Positions 1 to 55,944 of a DNA stretch of 55,944 nucleotides are shown here, piece after piece (within the stretch, counting starts at the first letter, position 1; each line of letters opens with the position of its first letter). The notes below the pieces were generated by a model, which had not been told where the DNA came from, ran no database searches, and saw only the letters and a list, made by a program, of their open reading frames with translations. Location of the stretch: the NCBI GenBank assembly GCA_903928915.1, contig CAIYSL010000053.1:1-55944 (forward strand), given 5' to 3'. Both the position numbers and the translations under genes were made by a program. This stretch comes from an uncultured Syntrophobacterales bacterium. GTDB taxonomy: Bacteria; Desulfobacterota; Syntrophia; Syntrophales; UBA5619.

Positions 1-661
1 CCGATCTCCAGTTTGTGCTGAGGTGCAAAAGTATGTAACTGCCTGTTTTCCCGTAGTTGACATCTGTAACCTGACGGATAAAGTTATTCTTTGTCAGATT
101 AACCACCCCTGCCAATACGCCAATCACCTCACCCTTGGCGGCATCACGTATTGGTACAGCAATAGTGAAAACAGGTACTTGAAGCTTCTGCCCGATGACC
201 GGCCTGCCGATACTTCCCTTTCCATTCGTTGCATCAACCATCCAGTCGCGATCACGGACATTCATCCCAGCCCTCCCCGCTGTAATCGGGGCATCGGCAA
301 CCACAGTACCGTCATTTTTCACTACATAGGCGCCGCCATCGAACAGGCTGTGGATAACCACTCTATTATCGAGAAATATTTGCAGCGCACGTGGATTGGC
401 CATCATCGCTGGAGCGATGGAGGAGGCAGTCTTCTCTAATGACCTCATCCTGAGGTTCAGCTCGTCATCAATATGCGATGCTAAAAGGGAAACCGCGGAA
501 AATTGCTGATCGCCCAGTGTTCTCTGCATATTTTCACGGAGCACTCTGCTGGAATATAATGCCGGGGTCCAGAAACCAAACAGGAATACAATCAGCGTGA
601 AGATTGAAATCTTTGCCTTAATCGACATCCGGTTGTAAATAGAATGAAGTTTCTGTATCAT
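1..661 (-). CDS. Cache-domain membrane sensor, N-terminal part (runs off the window)
   Basis: The minus strand reads openly from an ATG at 661 to the window edge (220 codons, no stop). Residues about 16-36 form a hydrophobic segment after a basic start (MIQKLHSIYNR), so the protein is anchored in the inner membrane. The following stretch looks like an extracytoplasmic Cache-type ligand-binding domain: a helix with EKTASSIAPAM, then FDGGAYVVKNDGTVVADAP, RDRDWMVDATNGKGSIG, and later GVLAGVVNLTKN and YGKTGSYILL. Such domains front histidine kinases, chemoreceptors or diguanylate cyclases; the output domain lies outside the window. Base composition is clearly lower in G+C than the DNA after about 1.25 kb. 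The start is 20 bases from the probable IS end at 680, so its native promoter may have been displaced. Confidence 0.72.
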   Translation of the reverse strand, partial: MIQKLHSIYNRMSIKAKISIFTLIVFLFGFWTPALYSSRVLRENMQRTLGDQQFSAVSLLASHIDDELNLRMRSLEKTASSIAPAMMANPRALQIFLDNRVVIHSLFDGGAYVVKNDGTVVADAPITAGRAGMNVRDRDWMVDATNGKGSIGRPVIGQKLQVPVFTIAVPIRDAAKGEVIGVLAGVVNLTKNNFIRQVTDVNYGKTGSYILLHLSTNWRS

Positions 662-679
662 TCGGGACCTACCCCCCTT

Positions 680-1131
680 TGTAGTGCCAGCTGCGATTAG
701 AGGTTCTAAGCAATCTTTGCCAACGCTTGCATCTTGAACTCAGCGGGAGTCAGATCTCCCAGAGAACTATGCGGCCGGGTCTGGTTATAATCGACCCGCC
801 AGGCCTCGACAATCGTTCGGACGTGATCGAGATTTATGAACCAGTTCTCATTCAGGCATTCATCCCGGAACCTGCCGTTGAAGCTCTCCATATAGCAATT
901 ATCGACCGGCTTGCCGGGCCGGATGAACTGCAGTTTGACTCCGCGCGCATACGCCCAGGCGTCCACGGCGTTGCTGATAAACTCGGGGCCATTATCGACC
1001 ACGATCTGTTCCGGCAACCCGTGAATCGCTGCTATCCGGGTCAGAACCTGAATAACCCGCTGACCGCCAATCGATGTGTCGGCTTCAATCCAAAAACACT
1101 CTTTCGTAAAGGTGTCAATAATCGGGAGGAG
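680..1131 (-). mobile_element. IS3-family insertion sequence remnant (right part only)
   Basis: This segment holds the C-terminal half of an IS3-family transposase, then a TG-starting terminus at 680 (plus strand TGTAGTGCCAGCTGCG) that fits the TG...CA ends of IS3 elements. No matching inverted repeat is visible near 1130-1260, so the left end, orfA and the first part of orfB are gone. The boundary at about 1131 is where transposase similarity stops and another coding sequence takes over. The exact right end is inferred. Confidence 0.6.
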
Positions 1132-1206
1132 CCTGATCTCATTCAACCGATCCTGAAGCATTTGAAACTGCGGGATGTCAATAATGTCTTCAAGTTTCAG
1201 TGGCAT
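706..1206 (-). pseudogene. Chimeric ORF: PocR-type sensor start fused to truncated IS3 transposase
   Basis: From residue 26 onward (LLPIIDTFTKECFWIEADTS) the product is a DDE transposase of the IS3 family. It keeps the second acidic residue in VVDNGPEF and the glutamate region MESFNGRFRDEC, and ends with RPHSSLGDLTPAEF. The first catalytic Asp, which normally precedes the FTRE-like stretch, is missing, so it cannot be active. Residues 1-24 (KLEDIIDIPQFQMLQDRLNE) are not transposase. They resemble the start of PocR sensory domains in deltaproteobacterial signalling proteins, which commonly begin with a DxIDIPxxQxLQDxLNEI pattern. A good ribosome site (AGGAGA, 1217-1222) precedes the ATG at 1206, so a host sensor gene appears to have been cut by the element and joined in frame to it. 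The rest of that sensor gene is not next to it. Confidence 0.75.
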
Positions 1207-1288
1207 GGGAATTATTCTCCTATATTTTTCAGGTGTTGCAAAGAGCGCACAGGCGAATAGGAAGAACGGTCAATCCGCAGCGACCTCG

Positions 1289-2782
1289 CTACCGCACGGT
1301 CTCCAGCCGGATGTAGAAGATGGTCCCCCGGCCGGGGATCGACTTCACGCGGATCCTGCCGCCGTGGCTGCGGATGATCCGCTGGCATACGGCCAGCCCC
1401 AGACCCACCCCCCGCTCCTTCGTGGTGAAGAAGGGGGTGAAGATCTGCTTGAGCGCCTCGCGCGGGATCCCCTCGCCCGTATCGCGGATGGAGATGCCCA
1501 CGGCGTCGCCGGTGTCGCTTTCGATCCGGGAGGTTCTGATCGTCAGCGCGCCCCCCTTCGGCATCGCCTCGATGGCGTTGATGACGATGTTCAGGATGAC
1601 CTGATGGATCTGCTCCTGGTCCATCGGGACGGGAGGCAGATGGGGATGAAGCTCCAGGTGGATATCGATATTCGCCGAGATGCTGTTCGCTTCGATCACG
1701 GCCATCGCCTTTTCGATGACCGCGTTGACCGAGCGGGGCCGGAAGTCGGGGGTGTAGGGCCGGGCGTAGTCGAGGAACTGGGAGACGACGCGGTTGAGGC
1801 GGTTCACCTCTTCGGTGATCACGTCCAGGAGGTTCCGCTGCTCGGCGCTCTCCGCCTCGGACCGCAGGACCTGGGCGGCCCCTTTGATCGAACCGAGGGG
1901 GTTCCGGATCTCGTGGGCCAGGACCGGGGCCATCTTTTCCAGGAGCAGCGCCTTCTCCTGCTCGAGTTTTTCGTCGAGGTCGAGCGGCGAGGTGAACACG
2001 TCCTTGATGTCGGGATACAGGCGGGTGATCAACCGCTTGAGCAGGACCTGGAACGGTCCGATGGCGATGATGATCAAAAACGAGACCATGAACACCAAGG
2101 TGAAGGGCGGGGCGAGCCCCTTGCCGAAGAACCCGATGATGAGGTAGAAGAAGATCGTTGTGAACAGGGTGATGATCAGGATCACCAGGGCGCGGGCCAT
2201 CAGGTCGTGGAGCTCCGTCAGGTGGGGATGGGTGATCATGATCCAGATGAAGTACAGCATGCCGGCGACGATCAGGTTGAACAGCGGCGGGAGGCTCGCC
2301 GTGGCGATCGCCGCCGTGGCGGCCATGATCAGGTAGACGACCCGCTTCTTCTCCACCCCGGCCGCCTTTTTCTTGGCGTACACGATCAGCGACAGGTAGC
2401 ACAAAAGCAGCACGGCGTCCGCGTACAGATACAGCAGCGTGTCCAGCGATGTCCAGCGACCGAGGGGGGTGAACAGCAGGACAGCCAGCCCCGCGCTGAG
2501 GAAGGTGGTGTAGCGGGTGTCGCGCTTCTTGATCAGGGTCTGGTCGCGGTACAGGGCGCGGCTGAACCGGAGCGCGAGGGGGGGGATGGCCAAAAGCCCC
2601 AGCCGCTCGATGTACAGCCAGGCCCCGTGGCTGAAGAACTGGTCGAACAGGATGCCCGCCCGGTGGAAGGCGATGGCCAGGCAGAGGGCGGCAAAGGAGA
2701 GCTGCAGCGGCTCGCGTTTCGCGGCGATCATCAGGGCCACGGATATGGTGACGCATACCGCCATCAGCACGAAGATTTCCAT
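1289..2782 (-). CDS. Membrane histidine kinase, NtrB/AtoS type
   Basis: Predicted 497-residue sensor kinase. The N-terminal half (about 1-245) is almost all hydrophobic helices, roughly eight, with no extracytoplasmic ligand domain, as in 7TM/8TM-type sensors. The dimerisation/phosphoacceptor box is LAHEIRNPLGSIK with His290. The ATPase part shows the N box (NIVINAIEAM, near 398), the G1 box DTGEGIP (434-440), FTPFFTTK and the G2 box GVGLGLA (458-464). The ATG at 2782 has AAGGGGGA upstream; a longer reading to 2881 adds only an Arg/Gly-rich tail typical of noncoding high-GC DNA. No response regulator is adjacent. NtrB-class kinases usually pair with sigma-54 activators, and a sigma-54 promoter lies in the divergent intergenic region, so it may control the biosynthetic cluster. 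That link is inference. Confidence 0.9.
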   Translation of the reverse strand: MEIFVLMAVCVTISVALMIAAKREPLQLSFAALCLAIAFHRAGILFDQFFSHGAWLYIERLGLLAIPPLALRFSRALYRDQTLIKKRDTRYTTFLSAGLAVLLFTPLGRWTSLDTLLYLYADAVLLLCYLSLIVYAKKKAAGVEKKRVVYLIMAATAAIATASLPPLFNLIVAGMLYFIWIMITHPHLTELHDLMARALVILIITLFTTIFFYLIIGFFGKGLAPPFTLVFMVSFLIIIAIGPFQVLLKRLITRLYPDIKDVFTSPLDLDEKLEQEKALLLEKMAPVLAHEIRNPLGSIKGAAQVLRSEAESAEQRNLLDVITEEVNRLNRVVSQFLDYARPYTPDFRPRSVNAVIEKAMAVIEANSISANIDIHLELHPHLPPVPMDQEQIHQVILNIVINAIEAMPKGGALTIRTSRIESDTGDAVGISIRDTGEGIPREALKQIFTPFFTTKERGVGLGLAVCQRIIRSHGGRIRVKSIPGRGTIFYIRLETVR

Positions 2783-3142
2783 GGCCCGCGCTCCCCCTTT
2801 CCGGCCCCCCGGGCGCGCCTGCCTGCCGCTGCGTCGCGCCCGCTGCCCTCTGCCATACCGTACTCGCCCGAGCGAAGTCAAGGAGAGGGGGTGGACCCCG
2901 GACCGGCGGCGGTGCGTAGCCCGCTTCGCACCGCTCCCCGCTTGTACGCACTTGGGGCCCCGGCAGCCGGTGATCCCCCCGGGCGCCGGGGCAGAAAGTT
3001 AATTGTAACTATCGGGTATAAAAACAGTTCTATTCATTTTGCGATGACTGTCGCCGGCTGGCACGATTGCTGCTCAAGGGGTTGTGAAGCGGGCGGAAAC
3101 GGACAGTCACCGGGACCGTTTCTCACAGAAGGAGGCAACAGG
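2783..3142. other. 360-bp divergent intergenic region
   Basis: This is the gap between the divergent kinase and malonyltransferase genes. The first 200 bases are very GC-rich and hold nothing I can identify. From about 2990 the composition turns AT-rich. It contains an imperfect GTTA-N4-TAAC inverted repeat at 2998-3009, a TATAAA at 3016-3021 without a good -35 partner, and the sigma-54 type promoter at 3059-3073. The inverted repeat sits about 60 bases upstream of the -24 element and could be an activator site; this is speculative. Confidence 0.5.
3059..3073 (+). promoter_or_regulatory. Sigma-54 (-24/-12) promoter of the fatty-acid-like cluster
   Basis: The sequence TGGCACG-ATTG-CTGC keeps the invariant GG (3060-3061) and GC (3072-3073) with exactly 10 bases between them. 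It matches the consensus TGGCACG-N4-TTGC at all but one position. Transcription would start near 3085, leaving a leader of about 60 bases before the TTG at 3143. RpoN promoters require an enhancer-binding ATPase; none is encoded in the window. Confidence 0.7.
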
Positions 3143-4087
3143 TTGGCCAGCGACATCATCAATGCAGTGGTCTTCCCCGGACAGGGGAGCCAGCGGTCCG
3201 GGATGGGCAAGGATTTTTTCGAAGCCATGCCGGAGAGCCGCCGCGCCTTTGAAGAGGCGGCGGATGCCCTGGGGTGGGACGTGGGGGCGGTCTGCTTCGG
3301 CGACGATCCCCGGCTCGACCTGACCGAGTACACCCAGCCCTGTCTCGTGGCCACGGAAATCGCCATGCTCCGGGGCCTTGCCGCCCGGTACGGGTTTTCT
3401 CCCCGTCTGTTCGGCGGCCACTCGCTCGGCGAGTTCACGGCGCTCGTCGCCGCCGGCGCGCTTCCGTTCGCGGCCTGCCTGAACATCGTCCAGCGGCGCG
3501 GCCGGCTGATGCAGTCCGCCGTGCCCGTCGGCGTCGGCGCGATGACCGCGGTCATCGCCGACGACCTGGACCCGGCCGCGATCGCCCCGCTGCTCGGGTC
3601 GCTTGCCGTGGACATCGCCAACGTCAATTCCCGCCGCCAGGTCGTCCTGAGCGGCGAGGCAGGGGCGATCGGCGAGGCGGAAGAGCGGCTGCGCGCCGGG
3701 CTTACGGCCCCGTCGCTCCGGTTCGTCCGGCTCAACGTGAGCGCCCCGTTCCACAGCCGTTTCCTGGAGCCGATCGGCGCCCCCTTCCGGGAGGTGCTGG
3801 GCGAGTGGGGCTTCTCGCTCGACCCCGAACGGGCGGTTGCCGTGGTCTCGAACTACCGGGGCGGCTTCCATCAGGGCTCCCGCGAGGAGATCTTCGCGAG
3901 CCTGGCCCTGCAGCTCAGCCACACGGTGCAGTGGAAGGCGAACATGGCGGCGCTCGCGGCCCAGGCCGGCGCCCTCTGGGAGATCGGGCCGGGCAGGCCG
4001 CTGCGCGACTTCTTCCGCACCCTCGACGTGGCCTGCACGTCCGTGACCTCTGTCGCCTCGGCCGAGAAGGCCTTTGCGCCGACCTGA
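3143..4087 (+). CDS. fabD: Malonyl-CoA:ACP transacylase (FabD-like)
   Basis: 314-residue acyltransferase that would load malonyl units from CoA onto ACP to supply the condensing enzymes downstream. The family signatures are VVFPGQGSQ near the start, the nucleophile motif GHSLGE with Ser94, an RR pair around 118-119 and the catalytic His204 in SAPFHSR. Length is normal for FabD. The TTG at 3143 is chosen because AGAAGGAGG lies 6-8 bases upstream and the protein then begins right before the conserved beta strand; the frame stays open far upstream only because of GC-rich DNA. It is the first gene of a long plus-strand operon and follows the sigma-54 promoter. A housekeeping copy probably exists elsewhere; this one is likely dedicated to the cluster. 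Confidence 0.92.
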   Translation: MASDIINAVVFPGQGSQRSGMGKDFFEAMPESRRAFEEAADALGWDVGAVCFGDDPRLDLTEYTQPCLVATEIAMLRGLAARYGFSPRLFGGHSLGEFTALVAAGALPFAACLNIVQRRGRLMQSAVPVGVGAMTAVIADDLDPAAIAPLLGSLAVDIANVNSRRQVVLSGEAGAIGEAEERLRAGLTAPSLRFVRLNVSAPFHSRFLEPIGAPFREVLGEWGFSLDPERAVAVVSNYRGGFHQGSREEIFASLALQLSHTVQWKANMAALAAQAGALWEIGPGRPLRDFFRTLDVACTSVTSVASAEKAFAPT

Positions 4088-4127
4088 ACCAAACGCCCTC
4101 AACCGATAACACGAAGGAGCATGTTTG

Positions 4128-5327
4128 ATGGATTTCAATCTCACCGATGAGCAACGGCAATACCTGGATACGGTGCAGCGGTTCGTGGGCCGCGATATCA
4201 CCCCCCGCATCCTGGAGTTGGAAAAGGGACACCTCTTCCCCTTCGACATCATCCGCAAGGCCTGGGACCTGGGCGTCCTGAACCTCTCGATCCCGGAGTC
4301 GGTCAAGGGCTACGCGATCGACCTGATCTCCACCGCCCTGATCATCCGGGAGCTGTCCTACGGCGACAGCGGGATCGCCACGTCGGCCATGTGCAACGAC
4401 CTGGCGAACGTGGTGATCGCCATGCACGGCACGGACGCGCAGCGCCAGGCCTTCCTGGGACCCTTCGTGGAGCGGCCGCTTCTGGCCTCCTTCTGCCTCA
4501 CCGAGCCCAACGCCGGCTCGGACAACAGCGGGATGACGACCCTGATCCGGAAGGACAAGAGCGGCAAGTACGTGCTCAACGGCCAGAAGTGCTTCATCAC
4601 CAACGCCTCCTTTGCCTCGCAGTTCACCGTGTTCACCAAGGTGGGGAAGACCTCCTCCCCGTTCATCGCCTGTGTCGTGGTCCCGGCGTTCGCCGTCGAG
4701 CCGGAAACGGCGGAGATCGGATCGCAGGCCTGCCGGGAGATCCCGCTTCCCTGCGGCGGGAGGATCGTGACGGGCAAGCCCGAGGATAAGCTGGGGCAGC
4801 GGCTGTCGAACACGGCCACCGTCACCTTCGAGGACGTGGTCATCGAGGAGGACCAGATCATCGGCGACCGGCGGCTCGGGTTCCAGTACCTTACCAACGT
4901 GCTCGACTATGCCCGGCCGATGGTGGCCGCGATCGGCGTCGGGATCGCCCGGCGCGCCCTCGATGTGACGTTGGCCTACACCCGGGAGCGCCGCCAGTTC
5001 GGGCAGCGGATCTGCGACATGCCCGTGGCCCGCGAGATGCTCGTCGAGATGTGGCGGCGGACCGAGCTGGCCGAGATGGCCCTGATGAAGGCGGCCTTCC
5101 TCGTCCAGGAGGGGGCGCCCGACCGGGGGGTGTACGCCTCGCTGGCCAAGAACCTGGCGGCGGATGCGGCGATCTTCTGTTCGGTCCAGGGGCTCCACCT
5201 CCACGGCGGCTACGGGTTCATGTCGGAATACGAAATCTCGAAGCTGGTCCGGGACGCCCAGATCATCGACATCTACGAAGGGGTCCGGGAGGTCCAGAAC
5301 ATGATCATCGGGCGGGAGCTGGCCTGA
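4128..5327 (+). CDS. Acyl-CoA dehydrogenase family flavoprotein
   Basis: 399-residue FAD enzyme that oxidises acyl thioesters to 2-enoyl thioesters and passes electrons to ETF. Visible signatures are SFCLTEPNAGSD (first ACAD signature), NGQKCFITNA, YTRERRQFGQ (FAD-contact arginine region), HLHGGYGFMSEYE and the C-terminal catalytic Glu in DIYEGVREVQ (about residue 384). ATG 4128 follows GAAGGAGC; the TTG just before it is ignored. The next gene starts on its stop codon (TGATG). A dehydrogenase inside a type II synthase-like operon with no enoyl reductase is notable: it may work in reverse as an enoyl reducer, introduce unsaturation, or prepare a CoA starter. Substrate unknown. Confidence 0.93.
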   Translation: MDFNLTDEQRQYLDTVQRFVGRDITPRILELEKGHLFPFDIIRKAWDLGVLNLSIPESVKGYAIDLISTALIIRELSYGDSGIATSAMCNDLANVVIAMHGTDAQRQAFLGPFVERPLLASFCLTEPNAGSDNSGMTTLIRKDKSGKYVLNGQKCFITNASFASQFTVFTKVGKTSSPFIACVVVPAFAVEPETAEIGSQACREIPLPCGGRIVTGKPEDKLGQRLSNTATVTFEDVVIEEDQIIGDRRLGFQYLTNVLDYARPMVAAIGVGIARRALDVTLAYTRERRQFGQRICDMPVAREMLVEMWRRTELAEMALMKAAFLVQEGAPDRGVYASLAKNLAADAAIFCSVQGLHLHGGYGFMSEYEISKLVRDAQIIDIYEGVREVQNMIIGRELA

Positions 5328-6316
5328 TGCTCTACCTGCACGGCATCGGCCATTTTCATCCGGAGAACGTCATCACGAACCGGTTCCTGGAGGAGCTGGG
5401 GATCGGGACCGATGAGGCGTGGATCATGGAACGGGTGGGGATCCGCGAACGGCGGACGGTGCTCCCGCTGGACTACATCCGCGAGACGCGAAACCGGGAG
5501 CCCCGGGTCGCCCACGAGGTGAGTCTGTACCGGAATGCCCAGATGGCGGCGCCGGCGGCGCGGATGGCCCTCGAACGGGCGGGGCTCGCGCCCGCTGACA
5601 TCGGGATGGTCATCTCGGGGAGCAGCATCCCTTCCTACACGACACCGGCCGAAGCGGCGACGGTGGCGGCGGAGCTGGGGATCGACGCCCCCTGCCTCGA
5701 CGTGAACTCGGCCTGCACCACCTTCGGGATGCAGGTCGACCTGCTCAACCGGATGGCCCCGGACAAGCTGCCGCCCTTCGTGCTGATCACCCAGCCCGAG
5801 GGGATCACCCGCGCCATCGATTTCAGCGACCGGTCGTCGGCGGTCCTGTTCGGCGACGCCTGCTCCGCCGCCGTCCTGTCGGCGACGGTGCGGTCGCGGG
5901 TGGCCGTTGTGGAGTCGAACTGCGGGACGAACGCCGCGGCCTGGGAGAAGGTGTCGATCCCCTTTGCCTCCCACTTCCGCCAGGACGGCCACGCCGTCCA
6001 GGGGTTTGCCATCCGCCGGATGACCGAGTCCCTCCAGGCGCTGAAGGCCGGTCTGGGGGATGCGCGGCAGTTCCGGCTGATCGGCCACCAGGCGAACCTG
6101 GGGGCGCTCAGGACCGTGTGCGAACGGGCGGGGATCGCCGACAGCCAGCACTGGCACAACGTGAGCGATTTCGGGAACACCGGGAGCTCGGGGGCGCCCG
6201 CGGTGCTCAGCGCCCACTGGGACGAGCTGGAGCCCGGCGACCGGGTGGCGATCTGCCTCGTCGGGGCGGGGCTGACCTGGGCAAACCTGCTGTTGGCTGT
6301 AGAGGATGTGCGATGA
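5327..6316 (+). CDS. 3-oxoacyl-ACP synthase III (KASIII, FabH-like)
   Basis: 329-residue condensing enzyme of the FabH family, which starts chains by condensing an acyl-CoA with malonyl-ACP. The Cys-His-Asn triad is intact: Cys130 in DVNSACTTFG, His254 in IGHQANLGAL, Asn284 in DFGNTGSSGA. The N-terminal GIGHFHPENVITNRFLEE and WIMERVGIRERR are typical. The start overlaps the upstream stop (TGATG at 5325-5329) and the downstream gene begins inside its last codons (ATGA), so expression is translationally coupled. GNTGSSGAP instead of the usual GNTSAAS may reflect an unusual starter pocket; that is an inference. Confidence 0.93.
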   Translation: MLYLHGIGHFHPENVITNRFLEELGIGTDEAWIMERVGIRERRTVLPLDYIRETRNREPRVAHEVSLYRNAQMAAPAARMALERAGLAPADIGMVISGSSIPSYTTPAEAATVAAELGIDAPCLDVNSACTTFGMQVDLLNRMAPDKLPPFVLITQPEGITRAIDFSDRSSAVLFGDACSAAVLSATVRSRVAVVESNCGTNAAAWEKVSIPFASHFRQDGHAVQGFAIRRMTESLQALKAGLGDARQFRLIGHQANLGALRTVCERAGIADSQHWHNVSDFGNTGSSGAPAVLSAHWDELEPGDRVAICLVGAGLTWANLLLAVEDVR

Positions 6317-6900
6317 CATACGATGAATTCAGAAAACGGTCGAGCTTCGGCCTCGAAGAACTGATCGCCTTCGCCTACGGGACCCTGGTGGACGACCCTC
6401 CGGAGGGGTTTGCGGCCCGCCTGCCGGCGCCGCCGTTTCTGATGGTGGACCGGATCATCGACATCCAGGAAAACGGCCGCCAGGGGAGGATCGTCGCCGA
6501 ACAGGAGATCCGCCTCGACTCCTGGTACTTCCAGTGCCACATGCCCGGCGACCCGGTACAACCCGGCTGTCTTTCGGTGGACGCGGTCTGGCAGCTCTTG
6601 GGATTCTACTGCGTCTGGCGGGGCGCGCTCGGCTCGGGGCGGGCGCTGGGCTGCGGGGAGGTCGCCTTCAGCGGCCAGATCCGCCCGTTCAACCGCGTGG
6701 TGCGGTACGAGGTCGACGTGCGGCGATTCACCCAGCTGAAGGAATCGGGGGCCACCATCGTCATCGGCGAGGGGGTCATCTCGGTGGACGGCGAGACGAT
6801 AACCGAGGTCCACGGGGCCAAGACGGGCGTCTTCAAGGGGATCGCCTATCCGGACTATCCGCGCCGGTCGAAGAACAGCATCGGCGGGCGGCTGGGGTAG
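6313..6900 (+). CDS. fabA: FabA-type 3-hydroxyacyl-ACP dehydratase/isomerase
   Basis: 195-residue hot-dog protein close to FabA. The line FQCHMPGDPVQPGCLSVDAVWQ aligns with the FabA active site ([22 protein letters not shown] in E. coli), with His76 and the catalytic Asp90. FabA, unlike FabZ, has Asp at this place and can isomerise trans-2 to cis-3 enoyl-ACP, creating a retained double bond. ALGCGEVAFSGQIRP continues the match. It is about 20 residues longer than E. coli FabA at the ends. ATG 6313 overlaps the KASIII stop (ATGA). A FabA together with a FabZ in one cluster points to an unsaturated or partly reduced acyl chain. Confidence 0.92.
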   Translation: MTYDEFRKRSSFGLEELIAFAYGTLVDDPPEGFAARLPAPPFLMVDRIIDIQENGRQGRIVAEQEIRLDSWYFQCHMPGDPVQPGCLSVDAVWQLLGFYCVWRGALGSGRALGCGEVAFSGQIRPFNRVVRYEVDVRRFTQLKESGATIVIGEGVISVDGETITEVHGAKTGVFKGIAYPDYPRRSKNSIGGRLG

Positions 6901-6972
6901 GGGCGGACCCTCCCGAAGACCCACGTCCGCGAGCAGATGCGATGAGAAGAAGAAAGAGAAGGGCGGGAAGGA

Positions 6973-7702
6973 ATGGCTGACAAGAGGGTGGCGCTGGTGA
7001 CGGGGGGGGGGGACCGGGATCGGGGCGGCCTGCGTGCGCGAGCTCGCAGCCAAAGGGTTCCGGGTGGGGATCCACTACCGGTCGAGCGCTGACGCCGCGG
7101 CAACGCTGCGGGAGGAAATCGGCGACGGGTTCCTCCTGACGGCCGACCTGGCCGACGTCGACCAGGTGGAGGCCATGGTGGAGCGGCTCAAGCAGGAGAC
7201 AGGAAGGCTCGACTGCCTGGTGAACAACGCCGGCGTCTCCTTCGACTGCGACATGCAGCGGATGCGGATCGAACAGTTCGACCAGCAGCGCGGGGTCCTC
7301 AGGGGCGTCTGGTACCTCACGAAGCGGATCCTGCGCCAGTACATGCTGCGCGCCGACAGCGGCCGGATCATCAACATCTCGAGCGTCGTCGGCCACACCG
7401 GCAACGGCGGCCAGATCCCCTACACCATGGAGAAGGCGGCGCTCGACGCCCTGACGAAATCGCTCTGCCAGGAGCTGAAGGGGCGCAACATCCTGGTCAA
7501 TTCCGTGGCCCCCGGGTTCATCGCCACGGAGATGACGGCGGTCCTGCCGGAGGAGGCCCAGGCGGGGATCCTCGGCCGGGTGCCCCTGGGACGCATGGGG
7601 CGGCCCGAGGAGGTGGCGGAGGTGGTCGGGTTTTTGGCCACGGCCGGATCGTACGTCACCGGCACGGTCATCCACGTGAACGGAGGGATGTATGGAGGCT
7701 GA
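6973..7702 (+). pseudogene. fabG: 3-oxoacyl-ACP reductase (FabG) with frameshift at a G11 run
   Basis: Short-chain dehydrogenase that would reduce 3-oxoacyl-ACP with NADPH. Reading from ATG 6973 gives MADKRVALVTGG, then a run of 11 G (7002-7012). With 10 G the frame would continue as GTGIGAACVRELAAKGF, the classic TGxxxGIG cofactor loop. With 11 the reading frame is lost and soon stops. Downstream the correct frame is intact: LVNNAGVS, INISSVVG (Ser), YTMEK (Tyr and Lys), VNSVAPGFIATEM and NGGMYGG to TGA at 7702. Translation could restart near GTG 7034, but that protein would lack the nucleotide loop. This may be a sequencing error in the homopolymer, slippage or a real mutation. It overlaps the next gene by 11 bases. 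Confidence 0.9.
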
Positions 7703-8180
7703 CCGGTCGATGGTGGAGCGGATCCTGGCGATGGTGCCCCAGCAGCCGCCCTTTCGGTTCATCGAGGAGATCCTCGAACTGGACGATCGGCATTGCGTGG
7801 GGGCCTACCGGTTCCGGATGGACGAGTATTTCTACCAGGGCCATTTCCCGGGGCTGCCGATCACCCCGGGGGTGATCCTGATCGAGACGATGGCCCAGAC
7901 CGGCGTCGTGGCCTTCGGCCTGTACCTGGCGGAGACCGCCGGGAAGGGAAAAGAGCTGACCGAAGACAACGTCACCCTGTTCACCCTGGCGGAGAACGTG
8001 GAGTTCACCGGCGTGGTCCGGCCGGGCGAGCGGGTGGTGGTCACGGGCAGGAAGATCTATTTTCGCGGCAACCAGATCAAGGTCGACGCGGCCATGACGC
8101 GGCCTGACGGCGAGCCGGTCTGTTCCGCCATCCTGTCCGGGAAGGCCGTCCCGCGGGCGGCGTTTGAGAAGCAGCGATAG
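7692..8180 (+). CDS. fabZ: FabZ-like 3-hydroxyacyl-ACP dehydratase
   Basis: 162-residue single hot-dog dehydratase. PPFRFIEEILEL is the usual FabZ opening, and the active-site helix is YQGHFPGLPITPGVILIETMAQ with catalytic His51 and Glu65. The later VEFTGVVRPGERVV corresponds to the KFRRPVxPGDxL strand of FabZ. ATG 7692 lies within the end of the reductase gene, with GGAGGG just upstream. It removes water from 3-hydroxyacyl-ACP in the elongation cycle. Its role relative to the FabA three genes upstream may be chain-length or position specific; that is inference. Confidence 0.92.
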   Translation: MEADRSMVERILAMVPQQPPFRFIEEILELDDRHCVGAYRFRMDEYFYQGHFPGLPITPGVILIETMAQTGVVAFGLYLAETAGKGKELTEDNVTLFTLAENVEFTGVVRPGERVVVTGRKIYFRGNQIKVDAAMTRPDGEPVCSAILSGKAVPRAAFEKQR

Positions 8181-8216
8181 TCAACCAACGGCGATGCCGA
8201 TCGAGGAGTGCAGCGC

Positions 8217-9494
8217 ATGAAGCGTAGGGTAGTCATCACGGGAATGGGGGTAGTCGCGCCGAACGGCCACGGCCTGGCGGAGTTCGAGAAGGCCCTCCGG
8301 GAGGGGATTTCGGGGATCCGGCACATCCCGGAGCTGGCGAAGCTGAGCTTCGCCTGTCAGGTGGGCGGGATACCGCAGGAGTTCGATGCCGTCCGCAGCC
8401 GCTACTTCAGCCCCGAGGAGCTCCAGTCGCTCAACGAGAACATCGGCTATGCCGCCGTGGCGGCGGTCGATGCCTGGACCGACGCGGGATTCGCCGTACC
8501 CGACGCCGAGGACGACCGCGTCCACTGGGATACCGGGGTCATCGCCGGTTCCGGCATCGGCGGGATGGACACCATCGCCCAGCAGCTCGTGCCGATGGTC
8601 AACGCCGGGAACGTTCGGCGGATGGGGAGCCGGATGGTCGAACAGGTGATGAACAGCGGGACGAGCGCCCGGATCGCGGGACTCCTGGCCCTGGGAAACC
8701 AGGCGACGTCCAATTCGTCGGCCTGCAGCACGGGCAACGAGGCGGTGATCGAGGCGCTGGTGCGCATCCAGGACGGTCGCGCCACGCGGATGCTGGCGGG
8801 CGGTTCGGAGGCTGCGTCGCCCTACATCTGGGCCGGGTTCGACGCCATGCGGGTGATCAGCCGGAAGTTCAACGACCGGCCCGAGCAGGCCTCCCGGCCG
8901 ATGAGCGCCAGCGCCGCGGGGTTCGTGCCCGGCGGCGGGGGCGCGATCCTGATGCTCGAGGAGCTGGAAGCCGCCCGGGCGCGGGGGGCGCGGATCTATG
9001 CCGAGATCCTGGGGGGGATGGTGAACTGCGGCGGACACCGGATGGGGGGCTCCATCACCGCGCCCAACCCTGAGGGGGTGAAGCGCTGCATCCAGGGAGC
9101 GGTGGCTGACGCGGGGATCTCCTCCGCTCAGATCGACGCCATCAACGGGCACCTGACGGCGACCTTCGCCGATCCCGTGGAGGTGAAGAACTGGTCGGCG
9201 GCCCTGGGAAGGGGACCGGAGAATTTCCCCTGGATCAACGCCACCAAATCGATGATCGGCCACTGTCTGGGGGCGGCGGGGGCGATCGAGTGCGTGGCCG
9301 TGGTCCTGCAGCTGTTTGGGGGGTTCATCCACCCCTCGCTCAACTGCGAGGACCTCCACCCCGATATCGTCCCGTACGCCAAGAGCGTCCCCCACCGGGC
9401 GGTGGACTGCCCCGAGGTCAAGATCATCGCCAAGGCCGGGTTCGGGTTCGGCGATGTGAACAGCTGTTTGATATTCAAGAAGTGGGAAGAGTGA
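8217..9494 (+). CDS. 3-oxoacyl-ACP synthase II-type elongating enzyme (KASII)
   Basis: 425-residue FabF/FabB-family condensing enzyme that would extend the ACP-bound chain with malonyl-ACP. Nucleophile Cys170 is in SNSSACSTGNEAV. The first His (His312) is in INGHLTATFADPVE, an unusual form of the common HGTSTxxND motif, and Lys344/His349 are in KSMIGHCLGAAGA. The late motif reads FGFGDVNSCL where most KAS enzymes have FGFGGxNA. These deviations set it apart from housekeeping FabF while keeping all catalytic residues. ATG 8217 is preceded by GAGGAG; a GTG nine bases earlier is less well spaced. Confidence 0.92.
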   Translation: MKRRVVITGMGVVAPNGHGLAEFEKALREGISGIRHIPELAKLSFACQVGGIPQEFDAVRSRYFSPEELQSLNENIGYAAVAAVDAWTDAGFAVPDAEDDRVHWDTGVIAGSGIGGMDTIAQQLVPMVNAGNVRRMGSRMVEQVMNSGTSARIAGLLALGNQATSNSSACSTGNEAVIEALVRIQDGRATRMLAGGSEAASPYIWAGFDAMRVISRKFNDRPEQASRPMSASAAGFVPGGGGAILMLEELEAARARGARIYAEILGGMVNCGGHRMGGSITAPNPEGVKRCIQGAVADAGISSAQIDAINGHLTATFADPVEVKNWSAALGRGPENFPWINATKSMIGHCLGAAGAIECVAVVLQLFGGFIHPSLNCEDLHPDIVPYAKSVPHRAVDCPEVKIIAKAGFGFGDVNSCLIFKKWEE

Positions 9495-9563
9495 TTTTTC
9501 TTCCTCCCCCGGGAGGAAGATGGATGGCAACCAATAAACCATGTTTTACAAGGAGGATACACC

Positions 9564-9812
9564 ATGAGTGAAGAGCAGATTACGAAACAGTTCATCGAGA
9601 TTCTGAGGGGGTATGTGAAGGACGCGTCCCTGCTGGAGAAAGCGACGGCAGAGACCCACATCCTCAAGGATCTGAAGGTCAACTCCGCGCGGCTGGTGGA
9701 CATCATCATCAAGTGCGAGGACGTGTTCGGAACGACGATCGACGACGATGAGGCCGATCGGATCGCCACGATCGGGGACGCCGTGACGCTGATCCAGCAG
9801 AAGGCGGCCTAG
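9564..9812 (+). CDS. Acyl carrier protein of the cluster
   Basis: 82-residue acidic four-helix ACP. The phosphopantetheine site is DLKVNSARLVDIII with Ser41; the normal DSL is replaced by NSA, an atypical but Ser-retaining site. It has the usual spacing and a helix III like IDDDEADRIATIGDAV. AAGGAGG lies upstream of ATG 9564. It carries the growing chain between the condensing, reducing and dehydrating enzymes encoded before it. The phosphopantetheinyl transferase 0.7 kb downstream is the likely activator. Confidence 0.9.
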   Translation: MSEEQITKQFIEILRGYVKDASLLEKATAETHILKDLKVNSARLVDIIIKCEDVFGTTIDDDEADRIATIGDAVTLIQQKAA

Positions 9813-9823
9813 CCGAAGGCGCC

Positions 9824-10564
9824 ATGGCAGGGCGGGACCGTTTTTTCCTTTGGCTGCAGTACCTCCTCGGGTATGCGGCGGCGTTCATCACATCGTCGCT
9901 CGTGTTCCTGGCCGTCCGGCTGAAGGGGTACCGCATCCGGGACCTCAAGCGCATCCGCGCCGAGGCGGCCCGCCTGCACCGGGAGCACGAGGGGCCCTGG
10001 CTGATCTGCCCGAATCACCTGACCATGATCGATTCGGTGCTGATCAGCTACGGGCTGGCCTCGCTGGGCGGCCATATTCTCCGCTTCCGGAGGGTTCCCT
10101 GGAACCTTCCGGAGCGGGACAATTTTCAACGCAATATCTTCCTCGCAGTCCTGTGTTACCTGGCCAAGTGCCTCCCCGTCAACCGGGGGGGGAGCCGCGA
10201 GGAGCTCCAGCGGCTCCTCGACAAATGCCGCCGTGTGCTGGACTGGCGGCAGAGCCTGCTGATCTTTCCCGAGGGCGGGCGGTCGCGGTCGGGGCGGGTG
10301 AGCAGGGAAAACTTCTCCTACAGCGTGGGAAGGTTCGTCGACGAAAACCGCGACTGCCGGGTGATGCTCGTCTACCTGCGGGGCGACGGGCAGGAGACCT
10401 GGGGATCGATGCCCCGTCCGGGCGAACTGTTCACGATGAAGGTGGAGGTGTTCGATCCCGGCAGGGCCGAAGGCGGCGGGCTGCGGCTCCAGCGGGAATA
10501 TTCCCGGCGGATCACCGAGCGCCTCGCCGCGATGGAGGAGGAGTATTTTGCCGGGCGTGGGTAA
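9824..10564 (+). CDS. Lysophospholipid-type acyltransferase (PlsC-like)
   Basis: 246-residue membrane-associated acyltransferase. The catalytic block is CPNHLTMIDS (HX4D) at about 64-71; the second block is FPEGGRSRSG. Residues 6-32 form a hydrophobic anchor (LWLQYLLGYAAAFITSSLVFLAV). It would move the finished acyl chain from ACP or CoA to a glycerophosphate or another lipid acceptor at the inner membrane. The start is 11 bases after the ACP stop. The same gene kind accompanies ACP and KAS genes in aryl-polyene-like clusters, so the product is probably membrane-attached (inference). Confidence 0.9.
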   Translation: MAGRDRFFLWLQYLLGYAAAFITSSLVFLAVRLKGYRIRDLKRIRAEAARLHREHEGPWLICPNHLTMIDSVLISYGLASLGGHILRFRRVPWNLPERDNFQRNIFLAVLCYLAKCLPVNRGGSREELQRLLDKCRRVLDWRQSLLIFPEGGRSRSGRVSRENFSYSVGRFVDENRDCRVMLVYLRGDGQETWGSMPRPGELFTMKVEVFDPGRAEGGGLRLQREYSRRITERLAAMEEEYFAGRG

Positions 10565-11258
10565 CGACGTCGTCGACCTGCACGACCCCGACAACCGGGG
10601 GAAAAGCGGGGACGACCGTTTTCTTGGCCGCGTCTTCACCGCCGAGGAGCGGGCACTGATCGCCGGCGCGGCAGTCCCCGACCGGCTCCTCTGGTCGCTC
10701 TGGGCGGCCAAGGAGGCGGCCTACAAGGCCGTCAGCGGCGCAGACCCACCGCCCCATACCATTCCCCGTCGCTATCCCGTTCACATCGGCACCCATTCCC
10801 GACGCGCACCTGTGGCAGACCCCATCTCCCCCTGTCCGACCTTGGTCAGGTCGGCTACTGACACTGCCTGTCTCGCAGGGGCAGAGGATCAATCGGCGCT
10901 CCTGTTCGTCGGAGAGGTGATCACCCCGCGTGGCGCGGTGGCGCTCCGCGTCACCGGGAACGATGACTATGTCCACGCCCTGGCGGCGCTGCCGGATATC
11001 GACTTCGCTGGGATCGTCTCCCGGGTTGATCGGCGGGAGGACGGGGCAAACCCCGGCGATGCGTCGGCCTTCGGCCGCGCACAACTCCTGGCGGAAATCA
11101 GCCGCCGTCTGAATTGCCCCCGGGACGAACTTACCCTCCGGCCGGACCCCTCCGGATCCGGCGCCCCGCGCCTCTTCCGCCGCAACCTGCCCCTCTTCCT
11201 GGCCATCAGCCTCAGCCACGACGGCCGGTTCACGGCCTTTGCCTTCCTGGTTCGCTGA
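10548..11258 (+). CDS. 4'-phosphopantetheinyl transferase (AcpS superfamily)
   Basis: 236-residue enzyme that transfers phosphopantetheine from CoA to the serine of apo-ACP. The signatures are GNDVVDLHDPDN at the N-terminus (Mg-binding Asp), LWAAKEAAYKAVS (Glu/Lys motif) and SLSHDGRFTAFAF at the end. The TTG at 10548 has GAGGAGGAG a few bases upstream and overlaps the acyltransferase end by 17 bases; a GTG at 10557 is the alternative. Between about residues 75 and 110 lies a low-complexity, less conserved stretch whose DNA holds a 7-bp-stem hairpin (10836-10854). It probably serves this cluster's ACP and perhaps the orphan ACPs of modules A and B. Confidence 0.9.
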   Translation: MPGVGNDVVDLHDPDNRGKSGDDRFLGRVFTAEERALIAGAAVPDRLLWSLWAAKEAAYKAVSGADPPPHTIPRRYPVHIGTHSRRAPVADPISPCPTLVRSATDTACLAGAEDQSALLFVGEVITPRGAVALRVTGNDDYVHALAALPDIDFAGIVSRVDRREDGANPGDASAFGRAQLLAEISRRLNCPRDELTLRPDPSGSGAPRLFRRNLPLFLAISLSHDGRFTAFAFLVR

Positions 11259-11342
11259 ACCGGCTGCTGCCGCTTCCGAATCTGCTTGAACCCGGCCCGG
11301 CATTCCGGTACGTTGTCCCGCAGGAAGCGGGTCGGAGGCGTC

Positions 11343-12029
11343 ATGATTTCTCTCATCATCCCGGTGCTGAACGAACAGGCCCAGATCGGCGAGGCGATCG
11401 GGCGCATCCGTTTGCTCGCGGGCGGGGAGCGCGCGGAGATCATCGTGGCCGACGGCGACCCGGCGGGGGGAACCCTGCGGGCGATTTCCGACCCCGCTGT
11501 TCGGGGGATGGTCTGTGCGCCGGGGAGGGGTACGCAGCTCAACCGCGGCGCCGCGGCCGCCGCAGGGGAGGTCCTCCTCTTCCTCCACGCCGACACGAAC
11601 CTCCCGCCCAACGCCTTGACCCTGATCGAGGAGACCCTCCGCGACGAAACGCTGGCGGGCGGGGCCTTCGACCTGGCGATCGCATCGCCGCGGCCCGCCT
11701 TCCGCCTGATCGAACGGGTCGCCTCCCTGCGCACCCGCCTCACCCGGATCCCCTACGGCGACCAGGCGATCTTCCTGCGCCGCGACCGGTTTCGGTCCCT
11801 CGGCGGGTTCCGCGAGATCCCCCTGATGGAGGACGTGGACCTGATGCGGCGGCTGAAACGGGCCGGGGGGCGGATCGCGATCCTTCCCGCGCGGGCCGTC
11901 ACCTCGGCGCGGCGCTGGGAGCGGGAGGGGATCCTGTTCACGACGCTGCGCAACTGGGCCCTCGTCACCCTCTTTCTCCTCGGCGCCGATCCGTGCCGGC
12001 TGGTCCGCTGGTACCGGCCGCACCGGTGA
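11343..12029 (+). CDS. TIGR04283-type family 2 glycosyltransferase
   Basis: 228-residue GT-A fold transferase. ISLIIPVLNEQAQIGEAI opens the nucleotide-sugar domain and FLHADTNLPPNAL carries the metal-binding acidic motif. GGAFDL, YGDQAIFLRRDRF, GGFREIPLMEDVDLMRRL and TSARRWEREGIL are the lines I associate with the TIGR04283 group (rSAM/selenodomain-associated transferase 2, also linked to arsenosugar synthesis). ATG 11343 follows GGAGG. It is the last gene in the same direction as the lipid cluster and may decorate its product. A partner-type transferase (TIGR04282) lies at 20475, outside this operon. Confidence 0.87.
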   Translation: MISLIIPVLNEQAQIGEAIGRIRLLAGGERAEIIVADGDPAGGTLRAISDPAVRGMVCAPGRGTQLNRGAAAAAGEVLLFLHADTNLPPNALTLIEETLRDETLAGGAFDLAIASPRPAFRLIERVASLRTRLTRIPYGDQAIFLRRDRFRSLGGFREIPLMEDVDLMRRLKRAGGRIAILPARAVTSARRWEREGILFTTLRNWALVTLFLLGADPCRLVRWYRPHR

Positions 12030-12078
12030 AGTCAGCTGCGGGGAAATCGCACGGGGGGTGACGTTTCCCTGAACTCCC

Positions 12079-12108
12079 TTGACAGACCATCCTGCCTTTC
12101 TGTATGGA
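12079..12108 (+). promoter_or_regulatory. Possible sigma-70 promoter of the module A GNAT gene
   Basis: TTGACA at 12079-12084 and TATGGA at 12103-12108, 18 bases apart. The -35 is perfect and the -10 moderate. It lies just downstream of the glycosyltransferase and 37 bases before ATG 12145, so the GNAT gene can be transcribed apart from the upstream operon. Confidence 0.45.
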
Positions 12109-12144
12109 GGTGCTATCGACAGAGTTTCGGGGAAAGGAATTCCG

Positions 12145-13182
12145 ATGCGCAGCGATCTGGAAGGGACCGTTGAACCGGGGCAGAGTTTTTCCATCGACCG
12201 TTTCCGGCGTGAAGACGCCCCGGGGATAGCCGCGCTGTTTTTCGCCGAATACGGTTCTTCCTACCCGATCGAGACCTACTACGTTCCGGAGCGGATCATC
12301 GCGGAAAACGAGAACGGCAACATCCATTCCGTCGTGGCCCGCACGCCCACCGGGGCAATCATCGGCCATGGCGCACTGTACCGGAGCTCCCCCCCGTACC
12401 CGGACCTCTACGAGATAGGCCAGTACATCGTCCTGCGTGAGTATCGCACCACCTTCGCGGCCTACAAGATCAACCGGTTCATCGCGGAAACCCTCACCGC
12501 CCTGACCGGCCCGTCCGGCATCTTCGGCGAGGCGGTGACCCACATCACCGCCACCCAGAAGTCGTCGGCGCAGATCGGGATGAAGGATGTGGCCCTAGAG
12601 ATGGAACTCATGCCGGCCGCGGCGTACGAGAAGTCGCAGTGCGCTTCCGGTCGGGTCTCCTGTCTGATCCAGTTCCGTTCCTTCCGCGACCGTCCCCAGG
12701 AGATATTCGTTCCGCCGCGGTATCGCGAGGTCGTGGAATATCTCCTCGCCGATGTCGCAATCGAACGGACTCTGACGCCTGCCGCGCAGACGCTCCCCGG
12801 GGACGCCGACACCCGCTTTACCGCCCGGTTCTTCGGGCATGCCGGCGTCGGCCGGTTCAACATCGCCGGACTCGGCAAGGATTTCGCGCGGATCGTGACC
12901 GCCCTGGAACGGGAAGGCCGGGAGAAGAAGATCCTGGTGTTTCAGTTCTTCCTGAACCTGGGCGAACCCGGGGTGGGAGAGGCCGTTTCCGTCCTCAGAG
13001 GGCGGGGGTATTCCTTCGGCGGCTGCGTTCCCCGCTGGTTCGACGCAGACGGCTTGTTGATGCAGAAGGTCCTGGCGCCGCCGGATTTCGACGCCCCCCG
13101 GCTCCATTCGGCAAAGGCCAGGCAGCTCAGGGACTTCGTCCGTTCGGACTGGCAGGATCCGACTTCAGGGCCGGGTCTCTGA
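12145..13182 (+). CDS. Tandem GNAT-like acyltransferase, module A
   Basis: 345 residues in two GNAT-like halves. The first (about 15-175) has the beta-bulge strand IGQYIVLREYR, then EAVTHITATQKSSAQIGMKDV, a common end for GNAT folds. The usual acyl-CoA phosphate loop (Q/RxxGxG/A) is replaced by REYRTTFAAYK. The second half ends ILVFQFFLNLGEPGVGEAVSVL, GYSFGGCVPRWF and DADGLLMQKVL, like the short GNAT fold seen fused to some ATPase regulators. It is a clear paralog of the protein at 24052-25098, which has FFFGGMVPLWF and TDGLLMQQLL. It is convergent with an orphan ACP and ligase. I infer transfer of an ACP-bound acyl group to an unknown amine. ATG 12145 follows GGAAAGGAA. Confidence 0.78.
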   Translation: MRSDLEGTVEPGQSFSIDRFRREDAPGIAALFFAEYGSSYPIETYYVPERIIAENENGNIHSVVARTPTGAIIGHGALYRSSPPYPDLYEIGQYIVLREYRTTFAAYKINRFIAETLTALTGPSGIFGEAVTHITATQKSSAQIGMKDVALEMELMPAAAYEKSQCASGRVSCLIQFRSFRDRPQEIFVPPRYREVVEYLLADVAIERTLTPAAQTLPGDADTRFTARFFGHAGVGRFNIAGLGKDFARIVTALEREGREKKILVFQFFLNLGEPGVGEAVSVLRGRGYSFGGCVPRWFDADGLLMQKVLAPPDFDAPRLHSAKARQLRDFVRSDWQDPTSGPGL

Positions 13183-13288
13183 CCGGGCGGCCTCTCCCGG
13201 GGCCCCCGGCGCGACGCCGGCGATATGCTCAGTCGCCCTTCTTGCGGTACCCGTTCGGGCCCGAGGTCGCGGGCAAAGTACTCTAGCG

Positions 13289-13306
13289 GGGCAGCGATCG
13301 CTGCCC
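13289..13306. repeat. 18-bp perfect palindrome between convergent genes
   Basis: The sequence GGGCAGCGATCGCTGCCC is a perfect palindrome centred on GATC. It lies in the 149-bp gap between the ends of the convergent module A GNAT and ACP genes. It has no T-run on either side, so it is not a clear Rho-independent terminator. A bidirectional stop, a protein-binding site or chance in GC-rich DNA are all possible. Confidence 0.5.
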
Positions 13307-13331
13307 GCCGTCAACCCCGGGCGCCACCGGT

Positions 13332-13571
13332 CTATTTCATCTTTCCGTTTACGTACCGTACGAAGTCGTCGATCGTCTTGAGCTTTGTGGCGTCCGCGTC
13401 GGACAGGTCCACTTTGCAGAGCTTTTCCGCGGCCACGGCAATCGCCGGCAGGTCGATGGAGTCGAGTCCCTGGTCGAGGAGGGGAACGTCATTCTTCAGG
13501 TTCTTGATGATTTCCTCTTCGATGCCCACCTCTTTCATGAGAACAATAACATCCTTCGCAGTGATCTTCAT
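13332..13571 (-). CDS. Orphan acyl carrier protein, module A
   Basis: 79-residue ACP-like protein with the attachment site LLDQGLDSIDLPAIAVA (DSI, Ser about 42) and the expected helices (KITAKDVIVLMKEVGIEEE; TIDDFVRYVNGKMK). ATG 13571 is preceded by GGAGGAGGAACGG. It is transcribed after the ligase gene, 147 bases downstream, probably in one operon from the promoter at 15290-15318. It differs strongly from the ACP at 9564, so it likely serves a separate pathway: loading by the ligase and unloading by the GNAT protein encoded opposite. That assignment is inferred from context. Confidence 0.86.
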   Translation of the reverse strand: MKITAKDVIVLMKEVGIEEEIIKNLKNDVPLLDQGLDSIDLPAIAVAAEKLCKVDLSDADATKLKTIDDFVRYVNGKMK

Positions 13572-13718
13572 CCGTTCCTCCTCCATTTCTCGTTACGTTC
13601 AGGCCACGACTCGATCCTTCCCCGGCCGTCCATTCCTGCCCGGGAGGTCCCTGCACCGCCTTCCCGGTGAGACGGGCAGACGAAACAGCTTCGGGTTGCT
13701 CTGGGCGTTTGTGACGGC

Positions 13719-15221
13719 TCAGGCGCCATCCCCTTCTCGCAAGATATACCGCTGAACCTTTCCGGTCCCGGTTTTCGGTATCTCCTGCACGTAATTGAAC
13801 TGAACCGGACACATGTAGTCCGGGAGACGCTCCAGGATGCGCCCCCGCATCTCCCGCGTCAGTTTCATGTCCCCGGTGAAACCCGGTTTGAGGACCACAT
13901 AGGCCAGGGGTTTCACCAGCCCTTCCAGCTTGCGGGTCGTCACGGCGCATTCCAGGACGGCCGGATGGTCCCGCATGGCCTCCTCCACCTTGAGCGGCGA
14001 CACCCAGGCCCCGCCGGCTTTGAACATGTCGTCCTGCCGGCCCTGGTAGGTGTAGCAGCCTCCGTCCTCCAGGTAGTAATCCCCCGTATTCAGCCACCCG
14101 CCGGCCAGCATGGTCTGCGCGGTCTTTTCCGGCCGGTCCCAATAACGCTGCGCCGTGCTCTTCCCCCGGATGTGCAGGATCCCCTGCTGTCCCGCCGGAA
14201 CGGGCAGGCTGTCCTCGCCGCAGATCCGGGCCTCGTACCCGGGGACGACGAAACCCGACGAGCCGGGCCGGACATCGCCGGGCCGGTTGGAGATGAAGAT
14301 ATGGAGGGCCTCGGTGGAGCCGATGCCGTCGAGGATCTCCAAGCCCGTCAGCTCCTTCCAGGCGTGGTATGCGCTGGCAGGGAGCGCCTCGCCGGCGGAG
14401 ACGCAGAGGCGCAGGGAGGGCAGCGAGACGGGACCGGTCATCGTCTTCAGGAGCATGTTGTACAGCGTGGGCACGCAATACAGGAGGGTCGGCCGGAACC
14501 GGTCGATGATCCGAAAGATATCGCCCGGTCCGGGCTTCCGGTCGAACAGGACCGTCGTGGCGCCGAAATAGAGCGGGAAGATCAGGCTGTTGCCGAGTCC
14601 GTAGGCAAAAAACAGCTTGCTCGCCGAAAAGACGACGTCCCGTTCCGACATCTGCAGGACCTTCCCGGCATACTGGCGGGCGCAGAAGAGCATGTCGCGC
14701 TGGCTGTGGGGGACCCCCTTGGGGTTTCCGGTGCTGCCGGAGCTGTAGAGCAGGAAGGCGATCTGTTCCGGGGCTGCGGGGTGCGGGGCAAGATCTGCGG
14801 CTGCCGCCGCCAACCGCGGCCGACAGGCCTCGTCGTCGACCAGCAGCATCTTCAGGGCGCCCCGGGCCTGCGATGCGGCCGGGCAGGCTCCGACCGTGAC
14901 CAGCGCCGATGCCCCGCAGTCCTGCAGGACGTAACCGTATTCCCGGCCGGACAGGTCGGGGCTGAGGGGGACCGGCACTGCCCCGCACTTCATCGCCCCG
15001 AAAAAGGCGAAAAAGAAGTCCGGTCCGTCGGGGAGGGCCAGGACCACCCGTTCCCCGTTCCCGACGCCCATATCGCGGAGGAGGTTTCCGAAACGGCCGA
15101 TGTGTTCATTCAGCCCCGCGTAGGTGACCTGCTGCCCCGGGCCGGTGAGGGCTACCTTGTCCCCGCGGACGCGGGCATGGTGAGCGAGAATCTCGAAATA
15201 GTCTGCCAAGGATTCCGTCAT
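13719..15221 (-). CDS. Benzoate-CoA-ligase-like adenylating enzyme (acyl/aryl-ACP ligase?)
   Basis: 500-residue ANL-superfamily enzyme that would activate a carboxylate with ATP and pass it to a thiol. Motifs are LLYSSGSTGNPKGVPHS (P-loop), LFFAYGLGNSLIFPLYFGAT (typical of benzoate-CoA ligases), LDGIGSTEALHIFIS (A5), NTGDYY (A7 Asp), RQDDMFKAGGAWVSP (A8) and PKTGTGKVQRY with catalytic Lys488. ATG 15221 is used; a TTG four codons earlier is the alternative. The next gene in the operon encodes an ACP, so the thiol acceptor may be that ACP rather than CoA. The substrate may be aromatic, judging only from the family resemblance. Confidence 0.9.
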   Translation of the reverse strand: MTESLADYFEILAHHARVRGDKVALTGPGQQVTYAGLNEHIGRFGNLLRDMGVGNGERVVLALPDGPDFFFAFFGAMKCGAVPVPLSPDLSGREYGYVLQDCGASALVTVGACPAASQARGALKMLLVDDEACRPRLAAAAADLAPHPAAPEQIAFLLYSSGSTGNPKGVPHSQRDMLFCARQYAGKVLQMSERDVVFSASKLFFAYGLGNSLIFPLYFGATTVLFDRKPGPGDIFRIIDRFRPTLLYCVPTLYNMLLKTMTGPVSLPSLRLCVSAGEALPASAYHAWKELTGLEILDGIGSTEALHIFISNRPGDVRPGSSGFVVPGYEARICGEDSLPVPAGQQGILHIRGKSTAQRYWDRPEKTAQTMLAGGWLNTGDYYLEDGGCYTYQGRQDDMFKAGGAWVSPLKVEEAMRDHPAVLECAVTTRKLEGLVKPLAYVVLKPGFTGDMKLTREMRGRILERLPDYMCPVQFNYVQEIPKTGTGKVQRYILREGDGA

Positions 15222-15289
15222 ATCCACTCTCAATTCCGCAGACCCCCGCCATCTACCGCATCATCCGCGGGAAGGATGTTCTGGTGCCG

Positions 15290-15318
15290 ACCATACCCGA
15301 ACCGGCAGATTCTGTCAA
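15290..15318 (-). promoter_or_regulatory. Sigma-70 promoter for the ligase-ACP operon
   Basis: On the minus strand, TTGACA (15318-15313) and TATGGT (15295-15290) are separated by exactly 17 bases, about 70 bases upstream of the ligase start. It is divergent from another good promoter at 15405, making this a two-way control region. Confidence 0.7.
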
Positions 15319-15404
15319 CACGGGCCGACGCGTTTTCGGTCCGCCGGTACGGGGCGGTTCCGAAGAATCGGCGGTCCCCGCGACGAACCGGGCAATAAAT
15401 CGCC

Positions 15405-15433
15405 TTGACAGGAAAATCTACATTCCCTATCTT
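15405..15433 (+). promoter_or_regulatory. Sigma-70 promoter for the HMG-CoA-lyase-like gene
   Basis: TTGACA (15405-15410) and TATCTT (15428-15433) with a 17-base spacer. The start site would be near 15440, about 50 bases before ATG 15491. The surrounding DNA is AT-rich compared with its neighbours. Confidence 0.7.
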
Positions 15434-15490
15434 GACCTACAGGGTTGAATCGCTGGATTGACCGTTACGCAGAGAAAGGAGAAGGCGAAC

Positions 15491-16507
15491 ATGGCCATGA
15501 TGAACTATCCGAAGGAAGTCGTGCTCGGCGACATCTCCGTCCGCGACGGGCTCCAGCACGAGGAGCGGACCATACCCACCCGGGCCAAGCTCTGGCTGGT
15601 GGAGCAGCTCGCGCTGGCGGGGTTCCGGCGGCTGGAGGTTACCAACCTGGGTAATCCCGCCGGCATGCCCCAGTTCGCCGACGCCGACGAGCTCTTGCAG
15701 GCGATCAACCAGAGCAAGCTGCTGAAGGACAGGCGCAAGGAGCTGGAGCTGACCGCGGTAACCATCCGGGAAAAGGCGGCCGAACGGGCCTTCGCCGCCC
15801 GGCAGAAGGGGTGGGGGCCGGACCGCATCCTCTTCATGGTCTCGACGAGCGAATCGCACCACCGCCGCAATTCCGGGCTCTCCCTGGAGGAGTACTGGCG
15901 GATGTGCGAGAAGTACATCAAGATGGCCCATGAAAACGGGATCAAGGTGAACGGGACCGTATCGACCATCTGGGGATGCCCGATCGAGGGGCCGACGGAG
16001 CTGACGAAGGCCGTGGAGTTCACGCGGCGCTTCCTGGATATCGGGGCGGACGACATCGAGCACGCCGACCACGACGGCTCGGCCCCGCCCAACAAGGTGT
16101 ACGAATACTACTCCCTGCTCCTGGACGCCATCCCCGATCCGAATCTCCACATCGCCCACTTCCACGTCACCCGCGGCTGGGGGCTGGCCAACGTGCTGGC
16201 CGCGCTCCAGGCGGGGATCACCCATTTCGAATCCACCCTCGGCGGCACCGGCGGCCAGCCCTCCAATTTCGTCGACGGGTGCCCCGTGGCCGGGACCGGG
16301 AAATACTACTATGCCGATCCCAACATCGTCGGGCTCACCTCGACGGAGGACATGGTGGTGATGATGGACGAGATGGGGATAAAAACGGGCGTGGACGTGG
16401 ACCGCCTCCTGGATATCGGCCGGATGTACGAACGCATCCTCGGGCGCCGGCTTCGCTCGGAGTGCATCACCACCGGCCGCATCCCGAAGGCGCCCACCGG
16501 GCGGTGA
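15491..16507 (+). CDS. HMG-CoA-lyase-like / pyruvate carboxyltransferase-family enzyme
   Basis: 338-residue TIM-barrel protein of the HMGL-like family. The metal/substrate motif is GDISVRDGLQHEERTIPT (Arg-Asp as in HMG-CoA lyase) and the metal histidines lie in HIAHFHVTRGWGLANVLAALQ. The C-terminal loop that carries the catalytic Cys in true HMG-CoA lyases (GGCP) reads GGTGGQPSNFVDGCPVAGTG, so that Cys is missing or displaced. A divergent carbon-carbon lyase or condensing reaction is therefore likely. ATG 15491 has GAAAGGAGAAGG upstream. It is followed in the same direction by an amino-acid-type permease; substrate unknown. Confidence 0.83.
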   Translation: MAMMNYPKEVVLGDISVRDGLQHEERTIPTRAKLWLVEQLALAGFRRLEVTNLGNPAGMPQFADADELLQAINQSKLLKDRRKELELTAVTIREKAAERAFAARQKGWGPDRILFMVSTSESHHRRNSGLSLEEYWRMCEKYIKMAHENGIKVNGTVSTIWGCPIEGPTELTKAVEFTRRFLDIGADDIEHADHDGSAPPNKVYEYYSLLLDAIPDPNLHIAHFHVTRGWGLANVLAALQAGITHFESTLGGTGGQPSNFVDGCPVAGTGKYYYADPNIVGLTSTEDMVVMMDEMGIKTGVDVDRLLDIGRMYERILGRRLRSECITTGRIPKAPTGR

Positions 16508-16617
16508 CCGGAATGGAGGGGGGCCGTACGTAACGGTCCCCCGTGACGGTCAATCCCGCCTTCCCTATCGTGAAGGTATCACGCAACGCGGGTGCCGATC
16601 CCGATCAGACCGAAGCA

Positions 16618-17952
16618 ATGCAGAACGAAACGGCTGTGCCGAAAAAGACGCTCTCCCTGATCGACGGCGTTGCCCTGGTCGTCGGCATCGTGGTCGGGAC
16701 GGGGATATTCAAGACCCCCTCGCTCGTTGCCGCCAACACCGGGAGCGACGGCGCCTTTTTCCTTGCCTGGATCCTGGGCGGGGCCGTGTCCCTGATCGGC
16801 GCCCTGTGCTACGCCGAGCTTGCCGCCGCCTACCCCCATGCCGGCGGCGACTATCACTACCTGCGGCGAGCCTTCGGGAAAGAGGCGGCCTTCCTGTTCG
16901 GCTGGGCGCGGATGACGGTCATCCAGCCCGGCTCGATCGCCCTTTTGGCCTTTGTGTTCGGCGATTACCTCGCTCCGCTCCTCCCGCCGGTCGTTACCCC
17001 CTCCCTCTGCGCCGTTCTGGCGGTGGCCGCCTTGACCGCCGCGAACGTCATGGGAACGCGGAAGGGGACGGTGACGCAGAACGTCCTCACGCTCGCGAAG
17101 GTCGTCGGCCTGTTTTCCGTGCTGCTGGCCGGGCTGGCCTTTGCCCCGCCGCTTTCCCCGGCCGGCGGGGCGCTCCCCCCGGCGGGGGGGTCATTCGGCC
17201 TAGCCATGGTGTTCGTCCTGCTGACCTTCGGCGGCTGGAACGAAGCGGCGTACATCTCTGCCGAGCTCCAGCAGGGGGAGCGGAACATGATCCGCGTGCT
17301 GCTCGGGGGAGTGGCGGCCATCACGGCGCTGTACCTCGTGGCGGGCGCGGCATACCTCACGGGGCTGGGGATAGGCGGCATGAGCGCCTCGGAGGTGGTG
17401 GCCGCGGACCTGATGCGAAAGGCCTTCGGCGACTCCGGGGCGGGGATCGTCAGCCTCCTGATCGCAGTCGCGGCGCTCGGGGCGATCAACGCCACCATCT
17501 TCACCGGCGCCCGCACCAGCTACGCCGTAGGCCGCGACTTTGCGCTGTTCTCCCTCCTCGGCCGCTGGCGGCAGGACACGAACACCCCGGCAACCGCCCT
17601 GCTCGTCCAGGGGGTGATCGCCGCAGTCCTGGTGCTGATGGGAGCGGTGACCCGCAGGGGGTTCGAGACGATGGTCGAGTTCACGGCCCCGGTATTCTGG
17701 CTGTTCTTTCTGCTCACGGGAGTCGCGTTCTTTCTGCTGCGCAGGCGGGAGCCCGGCACTGTTCGGCCGTTCAAGGTCCCGCTGTACCCCCTGGTTCCCG
17801 CGTTGTTCTGTTGCTCCTGCGGGTACATGCTGCACGCGAGCCTGCGGTACACCGGTAGCGGCGCCGCGGTCGGCCTGGGGCTGTTGTGTACGGGGGGGCT
17901 GGTACTGGCGGCAGCCCGCTGTCACCAACGAAGGAAAGGAGAAGGGATATGA
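16618..17952 (+). CDS. APC-superfamily amino acid permease
   Basis: 444-residue membrane transporter with about 12 hydrophobic helices. The N-terminal VALVVGIVVGTGIFKTPSLVA is the unwound TM1 motif of the amino acid-polyamine-organocation superfamily, followed by GALCYAELAAAYPHAGGDYHYLRRAFG in TM3. NAAYISAEL-like and TSYAVGRDFALF segments are also typical. ATG 16618 starts shortly before TM1; a GTG at 16543 would add 25 unremarkable residues, and neither has a strong ribosome site. It most resembles LAT-type exchangers. The downstream methyltransferase starts on its stop codon (ATGA). Confidence 0.88.
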   Translation: MQNETAVPKKTLSLIDGVALVVGIVVGTGIFKTPSLVAANTGSDGAFFLAWILGGAVSLIGALCYAELAAAYPHAGGDYHYLRRAFGKEAAFLFGWARMTVIQPGSIALLAFVFGDYLAPLLPPVVTPSLCAVLAVAALTAANVMGTRKGTVTQNVLTLAKVVGLFSVLLAGLAFAPPLSPAGGALPPAGGSFGLAMVFVLLTFGGWNEAAYISAELQQGERNMIRVLLGGVAAITALYLVAGAAYLTGLGIGGMSASEVVAADLMRKAFGDSGAGIVSLLIAVAALGAINATIFTGARTSYAVGRDFALFSLLGRWRQDTNTPATALLVQGVIAAVLVLMGAVTRRGFETMVEFTAPVFWLFFLLTGVAFFLLRRREPGTVRPFKVPLYPLVPALFCCSCGYMLHASLRYTGSGAAVGLGLLCTGGLVLAAARCHQRRKGEGI

Positions 17953-18794
17953 GGTTCATCCGCGTCGTGCGTCCGTGCATTCTGTGCGTCTTGCTGCTGC
18001 TGATCGGCGTCGGGGGGTACGCGCAGACGCCGCCGGCGAAAGACGACTACGAGCCGCAGCCCGGGCAGGTCGGCAAGGACGTGATGTGGCTGCCCACCGA
18101 GCTGGCGCTGACCGAAACGATGCTGAACCTGGCCGAGGTGACGGCGCAGGATTACGTGATCGACCTCGGCTCCGGCGACGGCCGCATCGTCATCAACGCC
18201 GCGAAGCGCGGCGCCCGGAGCCTCGGTATCGAGTACAACCCCGACCTGGTCGCCCTGTCGAAGCGCAACGCCGCCCGGGAGGGGGTCGCCGACCGCGCCC
18301 GGTTCGTTCAGGGGGACATCTTCGAGACCGACTTCTCCCAGGCGACGGTGATCACGATGTTCCTGCTGCCGGAGCTCAACCTCCAGCTCAGGCCGACGAT
18401 CCTCAAACTCAAACCCGGCACCCGTGTCGTTTCCAATTCCTTCGACATGGGGGAATGGCAGGCCGATAAGGAGCTTGCCCTGGGAAAGGCCGAGGGGTGC
18501 GACACCGTCTACTGCCGTGCCTTCCTCTGGGTCGTGCCGGCCAGGGTCGACGGGACCTGGAAGTTTTCCCCGGGGGAGATCGACCTCCAGCAGGAGTTCC
18601 AGCTGTTCTCCGGCACGGCCCGTGCGGACCAGGACCGCGTGCCCGTGGTCGGCGGCCGCCTCGCGGGAGACCGGATCAGCTTCGGGATCGGCGACGCCCG
18701 CTACACCGGCCGCGTAACCGGCGACGCCATGGAGGGGACGGTCCGCTCGGGCGGCGCCACTACCGCCTGGAGCGCACGCCGGATCACCCGGTAG
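17949..18794 (+). CDS. Class I SAM-dependent methyltransferase with signal peptide
   Basis: 281 residues. Residues 1-25 (RFIRVVRPCILCVLLLLIGVGGYAQ) look like a cleavable signal peptide. The next part has the SAM-binding motif VIDLGSGDGRIVI, an acidic strand end GIEYNPDL and VITMFLLPELN. The C-terminal 100 residues (from about 180) form an uncharacterised beta-rich region ending TVRSGGATTAWSARR. ATG 17949 has AAAGGAGAAGGG upstream and overlaps the permease stop. SAM is not expected outside the cytoplasm, so either the hydrophobic start is a membrane anchor facing inward or the protein uses the fold for something else. The target is unknown. Confidence 0.85.
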   Translation: MRFIRVVRPCILCVLLLLIGVGGYAQTPPAKDDYEPQPGQVGKDVMWLPTELALTETMLNLAEVTAQDYVIDLGSGDGRIVINAAKRGARSLGIEYNPDLVALSKRNAAREGVADRARFVQGDIFETDFSQATVITMFLLPELNLQLRPTILKLKPGTRVVSNSFDMGEWQADKELALGKAEGCDTVYCRAFLWVVPARVDGTWKFSPGEIDLQQEFQLFSGTARADQDRVPVVGGRLAGDRISFGIGDARYTGRVTGDAMEGTVRSGGATTAWSARRITR

Positions 18795-18819
18795 CCCCCG
18801 GGCAGAGCAGCCGTCCCCC

Positions 18820-19257
18820 CTATCCCGGGGTTACCGTGGAGGTGCAGTGCGGGCAGCGGGTCGCCTTGCGGGGGATGTCGGTCAGGCAGAACGGGCACTC
18901 CCTGGTCGTCGGGGCGGCAGCCGGCGCCTCGCGCTTCAGGCGGTTGACCTGCTTGACGAGGAGGAAGATGGCGAACCCGACGATCAGAAAGTCGATCGCC
19001 GTGTTGAAAAAAAGCCCGTAGTTCAGCGTGGCCGCGCCGGCCTTCTTTGCCTCGGCCAATGACTCGAAGGACTTGCCGGAGAGGTTGATGAAGAGGTTGC
19101 TGAAGTCCACCTTGCCGAGCAGGAGTCCGATGGGAGGCATCAGCACGTCATTGACGAAGGAGGTAACGACCTTGCCGAAGGCCGCGCCGACGATGATCCC
19201 GACCGCCATGTCCAGCACGTTTCCCTTTACCACAAACTCTTTGAATTCTTTGAACAT
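18820..19257 (-). CDS. mscL: Large-conductance mechanosensitive channel with zinc-ribbon tail
   Basis: 145-residue Msc[31 protein letters not shown] is the cytoplasmic helix plus TM1 pore, and the second membrane helix is [23 protein letters not shown]. After the channel comes a short Pro/Ala linker and [19 protein letters not shown], two CxxC pairs that should bind zinc. The channel opens at high membrane tension to release solutes during osmotic downshock. GAGGTGCC lies before ATG 19257. A TATAAT at 19307-19302 on the minus strand is a plausible -10 box, but its -35 is weak. The gene is convergent with the methyltransferase. Confidence 0.95.
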
Positions 19258-19467
19258 AGGCACCTCCTCGCGTTCCTGTTTCCGGGGGATGGGGCGGTTC
19301 AATTATACACGACGGCGGTGGAAAAGACGATAAGTTTCTGCCGCCGGCCGGCAATCGGTTCGGACGGAAGGCCCTTGCACCGCGGCCCGGGAGGACCTGC
19401 CGATTGGCTGCGGCGCAGGGGGTGATGGCATCGGGAGGTAGTAGTCACCGCCCATCGGGATGCTGCG

Positions 19468-19496
19468 TTTACTTAGGCCCGATTCTCGGCTATACT
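19468..19496 (+). promoter_or_regulatory. Sigma-70 promoter for the fatty acid hydroxylase operon
   Basis: TTTACT (19468-19473) and TATACT (19491-19496) with a 17-base spacer, 25 bases upstream of ATG 19522, so the leader would be short (about 20 bases). Confidence 0.55.
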
Positions 19497-19521
19497 TGCC
19501 CGAACAGAGACGGGTTTCTCC

Positions 19522-20478
19522 ATGGCGCCACCCTATCCCGAGATGAATTCTTTCCCCCATGAGGCGGCGATCCGGATCGGCTTCTTCCTGGCGATCTTTC
19601 TCGCCGTTGCCCTTGCCGAGCGGGGCGCTCCCCGCCGGCGGCGCACCGTTTCCGCGGCTGCCCGCTGGCGGGTAAACCTCGCCATCACCCTGCTCGGCGC
19701 GCTCGCGGCCCGCTTCCTTTCCCCGATCCTTCCCGTCGGGCTCGCCCTGCTGGCCGCCTCCCGCGGCTGGGGGATGCTCAACCAGCTGGCTCTGCCGTTC
19801 TGGCCGTCTCTCGTCATCGGGGTACTGCTGCTCGACTTGCTCATCTACCTCCAGCACTTCCTGTTCCACCTGCTCCCGCTGTTCTGGCGGCTCCACGGCA
19901 TGCACCACACCGACCTGGACATCGACGTCACCACGGGGCTCCGGTTTCACCCCCTGGAGATCTACCTCTCCACGCTGATCAAGCTCGCCGCGGTGGCGCT
20001 GCTGGGCGTATCCGCCCCGGCGGTCATCGCCTTCGAGGTGCTGTTGAACGGGACGTCGCTGTTCAACCACGGCAACATCCGCCTCGGCGAGGGGTTCGAC
20101 CGGGTGCTCCGGCTGCTGGTCGTCACCCCCGACATGCACCGCGTCCACCATTCGGTCATCGTCCGGGAGACGAACAGCAACTTCGGGTTCAACTTCCCCT
20201 GGTGGGACCGTCTGTTCGGGACCTACCGGCCGCAGCCGGACAGGGGGCACGACGGGATGACCATCGGCCTCGCCCGCTTCCGGGATGCCGGGGTCCTGAC
20301 GCTCCGGTATCTGCTGCTGCTGCCCTTCCGCCGGGGAGGGATGACGGCGGGCGGGGGCGTCGCCGGCGGGCCGCGGGCAGGGGCAGGCAGTCCGGCAGAG
20401 GGCAGAAAGCCCGGCACCGGGCCGGCTGCCGGATCAACCACCGCGCCGCCGGTCCCTCCGGGGAGTCCGCCGCGATGA
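19522..20478 (+). CDS. Sterol desaturase/fatty acid hydroxylase-family membrane enzyme
   Basis: 318-residue di-iron membrane protein. The histidine clusters of the family are present: LQHFLFH, WRLHGMHHTDLD, FNHGNIR and MHRVHHS, set among four or five hydrophobic helices. These enzymes use O2 to hydroxylate or desaturate lipids. The last 45 residues are a low-complexity Gly/Pro/Ala tail that may be disordered or a run-on from mutation of an earlier stop. ATG 19522 is used; a second ATG at 19543 is possible. The next gene starts inside its stop (ATGA at 20475). An O2-dependent enzyme in a likely anaerobe suggests microaerobic capacity or an alternative use. Confidence 0.88.
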   Translation: MAPPYPEMNSFPHEAAIRIGFFLAIFLAVALAERGAPRRRRTVSAAARWRVNLAITLLGALAARFLSPILPVGLALLAASRGWGMLNQLALPFWPSLVIGVLLLDLLIYLQHFLFHLLPLFWRLHGMHHTDLDIDVTTGLRFHPLEIYLSTLIKLAAVALLGVSAPAVIAFEVLLNGTSLFNHGNIRLGEGFDRVLRLLVVTPDMHRVHHSVIVRETNSNFGFNFPWWDRLFGTYRPQPDRGHDGMTIGLARFRDAGVLTLRYLLLLPFRRGGMTAGGGVAGGPRAGAGSPAEGRKPGTGPAAGSTTAPPVPPGSPPR

Positions 20479-21173
20479 GCGGGGAGAGGCACTGCACCGT
20501 CATGTTCGTCCGCTACCCGGAGAAGGGGAGGGTCAAGTCGCGCCTTGCCGCGGCCTTCGACGCGGGGTTCGTCTGCGCGCTGTACGAGGCATTCGTGAAG
20601 GATCTGCTGGCGACGCTCGCCGGCTGCGGCCGCCCCTTCCGCATCGCCTTCACGCCTGCGGAGCGGGAAGCGGACATCCGCCGGCTTTTCGGCCGGCACG
20701 ATTCCTTCCCCCAGCGCGGCGCCGACCTGGGAGAGCGGATGCGAAACGCCCTGCAAGACTGCTTTGCCGAGGGATTCGCCTCGGCGGTCATCATCGGGAG
20801 CGACATCCCCGACCTCCCGCCGGAGCTCCTCGCGGAGGCGGCTGCGGCCCTGGCCGATCACGACGCCGTGCTCGGTCCGGCCCTCGACGGGGGATACTAT
20901 CTGATCGGTTTCCGGCAGGAGACCCTTGTCCCCGAGGTGTTTGCGGGGATCGCCTGGGGTTCCGGGGAGGTGTTTGCCGAGACCATGGCGAGGCTGGCGC
21001 GGGCCGGAAGCAGGGTCTGTGTGCTCGACCGCCTGCGGGACGTGGACACGCCGGAGGACCTCCGGGATCTCATCGCGCGCCACCGGGAGACCCCCTTCGT
21101 CCGGTCGCGGACGATGGCCTGCCTCACCGCCGGGCCCGCCCCCGGCGCTCCGGGACGCCCCGGGGGCGCGTGA
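20475..21173 (+). CDS. TIGR04282-type glycosyltransferase
   Basis: 232-residue GT-A-like nucleotidyl/glycosyl transferase. MFVRYPEKGRVKSRLAAAF at the start, FPQRGADLGERMRNAL, VIIGSDIPDLPPELL, VLGPALDGGYYLIGF and the RDVDTPEDLRDL ending are characteristic of the TIGR04282 group (rSAM/selenodomain-associated transferase 1). This group often neighbours TIGR04283 proteins in arsenosugar-like pathways; here the TIGR04283 gene is 9 kb upstream. ATG 20475 overlaps the hydroxylase stop. The acceptor is unknown. The last 20 residues are Pro/Gly-rich and probably not conserved. Confidence 0.88.
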   Translation: MSGERHCTVMFVRYPEKGRVKSRLAAAFDAGFVCALYEAFVKDLLATLAGCGRPFRIAFTPAEREADIRRLFGRHDSFPQRGADLGERMRNALQDCFAEGFASAVIIGSDIPDLPPELLAEAAAALADHDAVLGPALDGGYYLIGFRQETLVPEVFAGIAWGSGEVFAETMARLARAGSRVCVLDRLRDVDTPEDLRDLIARHRETPFVRSRTMACLTAGPAPGAPGRPGGA

Positions 21174-21219
21174 GCGAAGCTGCCGGCGGGTGCTTTGGGC
21201 CCCGCGGCGCGCATCAAAC

Positions 21220-21248
21220 TTGACAGAGCGGGCTGTTTTCATTAGAGT
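21220..21248 (+). promoter_or_regulatory. Sigma-70 promoter for the flavoprotein gene
   Basis: TTGACA (21220-21225) and TAGAGT (21243-21248), 17 bases apart, about 90 bases before the flavoprotein start. Confidence 0.6.
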
Positions 21249-21338
21249 TGCCCGAAGTCGTGCCGCCGCCCCGGCCCGAGACCGAGACGAGCCGGTGCAG
21301 GTTGTACGGATAGTTCACGGATTTCCGGGAGGAAGATG

Positions 21339-21914
21339 ATGAACGTCGTGGCATTCAACGGCAGTCCCCGCGCACGGGGAAACACCGCGATTCTGCTCAA
21401 CACGGTTCTTGCGGAACTCAAAGCGGAAGGGATCGACACCGAGCTGATTTCCCTGGGAGGGGCGGCGATCCCCGGCTGCCGCGCCTGTTTCAAGTGCTTC
21501 GAGACCAGGGACAGCCGGTGCGCCGTGACCGGCGACATCCTGAACGACTGTATCGCCCGGATGCGTGCGGCGGATGGCATCATCCTGGGTTCCCCCACCT
21601 ATTTTTCTGATGTCTCCGCCGGGATGAAGGCGCTGATCGAGCGCGCCGGGATGACGGCGCGCGCCAACCCGGAGATCCTGAGAAGGAAGGTCGGCGCGTC
21701 CGTCGTGGCCGTGAGACGGGCCGGCGCCGTGCACGCCTTCAACTCTCTGAACCTCTTTTTCCTGATCGGCGAGGTGATCGTCGTCGGGTCCAGTTACTGG
21801 AATATCGGCGTCGGACGCGAGCCGGGCGAAGTGGAGAAGGATGCGGAGGGGATCGCCACGATGAAAACACTCGGCCGGAACATGGCCTGGCTCCTGAAGC
21901 GGGTCCGCGGCTGA
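21339..21914 (+). CDS. Flavodoxin-fold NAD(P)H-dependent FMN reductase-like protein
   Basis: About 191 residues with a flavodoxin fold: FNGSPRARGNTAILL is the FMN-phosphate loop, and GSPTYFSDVSAGMKALIER binds the isoalloxazine ring. CRACFKCFETRDSRCAVTGD is a Cys-rich segment common in iron-sulfur-associated flavoproteins (Isf-like). FMN-dependent electron transfer or quinone/metal reduction is the likely role. Two adjacent ATGs (21336, 21339) follow GGGAGG; the second has the better spacing. It has its own promoter and stands alone before the cyclase gene. Confidence 0.87.
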   Translation: MNVVAFNGSPRARGNTAILLNTVLAELKAEGIDTELISLGGAAIPGCRACFKCFETRDSRCAVTGDILNDCIARMRAADGIILGSPTYFSDVSAGMKALIERAGMTARANPEILRRKVGASVVAVRRAGAVHAFNSLNLFFLIGEVIVVGSSYWNIGVGREPGEVEKDAEGIATMKTLGRNMAWLLKRVRG

Positions 21915-22018
21915 TTCCCGCGCCGGGAGGAGACGAGCGGCGGTCAAGCGGCCGCCGCTCGCAGCGGGACCGGACGCCGCCGGTGGGGTCCGGCGCAAGC
22001 CAACGGGGGGAGACGCAG

Positions 22019-22966
22019 ATGATCAGTCAGGAGGAGTTGGGGCGGATCAGGTTGTTCCAAGCGGTCGATCTCGACTCGATCAGGGGGTTGATCGACGCCT
22101 GTACGGTGCGCGTGCTCCAGGCGGGCGAAGAGCTGATCACCGCGGGTCAGGTGAACCGGACGGTCTATTTCATCCTCAGCGGCAGCATGCTCGTCCATCT
22201 TGACCCCACCACGGGCGCCGCAGCGGTGGTCCTCGGTCCCGGCGAGAGCGTTGCCGAGATGTCGGTGATCGATCGTCGTCCCGCCTCGGCCTCGGTCGTT
22301 GCCGCGGAACCGACCCGCCTGCTCGCCATGGACGAGGAGATCCTTTGGTCCCTCGTCCGCTCCTCCCATGTGGCTGCCTGCAATCTGCTGATCGCCCTGG
22401 CCGGGCGGCTCAGGCGCGCCGATGCCGCCCTGGCCGGAAACGCGGACGCGGAGGAAGACGCCGAGGGGTACGGCACGGTCGATGCCCTGACGGGCCTGCA
22501 CAATCGATTCTGGCTGGAGAAGATCCTCGCGCGCCAGATCGAGCGGATGGCCCGCGGCAGCCAGCCTCCGCGGCTTGCCGTGATCATGGTCGATATCGAT
22601 GACTTCAAGGCCTTCAACGAGCGCCACGGGATGGATCAGGGCGACCACATCCTCTCCTTCGTATCGCACACGATCTGCGACCATCTGCGGCCGACGGAAG
22701 TCATCAGCCGGTACGGCGGCGACGAGTTTGTCATCTTCATCCCCGGAATCGAAGTGGATGTGGCCCGGCGGATCAGCGACCGGATCCACCAGGGGGTGAT
22801 GGATGCCGTGCCGGTCATGCCCGACGGCACGACCGTTCCCCATCCCACCATATCGCTGGGGATTGCGATGCTGCAGCCGGGGCAGACGGCGGAGGAACTC
22901 CTCGGCCAGGCGGACCGGGTCCTCATGCGCGCCAAGAACGACGGGGGGAACCGCATTGCCGAGTGA
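22019..22966 (+). CDS. Cyclic-nucleotide-binding domain fused to GGDEF diguanylate cyclase
   Basis: 315 residues. Residues 8-135 form a cNMP-binding beta barrel (VLQAGEELITAGQVNRTVYFILSG, GESVAEMSVIDRRPASASV), though the phosphate cassette is not fully canonical. Residues 152-310 form a GGDEF domain with DALTGLHNR, VDIDDFKAFNERHG and the intact active site RYGGDEF (233-237). The inhibitory site expected at R224xxD reads RPTE, a conservative Asp to Glu change. It would make c-di-GMP in the cytoplasm in response to a bound ligand, possibly a cyclic nucleotide. ATG 22019 has GGGGGGAGA upstream. Confidence 0.92.
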   Translation: MISQEELGRIRLFQAVDLDSIRGLIDACTVRVLQAGEELITAGQVNRTVYFILSGSMLVHLDPTTGAAAVVLGPGESVAEMSVIDRRPASASVVAAEPTRLLAMDEEILWSLVRSSHVAACNLLIALAGRLRRADAALAGNADAEEDAEGYGTVDALTGLHNRFWLEKILARQIERMARGSQPPRLAVIMVDIDDFKAFNERHGMDQGDHILSFVSHTICDHLRPTEVISRYGGDEFVIFIPGIEVDVARRISDRIHQGVMDAVPVMPDGTTVPHPTISLGIAMLQPGQTAEELLGQADRVLMRAKNDGGNRIAE

Positions 22967-23053
22967 GGCGCCTCCGGCGACGAACAGTACGCGTGCCTGA
23001 TACTGCGGAACGAACAGGGTACGATCAAAATATGGACCGGGCGTGCTGATTCG

Positions 23054-24046
23054 CTACCACCGCATGACAACTGATCCCCACGCCAGGCCGGCCCCAAAAC
23101 CCGTGAGAACCACCACATCGCCCGGTCGTATTCGTCCGGTTTTCACCGCTTCGTCGAGGGCGATGGGAATGGATGCGGATGAGGTGTTGCCGTATCGATC
23201 CAGATTTACCATGAATTTTTCCATGGGCAACCCCATTCTGCGGGCCGCCGCCTGAATAATGCGGATATTGGCCTGGTGGGGTATGATCAGCGCGACATCA
23301 TCCATTGCCAGGCCCGCCATACTCAGGGCCTTTTCCGTCGATTCAGGAAGGACAGTCATACCGAACATGAACACTTCCATGCCCTTCATCCGTACCTTGT
23401 GCATGTTGGCCGCAACAGTATCGGCCGTCAGTTCCGTGCGCGTTCCCCCCGCCGGGACGTAGATGGTATCGTAGCCAGACCCGTCGGCGCCAAGATACGT
23501 AGCCAGGATACCCTGCCCCTCCATCCCCGGTTGCAGCACCACTGCGCCGGCTCCATCCCCGGCCAGGATTGCAACATCAAAATCCTCCCGGTTTATGAGT
23601 CGCGAAAAAAGCTCCGCGCAGACAACGAGAACGTTCCTATACGTGCCGGAAGCAATGAACTGGCTTCCGACGGTCACCGCGTAGACAAAACCGGAGCACG
23701 CAATGTTCAGATCGAAGGCGGCGGCTTTCTTCGAGCCGAGTTTTTCCTGAACGATGGGTGCCGCTGCTGTTGTCATAAAATCAGGACAGAGAGTGGACAG
23801 AATGAGCATATCCACATCGCCGGCGTCAATGCCGGCATCTCTGAGTGCCCGCTCCGCAGCGATGACGGCGAGATCGGATGTGGCCTGGGTTTCATCGGCA
23901 ATATGCCGTTCCCGTATTCCCGACCTCGACTGGATGTGCTCGACACTGACATTGAACTTCTTTGCCAGCGTCTCGGTTGTCAGTACGGCCTCGGGAACAT
24001 AAACGCCGATCCCGGCGATGCGCGTATTGATCCGTTCTGCTGCCAT
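23054..24046 (-). CDS. 3-oxoacyl-ACP synthase III (KASIII), module B
   Basis: 330-residue FabH-family enzyme with an intact triad: Cys in NIACSGFVYAV, His in PHQANIRIIQAAA, Asn in YGNTSSASIP. The N-terminus RIAGIGVYVPEAVLTTETLAKKF and SGIRERHIADE are typical. It is the last gene of a three-gene minus-strand operon (ACP, GNAT, KASIII), starting 5 bases after the GNAT stop, with GGATAGGGAGA directly before ATG 24046. It differs from the KASIII at 5327. In this context it could build or transfer a beta-ketoacyl group on the operon's own ACP. Base composition is lower in G+C than the flanks, suggesting separate acquisition. Confidence 0.93.
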   Translation of the reverse strand: MAAERINTRIAGIGVYVPEAVLTTETLAKKFNVSVEHIQSRSGIRERHIADETQATSDLAVIAAERALRDAGIDAGDVDMLILSTLCPDFMTTAAAPIVQEKLGSKKAAAFDLNIACSGFVYAVTVGSQFIASGTYRNVLVVCAELFSRLINREDFDVAILAGDGAGAVVLQPGMEGQGILATYLGADGSGYDTIYVPAGGTRTELTADTVAANMHKVRMKGMEVFMFGMTVLPESTEKALSMAGLAMDDVALIIPHQANIRIIQAAARRMGLPMEKFMVNLDRYGNTSSASIPIALDEAVKTGRIRPGDVVVLTGFGAGLAWGSVVMRW

Positions 24047-24051
24047 TCTCC

Positions 24052-25098
24052 CTATCCCCGGGTATTCGTATGTGCAGTATCGTCCCCGCCCTGTTCTCGA
24101 ACCGTTTGCCGATCGATCTTGATATACTCGAGCAGTTCTTTTGCCAGGGGGGTATAGAGCTTCATCCCCGCATAGTGTGGTTCGTCTGCAAGAAGTTGCT
24201 GCATGAGCAGCCCGTCCGTTCCGAACCAGAGAGGCACCATTCCGCCGAAAAAGAAACCGTTCCCGCGGAGAACTTCCACTGCGGTGCCGACAGAGGGAAG
24301 CGCCATATTGACGGTGACCTGCAGGCTGATTACGTCGCGCTGCCGTGCGCGACGCACAATGTCCTCTACCACCGCAGTCCAGTCGCTGCCCATATCCCTG
24401 AATGACAGTTTCCATGTCCGGGAAGCGGGATAGTATCGCTCTTCCGGAGTGGATGTCCCGTGGACGGGCATACCGGTCTTGGACAGGAGCAGCTCCCGCG
24501 GGCGCAACCTGTCGGCGATCCTGCGGAGAATAGCTTCATACCGAACCGGGACATACACGGGCCCGGTCCGGTCGATGGTTTCCTTAAAGCTGAGCACGCA
24601 GGAGACCCTGGCCGAGCCTGCCTTGTTGCTCTTCCCATCCTTGAAGCTGCTGCCGTCCAATTGATCCAGTTCGAGTCCGCAATCGACCAGGCCGGTCTCT
24701 GCGCCGCTTTTTTGCGTAAAATAATGAGAACAAACCGCTTCCGTAAAGAATCCATCCATCTCGGCAGCCCGGCTCGAGATGAGCTCCTCGTAATAGCGAA
24801 ACAGCCGCAAAGAAAGATCGGTGTCGGGGTTCCCCGGGACAATCACGATGTTTCCCGTTTCCCAGAGGCGGGGATTGGGAGCGTTCCTGAATAGGGAGAT
24901 GTATCCCGCCGGCTGTCCGTCCGCGCGGAATGCCAATGCCGAGACGATCTGCCCGGTCTGGATCTTGCTCCAGAGAAGCTCGGGATCGTAAACATCCCGG
25001 ACGTGAAAGTCCTCGCCATAGACAGAACGGAAGACGGTCGCCACATGGTGAATGTTGTCCGAATCGACGGCGACAAATCGGTATCGTTCGTCCGCCAA
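24052..25098 (-). CDS. Tandem GNAT-like acyltransferase, module B
   Basis: 348 residues, paralogous over its full length to the module A protein at 12145-13182. Matching landmarks in order are VFRSVYGEDFHVRDVYDPE, SLFRNAPNPRLWETGNIVIV, YVPVRYEAILRRIADRL, VTVNMALPSVGTAVEVL, FFFGGMVPLWF and TDGLLMQQLL. As in A, the acyl-CoA pyrophosphate loop is not canonical (VPGNPDTDLSLRLF). The TTG at 25098 is favoured because AAAAGGGG lies about 8 bases upstream and it starts 4 bases after the ACP stop; an earlier TTG at 25119 is possible. The position between a dedicated ACP and a KASIII suggests it uses an ACP-bound substrate. The acceptor is unknown. Confidence 0.8.
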   Translation of the reverse strand: MADERYRFVAVDSDNIHHVATVFRSVYGEDFHVRDVYDPELLWSKIQTGQIVSALAFRADGQPAGYISLFRNAPNPRLWETGNIVIVPGNPDTDLSLRLFRYYEELISSRAAEMDGFFTEAVCSHYFTQKSGAETGLVDCGLELDQLDGSSFKDGKSNKAGSARVSCVLSFKETIDRTGPVYVPVRYEAILRRIADRLRPRELLLSKTGMPVHGTSTPEERYYPASRTWKLSFRDMGSDWTAVVEDIVRRARQRDVISLQVTVNMALPSVGTAVEVLRGNGFFFGGMVPLWFGTDGLLMQQLLADEPHYAGMKLYTPLAKELLEYIKIDRQTVREQGGDDTAHTNTRG

Positions 25099-25102
25099 CG
25101 GG

Positions 25103-25352
25103 TCACCCCTTTTCCGCAAGGCGCCTATCCAAATACTCGACGGCGGAGCCTACGGTGGTAAGCGTCCGTGCATCCGCCAGAGGTATCTTGAGAGAGAATT
25201 CCGCCTCCGTTGCGACCACGAGCTCCGCAAGATCGATGGAGTCGAACTCCAAGTCTTCAATCAGTCGCGTATCGGCCTTCAAATTGGCAAGCGGAAATTG
25301 TTTCCTTCTTGAGCTTCAGAATAGCCTTGCACGCCCTCTCCATCGTCGACAT
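25103..25352 (-). pseudogene. Orphan acyl carrier protein, module B (frameshifted)
   Basis: From ATG 25352 (GGGAGGA upstream) the frame reads MSTMERACKAILKLKKETIS and then stops early. In the next frame, from about 25290, comes a full ACP core: ANLKADTRLIEDLEFDSIDL, then VATEAEFSLKIPLADA, ending RRLAEKG with TGA at 25105-25103. The modification Ser in EFDSIDL is present. One extra base between about 25290 and 25310 explains the break; removing one T in the GCTTGCC stretch would give ISAANLKADTR. It may be a real mutation or a sequence error. As first gene of the module B operon, its loss would disable the pathway, or the ACP of module A would have to substitute. Confidence 0.82.
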
Positions 25353-25384
25353 AGAATATCCTCCCTGGTTTATTTGTATTCTTA

Positions 25385-25414
25385 TCACTATCGGAATTGC
25401 ATATCCGGTGTCAA
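25385..25414 (-). promoter_or_regulatory. Possible promoter of the module B operon
   Basis: On the minus strand a perfect TTGACA (25414-25409) is followed 18 bases later by TAGTGA (25390-25385), a weak -10, about 35 bases before the ACP start. The region is AT-rich. The rest of the 178-bp gap to the endonuclease gene shows nothing I can identify. Confidence 0.45.
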
Positions 25415-25530
25415 CTGCGACGTGACAAAAAACCCGTTCCCGGGCAAGAAAGGGAGGTCCGCGGCCACACACCCCGCTTTTTTGCGCGTGCATGCCCCGG
25501 CTGCATCGTCGGCAGCCGTTTGCTCTGTAG

Positions 25531-26391
25531 TCACCGCCGGCTCGCTTTCTTCTTCACCAGCCCGTCCAGGAAGGCGATCTCCTCTGCCCACCGCTCGCTC
25601 TCCGGGGTTTCCAGGATGAGCGGGATCCCGGCGAAGCGTTTGTCGTTCATGATCAGCCGGAACGCCTCGACGCCGATCTTTCCCTTGCCGATGGGGGCGT
25701 GGCGGTCCACATGGCTTGCGAAGTCCGCCTTGGAGTCGTTCAGATGCATCGCCCGGAGATAGCCGAACCCCACGATCCGCCCGAATTCCGCCAGGGTGGC
25801 CGAGAAGGCCTCCGGGGTCCGCAGGTCGTAGCCGGCGGCGAAGGTATGGGCGGTGTCGAGGCAGACCCCCACGCGGTCGGCGTGCCGGATCCGTTCGATC
25901 AGCCGGGCGAGCTGCTCGAACCTGAACCCGAGGTTGCTCCCCTGGCCGGCCGTGTTCTCGACGACCGCGACCACCCCCTCGGTCTCGGCCAGGGCGATGT
26001 CGACCGACTCGGCGATCCTTTTCAGGCACGCGTCTTCCGTCATCGCCCGGAGGTGGCTCCCGGGATGAAAATTGTACAGCGCGATCCCGAGCTCCTGGCA
26101 GCGGCGCATCTCCTCGACAAAGGCGGTCCGGGATTTGGCGAGCCCCTCCTTCTCCGGATGGCCGAGGTTGATCAGGTAACTGTCGTGGGCGAGGATCTGC
26201 GCCGGGGTGTACCCCTGTGCCCGGCAGTTCGCCCGGAATGCCGCGATCTCCGCGGCCGTGAGGGGCCGGGCGGTCCATTGCCGCTGGTTCCGGGTGAACA
26301 GCGCAAAGGCCCGGCCGCCGATCGCCGCCGCGTTCAGGGGCGCCTTGTCGACGCCGCCCGCGCAGCTCACATGGGCTCCCAGGTCGTGCAT
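25531..26391 (-). CDS. nfo: Deoxyribonuclease IV (AP endonuclease)
   Basis: 286-residue TIM-barrel endonuclease that cuts DNA 5' of abasic sites. The zinc-site motifs are [10 protein letters not shown] (His), [21 protein letters not shown] (Glu), [14 protein letters not shown] (Asp, His), [21 protein letters not shown] and LILETPE. This is the full set for Nfo, and the length is normal. ATG 26391 is used; the ribosome site is poor. It is divergent from rubrerythrin and may belong to an oxidative-damage group with that gene and the pyrimidine-dimer glycosylase. Confidence 0.95.
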
Positions 26392-26484
26392 CGTCGTCTC
26401 GCTGCTGCGTTGTCGATTCACCCGTCCAGGATACACGATCCCCGGGAATATGCCAGTCCCAGGTCGGGCCGGGAACGATTTCTT

Positions 26485-26514
26485 TTGCATACCCGCGGCG
26501 AAAGCCGGTATACT
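26485..26514 (+). promoter_or_regulatory. Sigma-70 promoter for rubrerythrin
   Basis: TTGCAT (26485-26490) and TATACT (26509-26514), 18 bases apart. Transcription would begin near 26521, giving an AT-containing leader of about 80 bases before ATG 26603. Confidence 0.55.
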
Positions 26515-26602
26515 GGCATCCGGTGAAGATGACCGGGACGGAGAGATCCGAATTTTTTTTTCAGCGGACAGGGGAAAGACAATCTTGAGGAGGGCAAGGA
26601 CT

Positions 26603-27181
26603 ATGGCCAAGAAATTCAAGGGATCGGAGACGGAGAAGAACCTGCTGGCGGCCTTCGCCGGGGAGTCCCAGGCGAGGAACCGGTACACCTACTTCGCCAG
26701 CGCGGCGCGGGCAGAGGGGTACGAACAGATCGCCGACATCTTCCTCGAAACGGCGGCCAACGAGAAGGAGCACGCCAAGGTGTTCTTCAACCATCTCCAG
26801 GGGGGCGAGGCGACGATCATCGCCGGGTACCCGGCCGGCACGATCGGCAAGACCAAGGCCAACCTCGAGGCAGCCGCGGCCGGGGAGAAGATGGAGTGGG
26901 GCACCCTCTACCCGGACTTCGCCGGCATCGCCAAGGCCGAAGGGTTCCCCGAGGTGGCCCGCTCCTTCGAGCAGATCGCCAAGGTGGAGAAGTTCCACGA
27001 GGGCCGCTACCGGAAGCTGATCAAGAACGTCACGGACAAGGCGGTGTTTGCGAAGAAGAAGGCGGTCAAGTGGCATTGCCGGAACTGCGGCTACATCTTC
27101 GCGGGGGCCGCGGCCCCGAAGATCTGCCCGGCCTGCCGGCATCCCCAGTCCTTCTACGAGCTGTTGGCCGAGAATTATTGA
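26603..27181 (+). CDS. rbr: Rubrerythrin
   Basis: 192-residue non-heme iron peroxidase that reduces H2O2 in anaerobes and microaerophiles. The ferritin-like four-helix part carries the di-iron ligands in [47 protein letters not shown]. The C-terminal rubredoxin-like domain has [10 protein letters not shown] and [14 protein letters not shown] (two CxxC pairs for one iron). GAGGAGGGCAAGG lies before ATG 26603. Its stop overlaps the 3' end of the opposite-strand glycosylase gene by 7 bases. It supports an oxygen-sensitive lifestyle. Confidence 0.96.
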
Positions 27182-27612
27182 GGCGGGACCCGCTCCCAGG
27201 CTTCGATGCCCCCCGGGACCGCCGTGAACAGGGGATGGGGGGCCGGCTCGCCGGCTGCCTCCACGGCCGCAACCTGCTGCGGGGCGCGCAGGAGGAGTTT
27301 TTGCAGCAGGTGCTCCCGTTCGTACCGGAGCTGTCCCTGCGTCACGGCGATGGGCTGCACGGCACGGCACGGGCCGATCTTCCCTCGGTCGAAGCGGTAG
27401 CCCCGTTCGTGCGCCTCCCGCTGGATTTCTTCCAGGTAGCGGGCGATCGCCGCCTCGGGGTCGGGGTGGCTGCGGAAACGGATCAGCTGCGGGTGGCGCC
27501 GGTATCCGCGCGTCGCCCCCCGCAGGACCGCCTGCGCCAGCAGCGCCTCGCGCCAGAGGGCGGCGAGCCCCGCCCGGTCCAGGTAGCGCGGATGCAGGCT
27601 CCAGAGACGCAT
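27175..27612 (-). CDS. Pyrimidine dimer DNA glycosylase (T4 endonuclease V-like family)
   Basis: 145 residues. MRLWSLHPRYLDRAGLAALWREALLA, GYRRHPQLIRF and EAHERGYRFDRGKI are the hallmarks of the bacterial Pyr_excise family, which excises UV-induced dimers. The last 35 residues after VTQGQLRYEREHLLQKL are less conserved. It is convergent with rubrerythrin, overlapping by 7 bases. The start ATG at 27612 has GAAAGGGAG upstream. Assignment is by motif memory; the catalytic N-terminal residue of the T4 enzyme (Thr2) is not conserved here, as is common in this branch. Confidence 0.78.
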   Translation of the reverse strand: MRLWSLHPRYLDRAGLAALWREALLAQAVLRGATRGYRRHPQLIRFRSHPDPEAAIARYLEEIQREAHERGYRFDRGKIGPCRAVQPIAVTQGQLRYEREHLLQKLLLRAPQQVAAVEAAGEPAPHPLFTAVPGGIEAWERVPPQ

Positions 27613-27681
27613 TGACGTCGGTTTCTCCCTTTCATTTCCGGGGGAAGCGGGCCGTCCCGGAGGGCGGGGCTCAGCCCCCGT

Positions 27682-28551
27682 TCAGTGCCGCCAGACCTTT
27701 TCGAGGTGTCCGACCCCCAGCGAACAGGCGAAGGTCAGCAGAAAATACAGCGCGGCGATCGTGATCCAGACCTCGAAGCTGAGATAGGTGGCGCTCACCA
27801 GCTCCAGCCCCTGGAAGGTGAGCTCCGGGACGGAGATGACCGAGACGATCGCCGAGTCCTTGATCGTCGAGATCAACTGGCCTGCCAGGGCCGGCAGGAT
27901 CCGCCGGAAGGCCTGCGGCAGGACCACGCGGCGCAGCTGCTGCCGGCGCGTCATCCCCAGGCTGGCCGCGGCCTCCCACTGCCCCTGCTCCACGGATTGG
28001 ACGCCGGCCCGGACGATCTCGGCGATGTAGGCCGCTTCGTACAGGACGAGCGCCGCCAGCCCCGCGAAAAACCCCGCCAGGCGGGCCGGCGGGGCGAACA
28101 GCAGCTCCAGGACCGCGCGCGTCCCCGGGCCGGCGGTGCGGACCATCTCCTCCAGGCCGATCAGGGCCGTGATCCGGTCGCCGAGGAAGAAAAAGACGAT
28201 GAACACCAGCACGAGCGGCGGGAGGTTCCGGATCGTCTCCACGGCGCCCGCGGCGATCAGGCGGCCGAAGCGGCCGCGGCCGGCCCGTAGGAGTCCCAGA
28301 CCGGTTCCCCCGAGGGTGGCAAGCGCCATCGCCCAGAGACTCAGCTTGAGCGTGGTGATGAACCCCGCCATAAGCGGGCCCGCGCCCCAGCCTCCCCCCT
28401 CGCTGCGGACGAGGTAGGGGAGGATCACGGGCCACTGCCAGCGGTAGTCCATCTCCCCGCCGACGCGGCGGACGAGGAACACCGCCGCGGCCGCCAGCAC
28501 CATGAGGATGCCGGCGTCGAGGACGGTGAACCAAGGCTTGGTCTGCTTCAT
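27682..28551 (-). CDS. Amino-acid-type ABC transporter permease (second)
   Basis: 289-residue inner-membrane permease of the HisM/GlnP family. TTLKLSLWAMALATLGGTGLGLL opens the conserved domain. VETIRNLPPLVLVFIVFFFLG and EIVRAGVQSVEQGQWEAAASLGMTRRQQL (EAA loop contacting the ATPase) are typical, followed by VVLPQAFRRILPALAGQLISTIKDSAIVSVIS. It is the last of three genes (permease, binding protein, permease) on this strand. No ATP-binding subunit is encoded beside it; the next gene on this strand is a DNA glycosylase. GTG or other starts are not needed: ATG 28551 begins just before TM1. Confidence 0.94.
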   Translation of the reverse strand: MKQTKPWFTVLDAGILMVLAAAAVFLVRRVGGEMDYRWQWPVILPYLVRSEGGGWGAGPLMAGFITTLKLSLWAMALATLGGTGLGLLRAGRGRFGRLIAAGAVETIRNLPPLVLVFIVFFFLGDRITALIGLEEMVRTAGPGTRAVLELLFAPPARLAGFFAGLAALVLYEAAYIAEIVRAGVQSVEQGQWEAAASLGMTRRQQLRRVVLPQAFRRILPALAGQLISTIKDSAIVSVISVPELTFQGLELVSATYLSFEVWITIAALYFLLTFACSLGVGHLEKVWRH

Positions 28552-28654
28552 GCACCCTCGCTCGGCCGATCGCGGCCGGTCCCGGGCAACGCCGCCGCAC
28601 CCCTCCCGCGGGCAGGGCAGCAGGCGGAGAGCCCTGCCGCGGCCGTGGCCCTGT

Positions 28655-29485
28655 CTATCTGAGCAGCTTTTCCCACTCCTTCGTCCCGAACCAGTACTGC
28701 TTTCGCTCCCGCAGCCACCCCTCCGCCTCGGTCACGCGGACCCAGTTGTCGAGGAAATTGAGGCTGTCCACATCCCCCTTCCGCAGGGCGAACCCGATCG
28801 GTTCGCGGGTGAACTCCTCCTTCAACGGGAGGAAGAGCTTCTCGGGGTAGGCGAGCGCCTGGAAGGCCGGCAGCGGCGCCGAGGCGACCACGGCGTGGAC
28901 CCGCCCCAGGAGCAGCTCCTGGAACGCCTGGGCCTCGTCGTCGAACAGGCGGAGCTTTGCCTTCGGCAGGAACCGCGCAGCCGCGGCCGCGGCGGTTGTC
29001 CCGGTCCGGACGGCGATCGAGACGGCCGGGGCGTTGAAGTCCTCGATCCTGCCGAACCCCGCCGCGACCCGCCTATGGGCGACGATCGACATCCCGGTGG
29101 TGTCGTAGGGGAGCGAGAAGTTCACCTTCAGGTTCCTCTCCGGCCGGATCCCCATCCCCCCGCAGATGAGGTCGAACTTCCCCGTGAGCAGGGCGGGGAT
29201 GATCCCCGACCATTTCGTCGGGATGAATTCCGGCTTGACGCCCATGTCCCGGGCGAGGCGGGTGGCCACGTCGATCTCGAACCCGATGAAGTTCCCCGCC
29301 TTGTCCTGCATCGCCCAGGGGACGAAGGTGGACATCCCGACCCGCAGGACGCCCCGCCTGGCCGCCTGCTCGATCATGGCCCCGCCGGCTTGGGCCGGAG
29401 GGGGCGCCTGCGCCGCCCGGGCCGTGCCGAGCAGGACGAATCCGGCGATCAGCAGGGCTGCCACCGGGAGTGTTCCTGGTTTCAT
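28655..29485 (-). CDS. Amino-acid-type ABC transporter substrate-binding protein
   Basis: 276-residue periplasmic family-3 binding protein. A signal peptide covers about residues 1-25 (PVAALLIAGFVLLGTARAAQA). The mature part shows RRGVLRVGMSTFVPWAMQDKAGNFIGFEIDVA, LLTGKFDLICGGMGIRPERN, FSLPYDTTGMSIVA and AVRTGTTAAAAAARFLPKA, all typical. It lies between the two permease genes. The ligand is probably a polar amino acid or similar small molecule, but the binding residues cannot be assigned with certainty. Confidence 0.93.
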   Translation of the reverse strand: MKPGTLPVAALLIAGFVLLGTARAAQAPPPAQAGGAMIEQAARRGVLRVGMSTFVPWAMQDKAGNFIGFEIDVATRLARDMGVKPEFIPTKWSGIIPALLTGKFDLICGGMGIRPERNLKVNFSLPYDTTGMSIVAHRRVAAGFGRIEDFNAPAVSIAVRTGTTAAAAAARFLPKAKLRLFDDEAQAFQELLLGRVHAVVASAPLPAFQALAYPEKLFLPLKEEFTREPIGFALRKGDVDSLNFLDNWVRVTEAEGWLRERKQYWFGTKEWEKLLR

Positions 29486-29555
29486 AGCGTACCTCGGTCT
29501 TGTGGTTTGCGCATGGCTGTTGCCTCCGCCGGTTCTCCGTCCTGCCGCTCCGCGG

Positions 29556-30383
29556 TCAGGGAGGGCCTCCGCCTTCCCGCAGGGCGATGCGGTCCATCCG
29601 CGCTTCCAGGCGGCGCGCCGCGACGGACAGGCCCAGGCTCAGCAGGAGATACATCGCCGCCACGGTGAACCATACTTCGAACACGAGAAAGGTCTCCGAC
29701 ACGATCTTCTGCGCCTGCATCGTGAGGTCGTAGACTGCGATCGCGCTCACCAGCGATGAATCCTTGACCAGCGAGATCGCCTGGCCGGTCAGCGGCGGCA
29801 GGATGCGGCGGAGCGCCTGGGGGAGGATGACGAAGCAAAACGCGGCGAACCGCCCGAGCCCGAGGCTGGCGGCCGCTTCCCACTGCCCGCGGGAGATCGA
29901 GACGATTCCCGCGCGGAGAATCTCCGCGGCGTAGGCCCCCTCGAACAGGCTGAGCGCCAGGACCGCTGCGGCAGGGGCGCCGATGTCCAGAATCGGGGCC
30001 AGCACGAAATAGACGAAGAAGATCTGGATCAGCAGCGGCGTATTCCGGATGAGCTCGAGGTAGCAGCGGGCCGCCCCCCGTGCCACGGCGGACGGGGAGA
30101 GCCGCAGCAGCGCCGTTGTCAGCGCGAGGGCCAGCATGCCGAGCAGCGACAGGAGCGAGATCCGGAGGGTGACCAGGAGCCCGCGGAGGAGCGGCCCGGC
30201 CGTCCAGCCGTCGTCTCCCGCCGCGGCCAGGAAGCGGGGTACGCGGTACCACTGCCACTGGTAGCCCAGCCCGGCTGCGCCTGTCGACAGGAGCCAGGCC
30301 AGGCCGCCCGCCAGCAGGAGGAATTTCCCCCACTCGACGAGCCGTTCCCGGCCGAGCGGTGCGATGCGAGTAAGTCCCAGCAT
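29556..30383 (-). CDS. Amino-acid-type ABC transporter permease (first)
   Basis: 275-residue HisM/GlnP-type permease. TLRISLLSLLGMLALALTTALLRL, LELIRNTPLLIQIFFVYFVLAP, EILRAGIVSISRGQWEAAASLGL (EAA loop) and ILPQALRRILPPLTGQAISLVKDSSLVSAIAV define the family. ATG 30383 begins right before the membrane segments; upstream in-frame sequence is Pro/Gly-rich and unlikely to be coding. It is closely similar to the second permease 1 kb downstream, so a permease duplication likely created the heterodimer. It is divergent from the hybrid kinase, whose sensor belongs to the same binding-protein family. Confidence 0.93.
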   Translation of the reverse strand: MLGLTRIAPLGRERLVEWGKFLLLAGGLAWLLSTGAAGLGYQWQWYRVPRFLAAAGDDGWTAGPLLRGLLVTLRISLLSLLGMLALALTTALLRLSPSAVARGAARCYLELIRNTPLLIQIFFVYFVLAPILDIGAPAAAVLALSLFEGAYAAEILRAGIVSISRGQWEAAASLGLGRFAAFCFVILPQALRRILPPLTGQAISLVKDSSLVSAIAVYDLTMQAQKIVSETFLVFEVWFTVAAMYLLLSLGLSVAARRLEARMDRIALREGGGPP

Positions 30384-30571
30384 GGAGATGCCGTCCTCAG
30401 CGTTCGGAGTTGCCGCGGGTACCGAACCGGGCTCCGGAAGGCCGGCCGCGGGTCGATCCCGAAGAGCCCCCGCCGGGTTCTGCGGGGTGCCGCTGCCCTC
30501 GATCATACCACATCCGGGTGCGGGAAGGGTGCCGAAAGTGGCCTCGCGCTGCCTTTTTGTGCGATCGGCGT

Positions 30572-30600
30572 TTGACAGTGCCGGGGTTTTCTTCTATCAT
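30572..30600 (+). promoter_or_regulatory. Strong sigma-70 promoter touching the kinase start codon
   Basis: TTGACA (30572-30577) and TATCAT (30595-30600) with a 17-base spacer. The predicted +1 falls at about 30607, the A of the first ATG. The mRNA would be leaderless unless a later start is used. Confidence 0.7.
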
Positions 30601-30606
30601 TCCGCC

Positions 30607-33300
30607 ATGCGCATGGTTTCTTCCGCCCCAGTTCGGAGCCGTACCGTCGCCGCAATCGGGTTTGCCCGTTGGCCCGCCGGGAGAGGTGCCGGGAGCGGCC
30701 GTGCGGTCGCCGCGTTCGTAGTCATCGCCCTCCTGCTCAGCGCGCTATTGCTCCCCGGGCCCGCCGCCGGTTCGCCGCCCGTGTTCACCGATGCCGAACG
30801 GAGCTGGCTCGCCGGCCACCCCGTCATCCGTCTGGCCCCTGATCCGGAGTTCAAACCCATCGAGTACTTCGACAGCGACGGTTTCTACCAAGGGCTCGCG
30901 GCCGACCACGTCCGGCTCCTGGAGAAGAAGCTGGGGATCCGGTTCGAGATCGTCCGGACGAAGAACTGGGACGAGGTGATGGGGAAATTCCGCGCGGGCG
31001 AGGTCGATGCGCTCGGCGCCATCGTCGCCACGCCGAACCGCAGGACCTTCATGCGGATCAGCGAGCCTCTGTTCAACGTCCCCGGCGCCATCATGGTGCG
31101 GAAATCCGTCGACCCGGGGCTGACCTTCGACCGGCTCAGCGGCCTGACCGTGGCGGTCGTCTCCAACTATACGGCCCACGACATCATGAAGACCCGGTAC
31201 CCGGACATCCGGCTCGACGTGGTGCCCGATACCACCGCCGGCCTGACGAAGGTGGCCTTCGGGATGGTGGACGCCTACGTGGAAAACCTCGCCACCGCCT
31301 CCTACTATCTCCAGCAGTCGGCCATCACCAACGTGCACGCCGCCGGCGATACCCCGTTTTTGTACCAGTGGGGAATCGGGATCAGGAAGGACTGGCCCGA
31401 GTTCGAAGCGATCGTCAACAAGGGGATCGCCTCGCTGACCCCGCAGGAGCGGAGCGAGGTGCTCGACCGCTGGCTGCCCGTGCAGAAGCGCTGGGTGCCC
31501 ACGGCACGGTTCATCATCGTCGCGCTCGCCGGCGTCGGGACCGTGCTGCTGGCGGTGATTCTCATATCGAACCGCTTGCTGCGGCGCGAAGTGGGGAGGC
31601 GGACCGCGGCCCTCAACCATGAGATCGCGGAACGGCGCCGCATGGAAGAGGAGGTGCGCGCGCTCAACAGCGGCCTCGAGCAGCGGGTGGCCCAGCGGAC
31701 CGCGGAGTTGCAGCGGGAGATCGCGGAGCGGAAGAAGGCCGTCTCTTCCCTCGAAGAGAGCAGGAACAGCTACGAGATGCTCGTCAACCATATCCCGATC
31801 GGGATCACGATGATCGATACGCGCTTCCGGGTGGTCATGGCGAACAGGACAATCGCCCTGTGGCTCCGGAGGAACCCAGACGGGTTGACCGACGCATGCT
31901 GTTACCGCTCGTTCGAAAAGCGGGAAGCGCCCTGTCCCCACTGCCCCGGCGTCGTGGCGATGCGGACCGGTCAGCCGGCAGAAGCCGAATCGACGGGCAC
32001 GCGCGACGACGGGGACCGGATCGACGTGCGGATCAAGGCGATCCCGCTCGGCCCTGCCGGGGCGCCGACGGGATTCATCGAACTGATCGAGGACGTGACC
32101 GACCGGAGCCGGGCGAAGGAGGAGCGGCAGAGACTCGAAGGGCAGCTGATCCAGGCGCAGAAGATGGAGGCGATCGGCCATCTGGCCGGGGGGATCGCCC
32201 ACGACTTCAACAACATCCTGTCCGCCATCATCGGATACGCGAGCATGATCCAGCTCCGGATGCCGACGGACCATCCGATCCGGCCCACGGTGGAGCAGAT
32301 CCTCGCCGCTTCCCAGCGGGCCACCGCCCTGACCCAGGGGCTGCTCGCCTTCAGCAGAAAGCAGATCATCAGCCCGCAGCCGCTGGAGGTGAACGAGAAC
32401 ATCCGCAGGCTGGAAAAACTCCTGCAGCGGATCATCGGCGAGGATATCGACTTTCAAGTGGACTACGGCGGCTCTCCGCTGGTCATCATGGCGGACCCGG
32501 GCCAGCTCGACCAGGCCTTGATCAACCTGGTCACCAACGCGCGGGACGCCATGCCCCGGGGGGGGACGCTGCTGATCAGGATCTCCCGGGTGGAGTTCGA
32601 CCTGCGGCAGGGCCTCCCCGATGGCCCGCACCGGGCGATCGGGTCGGCGCTGATCGAGGTGAGCGACACCGGGACGGGCATGGACGAGGCGACGCAGGAG
32701 CGGATCTTCGAGCCGTTCTTCACGACAAAGGAGGAGGGCAAGGGGACCGGCCTCGGACTTTCGACGGTCTACGGATTCGTCAAACAGAGCAACGGCCATA
32801 TCGTCTGCACCAGTGCAGCCGGCAAAGGGACCACCTTCCGGATCTACATGCCGCTGATCGAAGGGGAGGTTGCGCTGGAGGCGCCGCAGCCGAAGGAGCT
32901 TTCCTTTCCCCGGGGGAGTGAGACGGTGCTGTTGGCCGAGGACAACGAACAGCTGTGCGAGCTGTACTGCGACGTCCTGGGCGAGTTCGGCTATGAGGTG
33001 ATCGTGGCCACGGACGGGCTGGACGCGGTGGAGCAGTTCCGCCGGCACCGGGAGAGGATCGACCTGGTCATTCTCGACGTGATCATGCCGAAGAAGAACG
33101 GAAGGGATGTGTGGACGGAGGTCCGCCGGGATCGGTCCGACGTGCGCGTCCTGTTCACCAGCGGATACACCGCCGAGATCATCCACCAGCAGAGCATCCT
33201 CGACCGGGATGTCCCCTTCATCGCGAAGCCGGCGACTCCCCAGCAGTTTCTCCAGAAGGTCCGGGAAGTCCTCTCGTCGCCCGCGCCCGGCGGGGTATGA
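30607..33300 (+). CDS. Hybrid sensor histidine kinase with family-3 solute-binding domain
   Basis: 897 residues. A hydrophobic segment (34-55) is followed by a periplasmic family-3 solute-binding domain (about 65-290: VIRLAPDPEFKPIEYFD, FRAGEVDALGAIVATPNR) and a membrane helix (302-322). A coiled coil follows (330-385), then a PAS domain (388-500) with an unusual CCYRSFEKREAPCPHCPG cysteine cluster. The kinase core has His532 in GGIAHDFNNIL, an N box NLVTNARDAM, DTGTGM and GTGLGLS. The receiver (773-890) has phosphoacceptor Asp824 in LVILDVIMP. It would sense a small ligand outside and relay phosphate to its own receiver; no separate output gene is adjacent. An ATG at 30613 is an alternative start. 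Divergence from an amino acid ABC transporter suggests a shared ligand (inference). Confidence 0.95.
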   Translation: MRMVSSAPVRSRTVAAIGFARWPAGRGAGSGRAVAAFVVIALLLSALLLPGPAAGSPPVFTDAERSWLAGHPVIRLAPDPEFKPIEYFDSDGFYQGLAADHVRLLEKKLGIRFEIVRTKNWDEVMGKFRAGEVDALGAIVATPNRRTFMRISEPLFNVPGAIMVRKSVDPGLTFDRLSGLTVAVVSNYTAHDIMKTRYPDIRLDVVPDTTAGLTKVAFGMVDAYVENLATASYYLQQSAITNVHAAGDTPFLYQWGIGIRKDWPEFEAIVNKGIASLTPQERSEVLDRWLPVQKRWVPTARFIIVALAGVGTVLLAVILISNRLLRREVGRRTAALNHEIAERRRMEEEVRALNSGLEQRVAQRTAELQREIAERKKAVSSLEESRNSYEMLVNHIPIGITMIDTRFRVVMANRTIALWLRRNPDGLTDACCYRSFEKREAPCPHCPGVVAMRTGQPAEAESTGTRDDGDRIDVRIKAIPLGPAGAPTGFIELIEDVTDRSRAKEERQRLEGQLIQAQKMEAIGHLAGGIAHDFNNILSAIIGYASMIQLRMPTDHPIRPTVEQILAASQRATALTQGLLAFSRKQIISPQPLEVNENIRRLEKLLQRIIGEDIDFQVDYGGSPLVIMADPGQLDQALINLVTNARDAMPRGGTLLIRISRVEFDLRQGLPDGPHRAIGSALIEVSDTGTGMDEATQERIFEPFFTTKEEGKGTGLGLSTVYGFVKQSNGHIVCTSAAGKGTTFRIYMPLIEGEVALEAPQPKELSFPRGSETVLLAEDNEQLCELYCDVLGEFGYEVIVATDGLDAVEQFRRHRERIDLVILDVIMPKKNGRDVWTEVRRDRSDVRVLFTSGYTAEIIHQQSILDRDVPFIAKPATPQQFLQKVREVLSSPAPGGV

Positions 33301-33349
33301 CCGCTCCGCGGGCAGCGGGTATTCGCAACGGCCAAAGGTGGGGGGAGAA

Positions 33350-33403
33350 ATGACCGAGATATTCAGCCGCCGCATCGGAGGTGCGGCGCGGGACGGGCAG
33401 TGA
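33350..33403 (+). CDS. Possible 17-codon leader ORF before the radical SAM gene
   Basis: ATG 33350 has an excellent ribosome site (GGGGGGAGAA) and encodes MTEIFSRRIGGAARDGQ. Its stop TGA (33401-33403) overlaps the GTG start of the next gene (GTGA). The radical SAM gene lacks a good ribosome site of its own, so it could depend on re-initiation after this short frame. It could also be the true N-terminus of that gene joined by an indel. No known family. Confidence 0.4.
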   Translation: MTEIFSRRIGGAARDGQ

Positions 33404-34983
33404 TCCGGCGCCGAGCCGCGGGGAACGGGGCTCTCCTCATCCACCCGCCGGCGGCGAAGGCCTGCGAACCGCCGGGGGGCATCGCGCGGCTCGCGGGGGC
33501 GCTCAGGCGTCACGGCATCGCCTGCCGGCTCTGGGACGCCAACCTGGAAGGACAGCTCGCCCTGGCGGCAGAAGCGGCCCGGAGCGGGAGCGGCGCGGAT
33601 ACGTGGACGCGGCGGGCGGCCGGGAAATTGCCGGAGAATCTGCCGGCCCTGCGGAGCACGGGACTGTACGCGCGACCGGAGCGCTACCGGCGGGCGGTTG
33701 CCGACCTGAACCGCCTCGTCGCCGAGGCGGCCAGACCCTTTGGCGTCCGCCTGACCCTGGCCGATTACGAGGCCGGGGACCTCTCCCCGGTGAGGAGCGC
33801 CGATCTGCTCCGCGCCGCTGCCGAGCCCGAGGCAAACCCGTTTCACCGCTGGTTTTCCCGGCGGCTGGACGAGGTCCTGGCGGAGACGCCGGTCGCGATG
33901 GTCGGCCTCTCGCTCAACTACCTCAGCCAGGCGCTGACGACCTTCGCGCTGATCGGCCTGATCCGGCGCGTCGCGCCGCGTCTCCCGATCGTCCTCGGCG
34001 GGGGGCTGGTCACCTCCTGGCTGCGGAGGCCGGGATGGCGCTCACCCTTCGCGGGGCTCGTGGATGCCGCAATCGCCGGGCCGGGCGAGGAGGCGCTGCT
34101 GGCCCTGCTCCGCCGGGACCATGACGGCGGGTGCGACCGGCCCGATCTCGCCGGCCTTCCCCTGGCGGACTACCTGGCCCCCGGTCCGGTCCTTCCCTAC
34201 AGCGCCTCGAGCGGCTGCTGGTGGCGCCGCTGCTCCTTCTGCCCGGAAGGGGCCGAGGGGAACCCGTACCGCCCCGTCCCGCCGCGGCGGGCCGCGGCGG
34301 AGCTTCACGCCCTGACCGAACGCTTCCGCCCGGCGCTGATCCACCTGCTCGACAACGCGCTGAGCCCTGCCCATCTCGCGGCCCTTGCCGCCGAGCCGCC
34401 GGGGGCCCCCTGGTACGGGTTCACGCGGATCACGCCCCAGCTTGCGGATCCCGCGTTCTGCCTGCGGCTGAAGGATTCGGGCTGCATCATGCTGAAGCTG
34501 GGGCTGGAGTCGGCCGATCCCGGGGTCCTCGCCGCGCTGCAAAAAGGGGTCGACCCCGCAACGGCGGCCGCGGTCCTGGCGAACCTGGCGGCGGCGGGGA
34601 TCGCCAGCTACGTCTATCTGCTGTTCGGGACGCCGGCGGAGACGCCCGCGGCGGCGCGGCGGACCCTGGTGTTCACCGCGGAGCACGCGCGGGAGATCGG
34701 GTTTCTGAACGCGGCGATCTTCAATCTGCCCGCGTACGGACCCGACACGGATGCCCTCGACACCGGGGAGTTCTACGACGGGGACCTGTCGCTGTACAAG
34801 CGGTTCGTCCATCCGCAGGGGTGGCACCGGGGCGAGGTGCGGCGGTTCCTGGAGCGGGAATTCAGGAAGGAGCCGGCGATCGCGGCGATCCTCCGGCGGG
34901 ACCCGCCGCTGTTCACCTCGAACCACGCCCCCTTCCTCGTGATGGCTTCCGCAGTCAGCCCTTCATCACCGCAGCCAGGATAG
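33400..34983 (+). CDS. B12-binding-like radical SAM protein
   Basis: 527 residues. The first 220 resemble a cobalamin-binding-type Rossmann domain (LLIHPPAAKACEPPGGIARLAGAL, VGLSLNYLSQALTTFALIGLIRR, IVLGGGLVTSW, AGPGEEALLALL) but lack the DxHxxG base-off motif. The radical SAM barrel starts at SASSGCWWRRCSFCPE, a CX4CX2C cluster site where CX3CX2C is classical; LKLGLESADPGVLAAL and YVYLLFGTPAETPAAA follow. The GTG at 33400 overlaps a short upstream frame. The end overlaps the convergent threonine aldolase gene by 29 bases. Reaction unknown; the spacing of the cysteines and missing B12 ligand are worth noting. Confidence 0.86.
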   Translation: MIRRRAAGNGALLIHPPAAKACEPPGGIARLAGALRRHGIACRLWDANLEGQLALAAEAARSGSGADTWTRRAAGKLPENLPALRSTGLYARPERYRRAVADLNRLVAEAARPFGVRLTLADYEAGDLSPVRSADLLRAAAEPEANPFHRWFSRRLDEVLAETPVAMVGLSLNYLSQALTTFALIGLIRRVAPRLPIVLGGGLVTSWLRRPGWRSPFAGLVDAAIAGPGEEALLALLRRDHDGGCDRPDLAGLPLADYLAPGPVLPYSASSGCWWRRCSFCPEGAEGNPYRPVPPRRAAAELHALTERFRPALIHLLDNALSPAHLAALAAEPPGAPWYGFTRITPQLADPAFCLRLKDSGCIMLKLGLESADPGVLAALQKGVDPATAAAVLANLAAAGIASYVYLLFGTPAETPAAARRTLVFTAEHAREIGFLNAAIFNLPAYGPDTDALDTGEFYDGDLSLYKRFVHPQGWHRGEVRRFLEREFRKEPAIAAILRRDPPLFTSNHAPFLVMASAVSPSSPQPG

Positions 34984-35992
34984 CCAGCGCCGCGTCGATA
35001 TCGGCAGCCGAGATGCCCCAGTGGGTCAGCATCCGGAAGCGGGCCGGCCCCGTGTGGGAGACGCGAAGCCCCTTTTGGGCCAGCCGGTCCAGGAACTCCT
35101 GGTCGGAAAAGCGGCCCGGCCTGAGGTCGCAGTAGAGGATATTCGTCTGGACCCGGGCGGGGTCGGTGGCGAGGCCGGCGATCGCGGCGATCCCCGCGGC
35201 CAGGCGGCGGGCGTTGGCGTGGTCCTCGGCGAGACGGTCGACCATCTGCTCCAGGGCCACGATCCCCGCGGCCGCGATGATCCCCGCCTGGCGCATCCCG
35301 CCGCCCAGCATCTTGCGGGTCCGGCGCGCCCGGGCGATGAAGGCCCGGTTGCCGCAGATCACCGAGCCCACCGGCGCGGCGAGCCCCTTGGAGAGGCAGA
35401 CGTTGACCGAATCGATCCCCTGCGTAAGCTCCCGGCAGTCCACGCCGAGGGCGACGGCGGCATTGAACAACCGGGCGCCGTCGAGGTGGACGAGCAAGCC
35501 GCGGCGCTTCGCCAGCGCCGTAACGGCTGCCGTGTACTCGGGCGTCAGCGCGGCGCCGGAGCAGCGGTTGTGCGTGTTCTCCAGACAGACCAGGCGGGTC
35601 CGGGGGAAGTGGATGTTGTCGGCGCGGATGGCGCCTTCGATGTCCTCCAGCCGGAGCGTGCCGTCGGGCTGGTTGGGGATGGTGTGGACGACCATCCCCC
35701 CCAGGGCGGACAGGCCGCCCGCCTCGTTGAGGAAGATGTGCGCGCTGTCGCCGAGGATCACCTCCTCGCCGCGGCCGCAGTGGGTGAGCAGCGAGGTGAT
35801 GTTCCCCATCGTGCCGCTGGCCACCAGGAGCCCTGCCTCCATCCCGGTCCGCTCCGCCATCATCGCCTCGAGGCGGTTGATGGTGGGGTCCTCGCTGAAG
35901 ACGTCGTCCCCCAGCTCGGCGCGGGAGATCGCCTCCCGCATCGCCGCAGTGGGAAGGGTAACCGTATCGCTGCGCAAATCTATGGCCGCCAT
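34955..35992 (-). CDS. ltaE: Low-specificity L-threonine aldolase
   Basis: 345-residue fold-type I PLP enzyme that cleaves threonine or allo-threonine to glycine and acetaldehyde. The signatures are IDLRSDTVTLPT, GDDVFSEDPTINRLE, FLVASGTMGN-like LLVASGTMGNITSLL, LENTHNRCSGA, LLVHLDGARLFNAAVALG (PLP-ring Asp) and VCLSKGLAAPVGS with the Schiff-base Lys. ATG 35992 has GGAGG six bases upstream, better than the TTG at 35998. It lies 19 bases after the dehydrogenase gene and is likely co-transcribed with it. It may act on a beta-hydroxy amino acid in the same catabolic route (inference). Confidence 0.95.
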   Translation of the reverse strand: MAAIDLRSDTVTLPTAAMREAISRAELGDDVFSEDPTINRLEAMMAERTGMEAGLLVASGTMGNITSLLTHCGRGEEVILGDSAHIFLNEAGGLSALGGMVVHTIPNQPDGTLRLEDIEGAIRADNIHFPRTRLVCLENTHNRCSGAALTPEYTAAVTALAKRRGLLVHLDGARLFNAAVALGVDCRELTQGIDSVNVCLSKGLAAPVGSVICGNRAFIARARRTRKMLGGGMRQAGIIAAAGIVALEQMVDRLAEDHANARRLAAGIAAIAGLATDPARVQTNILYCDLRPGRFSDQEFLDRLAQKGLRVSHTGPARFRMLTHWGISAADIDAALAILAAVMKG

Positions 35993-36011
35993 CGTCAACC
36001 TCCGATCTCGC

Positions 36012-37142
36012 TTACCGGTAGAATTCCTCCTCGTCGATGGGGAGCTTCAGGGGCACGCCCCGCTCCGCCGACAGGCCCATGGCCATGGTGAGCACGAGGT
36101 TCCGGTGCCCGTCCCAGGGCGTTGCATGCGGGGTATCCATCCCGGTATACAGGCGGGCGAACCACGCGTTGGTCTCCTCGCGCATCGGGCCCCACAGCTG
36201 CCCGTTGTAGATATCCCCGGGCGGATAGCTGGTGAGGAATTCCACGTGGCGCTCGTACTCGGGATGGTAGCCCTCGGGCCGGTAGCCGGACCACTGCGCC
36301 TTCTCCGAGGCGAGGACGAGGTCGCGGTGGGTATCGTCGACCGTGATCACCCCCGTGGTCCCCACAATCCCGATCTCCAGGCCGTACACCGCCCCGGGCC
36401 ACACGATCGGCAGGGCCCAGCTGATGTTCATGCTCCAGAGGGTCCCGTCTTTCATCGTGAAGATGCCGAAGGTGGCGTCTTTCGTCCCGATCGACCCGAG
36501 CACGGCGTCGTTGGACCGGGCGTAGACCTCCACGGGCTCCTTTCCCTCCATCAGCCAGAGCGACATATCCAGGCTGTGGGTCCCAGAGACGACCATGGGC
36601 TGGAGGTTTACCCGCTCTTCGGTGCGCCGGAGCGTGGCCAAGGGCACCATCCGGTTCATGAACGCCCGGGTCGTGACCGTGGTGACCTCCCCGATCTCCC
36701 CGGTGCGGAGCTTCTCCTTGATCGCCAGGAACCGCCGCCGGAAGCGGTTGGTGTAGCCGATCACCGCGTCGACGCCGCTTTTGGCGATGGCGTCGTACAC
36801 CCGCCGCGAATCCCGGACATCCGTGGCCAGGGGTTTTTCGATGAACAGGTTGTGCCCCTGCTCGACTGCGGCCAGGATGGGCGCCACGTGGTTGTTCTCG
36901 TCGGTGGCGATGATCGTCGCATTGACCTCGCTCCGTTTGAGCAGCTCCCGGTAGTCGGTCGTCCAGAAGTCCGCCTGTGTGTCCTCGGCGAGCTTCCTGG
37001 CGAGGCCCTCGTTGATGTCGCAGACGCCCAGCCATCCCACGCCCGGGTACGTGCGGGCCATGACCGCACGGATCCTCCCGATCGTCCCGGAGCCCACGAC
37101 GGCCAACCCGATCTCCTTCCGCTCTCCCTTTCTCGCGCTCAT
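36012..37142 (-). CDS. Gfo/Idh/MocA-family NAD(P)-dependent oxidoreductase
   Basis: 376 residues. The N-terminal Rossmann fold starts IGLAVVGSGTIGRIRA and has VCDINEGLARKLAED and the conserved FIEKPLATD (EKP motif). The C-terminal half carries VSGTHSLDMSLWLMEGKEP, the typical substrate-side His region. Such enzymes oxidise cyclic polyols, sugars or related hydroxy acids. AAGGAGG precedes ATG 37142. It is the first gene of a two-gene operon with threonine aldolase, from the promoter at 37272-37300. It is probably part of the catabolic set that includes the TTT transporter. Confidence 0.92.
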   Translation of the reverse strand: MSARKGERKEIGLAVVGSGTIGRIRAVMARTYPGVGWLGVCDINEGLARKLAEDTQADFWTTDYRELLKRSEVNATIIATDENNHVAPILAAVEQGHNLFIEKPLATDVRDSRRVYDAIAKSGVDAVIGYTNRFRRRFLAIKEKLRTGEIGEVTTVTTRAFMNRMVPLATLRRTEERVNLQPMVVSGTHSLDMSLWLMEGKEPVEVYARSNDAVLGSIGTKDATFGIFTMKDGTLWSMNISWALPIVWPGAVYGLEIGIVGTTGVITVDDTHRDLVLASEKAQWSGYRPEGYHPEYERHVEFLTSYPPGDIYNGQLWGPMREETNAWFARLYTGMDTPHATPWDGHRNLVLTMAMGLSAERGVPLKLPIDEEEFYR

Positions 37143-37271
37143 CGCTACCTCCTTGTACAGTGACGGTCTCCAGCGACCGTGTCGGATCATCTCCCGCCGT
37201 CAACGGTTGGCGGCTGCGTTCTTCCGGGCCCGGCGACGGGCGTACGGTCCGCCTGCCGGTCCGGTGGGAAC

Positions 37272-37300
37272 ATGTAAGAGTATGCGGTTGGGGATGTCAA
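37272..37300 (-). promoter_or_regulatory. Promoter of the dehydrogenase-aldolase operon
   Basis: On the minus strand TTGACA (37300-37295) and TTACAT (37277-37272) with a 17-base spacer. The -35 is perfect, the -10 weak. The leader would be about 120 bases. The remainder of the 265-bp gap is GC-rich and shows no other clear element. Confidence 0.5.
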
Positions 37301-37407
37301 GAAAAAACTCTGCTGCCGGATCGGCGCGCCCGGGGCGTGCGGTCTGCGGCGCCCGGGAAGCTCCGGTCCGATTCCTGTCGACCGGCCGGGGCCCCCGGCC
37401 GCGCGGT

Positions 37408-39078
37408 TTACCCGCCGGTCTGCACCTCCGGCGGCACGGCCTGGCCCGTGTAGTGGCAGTAGCTCATCATTCCCCCCGAAAAGTTCGACAGCCGCTCGAA
37501 GCCCGACTGTTTCAGGACCCGGCAGGCAGCGTAGGAGCGGACCCCGGTGCGGCAGACCACGACCAGATGACGGTCCTGCGGGAGCTCGGCGAACCGCTCG
37601 CGCAGCTCTTCGCGGGGGATGTGGACCGACCCGGGGATGCTGATGGCCGCGAATTCCTTGGCGGTCCGCACGTCGACGATCAGCGGGTTCTCCAGGGCGG
37701 CTATCCGGTCCCAGGTCACCGAATCCACCAGCCCCCGCAGGACGTTGCTCCCCACGAACCCGGCCATGTTGACCGGGTCCTTGGCCGCTCCGAAGGGCGG
37801 GGCGTAGGCGAGTTCGAGCCGTTCGAGGTCGTACACCGTCATCCCCGCCCGGATGGCCGTCGCGATGATGTCGATCCGCTTGTCGGCGCCGTCCGCCCCG
37901 ATGCACTGGGCGCCCAGGACCTTCCCGTCCGGCAGCGCAAACAGGAGCTTCAGCGAGAGCGTCGCGGCGCCGGGATAGTAACCGGCGTGGCTGAGCGGAT
38001 GGATGTGGATCGCCTGGCAGGCGATGTTGTTCCTCCGGGCCGTCTTTTCGTTCAGCCCCGTGGCGGCAGCCTGCAGGTCGAAGACCTTGACGATGGCCGT
38101 GCCCAGCGACCCGTGGTAGCGGGAGTCGATGCCGCAGATGTTGTCCGCGGCGATGCGGGCCTGCTTGTTGGCGGGGCCTGCCAGCGGGATGAGCACCGGC
38201 ATTCCGCCCACCAGGTGGGTCGTTTCCACGGCGTCGCCGACGGCGAAGATATCCGGATCGCTCGTCCGCATCGCCGCGTCGACGGCGATGCCGCCGGTTG
38301 GGCCGATCTTCAGCCCCGCCGCGCGAGCCAGTGCGACCTCGGGCCGCACACCCGCCGCGCTCACCACGAGCTGGGGGGCAAGCTCGGTCCCGGATCCCAG
38401 GACGACCTTGCCGGAGGGACCGCCCGCGATCCGCTTCACCCCGTCGGACAGACGGAGGTCGACCCCCCCGGAAACGAGCCGGGCCTGGATGATCGCGGCC
38501 ATCTCCGGATCGAAGGGGGTCATCACCTGGTCGAGCATCTCCACGAGATGGGTCCTGATTCCGCGTTCCACCAGGTTTTCCGCGACCTCCACCCCGATGA
38601 ATCCGCCGCCGATGACGACCGCCTCCTGCACCTGCTGCCCGTCGATCCGCGCCATCAGGGCGTCCATGCCCGGGATGTCGGTGAGGCTCATGAATAGCGG
38701 TGCGTCGCGTCCTTCGATCGGCGGGATCAGGGGCGCGGCCCCCGGAGAGAGGATCAGGGTGTCGTAGGATTCGTCATACTGCTCACCCGTCTTGCGGTTT
38801 GCGACCCGGATGCATTTCCGGGCGGGATCCACGGCCAGCGCCTCGTTTCCCAGCCGCACCTCGATGCGGAAATTGGCCCAGAGTTTCTCGGGCGTCTGGA
38901 GCAGCAGTTTCGCCCGATCCTTGATCCTGCCCGATACGTGGTAGGGGAGGCCGCAATTGGCGAAGGAGATGTACTCGCCCCGTTCGAACACGACGATCTT
39001 CGCTTGTTCGTCCAGCCTGCGCAGCCGGGCCGCGGCAGTGGCGCCGCCCGCCACGCCGCCGACGATGCATACCTTCAT
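37408..39078 (-). CDS. CoA-disulfide reductase-like flavoprotein with rhodanese domain
   Basis: 556 residues. The first 450 form a pyridine nucleotide-disulfide oxidoreductase of the CoADR/Npsr type: VCIVGGVAGGATAAARLRR (FAD), the single redox Cys42 in SFANCGLPYHVSG, VVIGGGFIGVEVAENL (NAD site) and DIFAVGDAVETTHLV. Residues about 460-545 form a rhodanese domain with Cys509 in VVCRTGVRSY. Enzymes with this architecture reduce CoA disulfide or persulfide, or move sulfur using NAD(P)H. AAGGAGCGAC precedes ATG 39078 and a promoter lies 100 bases upstream. The gene is divergent from tctC. Confidence 0.94.
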   Translation of the reverse strand: MKVCIVGGVAGGATAAARLRRLDEQAKIVVFERGEYISFANCGLPYHVSGRIKDRAKLLLQTPEKLWANFRIEVRLGNEALAVDPARKCIRVANRKTGEQYDESYDTLILSPGAAPLIPPIEGRDAPLFMSLTDIPGMDALMARIDGQQVQEAVVIGGGFIGVEVAENLVERGIRTHLVEMLDQVMTPFDPEMAAIIQARLVSGGVDLRLSDGVKRIAGGPSGKVVLGSGTELAPQLVVSAAGVRPEVALARAAGLKIGPTGGIAVDAAMRTSDPDIFAVGDAVETTHLVGGMPVLIPLAGPANKQARIAADNICGIDSRYHGSLGTAIVKVFDLQAAATGLNEKTARRNNIACQAIHIHPLSHAGYYPGAATLSLKLLFALPDGKVLGAQCIGADGADKRIDIIATAIRAGMTVYDLERLELAYAPPFGAAKDPVNMAGFVGSNVLRGLVDSVTWDRIAALENPLIVDVRTAKEFAAISIPGSVHIPREELRERFAELPQDRHLVVVCRTGVRSYAACRVLKQSGFERLSNFSGGMMSYCHYTGQAVPPEVQTGG

Positions 39079-39432
39079 GTGTCGCTCCTTCCGCGCGATC
39101 GATACCTGCGGGAGGCGGTTCTTCCCCCTGGATGAAGACCGGACTCCCCCCGCGCGCGTAACCGCATTTTTTTGCGGGAGAATAGGGGAGTTGGATGGGT
39201 AAGTCAACCGGTTTTTCCCCGCCGGATTCACGCGTTGTCGGGCGCAAAAAAAACTTGACAAGGGTCCCCCTTCCGTGTGCAAAAGAGTCCCGAAGTTTGG
39301 CCGGGGACCGCTGTGGCTGCGATGGATCGGATACCGGTCGTCCCCGGGGTGCGGGAAGCGGCGCGGTGTCGCCGGGGAATGCCCGTCCGCATCGCGGGCG
39401 GGGACGGGAACGACCGACGAAAGGAGAATGCG
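39079..39432. other. 354-bp divergent regulatory region (CoADR / tctC)
   Basis: It holds the minus-strand promoter at 39179-39207 and, for the plus strand, a perfect TTGACA at 39255-39260 whose -10 (TGCAAA, 17 bases on) is poor, so activator dependence is possible. A CCGCA-T5-TGCGG hairpin lies at 39159-39173 within an AT-rich run. The last 130 bases before tctC show nothing specific beyond its ribosome site AAGGAGA. Confidence 0.5.
39179..39207 (-). promoter_or_regulatory. Sigma-70 promoter for the CoADR-rhodanese gene
   Basis: On the minus strand TTGACT (39207-39202) and TATTCT (39184-39179), 17 bases apart, about 100 bases upstream of ATG 39078. Confidence 0.6.
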
Positions 39433-40449
39433 ATGAAACGGAAAGCACTGCTGGCGCTCGTTCTGGGGGTCTGCCTGACTGTACTCATGGCCGGTTTCGC
39501 GGCAGCCGCGGAGGAGAAGTGGCCTTCCCGGCCGATCACGATCTACATCGGTTTTGCCCCGGGCGGCGGGATGGACATGCTGGGGCGGATCCTGTCCGAA
39601 GAGATGAAAAAGACCATGGGCGTGGCCATGCCGGTCGTCAACATGACGGGCGCCAACTCGGTCGTGGCCATGAACCACGTGTACCAGCAGCCGAAGGACG
39701 GCTATAGCCTCTTCGGGATCAGCAGCGCGCTCTGCACCTTCCCGGCGACGGGGCTCTCGAAGTTGAGCTATAAAGAGTTCGGCATGATCGGCATCCTCTT
39801 CGGCAGTCTGCCTACCTTCAGCGTTCCGGCGGACTCGCCGATCAAAGACGGCAAGCAGTTGATCGAAGGGCTCAAGAAAGGCGGGCTGACCGGGTCGAAC
39901 AGCGGGATCGGCGGCATCTGGCATGTCCCCCAGATGATCGTTGTCAGCACCATCAAGGGGAGCTTCAAGGCCGTTCCCTACAACGGCGGCGCCCCGGCGG
40001 CCCTGGCGGCTGCCAAGAAGGAGGTCGACTTCGGCACGCACGACCTCTCCGAGGCCCTGACCCTGATCAAATCCAAGATGCTGCGGCCGCTGATCGTCTT
40101 CTCCGAAGAGCCCTTCGTGATGGAAGACGGTACCAAGATTCCGCCGATCACCGACTTCGTCCCGGAGATGAAGGGCAAGGTCGCCGCCGGCATGGGCTGG
40201 CGCGCCCTGGGGTACCCCAAGGGCATTCCCCAGGACCGGGTGGACAAGCTGATCGCCTCCTTCAAGACCGCGGTGGCCAGCACTGCGGTGAAGGAGTTCA
40301 GCAAGAAGAACCTGCTGCCGATCATCGGCACAACGGGCGCGGAAGCCGACAAGATGTTCGAGATCGGCACGCGAACCCAGAGCTGGATCCTGTACGATAT
40401 CAAGGAGGCGAAGAGCAACCCCCAGGATCTGGGCATCCCGAGGCCGTAA
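39433..40449 (+). CDS. tctC: Tripartite tricarboxylate transporter substrate-binding protein (Bug/TctC family)
   Basis: 338-residue periplasmic binding protein. The signal peptide is about 1-25 (KALLALVLGVCLTVLMAGFAAA). WPSRPITIYIGFAPGGGMDMLGRILSEEM is the family opening with the ligand-clasping loop, followed by VVNMTGANSVVAMNHVYQQPKDGYSL and VPYNGGAPAALAAAKKEVDFG. Bug proteins bind small carboxylates such as citrate, aromatic acids or amino acids. AAGGAGAATGCG precedes ATG 39433. It heads the tctCBA operon. The ligand is unknown; the linked catabolic genes suggest an organic acid. Confidence 0.94.
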   Translation: MKRKALLALVLGVCLTVLMAGFAAAAEEKWPSRPITIYIGFAPGGGMDMLGRILSEEMKKTMGVAMPVVNMTGANSVVAMNHVYQQPKDGYSLFGISSALCTFPATGLSKLSYKEFGMIGILFGSLPTFSVPADSPIKDGKQLIEGLKKGGLTGSNSGIGGIWHVPQMIVVSTIKGSFKAVPYNGGAPAALAAAKKEVDFGTHDLSEALTLIKSKMLRPLIVFSEEPFVMEDGTKIPPITDFVPEMKGKVAAGMGWRALGYPKGIPQDRVDKLIASFKTAVASTAVKEFSKKNLLPIIGTTGAEADKMFEIGTRTQSWILYDIKEAKSNPQDLGIPRP

Positions 40450-40468
40450 CGGTAAGGAGCGATATCCC

Positions 40469-40942
40469 ATGGCAGCTTCGGATCGGGACGTACGGCTGGG
40501 ATTCTGTACGATGGGTATCGGCCTGTACACCGGCTGGGCGTCGTTCACGATGCCCAGCCGGGGAGGGCTGATCGAGAGCCCGGGGATCTTCCCCGGGCTG
40601 ATGGGTCTGCTGTTGATCCTTTTCGGCGCGATCCTGATCGCCCAGGCCTGGAGAAAAGGCGGACGGCTCCGTCCGTCGACGGTGTTCGGATCGATCGGCG
40701 CGATCGCCCGATCGCCGGAACACCGCCCGGTCCTGATGGGGATCATCCTGCCGGCTGTCTATGTCTTTGTCGGCATCCCGCTCATCGGCTTCTACCTATC
40801 GAGCGCCCTGTTCATGGCCGTCATGTTCTGGCTGTTCGTGCGAAGCTGGCGGAAATGGATGCTGTTCTTGCCCATTTCCCTGGGCATAACCGGGATCCTG
40901 TATCTCACCTTCAACAAGTTGTTCCAGTTGCAGATCTGGTAA
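40469..40942 (+). CDS. tctB: TTT transporter small membrane subunit (TctB)
   Basis: 157 residues with four hydrophobic helices, including YTGWASFTM, GIFPGLMGLLLILFGAILIAQAWRK and LPAVYVFVGIPLIGFYLSSALFMAVMF. The layout (ESPGIFPGLMG after TM1) is typical of TctB. It lies between tctC and tctA with short gaps (19 and 25 bases). GTAAGGAGCGAT precedes ATG 40469. It forms the membrane complex with TctA and uses the ion gradient; no ATPase is needed. Confidence 0.9.
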   Translation: MAASDRDVRLGFCTMGIGLYTGWASFTMPSRGGLIESPGIFPGLMGLLLILFGAILIAQAWRKGGRLRPSTVFGSIGAIARSPEHRPVLMGIILPAVYVFVGIPLIGFYLSSALFMAVMFWLFVRSWRKWMLFLPISLGITGILYLTFNKLFQLQIW

Positions 40943-40967
40943 GCATCACGCGGGGGTATTTCACATC

Positions 40968-42491
40968 ATGGATTGGCTCGGCATGATCGCGGGACTGGGG
41001 AAGGCCTTCGTCGACCTCTCCACCCCGTACGGATATTGGCTGATTACGATCGGGTGCGCCGTGGGGATCCTGGGAGGGGCGCTGCCCGGTGTCTCCACGA
41101 CGATGACCGTGGCCCTGCTGGCGGTGATGACCTACACGATGGACCCCCTCTGGTCGATCATCCTGCTCTCCGCCTGTCAGCTCGGCGGGACCTACGGCGG
41201 CTCCATCTCCGCCACGGTCCTGAACATCCCGGGCACCCCCGCCTCGGCGCCGACGGCGATCGAGGGGTACGCGCTGACGAAGCGGGGCGAAGCCGAAGTG
41301 GCCCTGGGGATCAACGTCTTCACCAGCTTCATGGGAAACAACCTGGGGCTGGTCATGCTTCTCGTCAGCATGCCCTTTTTCGTGAAGCTGTCGATGATGT
41401 TCGGCCCCTGGGAGATGTTCTGGTTCGGCATCTTCGGGGTGTTCATCGCCGCCAACCTGTCCGAGGGGGACACGATCAAGGGGTTGATCGCCGCGACGCT
41501 CGGGCTCGTCATCTCCTGTATCGGGATCGACCCGATCGACGGCTCCCCCCGGTTTGCCTACGGCAGCACCTACCTGATCGCGGGGATCCCCCTGATCCCG
41601 GCGATGATCGGCCTGTACGGGTTCACCGAGGTGTTCGAGGGGCTCACCGACGTCAGGGTGCAGAGCTTTCCCCTGCGGAAAACTTCGCTGATCGGGGCCG
41701 CGCGGATGTGGTGGAAGTACCGCTGGCTTTCCCTGCGGACCTCCGTTCTGGGGTACATCATCGGCGTGGCCCCGGGGATCGGCGCCAACGTTTCCTGCTG
41801 GGTGGGGTATGACCACGCCCGGAGTATGAGCAAGGAGCCCGAGAAATTCGGCCACGGCAGCATCGAAGGGCTGGTCGGGACCGAGAGCTGCAACATGGCC
41901 AACGTGCCGGGCGCGTACGCCCCGGTCCTCTCCCTGGGGGTGCCCGGGGACGCGCCGACGGCCATCATGCTGGGGATCCTGATGCTCCACGGCATCAGGC
42001 CGGGCCCCACCTTCATGATCACGAACCCCGAGTGGCTGTACCAGATCGTCGTCGCCCTGTTCATCTCCGGAATACTGTTCGTCGTCATCGGCACCTACGC
42101 GGGCAAAGGGCTGGTGCGGCTGTTCGTCAGTACCCCCCGGACCGCGATGGCCGCGATCGTGGGTGTTCTCTGCGCGATGGGCGCCTACGCCGCCAACACC
42201 AACATTCTGGACATCTACGCGGCCTTTGCCTTCGGTGTCCTGGGGATCGTTATGAACCGGCTGAAGATGCCGGTTTCGCCGCTGGTCCTGGGGCTGATCC
42301 TCGGGGCCGACCTGCTCGACGTGGAGTTCCGCAAGGCCCTGCTGGCGGGCAAAGGCTCCCTCGCCCCCTTCTTCACCCGGGGGGTGAGTCTGGTGCTCAT
42401 CGCCTTTATCGCAGTCGTCCTGTTCTTCCAGTATGGGTATCCCAAGCTCAAGGGCAGCCGGAAGAAGGATCGCGCAGTCATCCTGAAATGA
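40968..42491 (+). CDS. tctA: TTT transporter large membrane subunit (TctA)
   Basis: 507 residues with about 12 hydrophobic helices. GILGGALPGVSTTMTVALLAVMTY and SISATVLNIPGTPASAPTAIEGYALTKRGEAEVAL carry the conserved Pro-Gly motifs of TctA. A second inverted half has GVAPGIGANVSCWVGYDHARSMSKEPEKFGHG and VLSLGVPGDAPTAIMLGILMLHG. It is the channel-forming subunit that moves the acid delivered by TctC. It ends 34 bases before a strong intrinsic terminator. Confidence 0.95.
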   Translation: MDWLGMIAGLGKAFVDLSTPYGYWLITIGCAVGILGGALPGVSTTMTVALLAVMTYTMDPLWSIILLSACQLGGTYGGSISATVLNIPGTPASAPTAIEGYALTKRGEAEVALGINVFTSFMGNNLGLVMLLVSMPFFVKLSMMFGPWEMFWFGIFGVFIAANLSEGDTIKGLIAATLGLVISCIGIDPIDGSPRFAYGSTYLIAGIPLIPAMIGLYGFTEVFEGLTDVRVQSFPLRKTSLIGAARMWWKYRWLSLRTSVLGYIIGVAPGIGANVSCWVGYDHARSMSKEPEKFGHGSIEGLVGTESCNMANVPGAYAPVLSLGVPGDAPTAIMLGILMLHGIRPGPTFMITNPEWLYQIVVALFISGILFVVIGTYAGKGLVRLFVSTPRTAMAAIVGVLCAMGAYAANTNILDIYAAFAFGVLGIVMNRLKMPVSPLVLGLILGADLLDVEFRKALLAGKGSLAPFFTRGVSLVLIAFIAVVLFFQYGYPKLKGSRKKDRAVILK

Positions 42492-42524
42492 CCGGAGCCG
42501 CAGGGGCTCCCTCGGGTATCACCC

Positions 42525-42554
42525 GCACCGCGGCCCAGCTGCGGTGCCTTTTTT
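42525..42554 (+). terminator. Rho-independent terminator after tctCBA
   Basis: GCACCGC (42525-42531) pairs perfectly with GCGGTGC (42541-42547) around a 9-base loop and is followed by CC and six T (42549-42554). It separates tctA from the next gene, whose ribosome site (GAGGAAGG) begins only a few bases later. Confidence 0.88.
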
Positions 42555-42569
42555 GTTGAGGAAGGATCG

Positions 42570-43802
42570 ATGAAAGCAGAGATCATTGCAGTCGGAACGG
42601 AGCTCCTCCTGGGGCAGATCGTGGACACCAACTCGGCCTACATGGCGCAGCAGCTCACCACCATCGGCCTGGATCTGCATTTCAAGTCCACCGTCGGGGA
42701 CAACATGGATCGGATCAAAGCCACGCTGCGCAACGCGCTCAACCGCTCCGATTTCATAATCACCACCGGCGGGATCGGACCGACCCTCGACGACCTCACC
42801 CGCGAGGCGGTGGCCGAGGTCCTGGGGCGGGAACTGGTGTTCCATCCGGAGCTGTTCGCCCAGATCACCGATTTTTTCACCCGCCTGGGCAGGACGACGA
42901 GTCCGAACAACCGGAAGCAGGCCTTGATCCCCGCAGGGGCGATCCCGATCGAGAACCCCGTCGGGACCGCGCCGGGGTTCATCGCCGAGGCGAACGGCAA
43001 GGCGATCATCACCGTTCCCGGGGTGCCGCACGAGATGCGCTACTTCATGGAGCACAGCGTCCTTCCCTACCTGCGGGAGAAACTGGGAATCCGGGAGGTG
43101 ATCGTCTCGCGCGTGCTCAAACTCTTCGGGATCGGCGAGAGCATGGTGGACGAGCGGCTCAAGGACCTGATCGAAGAGGGGACCAACCCCACGATCGGGC
43201 TTCTGGCCCATACCCAGATCGGCGAGATCCACGTCCGCCTGACCGCCAAGGCCGACGAGCAGGCCCGCGCCGAGGCGCTGAACGCCGCCCTGGAGGCGCG
43301 GATCCGGGAGCGCCTCGGAGCGTTCATCTTCGGGGTCGACGAGGAGAGCTACGAAGGGGTGCTGAACGCGCTTCTGGGGACGTCGGGCCTGACGATCGCC
43401 ACGGCCGAAACCGCCTTCGGCTCCGCCGTGGCCCAGACGCTGAAGGCGATGGCGGGGCGCGAACGGTTCTTCCGTCTGGGGGTGACGGTCGTCGATCCGC
43501 AGACGGCCGCGCAGCTCTTGTCGGTTCCGCCGGCGCTGTGGCAGGAGGGCGCGGGGGTCAACGCCGGCCTGGCCAAGGCCCTGGCCGAGGCGGTGCGCCG
43601 TCTGGCGGGCGCCGACCTGGGGCTGGGGATAACCGGCTGCGCCAATGAAGCGAAAGGGCAGGACCACCAGATCTACATCGCCCTGGCTTCCGCGGAAAAA
43701 ACCGAGTGCAGCGAACAGCGGTGGCCCGCCCGGATGCGCTTCATCGAAAACCGGATGACCAAACAGGCCCTCGACCTGCTCAAGAAGCGCCTTTCGGCGT
43801 AG
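42570..43802 (+). CDS. cinA: CinA-family protein with degenerate C-terminal deamidase domain
   Basis: 410 residues. Residues 1-170 are the MoCF/COG1058 domain (AEIIAVGTELLLGQIVDTNSAYMAQQL, TTGGIGPTLDDLTREAVAEVLGREL), as in CinA/ADP-ribose pyrophosphatase proteins, followed by the middle KH-like part (GIGESMVDERLKDL). The C-terminal PncC-like region (about 260-405) should carry ESCTGG and a later S-x-TGIAGPGG motif. Here it reads ATAETAFGSAVAQTL and LGITGCANEAKGQ, so the nucleophile-containing motif is lost. NMN deamidation is therefore unlikely; the N-terminal pyrophosphatase may still work. GAGGAAGG precedes ATG 42570. Confidence 0.92.
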   Translation: MKAEIIAVGTELLLGQIVDTNSAYMAQQLTTIGLDLHFKSTVGDNMDRIKATLRNALNRSDFIITTGGIGPTLDDLTREAVAEVLGRELVFHPELFAQITDFFTRLGRTTSPNNRKQALIPAGAIPIENPVGTAPGFIAEANGKAIITVPGVPHEMRYFMEHSVLPYLREKLGIREVIVSRVLKLFGIGESMVDERLKDLIEEGTNPTIGLLAHTQIGEIHVRLTAKADEQARAEALNAALEARIRERLGAFIFGVDEESYEGVLNALLGTSGLTIATAETAFGSAVAQTLKAMAGRERFFRLGVTVVDPQTAAQLLSVPPALWQEGAGVNAGLAKALAEAVRRLAGADLGLGITGCANEAKGQDHQIYIALASAEKTECSEQRWPARMRFIENRMTKQALDLLKKRLSA

Positions 43803-43832
43803 CCTCGCCTCGCCGATCCCACAGGACGAGGC

Positions 43833-45725
43833 CTATTTGACGATCAGCCGAAACGGCGGCGGAGGGGTGAATTCGCCCGGTCGAACCGTGACGGCCGCGG
43901 TATAGGGTTCGCAGCCGTCCGCACTGATCGACAGGCGGTACTCTCCGGCGGGAACGTCGAAGAAGGCGAATTGTTCCTTGTAGGCGAAATCCAGTGACGC
44001 GAGGAAGGTCTGCAGCACCTCCCGGTCGCTCATCCCGTCGGCGGGGCGGACCAGACGCGAGACCCCGGCCCCGTCGAGCTGGATGGAGCGGATCCTGACC
44101 TTTTCCGGCAATGCCGGGAGATACCCCCAATAACTGTCGTCGACGGATGCGGTTGCGGTGATCAGACCGGCCACCATGCCCTGGGGACGCAGGGCAAAGT
44201 CGACCTCGGTGATCTTGCCGGCCCGCACGGAAAGCGGGTGATTGGCCGGTTCGGTCTTGAACCCCAGCGCGCAGAGGCTGACCCGGTAATCGCCCGGCGC
44301 GACCGCCCCCGTCTCCTGCCGAGTCAGGGAGGGATCCACCCTGAGCTGCGTCTCCGGTGCATCGCCGTCAGCGGGAACGAGGACGAAGGCCATCTGCGAC
44401 GGGATGCCGACACCGGCGGGCAGAAACCGGTGCCGGATATCCACGTACCCCTGGGTCGCGGCCAGGCTCTTCTTCAGGTTTTCCTCCGTGGCCGCGACAA
44501 TGGCCTTATACTGGGAGATCACCTCGGCGCTGCTGAGGATGCCGGTGTGGTCCTCGTTGAATCCGATCACCTTGAGGGCATCCGCCTGGGCCCGCGGGTC
44601 GAGCATGCTTTCCAGGGTGACGGTGTTGTCGTTGTTCTGCCGGAAGAGGCCTCCCCCGCCCTTGTGGCCGAAGAACAGGTAATAGCGCATCTGCCGGGGG
44701 AGTTTCCGGGCGAACACGGAGCGGATGAATTCGCTGTCGGGCTCCATGTCCTTCCAGCTCGGAATCACGGCGGGCGAATGGGTGACGCCGGTCTTGGCCC
44801 GCGGCTCCCCGCCCCAGGGGGTCGAGAGGGATACGAAGAGCTTCACGGCGCGGTTGTGCTGGTCCGGCTCGATCAGGGCGGACCGGGCAATCAACCCTCC
44901 CATGCTGTGGGCCACCACATACAGCCGTTCGAAGGCATACCGCTGCTCCAGGTCGTACAGTTTCTTGCGCAGGAAGAGCGACAGGGTGCTCAGCCGGGCG
45001 CCGGAGGGATACGCAAAGATCCAGGGCTGGTAGCGGGAGCGGTCCATGACCGTGAGGAACTGCCGCCAGTCCTGCGGAGACCCTGCGGCGCCGTGCACCA
45101 GCAGAACGGGTATTTTCGTGCGGTCGTACGGTTCAAGGAAGTAGATGTTGGCGCCGGCGAGTTTGAACTGCTCCAGGGGCGCCCAGAATCCCCGTTCGCC
45201 CCGCGCGGCCGAGAAGGCCGGGTCGTCCAGGTCCGCGATGGCGCCGGCCGAGGTCGCGGGTTTTCTCTTCCCCTCGGAATAGGCCAGCAGCGCACCGGCC
45301 AGCGACGGGGCGGGTTGCGCAGGGGTGTCGTAAAGCTCGATATCCATCCCCCACAGCACGCCGCCCGCCTGGGGGGAGACCTGGTTCGCCCTGCCGTAGT
45401 GTCCCGCCCGCTCCCCGGGCTCGTACCGCAGATTGTCATTGGCATCCTCGAAGGCGAAGATGCGGTACCGGCCGTCCCGGACGAGCAGTTCGTACGGGCC
45501 CGGCGCGGACAACAGGGCATAATCCCCGATGACGACGGTCTGTCCCTCCGTCGCGTACGCGACGACGACGACGGGTTTTTTTACCGGGGCCTTGCTGATG
45601 ATTTCGCCGAACAGGAGGCAGGAGTCTTTCGAAAACTGCACGTCCTTTTTCAACTGGACCAATGCGCAGCCTGCCAGCAGGCACAAAGCCAGAACGATAA
45701 GGAATGGACCGTACGATCTGCGCAT
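43833..45725 (-). CDS. Lipoprotein with alpha/beta-hydrolase (PGAP1/lipase-like) domain
   Basis: 630 residues. MRRSYGPFLIVLALCLLAGC is a lipoprotein signal with acylated Cys20. Residues about 200-440 hold a serine hydrolase: oxyanion line VLLVHGAAGSPQDW (211 onward), nucleophile Ser274 in VVAHSMGGLIARSAL, then LSTPWGGEPRAK, as in PGAP1-like or triacylglycerol lipases, with a likely His in FNEDHTG. The part before it (40-140) and two C-terminal segments (PETQLRVDPSL... and FFDVPAGEYRLSISADG) look like small beta sandwich carbohydrate-binding or peptidase-associated domains. It would be anchored in a membrane facing the periplasm or surface. It is convergent with cinA. Substrate unknown. Confidence 0.88.
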   Translation of the reverse strand: MRRSYGPFLIVLALCLLAGCALVQLKKDVQFSKDSCLLFGEIISKAPVKKPVVVVAYATEGQTVVIGDYALLSAPGPYELLVRDGRYRIFAFEDANDNLRYEPGERAGHYGRANQVSPQAGGVLWGMDIELYDTPAQPAPSLAGALLAYSEGKRKPATSAGAIADLDDPAFSAARGERGFWAPLEQFKLAGANIYFLEPYDRTKIPVLLVHGAAGSPQDWRQFLTVMDRSRYQPWIFAYPSGARLSTLSLFLRKKLYDLEQRYAFERLYVVAHSMGGLIARSALIEPDQHNRAVKLFVSLSTPWGGEPRAKTGVTHSPAVIPSWKDMEPDSEFIRSVFARKLPRQMRYYLFFGHKGGGGLFRQNNDNTVTLESMLDPRAQADALKVIGFNEDHTGILSSAEVISQYKAIVAATEENLKKSLAATQGYVDIRHRFLPAGVGIPSQMAFVLVPADGDAPETQLRVDPSLTRQETGAVAPGDYRVSLCALGFKTEPANHPLSVRAGKITEVDFALRPQGMVAGLITATASVDDSYWGYLPALPEKVRIRSIQLDGAGVSRLVRPADGMSDREVLQTFLASLDFAYKEQFAFFDVPAGEYRLSISADGCEPYTAAVTVRPGEFTPPPPFRLIVK

Positions 45726-45867
45726 GAGCTGTCCCCGCGTTTTGTCGTGCCGGGCGGGCGGCCCCGGTTTTTCCGCTGCCGCAGGTTGATTTGCGTCTCC
45801 CCGCAGGGGTGAGTATCGCACAAAACCGGCAAAGAGAACAGGGCCGATTCCGGATGGGCTAATTCGC

Positions 45868-45896
45868 TTGACAGGCCCGGACCATCTCCATATACT
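45868..45896 (+). promoter_or_regulatory. Strong sigma-70 promoter for the cupin operon
   Basis: TTGACA (45868-45873) and TATACT (45891-45896) with a 17-base spacer, near consensus. The start would be about 45903, leaving a 113-base leader before ATG 46016. It likely drives the four genes to 48905. Confidence 0.75.
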
Positions 45897-46015
45897 CGCT
45901 CTCTAAACCGCGGTCGGCCGGGGGCCGCCCCCGCAGGCCCCGGCTCTTCCTTGCCGCTTTGTTCCGGCCCGCGGCTGGATGGCAGCGAGGCACAAAACAG
46001 AAGGAGAAGCGTGAA

Positions 46016-46414
46016 ATGACCAAGAAGAAGTATGTTGTGCCGCTCAAGGATGCGATCTCGGGGGTCCTGCACGGCCGTGCGGGTACCTTCCGCATCCTGA
46101 TCGATGAAGAGACGAGCGGGGCGAAGCATTTTTCCCTGCTCGTCAATACGATGACGGCGGGAAACGTGGGCGATACGCACAAGCACGACGTGGAGCACTG
46201 CTGGTACATCCTCTCCGGAACGGGCAGGATGATCATCGGCGACGAATCGTTCCCCGTCGGACCCCAGATGGCGGTGTTCGCCCCGGCCGACGTGCTCCAT
46301 CAGATCATCGTCGACCCCGGCGAGGACCTGACCTACATCGTCGTCTACGCCCCCCCGGGACCGGAACAGAAGCTCAAGAACCTGGGCGAGCACGCCTTCG
46401 ATTCCCCGCGGTAA
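46016..46414 (+). CDS. Cupin-domain protein (first)
   Basis: 132-residue single cupin barrel. Motif 1 is THKHDVEHCWYILSGTGRMIIGDE (two His and a Glu) and motif 2 FAPADVLHQIIVD (His), a complete metal site. AGAAGGAGAAG precedes ATG 46016. Cupins act as isomerases, dioxygenases, decarboxylases or ligand-binding regulators, so the reaction cannot be read from motifs alone. It is the first gene of the operon with a second cupin, a racemase-like protein and a metal hydrolase. The C-terminal GPEQKLKNLGEHAF is not informative. Confidence 0.9.
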   Translation: MTKKKYVVPLKDAISGVLHGRAGTFRILIDEETSGAKHFSLLVNTMTAGNVGDTHKHDVEHCWYILSGTGRMIIGDESFPVGPQMAVFAPADVLHQIIVDPGEDLTYIVVYAPPGPEQKLKNLGEHAFDSPR

Positions 46415-46518
46415 GAAGACACTGGCGGTGGAGTTCGTCCGCTGCGCCCGTAACGCCTCCCGTTCGGGAGGGCCGCCCTCCGGGGCGGGTGCATTCAATC
46501 ACGAGTGAGGAGGAGAAC

Positions 46519-46992
46519 ATGGCTGAATACGTAAAGTTGAAGGATCTGTCGAAATTACTCGTCGTGCCGCCGCGGACGGGGCACTATTCCGACGTGGTAA
46601 CCGATACCGCCTACGAAAAGGGGCTGGCGATCAACTTCGGGATCAACGCGCAGGTCTGCGGGTCCAAGCGGATCGCCATGGGACGGACGATCATCCCGCC
46701 CCATACGGCCAACGAGCGGCACGTCCACCTGAACGCCGAGGCGGCCATGTACGTCATCCAGGGGACCATGGTCCTGATGATCGGGCCGGAGGCCAAGATC
46801 GTCAAGTGCCCCCCCGGGACCTTCGTGTTTGCCCCGGAGGGGGTGATCCACGGGGTGGCGAACGCCAGCCGGACCGAGGAGGTCGTCCTGGTTTTCGCCT
46901 ACGGCGGCGTTCCCGACAAGGAGGCCGCGCGGATCGTCTTCATCGAAGACGACAAGAGCGAGTATCCCCCTGCGGGGTGGGATGTGGAGTAG
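46519..46992 (+). CDS. Cupin-domain protein (second)
   Basis: 157-residue cupin. Motif 1 NERHVHLNAEAAMYVIQGTMVLMIG has the two His but Glu/Ala substitutions around the third ligand; motif 2 FVFAPEGVIHGVANAS keeps its His. It is similar in plan to the cupin 105 bases upstream but not a near copy. GAGGAGGAGAAC precedes ATG 46519. The paired cupins may form a two-step or hetero-oligomeric enzyme acting on the imported acid (inference). Confidence 0.9.
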   Translation: MAEYVKLKDLSKLLVVPPRTGHYSDVVTDTAYEKGLAINFGINAQVCGSKRIAMGRTIIPPHTANERHVHLNAEAAMYVIQGTMVLMIGPEAKIVKCPPGTFVFAPEGVIHGVANASRTEEVVLVFAYGGVPDKEAARIVFIEDDKSEYPPAGWDVE

Positions 46993-46998
46993 AGGATT

Positions 46999-47102
46999 TT
47001 CGGAAATCGCACTCCCTCCGCTCGCGGGGCATTTTTCGGCTCGAACAATGTCCAATGCTCGCGTGCGGGATACGATTTCCGAAGCATCCCGTAGCGGGAT
47101 GC
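46999..47102 (+). repeat. Structured intergenic element (nested inverted repeats)
   Basis: TTCGGAAATCG (46999-47009) pairs perfectly with CGATTTCCGAA (47073-47083), with partial pairing inside. It is followed at once by an 8-bp perfect hairpin GCATCCCG-TAG-CGGGATGC (47084-47102). Together it fills nearly the whole gap between the second cupin and the racemase gene in the operon. No T-run follows, so it is not a standard terminator; an RNA processing, stability or mobile repeat element is possible. Confidence 0.55.
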
Positions 47103-47123
47103 AATAGAGGGGAGTTCCGGCAC

Positions 47124-47996
47124 ATGGCTGAGTCGCAGAAGAAGTACCGGTTTTTGTTCATCCAGCCCTTCGAGCTGTCGAAAGGCGGGAAACTCGTCGA
47201 CAAGTACCACTCCGCCGAGCTGACCAAGGAGAAGCGCATGCGGATGGAGTACCTCAACATCCGCCATCTCCTGGAGGACGTGGAGTGGGATTTCCACGGG
47301 GGGCCGAAGCCGCCCTACGGCGACTGGGCCGTGGAGACCCGCGAGGAGTTCGCCCACGTGGCGGCCGCCCGGCTGCCGATCGTGCGCGAGGCCTGCAAGA
47401 GCGGCAGGTACAACGCCATCGTGCTTTTGGGCGGCGGCGAGCCGGGGTTCATCGAGTCGCGGGAGATCGCGCGGGGCTACGGCATCCCGGTCACCTCCTG
47501 CGCCTTTTCCCAGATGCACATCGCCACCATGCTGGGGAACAAATTCAGCGTCATCGATTTCACCGAGACGCACAACATGTTCTACTACGACCTCGTCGTC
47601 CGCCACCGCATGACCGAGCGGTGCGCCTCGATCAGGAACATCAACTTCTACCATGGCCGGCCCGGGTTCACCGACGAAAGCACGATCGATGAACAGCGCG
47701 ACAAGGCGCTCCGGGGCGAGCCCTCCGAGGCGGTCGAGCGGGCCCTCACCGAGGCGGTCGCGGCGATCGAGGAGGACGGCGCGGAGGTGATCACCTTCGG
47801 CTGCTCCGACGTCTTCTGGCTCCAGTCGTTCCTGCAGAAGCGCCTGGCGGCGCTGGGGTGGGAGCTGCCGGTCCTGGAGGGGTACAGTTCGGCCATCGCG
47901 CTGGCGAAGCTGTACGTCGACCTGGGTGTCGATGCCAGCGGGCTGATGTTCCCGGGCGAACGGCCGAAGCAGTGGCGGCGGAAGAAGGTCTTTTGA
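47124..47996 (+). CDS. Asp/Glu/hydantoin racemase-family protein
   Basis: 290 residues. RFLFIQPFELSKGGKL is the start of an Asp/Glu racemase-like fold. NAIVLLGGGEPGFIESREIARGYGIPVTSC holds the place of the first catalytic Cys but mostly lacks it, while EVITFGCSDVFWLQSFLQ gives the second Cys. ETHNMFYYDLVVRHRMTERCASIRNINF is in the middle. With one clear Cys the enzyme may be a racemase variant, decarboxylase (AMDase-like) or isomerase. ATG 47124 has GAGGGGAG upstream. It lies between a structured intergenic element and the DUF6282 gene, in one operon with the cupins. Confidence 0.78.
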   Translation: MAESQKKYRFLFIQPFELSKGGKLVDKYHSAELTKEKRMRMEYLNIRHLLEDVEWDFHGGPKPPYGDWAVETREEFAHVAAARLPIVREACKSGRYNAIVLLGGGEPGFIESREIARGYGIPVTSCAFSQMHIATMLGNKFSVIDFTETHNMFYYDLVVRHRMTERCASIRNINFYHGRPGFTDESTIDEQRDKALRGEPSEAVERALTEAVAAIEEDGAEVITFGCSDVFWLQSFLQKRLAALGWELPVLEGYSSAIALAKLYVDLGVDASGLMFPGERPKQWRRKKVF

Positions 47997-48020
47997 GAAC
48001 GATTGACAAGGAGAACGATC

Positions 48021-48905
48021 ATGAAATTCCGGTTTGACAAGAATGTCCAGGACCTGCTCGCAGGGGCGATCGACATCCACATCCACTCGGCCCCGGACGT
48101 CTACCCGCGGCTCCTCGACGACATCGAGCTCGCGCTGTCGGCAAAGGAAAACGGGATGCGGGCGATCCTGGTGAAGAACCACTACTTCGAGACGGCCAGC
48201 CGGGCGCGGCTGGCGACGGACGCCGCGCAGTTTCCCGTGTACGGCGGGATCTGCCTCAACCTCACCGTGGGCGGGCTGAACAAGATGGCCGTGTCGATGG
48301 CGCTCAAGCTGGGGGCCAAGCAGGTCTGGATGCCCACCGTGCACGCCGACTATTTCGTCCGGAACAAGAGCCACGTGGCGAACCTCGCCACCGAGATCCC
48401 CGACGACGTCCAGGGGCTCACCCTGGTCAACGCCGACGGCTCGCTGAAGAGCGAGCTGTACGACATCTTCGACCTGATCAAGGCGGCCGACGCGATCTTC
48501 GCCACCGGCCACGTGACCAAGGAGGAGGCGAAAATCGCCGTTCGCGAGGCGGCCAAGCGGGGGGTGAAGAAGATCCTCGTCACCCACCCGGCCGCGACCT
48601 TCGTCCACTACAGCGTCGACGACATGAAGGAGATCCTCGATTTGGGCGCCACGTTCCTGGAGCACACCTGGAACGACGTGACCCGGCAGGTGTCGCACCC
48701 GCTGGAGATCCCGGTCCTGTTCGACGTCATCAAGGCGGTCGGCGCCGCAAACAGCATCATGTCCACCGACGCGGGCCAGTGGCTCAACCCGCCGGCGGCG
48801 CAGCAGCTGGGGATCTACATCAAGGAGGCGCTCAAGCACGGCATCCCGGCCAAGGATGTCCGGCTGATGGTCGCCGACAACCCGGCGAAGATCCTCGGGA
48901 TCTGA
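48021..48905 (+). CDS. DUF6282-type amidohydrolase-like metal enzyme
   Basis: 294 residues. AGAIDIHIHSAPDVYPR is an HxH metal motif of amidohydrolase-type barrels. Further likely ligands are VKNHYFETASRA (His), IFATGHVTKEEA (His), ILVTHPAATFVHYS (His) and MSTDAGQW (Asp). This order fits the PHP/amidohydrolase barrel group annotated as DUF6282. ACAAGGAGAACG precedes ATG 48021, 24 bases after the racemase stop. It could hydrolyse a lactone, amide or cyclic intermediate in the pathway. Function is not known. Confidence 0.85.
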   Translation: MKFRFDKNVQDLLAGAIDIHIHSAPDVYPRLLDDIELALSAKENGMRAILVKNHYFETASRARLATDAAQFPVYGGICLNLTVGGLNKMAVSMALKLGAKQVWMPTVHADYFVRNKSHVANLATEIPDDVQGLTLVNADGSLKSELYDIFDLIKAADAIFATGHVTKEEAKIAVREAAKRGVKKILVTHPAATFVHYSVDDMKEILDLGATFLEHTWNDVTRQVSHPLEIPVLFDVIKAVGAANSIMSTDAGQWLNPPAAQQLGIYIKEALKHGIPAKDVRLMVADNPAKILGI

Positions 48906-48914
48906 TGCGCTGCC

Positions 48915-51050
48915 ATGGGCCGCAGGACAAAGAGGGACCGGCGACCTGATCGCGCTTCCGGCAGTGGTGCGGAGTCGGGACCGGGCGCCGGCGCATCCCG
49001 CGGGGAGACGAAAGAAAACGCCCGGCCGGGCATGCGGCGGGCGTATACGCCCCGTATCGTATCTGTCCTGTGCCTGCTCCTGGTGCTGGCGACGGCGCTG
49101 GTCTTCGGCCAGACAATCGGGCACGAGTTCGTAAATTACGACGATGGGGAGTACGTATACGAGAACCCGCGGGTCGCGGCAGGGCTCAGTTTCACCGGCA
49201 CGGCCTGGGCCTTTACGACCGTTCACGCCGCCAACTGGCACCCGCTGACCTGGCTTTCGCACCTGCTGGACGTTCGGCTGTTCGGTCTCCATGCCGGCGG
49301 CCATCACCTCACCAGTGTTCTCCTGCACGCGGCGGCGGCGGTCTTCCTCTTTCTGGCGCTCCTGCGCCTGACCGGTGATCCCTGGCCCAGTGCCTTCGTT
49401 GCGGCGGTGTTTGCCGTCCATCCGCTGCGGGCGGAGTCGGTGGCCTGGGTATCCGAGCGGAAGGATGTCCTGAGCGGCCTGTTCTTCATGCTGACCCTGT
49501 GGGCCTATGCGGGGTATGCCCGCCGACCCTTTTCGTGGGTACGCTATCTGCCGGTGGCAGCGCTGTTCGCCCTGGGGCTGATGTCCAAGCCGATGCTGGT
49601 CACGCTGCCCTTCGTCCTCCTGCTGCTCGACTATTGGCCGCTTAGGCGGTTGAGTCCGGCGACCGGCGGTGGTGCGTTCGCCGTTCCCCGGCGTGTCGTC
49701 TTCGAAAAGCTCCCCCTGCTGGCGCTAACGGCCGCTTCCTGTGTGGCGACCTATTTCGCCCAGGGCGAGGCCGTCGCTCCGATCGACCTCATCCCCCTTT
49801 CCGCGCGGATTGCCAATGCCGTGGTCTCCTATGCGGCCTACATGGGCCAGCTCTTCATACCCCGGGGTCTGGCGGTGTTCTACCCGCATCCCGGAAGCGG
49901 CCTGCCGATCGAGAAGGTCGTCGTTTCGGCGGTCGTGCTGGCGGTCGTCTCGACGCTTGCCCTGGTATGGCGCCGCCGGTACCCATATCTGTTCGTGGGA
50001 TGGTTCTGGTATCTGGGAATGCTTGTGCCGGTGATCGGACTGGTGCAGGTGGGGTCGCAGGCTATGGCCGACCGCTACACCTATCTGCCCCAGATCGGTC
50101 TGTGTCTGTCCGTGGCGTGGGGCGGTGCGCAACTTACCGCTTCGTGGCGGTACCGCCGTCTCGCCTGCGGGGCCGTTGCGGGAATCGCCCTGGCGGTCCT
50201 GATCGGGCTGGGGTGGCGGCAGGTTTCATACTGGCGCACCAGCGAAACCCTCTGGACCCATACCCTGGCCAGCACCGGGCGCAACTTCACCGCCCACTCC
50301 AACCTCGGCGACGCCCTGGCGGAGAGCGGAAAGGTCGAGGCGGCCATCGTCCAGTACCGAAAGGCGCTGGACATCCGACCCGCCTCGGCCAAGGTCAACT
50401 ACAACCTCGGCAATTCCCTGGCCAGGAAGGGACAGGTCGAAGAGGCAGTCGCCCATTACCGGAGGGCGCTGGAGCTGGCCCCCGACCACGCGAAGGCCCA
50501 CAACAACCTCGGGATCGCCCTGGAGGGGATCGGGCAGGTGGATGCGGCCGTCGTCCACTACCGAAGGGCGCTGGAGATCAACCCCGGCCTGGCGGACGCC
50601 CTGTACAACCTCGGCAATTCTCTGGCCCGGAAGGGGCAGGTTGCGGCTGCCATAGCCGAGTACCGGAGGGCGGTGGAACTGGCGCCGGACCACGCGAAGG
50701 CCCACAACAACCTCGGGATCGCCCTGGAGGGGATCGGGCAGGTGGATGCGGCAGTCGGCCATTACCGAAGGGCGCTTACGATCAAGCACGACTTCGCCGA
50801 GGCCCACAACAACCTCGGGATCGCCCTGGAGCGGATGGGGCAGGCCGATGCGGCAGTCGGCCATTACCGAAGGGCGCTGGAGATCAACCCCGACTATGCC
50901 GATGCCCATCATAATCTCGGCGTCGCATTAGCGAACCGCGGAGATCCCGATGCGGCTATCCTCCACTTGCGGAAGGTGATCGAGTTCAGGCCCGGCCACG
51001 CCGAAGCTCGCCGGATCCTCGCGCTGCTCCTCACGCAACGCGGGAAGTGA
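48915..51050 (+). CDS. Multipass membrane protein with C-terminal TPR repeats (TMTC-like)
   Basis: Up to 711 residues. After a basic, low-complexity start (ATG 48915; ATG 49032 is a shorter alternative right before TM1) come about ten hydrophobic helices. The GT-C-like first loop is FVNYDDGEYVYENPRV (DD motif) and WHPLTWLSHLLDVRLFG, then HPLRAESVAWVSERKDVLS, as in O-mannosyltransferase-like TMTC/TPR proteins. From about residue 455 there are seven 34-residue TPR units (YNLGNSLARKGQVEEAVAHY and relatives). It would glycosylate or assemble partners at the inner membrane using a polyprenyl-linked sugar; activity is inferred. It may be read through from the upstream operon (9-bp gap), though its subject differs. 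Confidence 0.88.
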   Translation: MGRRTKRDRRPDRASGSGAESGPGAGASRGETKENARPGMRRAYTPRIVSVLCLLLVLATALVFGQTIGHEFVNYDDGEYVYENPRVAAGLSFTGTAWAFTTVHAANWHPLTWLSHLLDVRLFGLHAGGHHLTSVLLHAAAAVFLFLALLRLTGDPWPSAFVAAVFAVHPLRAESVAWVSERKDVLSGLFFMLTLWAYAGYARRPFSWVRYLPVAALFALGLMSKPMLVTLPFVLLLLDYWPLRRLSPATGGGAFAVPRRVVFEKLPLLALTAASCVATYFAQGEAVAPIDLIPLSARIANAVVSYAAYMGQLFIPRGLAVFYPHPGSGLPIEKVVVSAVVLAVVSTLALVWRRRYPYLFVGWFWYLGMLVPVIGLVQVGSQAMADRYTYLPQIGLCLSVAWGGAQLTASWRYRRLACGAVAGIALAVLIGLGWRQVSYWRTSETLWTHTLASTGRNFTAHSNLGDALAESGKVEAAIVQYRKALDIRPASAKVNYNLGNSLARKGQVEEAVAHYRRALELAPDHAKAHNNLGIALEGIGQVDAAVVHYRRALEINPGLADALYNLGNSLARKGQVAAAIAEYRRAVELAPDHAKAHNNLGIALEGIGQVDAAVGHYRRALTIKHDFAEAHNNLGIALERMGQADAAVGHYRRALEINPDYADAHHNLGVALANRGDPDAAILHLRKVIEFRPGHAEARRILALLLTQRGK
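50484..50752 (+). repeat. Recent TPR-unit duplication (65-bp identical copies)
   Basis: Bases 50484-50548 and 50688-50752 are identical over 65 bp and lie 204 bp apart, exactly two 102-bp (34-codon) TPR units. The surrounding units are also close copies. Such identity at third codon positions implies recent duplication or gene conversion and makes the repeat number prone to change. Confidence 0.85.
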
Positions 51051-51090
51051 CCGGCCGCGATCGGATCGCGGCTTCCCCCGGCGCGGAGCT

Positions 51091-52431
51091 TCAAAGAACG
51101 GCTCGTGCGACGGCGAAGTAGATCACCAGCCCCAGGATGTCCATGACCGAAGCGATCAGCGGATTGCTGGCGACGGCGGGGTCTATGCGCAGCCGCTGCA
51201 GGACGATCGGCAGGATCACCCCCAGGACGCTGGACACGATCACGATGGTCGTCATGGCCAGGGCCACGACGACCGCGATCTTCATCCCGCCGTTGAAAAA
51301 ACCGAGGAGCCAGCTCGCCAGCCCCATCGTCCCGCCCAGCAGCACGCCGATGCCGATCTCCCGCACCAGGGCCTGCCCCCACTGGGCCGAGTGGATATCT
51401 CCCGTCGCCAGGGCGCGGATCATCAGGGTCGCCGACTGGTTGCCCGTATTGCCGCCCGTGCCGATGAGCAGGGGGATGAAAAAGGACAGGGCGATCGCCG
51501 AGGAGATCATCTCCGTCTGGGCCGCGATGATCCCCGTAGTGATCACGCTGATCCCGAGCAGCGACGCAAGCCAGGCGACCCGCTTCCCGTACAGGGACAA
51601 GGCCGAGGCTTCCCGATAGCTGGCCTTGAGGGGGGCCACTGCGGCAGATTTCTGGATGTCTTCCGTCACCTCTTCCTCGGCCACGTCGAAGAGGTCGTCG
51701 ATGGTCACGATCCCCAGCAGCACCTTGTTGGCGTCGACGATCGGCAGGGCCGCCAGGTCGTAGCGCTGGATGAGCTGGACCGCCTTTTCGCGGTCCTCGA
51801 GGGCGGAAATACTGATCACCGCAGGGATCATGATCCCTGCCACCCGTTCCTCCGGCCCGGCCAGGATCAGACGCCGCAGGCCGAGGACCCCGGTCAGCTT
51901 CCCCGCCGCATCGGTGACGTAGAGAACCATGATCGTCTCGCTGTCCAACCCCTTCCGGCGCACCTGAGCCAGTGCCTCCGCGGCCGTCCACTCTGGACGG
52001 ACGGCCACGTAATCGGGCGTCATCAGGCGGCCCACGCTCTCCGCCGGATAACCGAGCAGCTGCAGCGCCTCCCGGCGGTCCTCGGCGGAAAGGAAATTCA
52101 GCATCTTCTGGATCGCCTGGCCGGGCAGCTCCTCGAGAAATTCCGTCCGGTCGTCGGGGGGCATGCCCGCCAGGATCATCCGGGTCTCTTCGGCGGTTAT
52201 CGCCCGGAGGGTGTCCTCCTGCAGCCGGGGATCCAGGTAGGAAAATACCTCGGGCAGGATGTGCTTCGGCAGGAGTCTGAGGACCAGGATCCGCTTCGAT
52301 TCATCGAGTTCCCGCAGGAGATCGGAGATGTCCGGAGCGGGAAACTCCCGCAGTATCGCCCGCAGCTGCGGCCAGTCCCTGCCCTCAAGCAGCTCCTGGA
52401 TTTCCGGTTTGAAGAGGCTCACGGTATCCAT
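51091..52431 (-). CDS. mgtE: Magnesium transporter MgtE
   Basis: 446-residue Mg2+ channel. The N-terminal MgtE domain has LLPKHILPEVFSYLDP and ILAGMPPDDRTEFLEELP. It is followed by two CBS domains (VGRLMTPDYVAV; IDDLFDVAEEEVTEDI) that sense cytosolic Mg2+, a connecting helix, and five membrane helices with IPLLIGTGGNTGNQSATLMIRALATGDI, the pore signature, ending SVMDILGLVIYFAVARAVL. ATG 52431 is used, from the promoter at 52608-52636. It is convergent with the TPR protein gene. Confidence 0.96.
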   Translation of the reverse strand: MDTVSLFKPEIQELLEGRDWPQLRAILREFPAPDISDLLRELDESKRILVLRLLPKHILPEVFSYLDPRLQEDTLRAITAEETRMILAGMPPDDRTEFLEELPGQAIQKMLNFLSAEDRREALQLLGYPAESVGRLMTPDYVAVRPEWTAAEALAQVRRKGLDSETIMVLYVTDAAGKLTGVLGLRRLILAGPEERVAGIMIPAVISISALEDREKAVQLIQRYDLAALPIVDANKVLLGIVTIDDLFDVAEEEVTEDIQKSAAVAPLKASYREASALSLYGKRVAWLASLLGISVITTGIIAAQTEMISSAIALSFFIPLLIGTGGNTGNQSATLMIRALATGDIHSAQWGQALVREIGIGVLLGGTMGLASWLLGFFNGGMKIAVVVALAMTTIVIVSSVLGVILPIVLQRLRIDPAVASNPLIASVMDILGLVIYFAVARAVL

Positions 52432-52607
52432 CACGGTCGTCCTTCGACCCGGAAGGCCACCCTCGGTTCGGCGAGGCGCGGCCCCCGGGCCTTGCCCCTT
52501 CCCGCGCCGAGGCCGGCGGGGCAAGGGGGGCTTACGGCGGTTAGAGACGGGAAAGGGCTTCGATCCGTTTCCTGTGTCTTCCTCCCTCCGAATTTGTTGT
52601 CCGGGGA

Positions 52608-52636
52608 ACTATAGGGGAATAGGGCAGGGACGTCAA
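52608..52636 (-). promoter_or_regulatory. Sigma-70 promoter for mgtE
   Basis: On the minus strand TTGACG (52636-52631) and TATAGT (52613-52608) with a 17-base spacer. The leader to ATG 52431 is about 170 bases, long enough to hold regulatory RNA structure, but I see no recognisable M-box riboswitch in it. Confidence 0.65.
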
Positions 52637-52664
52637 TCGTTTTGGACGCAGGGTGGATCTCTTG

Positions 52665-52693
52665 TTGACAATCAGGCAGAAAAGAAAGAGAAT
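52665..52693 (+). promoter_or_regulatory. Sigma-70 promoter for the small lipoprotein
   Basis: TTGACA (52665-52670) and GAGAAT (52688-52693), 17 bases apart, 50 bases before ATG 52743. It sits next to the divergent mgtE promoter; the two fill the informative part of the 311-bp gap 52432-52742. Confidence 0.55.
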
Positions 52694-52742
52694 CCTCTCA
52701 CTGTTCCGCAGGCAGCACGACTATCATAAGGAGGGCGTCACG

Positions 52743-53165
52743 ATGAAAAGAGCGTTGGGATGGCTGGTCGTTCTTGGGTTGGGAAGTCTTGTCCTCGGGT
52801 GCGCAGGCCTCAGCGGCGAGGTGATGAAGCCGGGTCCCGTATTCGTGGTAACCACGCCGATCGTAGAGATGAGCCCCGGTGCAAAGGTGCTGATGTACGG
52901 CACCGGCTTTACGCCGAAGCAGGAGGTCAATCTGCTGTTCAAGGACGCCGGCGGAGGACTGAGCGGCATCAGCGGGTCCGTCAAGCCGGCGCCGGTGCCC
53001 AATGCGGAAGGCGCGTGGGCCGCAGAATGGGTCTGTACCGAATACCTCAAAATGATCAAACCCGGGATTGCGACGATCACCGTTGCCGACAAGGATTACC
53101 GGCCGGTGACGCATGCGCCTGTTTTGTTCGTCGCCGCGCCGAAAAAGCCCGAAGCGAAGAAGTAA
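52743..53165 (+). CDS. Small lipoprotein with IPT/TIG-like domain
   Basis: 140 residues. MKRALGWLVVLGLGSLVLGC is a lipoprotein signal with LVLGC lipobox (Cys20). The mature part (VTTPIVEMSPGAKVLMYGTGFTPKQEVNLLF, then WVCTEYLKMIKPGIATITVAD) looks like an IPT/TIG or Ig-like beta sandwich. The tail is Lys/Pro/Ala-rich. AAGGAGGGCG precedes ATG 52743. It probably sits in the outer membrane facing the periplasm. It is followed by a strong hairpin. No specific function. Confidence 0.85.
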   Translation: MKRALGWLVVLGLGSLVLGCAGLSGEVMKPGPVFVVTTPIVEMSPGAKVLMYGTGFTPKQEVNLLFKDAGGGLSGISGSVKPAPVPNAEGAWAAEWVCTEYLKMIKPGIATITVADKDYRPVTHAPVLFVAAPKKPEAKK

Positions 53166-53233
53166 GCCGGCCCGGCAGTCCGTACCGCCTCCCCCGCGGC
53201 AGCGGATGCGCGGGGCGATCATCCCGAGACACA

Positions 53234-53264
53234 AGGAGGCAGAGCTCGCGCGGCTCTGCCTCCT
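53234..53264. terminator. Strong 12-bp hairpin after the lipoprotein gene
   Basis: AGGAGGCAGAGC (53234-53245) pairs perfectly with GCTCTGCCTCCT (53253-53264) around a 7-base loop. Only a weak T-rich stretch follows about 10 bases later on the plus strand, so it may end transcription inefficiently or stabilise the 3' end. It lies 69 bases after the lipoprotein stop. Confidence 0.55.
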
Positions 53265-53337
53265 GTCGTTCATACCCTTTTCCAGCGCGTCCCCCGGAAG
53301 CAAGCGGCAGGCCGGGCGGCATTCATCTTCGTCCAGC

Positions 53338-53374
53338 TTGACAACCCCGGCGAATCCTGTTAGCGATGCAGCGC
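53338..53374 (+). promoter_or_regulatory. Promoter-like element for the SulP gene (copy 1 of a repeated motif)
   Basis: TTGACA (53338-53343), then 17 bases, then TAGCGA preceded by TGT (an extended -10-like arrangement), 25-30 bases before ATG 53391. The stretch from TTGACA through ATGCA matches the element at 55804-55840 at about 26 of 34 positions, including an unbroken AATCCTGTTA. Confidence 0.55.
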
Positions 53375-53390
53375 GGGAGCGGGCGACAAT

Positions 53391-55613
53391 ATGGGCGGCG
53401 GGAAGGAACTTCTCCAAGACGTCAGGGGCGATCTCTCCGGCGCCGTGTCGGTGGTCGTCATCGCGCTGCCCGGGGCCATCGGGCTCGGCATCACTGCCTT
53501 TGCGGCCCTTGGCCCGGCCTATACCGCCCAGGCGGCCATGGCCGGGGTCTACTGCGCGGTGGTTACCGGGTTCTTCGCCCCTCTCCTGGGCGGGACCTCG
53601 ATCCTGGTTACCGGGACCAGGACCTCGCTTACGCTGGTCCTGGCTTCCGTGGTAGCCTCGCTGGCCCAGCTCTCCTCCCTTTCCGGCCCCGTTCTTTCGT
53701 TCCCCGCGATCGCCTCCCTGGCCTTTCTGTGCGTGTTCATGGGGGGGCTCTTTCAGGTGCTGTTCGGATTGCTCCGCCTGGGGGACATCGCGAAATACAT
53801 CCCCTACCCGGTCATCGCCGGTTTCATGAACGGCGTGGCCGTTTTGATCGTGTACAGCCAGCTGAATCACCTGCTGGGGCTGGATGCGCAATCCCGGCTT
53901 TGGCACGACCTTGCATGTCTGCAAGCGGTCAAGCCCCTCAGCCTGCTGGTCGGATTCTCCACCCTGGCCTCGGTGTATGCGGCAGGGCGCTTCCTGAAGA
54001 GGGTGCCCGCGTCCCTTGCGGGGCTGATCGCGGGCACGGCCGTGCATTATCTGTGCTGGTTCGTCAACGGTCCTTCCTCGCTGGGGCCGGTCATCGGAGC
54101 CCTTACGGCCACGGTTCCCGCCTCCGCCATGCTGCACGGATTGGGGGAGGTAACCTCCGGGGGAGGTCTCTCCTCTCTCCGCCTGCTGCTTTTTCCGGCG
54201 CTGATCCTCGGGGTGCTCGGCTCCGTCGAGTCCCTGCTGAGCGCGGTTGCGGCAGACAACGTCACATCCCGGAGCCACGACAGCAACAGAGTCGTTCTGG
54301 CGCAGGGCGTGGGAAACATGATTGCCGCTCTCTTCGGAGGCATAGCCGGTGCGGGCACGGTAGCCAGCACGATGGCGAATTACCGGGGGGGGGGAAGAAC
54401 GGCCCTTTCCGGAATGGCGGCCAGTGTCATGACGCTGCTGATCGTCATCCTCTGCGGCCGGTTTGTGGGCATGATTCCGCTCGCCGCCATCGGGGGCACC
54501 CTGATCACGGTGGGAATCGCCATTTTCGACAGCTGGTCGCTCAACCTCCTGGGGAAGGCGGTCAAGACCGCCAAATTCCCGCCCGAGGCCAGGACCAACC
54601 TGTTGCTGACGCTCCTGGTCACCCTGCTGACGATCACGGTCAACCTCGTCATCGCCATCGCCCTGGGTTTCGGTGTGGCCACGGCCTTGTTTCTTTCCAA
54701 AACGGGAAGATCGGTCGTTCACCGCCGGTTCAGCGGCAGCCAACTGACGTCGAAGAAGGTGCGGCCGGTGGAACAAGCCCGTCTGCTGCAGGACCGGGGC
54801 GGCAGGATTCTGGTGCTGGAACTGTACGGGCCGGTATTCTTCGGCTCGGCGGAGAAGCTTGCGCGCGAGATCGAGAAGACCGCTGCGGAAGTCAGCTACC
54901 TGATTCTGGACATGAAACATGTAAACGAGATAGACAGCACCGGAGCCAAGATCATCTCGCGTATCCACAGCGGCCTCAAGGAGAAGGAAAAGCATCTCCT
55001 CGTCAGCTACCTGACGGAGAACCACCCCTCCTGGACCGCGCTGGTCGACATGGGGGTCATCGCGGCGCTGGGCAGGGAGCGTCTTTTCGCCGATACCGAC
55101 CGGGCGCTCGAGTGGGCGGAAGAGCGACTGCTGGGCACCCTGTCTGCCGGGACCGGGACGGGGCAGGAGATGGACCTGGGAGCGTTCGGGGTATTCAGGG
55201 AGCTGGCCGAGCAGGAACGAAGCATCCTCAGGGGAAGGCTGCGGAAGGTGGCCTATCGGAAAGGGGAGATGGTGATTCGGGAGGGGGACCGTGACCGGGA
55301 CCTTCTGTTCCTAACCAAGGGGGAGGTCAGCATCGGGATCGCCCTCTCCGCGGAAGGCCGTTCCAAGCGGCTGGCCACCTACGGTCCCGGGGCGGTGTTC
55401 GGAGAGGTCGAGCTGCTGGACGGAAGCCCGCGTTCTGCTGATGCCTGGGCCGACGTCGATGCCGAGATTTACCGCTTGACACCGGAGGGCTTCGAATCCC
55501 TGCGGCGCGACAACCCCGGCATAGCCCACAAGCTCGTCGCGGGCCTGGCCCGGGAGCTGGGCTTCCGCCTCAGGATGGCCAACAAGGAGCTGCGATTGCT
55601 GGAGGACTCGTAG
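53391..55613 (+). CDS. SulP-family anion transporter with STAS and cyclic-nucleotide-binding domains
   Basis: 740 residues. Residues 1-430 are the SulP membrane domain (about 12-14 helices: SVVVIALPGAIGLGITAFAALGP, YIPYPVIAGFMNGVAVLIVYSQ, GGIAGAGTVASTMANYRGGGRT). Residues about 460-570 are a STAS domain (ILVLELYGPVFFGSAEKL, LILDMKHVNEIDSTGAKII with the conserved Asp-Ser). Residues about 590-725 are a cNMP-binding domain (GEMVIREGDRDRDLLFLTKGEVSIG, GAVFGEVELLDGSPRSADAWA), with GEVELLDGSPRSA as the phosphate cassette. It likely transports sulfate, bicarbonate or another anion under cyclic-nucleotide control. ATG 53391 has a poor ribosome site. Confidence 0.94.
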   Translation: MGGGKELLQDVRGDLSGAVSVVVIALPGAIGLGITAFAALGPAYTAQAAMAGVYCAVVTGFFAPLLGGTSILVTGTRTSLTLVLASVVASLAQLSSLSGPVLSFPAIASLAFLCVFMGGLFQVLFGLLRLGDIAKYIPYPVIAGFMNGVAVLIVYSQLNHLLGLDAQSRLWHDLACLQAVKPLSLLVGFSTLASVYAAGRFLKRVPASLAGLIAGTAVHYLCWFVNGPSSLGPVIGALTATVPASAMLHGLGEVTSGGGLSSLRLLLFPALILGVLGSVESLLSAVAADNVTSRSHDSNRVVLAQGVGNMIAALFGGIAGAGTVASTMANYRGGGRTALSGMAASVMTLLIVILCGRFVGMIPLAAIGGTLITVGIAIFDSWSLNLLGKAVKTAKFPPEARTNLLLTLLVTLLTITVNLVIAIALGFGVATALFLSKTGRSVVHRRFSGSQLTSKKVRPVEQARLLQDRGGRILVLELYGPVFFGSAEKLAREIEKTAAEVSYLILDMKHVNEIDSTGAKIISRIHSGLKEKEKHLLVSYLTENHPSWTALVDMGVIAALGRERLFADTDRALEWAEERLLGTLSAGTGTGQEMDLGAFGVFRELAEQERSILRGRLRKVAYRKGEMVIREGDRDRDLLFLTKGEVSIGIALSAEGRSKRLATYGPGAVFGEVELLDGSPRSADAWADVDAEIYRLTPEGFESLRRDNPGIAHKLVAGLARELGFRLRMANKELRLLEDS

Positions 55614-55706
55614 CAGGGCCTCCCCCTGCCCGGAAGAATCTTCGCGGCAGCCAGCGCCGGTCATGGGTTCGGGCACGCCGGGCGCGGCCGTTCGTCATGC
55701 GCCCGG

Positions 55707-55805
55707 TCAGCGGCTCGGTTCATCGCGAATGGGCAAGCCGATCTTTTCCATGACGTAGGGCTTTTTGACGTAGGCGCCGGCGCCCTGGAGCGAGGCGCCA
55801 ACCTT
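55707..55805 (-). pseudogene. C-terminal remnant of a response-regulator receiver domain
   Basis: On the minus strand, just before a TGA at 55709-55707, the frame reads GASLQGAGAYVKKPYVMEKIG and then LPIRDEPSR. The LGAGAYVKKPY...EKIG...R.E pattern is the end of receiver domains in deltaproteobacterial hybrid kinases (the KP pair is the conserved Lys-Pro). Upstream the frame stays open but shows no receiver core, phosphoacceptor Asp or kinase motifs before the window edge. It is therefore a truncated remnant or a gene rearranged near 55805. It lies between the SulP gene and the second copy of the promoter-like motif. The rest of the 331-bp end region shows nothing else. Confidence 0.5.
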
Positions 55806-55840
55806 GACAATCACGATAAATCCTGTTACCCATGCACCGC
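55804..55840 (+). repeat. Promoter-like element, copy 2
   Basis: TTGACA (55804-55809) and the same AATCCTGTTA-x-C-x-ATGCA block seen upstream of the SulP gene, with the same spacing. It points toward the right edge, so it may drive a gene that starts outside the window. Its reverse strand overlaps the receiver remnant. Confidence 0.5.
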
Positions 55841-55944
55841 TTGATTTTCGGGTAGTTATTGCCTGCGGGGGGGCATTTTCCCGCCCCGCAGCGCCGCAGG
55901 GGAGACGGAACGGAGACTGGCCTCCCCCGGGACGGGGGAATACC

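Follow-up and report, generated by a model that had tools for sequence, protein, structure and literature searches.

A co-inherited benzoate-CoA ligase-like enzyme, acyl carrier protein and GNAT-like protein as a probable aroyl-ACP relay in anaerobic bacteria

We describe a compact set of three genes, encoding an adenylating enzyme of the benzoate-CoA ligase family, a dedicated acyl carrier protein (ACP) and a GNAT-like protein, which recurs in six genomes from five families and probably specifies an ATP-dependent but CoA-independent aroyl-ACP relay, leading from the ligase via its ACP and the GNAT-like protein to an acceptor. The ligase would adenylate a small aromatic, benzoate-like carboxylate with ATP and pass the acyl group to the phosphopantetheine arm of the holo-ACP rather than to CoA; the GNAT-like protein would dock the acyl-ACP and hand its acyl group on to an acceptor, in all likelihood a small-molecule primary amine, yielding an N-acyl (N-aroyl) compound. 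We infer the aroyl-ACP intermediate, the amide product and the small-molecule amine acceptor, the last of these from GNAT chemistry. Loading of the ACP by the ligase and use of the acyl-ACP by the GNAT-like protein had been put forward in the first-pass annotation of the locus, and the proposal gains support, at the level of sequence, from gene order, parallel divergence of the three proteins and independent changes at two CoA sites.

The triad was examined in a window of 55,944 bp from an uncultured Syntrophobacterales bacterium, the whole stretch of DNA that was analysed and to which all coordinates refer. The ligase (500 aa; 13719-15221, minus strand) matches PF00501 (E 2e-84), PF13193 and TIGR02262, the last with a score of 464.7 bits against a cut-off of 375.25, which places it in the benzoate-CoA ligase family, as had been read from the letters alone. 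A gap of 147 bp separates it from the next gene on this strand, which encodes an ACP of 79 aa (13332-13571, minus strand; PF00550, E 5e-7) with a QGxDS[IVM]DxP motif. The phosphopantetheine serine lies in GLDSID, and this residue (S38) is invariant in six homologs; the protein thus combines the four-helix PF00550 domain with the DS-L/I serine expected of an ACP, confirming an earlier call of an intact serine site beside the ligase. A GGAGGA sequence precedes the start of the ACP gene at 13571, and the ortholog has a corresponding start. The third gene, encoding the GNAT-like acyltransferase of 345 aa (12145-13182, plus strand), is convergent to the ligase-ACP pair across a gap of 149 bp, and its start agrees with that of the ortholog L006/L035 from a genus mate (66% identity). 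The protein is homologous to HATPase-GNAT proteins with PF00583 and belongs to a carrier-protein clade of its family.

Besides the window, the triad is found in G001 (locus L035), G348 (L087), G332 (L094), G258 (L138) and G099 (L142). In the last four, the genes form one same-strand run in the order ligase, ACP, GNAT, with a 4-bp overlap between the ACP and GNAT genes in L142, whereas in the window and G001 the GNAT gene runs towards the ligase-ACP pair and is not co-transcribed with it, which speaks against the relay. The recurrence of the set in six genomes indicates co-localization beyond chance. When the ACP subfamily was searched on its own, it was recovered from 6 of the 395 genomes sampled in the phylum, five of which carry the triad and the sixth (G442) only a ligase-ACP pair; in G442 the ACP gene is divergent from that of a ligase bearing the same CoA-site motif as the triad ligases, and the nearest member of the GNAT family is a fragment ~70 kb away. 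An ACP search across the class yielded no addition except G001. In a 94-member tree of the GNAT family, the six triad proteins fall into one eight-member clade (SH-aLRT 99), of which the two further members are L133 and L036, the latter a lone gene. Similarly, the ACP-adjacent ligases form one clade (SH-aLRT 97) nested inside the benzoate-CoA ligase family. Pairwise identities across the three proteins of the six triads are correlated (r 0.89-0.97), suggesting that the triad has been inherited as a unit. The first-pass annotation had held that homologs of the GNAT-like protein occurring generally without ACPs or ligases would speak against its proposal. Such is the pattern in the family as a whole, where neither an ACP nor a ligase of the triad type lies near ~75 of 85 homologs and the loop glycine considered below is mostly retained, but not in the clade of the window protein.

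The neighbourhood of the triad also admits a different reading, in which a polyketide or fatty-acid pathway draws its starter unit from the ligase and ACP, the role of the GNAT-like protein being unrelated or only regulatory. A run of FAS/PKS-like genes (AT, KS, FabA-like, FabG and PPTase; 3143-12029, plus strand) lies directly upstream and would be one candidate recipient. Furthermore, the clade member L133 is paired with KS and ACP genes, to which it is convergent, and both adjoins and overlaps a PPTase-like gene (recognized at that locus by sequence only), while KASIII genes are found near L138, L140 and the second family member of the window (module B, below). However, in the six triads the ligase and ACP accompany the GNAT gene rather than KS genes, the G001 triad has no FAS/PKS-like cluster beside it, and the CoA site of the GNAT-like protein is changed in every ACP-linked clade. 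We therefore consider starter-unit supply unlikely, albeit the least unlikely of the alternatives to an aroyl-ACP relay. The 4'-phosphopantetheinyl transferase of the upstream run (10557-11258, plus strand; PF01648, E 6e-13) possibly activates the dedicated ACP.

A relay is also suggested by the ligase itself. All seven ACP-adjacent ligases carry a [YH]M[CL]PV motif near the C-terminus (YMCPV in the window, 13803-13817, minus strand), whereas [YF]K occupies this site in 25 of 25 other best-scoring relatives, all of them lacking an ACP up to 1.5 kb away; in nearly every case x-P-R or x-P-W comes next, as in the YKxPR of CoA ligases. The association has a Fisher p of 3e-7, although this value overstates independence, since the switch from [YF]Kx[PL][RW] to [YH]M[CL]PV has a single origin on the ligase tree. 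We take the YMCPV motif to occupy the region of Phe473 and Arg475 of 4-chlorobenzoate-CoA ligase, and the form LPxYM(I/V)P to correspond to the A9 motif of NRPS adenylation domains. In 4-chlorobenzoate-CoA ligase, these two residues contact the adenine and the 3'-phosphate of CoA (PMC10455477). On this correspondence, all triad ligases appear to have lost the basic residues of the CoA-nucleotide site, a departure from the CoA acceptor that membership in TIGR02262 would imply. Of the ten A motifs, A9 is the only one not counted as superfamily-wide in a review (PMC8388817), and the same source describes the CoA site of aryl-CoA ligases as poorly conserved in general, which counts against reading too much into the motif.

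The window acyltransferase has no match in Pfam or NCBIfam, and its fold assignment is indirect. Relatives of ~500 aa carry an N-terminal HATPase_c_2 domain (PF13581, E 1e-24) followed by a PF00583 match; among the homologs that match PF00583 or PF13508, the best E value, 7e-7, is attained in this HATPase-fused form, and BLAST connects the short and long forms of the family with E values down to 7e-28. Because the fused homologs match PF00583 in the same region, the first half of the window protein would, by transitivity, belong to the GNAT superfamily. Conservation of the C-terminal half extends across the whole family. Alignment of the profiles of the two halves with hhalign yielded a probability of 0.7%, and PDB profile searches with the whole family and with the C-terminal half returned nothing relevant, including no GNAT for the C-terminal half, so that a tandem GNAT of the MshD/PamZ type appears unsupported at the level of sequence. 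As neither search favours a second GNAT domain, we refer to the protein as GNAT-like with an uncharacterized C-terminal half; of the two GNAT-like halves originally described, the first is retained on the strength of the homologs and the second is not. AlphaFold predictions for three sequences (the window protein, its L006 ortholog and the window paralog) had a pLDDT of 38.6 and were unusable.

The motif-A loop of the window protein (REYRTTFAAYK; 12436-12468, plus strand) keeps the arginine, but phenylalanine replaces the glycine of R-x-x-G. The loop thus departs from the R/Q-x-x-G-x-G/A pattern of the pyrophosphate loop, in agreement with the missing CoA-pyrophosphate loop of the earlier description. 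None of the ten proteins in the ACP-linked clades has this glycine, whereas 59 of the 75 other short members of the family retain it (Fisher p 2e-6, again with independence overstated, because the losses trace to only two clades). The loss is not exclusive to ACP-linked members, as 16 of the 75 proteins without an adjacent ACP have lost the glycine too. The window protein is not decaying, since it retains family-invariant residues, including E129, Q138 and R170.

The loop and the ACP also bear on two regulatory interpretations, which are made less likely by the loss of the acetyl-CoA loop together with the conservation of the ACP. The first starts from the P-x4-G-K motif recognized by Pat, which the window ligase keeps around Lys488: the GNAT-like protein could be a Pat/AcuA-like regulator acetylating the catalytic lysine of the ligase, the pair making up a degradation module that forms CoA thioesters and is controlled post-translationally. 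Acetylation of AMP-forming CoA ligases by GNATs is indeed known from several bacteria (AcuA-AcsA, PMC11255334; PMC11619455). Nevertheless, the P-loop glycine of acetyl-CoA users is lost in the triad clade, most members of the family have no triad-type ligase nearby, the basic residues are gone from the CoA site of the ligase itself, and such regulation leaves the dedicated ACP, encoded between both genes in four genomes, without a function; we deem it improbable, more so than starter-unit supply. According to the second, still less credible, the GNAT-like protein acetylates a small aromatic effector, as does BadL of R. palustris, whose product controls the operon of benzoyl-CoA synthetase (PMC6191541), and the ligase and ACP belong to a separate metabolism; yet BadL is a PF00583 acetyltransferase, whereas the loop glycine is gone from the triad clade and PF00583 does not match the window protein, and no reductase or dearomatizing genes are found near the locus. 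Passive co-localization of one ancestral block spread by horizontal transfer, with no functional coupling, would fit the patchy distribution (6 of 395 genomes), the single origin of the block and the varying orientation of the GNAT gene, but has an equally slight chance, given that adjacency survived the orientation rearrangement, down to 35-40% identity, and that both CoA sites changed in a coordinated manner.

The family from which the GNAT-like partner of the proposed aroyl-ACP relay is drawn is common: the genome of the window encodes five members, and of the 395 genomes sampled in the phylum 68 have at least one. Most of the short members are located within or close to a conserved operon, here named type I, consisting of genes for a HATPase-GNAT protein (~440 aa), a HisC-like aminotransferase and the large, small and medium subunits of a xanthine-dehydrogenase-like molybdenum hydroxylase, along with MFS, GNAT, STAS, RsbW, a periplasmic-binding-type protein and SpoIIE. 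The triad of L094 sits inside such an operon. A search of the available literature on the type I operon found no description of it; a search of viral contigs detected no relative, and among plasmids one member of the acyltransferase family was found, within the type I operon of Ca. Thiodictyon. It is conceivable, although we hold this only tentatively, that the triad is an ACP-using offshoot of this widespread unnamed family, ancestral in the type I operon and devoted to an undiscovered N-acylated metabolite under partner-switching control by STAS, RsbW and SpoIIE, acyl-ACP having taken the place of acyl-CoA as donor when both CoA sites were lost.

The second family member in the window, module B (24052-25098, minus strand), had been presented as a close paralog with its own dedicated ACP. 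It is only 30% identical to the first, however, and together with L140 forms a separate clade (SH-aLRT 100), so that the closeness is not upheld. An ACP gene does adjoin it (25103-25354, minus strand), but the frame is broken, with two overlapping frames that are shifted by 1 bp near 25270-25300 relative to the homologous intact ACP of L140; the frameshift may be an assembly error. Next to the acyltransferase gene on its other side is that for a beta-ketoacyl-ACP synthase III (23054-24046, minus strand; PF08541/PF08545), and the ACP-GNAT-KASIII arrangement is the same, in the same order, in module B and L140.

As to the acyl group carried by the triad, the benzoate cavity of BadA is shaped by Y228, G327, S328, T329, H333 and I334 (PMC7277991). 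All six residues are present in the ligases of the window, G348 and G332, and one or two are changed in the other triads. A small aromatic acid is accordingly our best guess for the substrate, one that, as far as residues can tell, the benzoate-ligase pocket supports, as it does the aromatic acid suggested originally. In related clusters, the acceptor may derive from an adjoining HisC-like PLP enzyme, which is a candidate amine source in clusters of the L094 and L138 types, and the product may exit via the MFS protein.

Overall, both partner enzymes of this compact, co-inherited triad bear sequence marks of a move from CoA to a carrier protein, providing a testable model of how acyl-CoA chemistry turns into carrier-protein chemistry. 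A YMxPV motif beside an ACP offers a signature for separating carrier-loading aryl ligases from true benzoate-CoA ligases, now annotated alike, and the partner acyltransferase family, common but unnamed, points to an uncharacterized metabolite in anaerobic bacteria.

Several known systems share parts of this design. FeeM, with its LuxI/BjaI-like fold relatives, is a GNAT-like N-acyltransferase with a carrier-protein acyl donor; its length and architecture are unlike those of the window protein, it gave no sequence match to the GNAT-family profile in the PDB profile search, and we know of no benzoate-family partner ligase for it. The BadA/BCL enzymes and anthranilate-CoA ligase are the closest counterparts of the ligase, with 41-43% identity across PDB entries 2v7b, 4eat and 4wv3 (~43% for 2v7b) and the BadA cavity residues in common, but their CoA-site YKxPR is YMCPV in the window ligase, which has an adjacent dedicated ACP. 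BadL and AcuA/Pat are likewise GNATs with a functional link to an aryl or acyl ligase (PMC6191541, PMC11255334), but these are acetyl-CoA users with no ACP involved. The closest functional precedent is provided by the two relays of altemicidin/SB-203208 biosynthesis, one leading from SbzB to the GNAT SbzC and the other from SbzL to the GNAT SbzI; in each, the adenylating enzyme loads the ACPs SbzG or SbzK, from which the GNAT transfers the acyl group, and in the SbzB-SbzC reaction CoA was unable to stand in for the ACP (PMC6331615). As in the Sbz relays, three free-standing components are encoded together at all six triad loci, with the same proposed roles of adenylating enzyme, ACP and acyl-transferring GNAT. 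By contrast, the Sbz enzymes activate beta-methylphenylalanine or 2-sulfamoylacetate, whereas the triad ligase belongs to the benzoate-ligase family; two of each component are encoded in one 18-gene Streptomyces cluster, whereas the triad occurs in a different phylum; and SbzC resembles mycothiol acetyltransferase, whereas the triad GNAT-like family has no Pfam match and its profile matched no MshD-like chain in the PDB profile search. The designation of the locus as an undescribed system was thus too strong, given that adenylating enzyme-ACP-GNAT relays have already been characterized (PMC6331615): the relay principle is known, and what is new here is the recruitment of another ligase family and of a GNAT-like family without a Pfam or NCBIfam match.

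The GNAT gene of the window lies 115 bp past a type II FAS/PKS-like cluster on the same strand (3143-12029, +), which encodes an acyl transferase, an acyl-CoA dehydrogenase, a KASIII-like protein, two FabA-like dehydratases, FabG, a KS, an ACP, a PlsC-like protein, a PPTase and a GT2. In module B, the ACP-GNAT-KASIII set of the window, the ACP gene (25103-25354, -) is split by a one-base frameshift compared to its intact homologue in L140, a locus with the same arrangement, and represents either a pseudogene or an assembly error. An ACP-ligase pair carrying the HMCPV motif occurs without an adjoining GNAT gene in G442 (L181, 8551-11257), where two or three nearby genes look like those for B12-dependent radical SAM proteins.

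Other members of the GNAT family belong to a conserved, undescribed operon, seen in L007 (8978-18761, G000:C18) and in about 40 related loci (e.g. L093, L094 and L102). Its gene list, a composite from which some loci lack one gene or another, comprises HATPase_c_2-GNAT, a HisC-like aminotransferase, xanthine-dehydrogenase-like subunits, MFS, GNAT, STAS, RsbW, a periplasmic-binding-type protein and SpoIIE. The HATPase-GNAT and HisC parts are joined in a single 809-aa protein in L183 (764-3193).

The family also occurs in other settings. Four members are found in tandem in one genome, G147 (L122, 7612-11790). In L050 (1387-10587), a HATPase-GNAT fusion and an MFS gene share a run in which, on reading of the sequences, two proteins resemble phenylacetate-CoA ligases and two resemble LuxE/LuxC. 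A further member, in L008 (1208-10800, G000:C139), is convergent with a cluster apparently encoding an ammonia lyase, a thioesterase, a GT2, an MMPL-type exporter and an acyltransferase, a gene content that, judged by sequence reading, is reminiscent of aryl polyene clusters.
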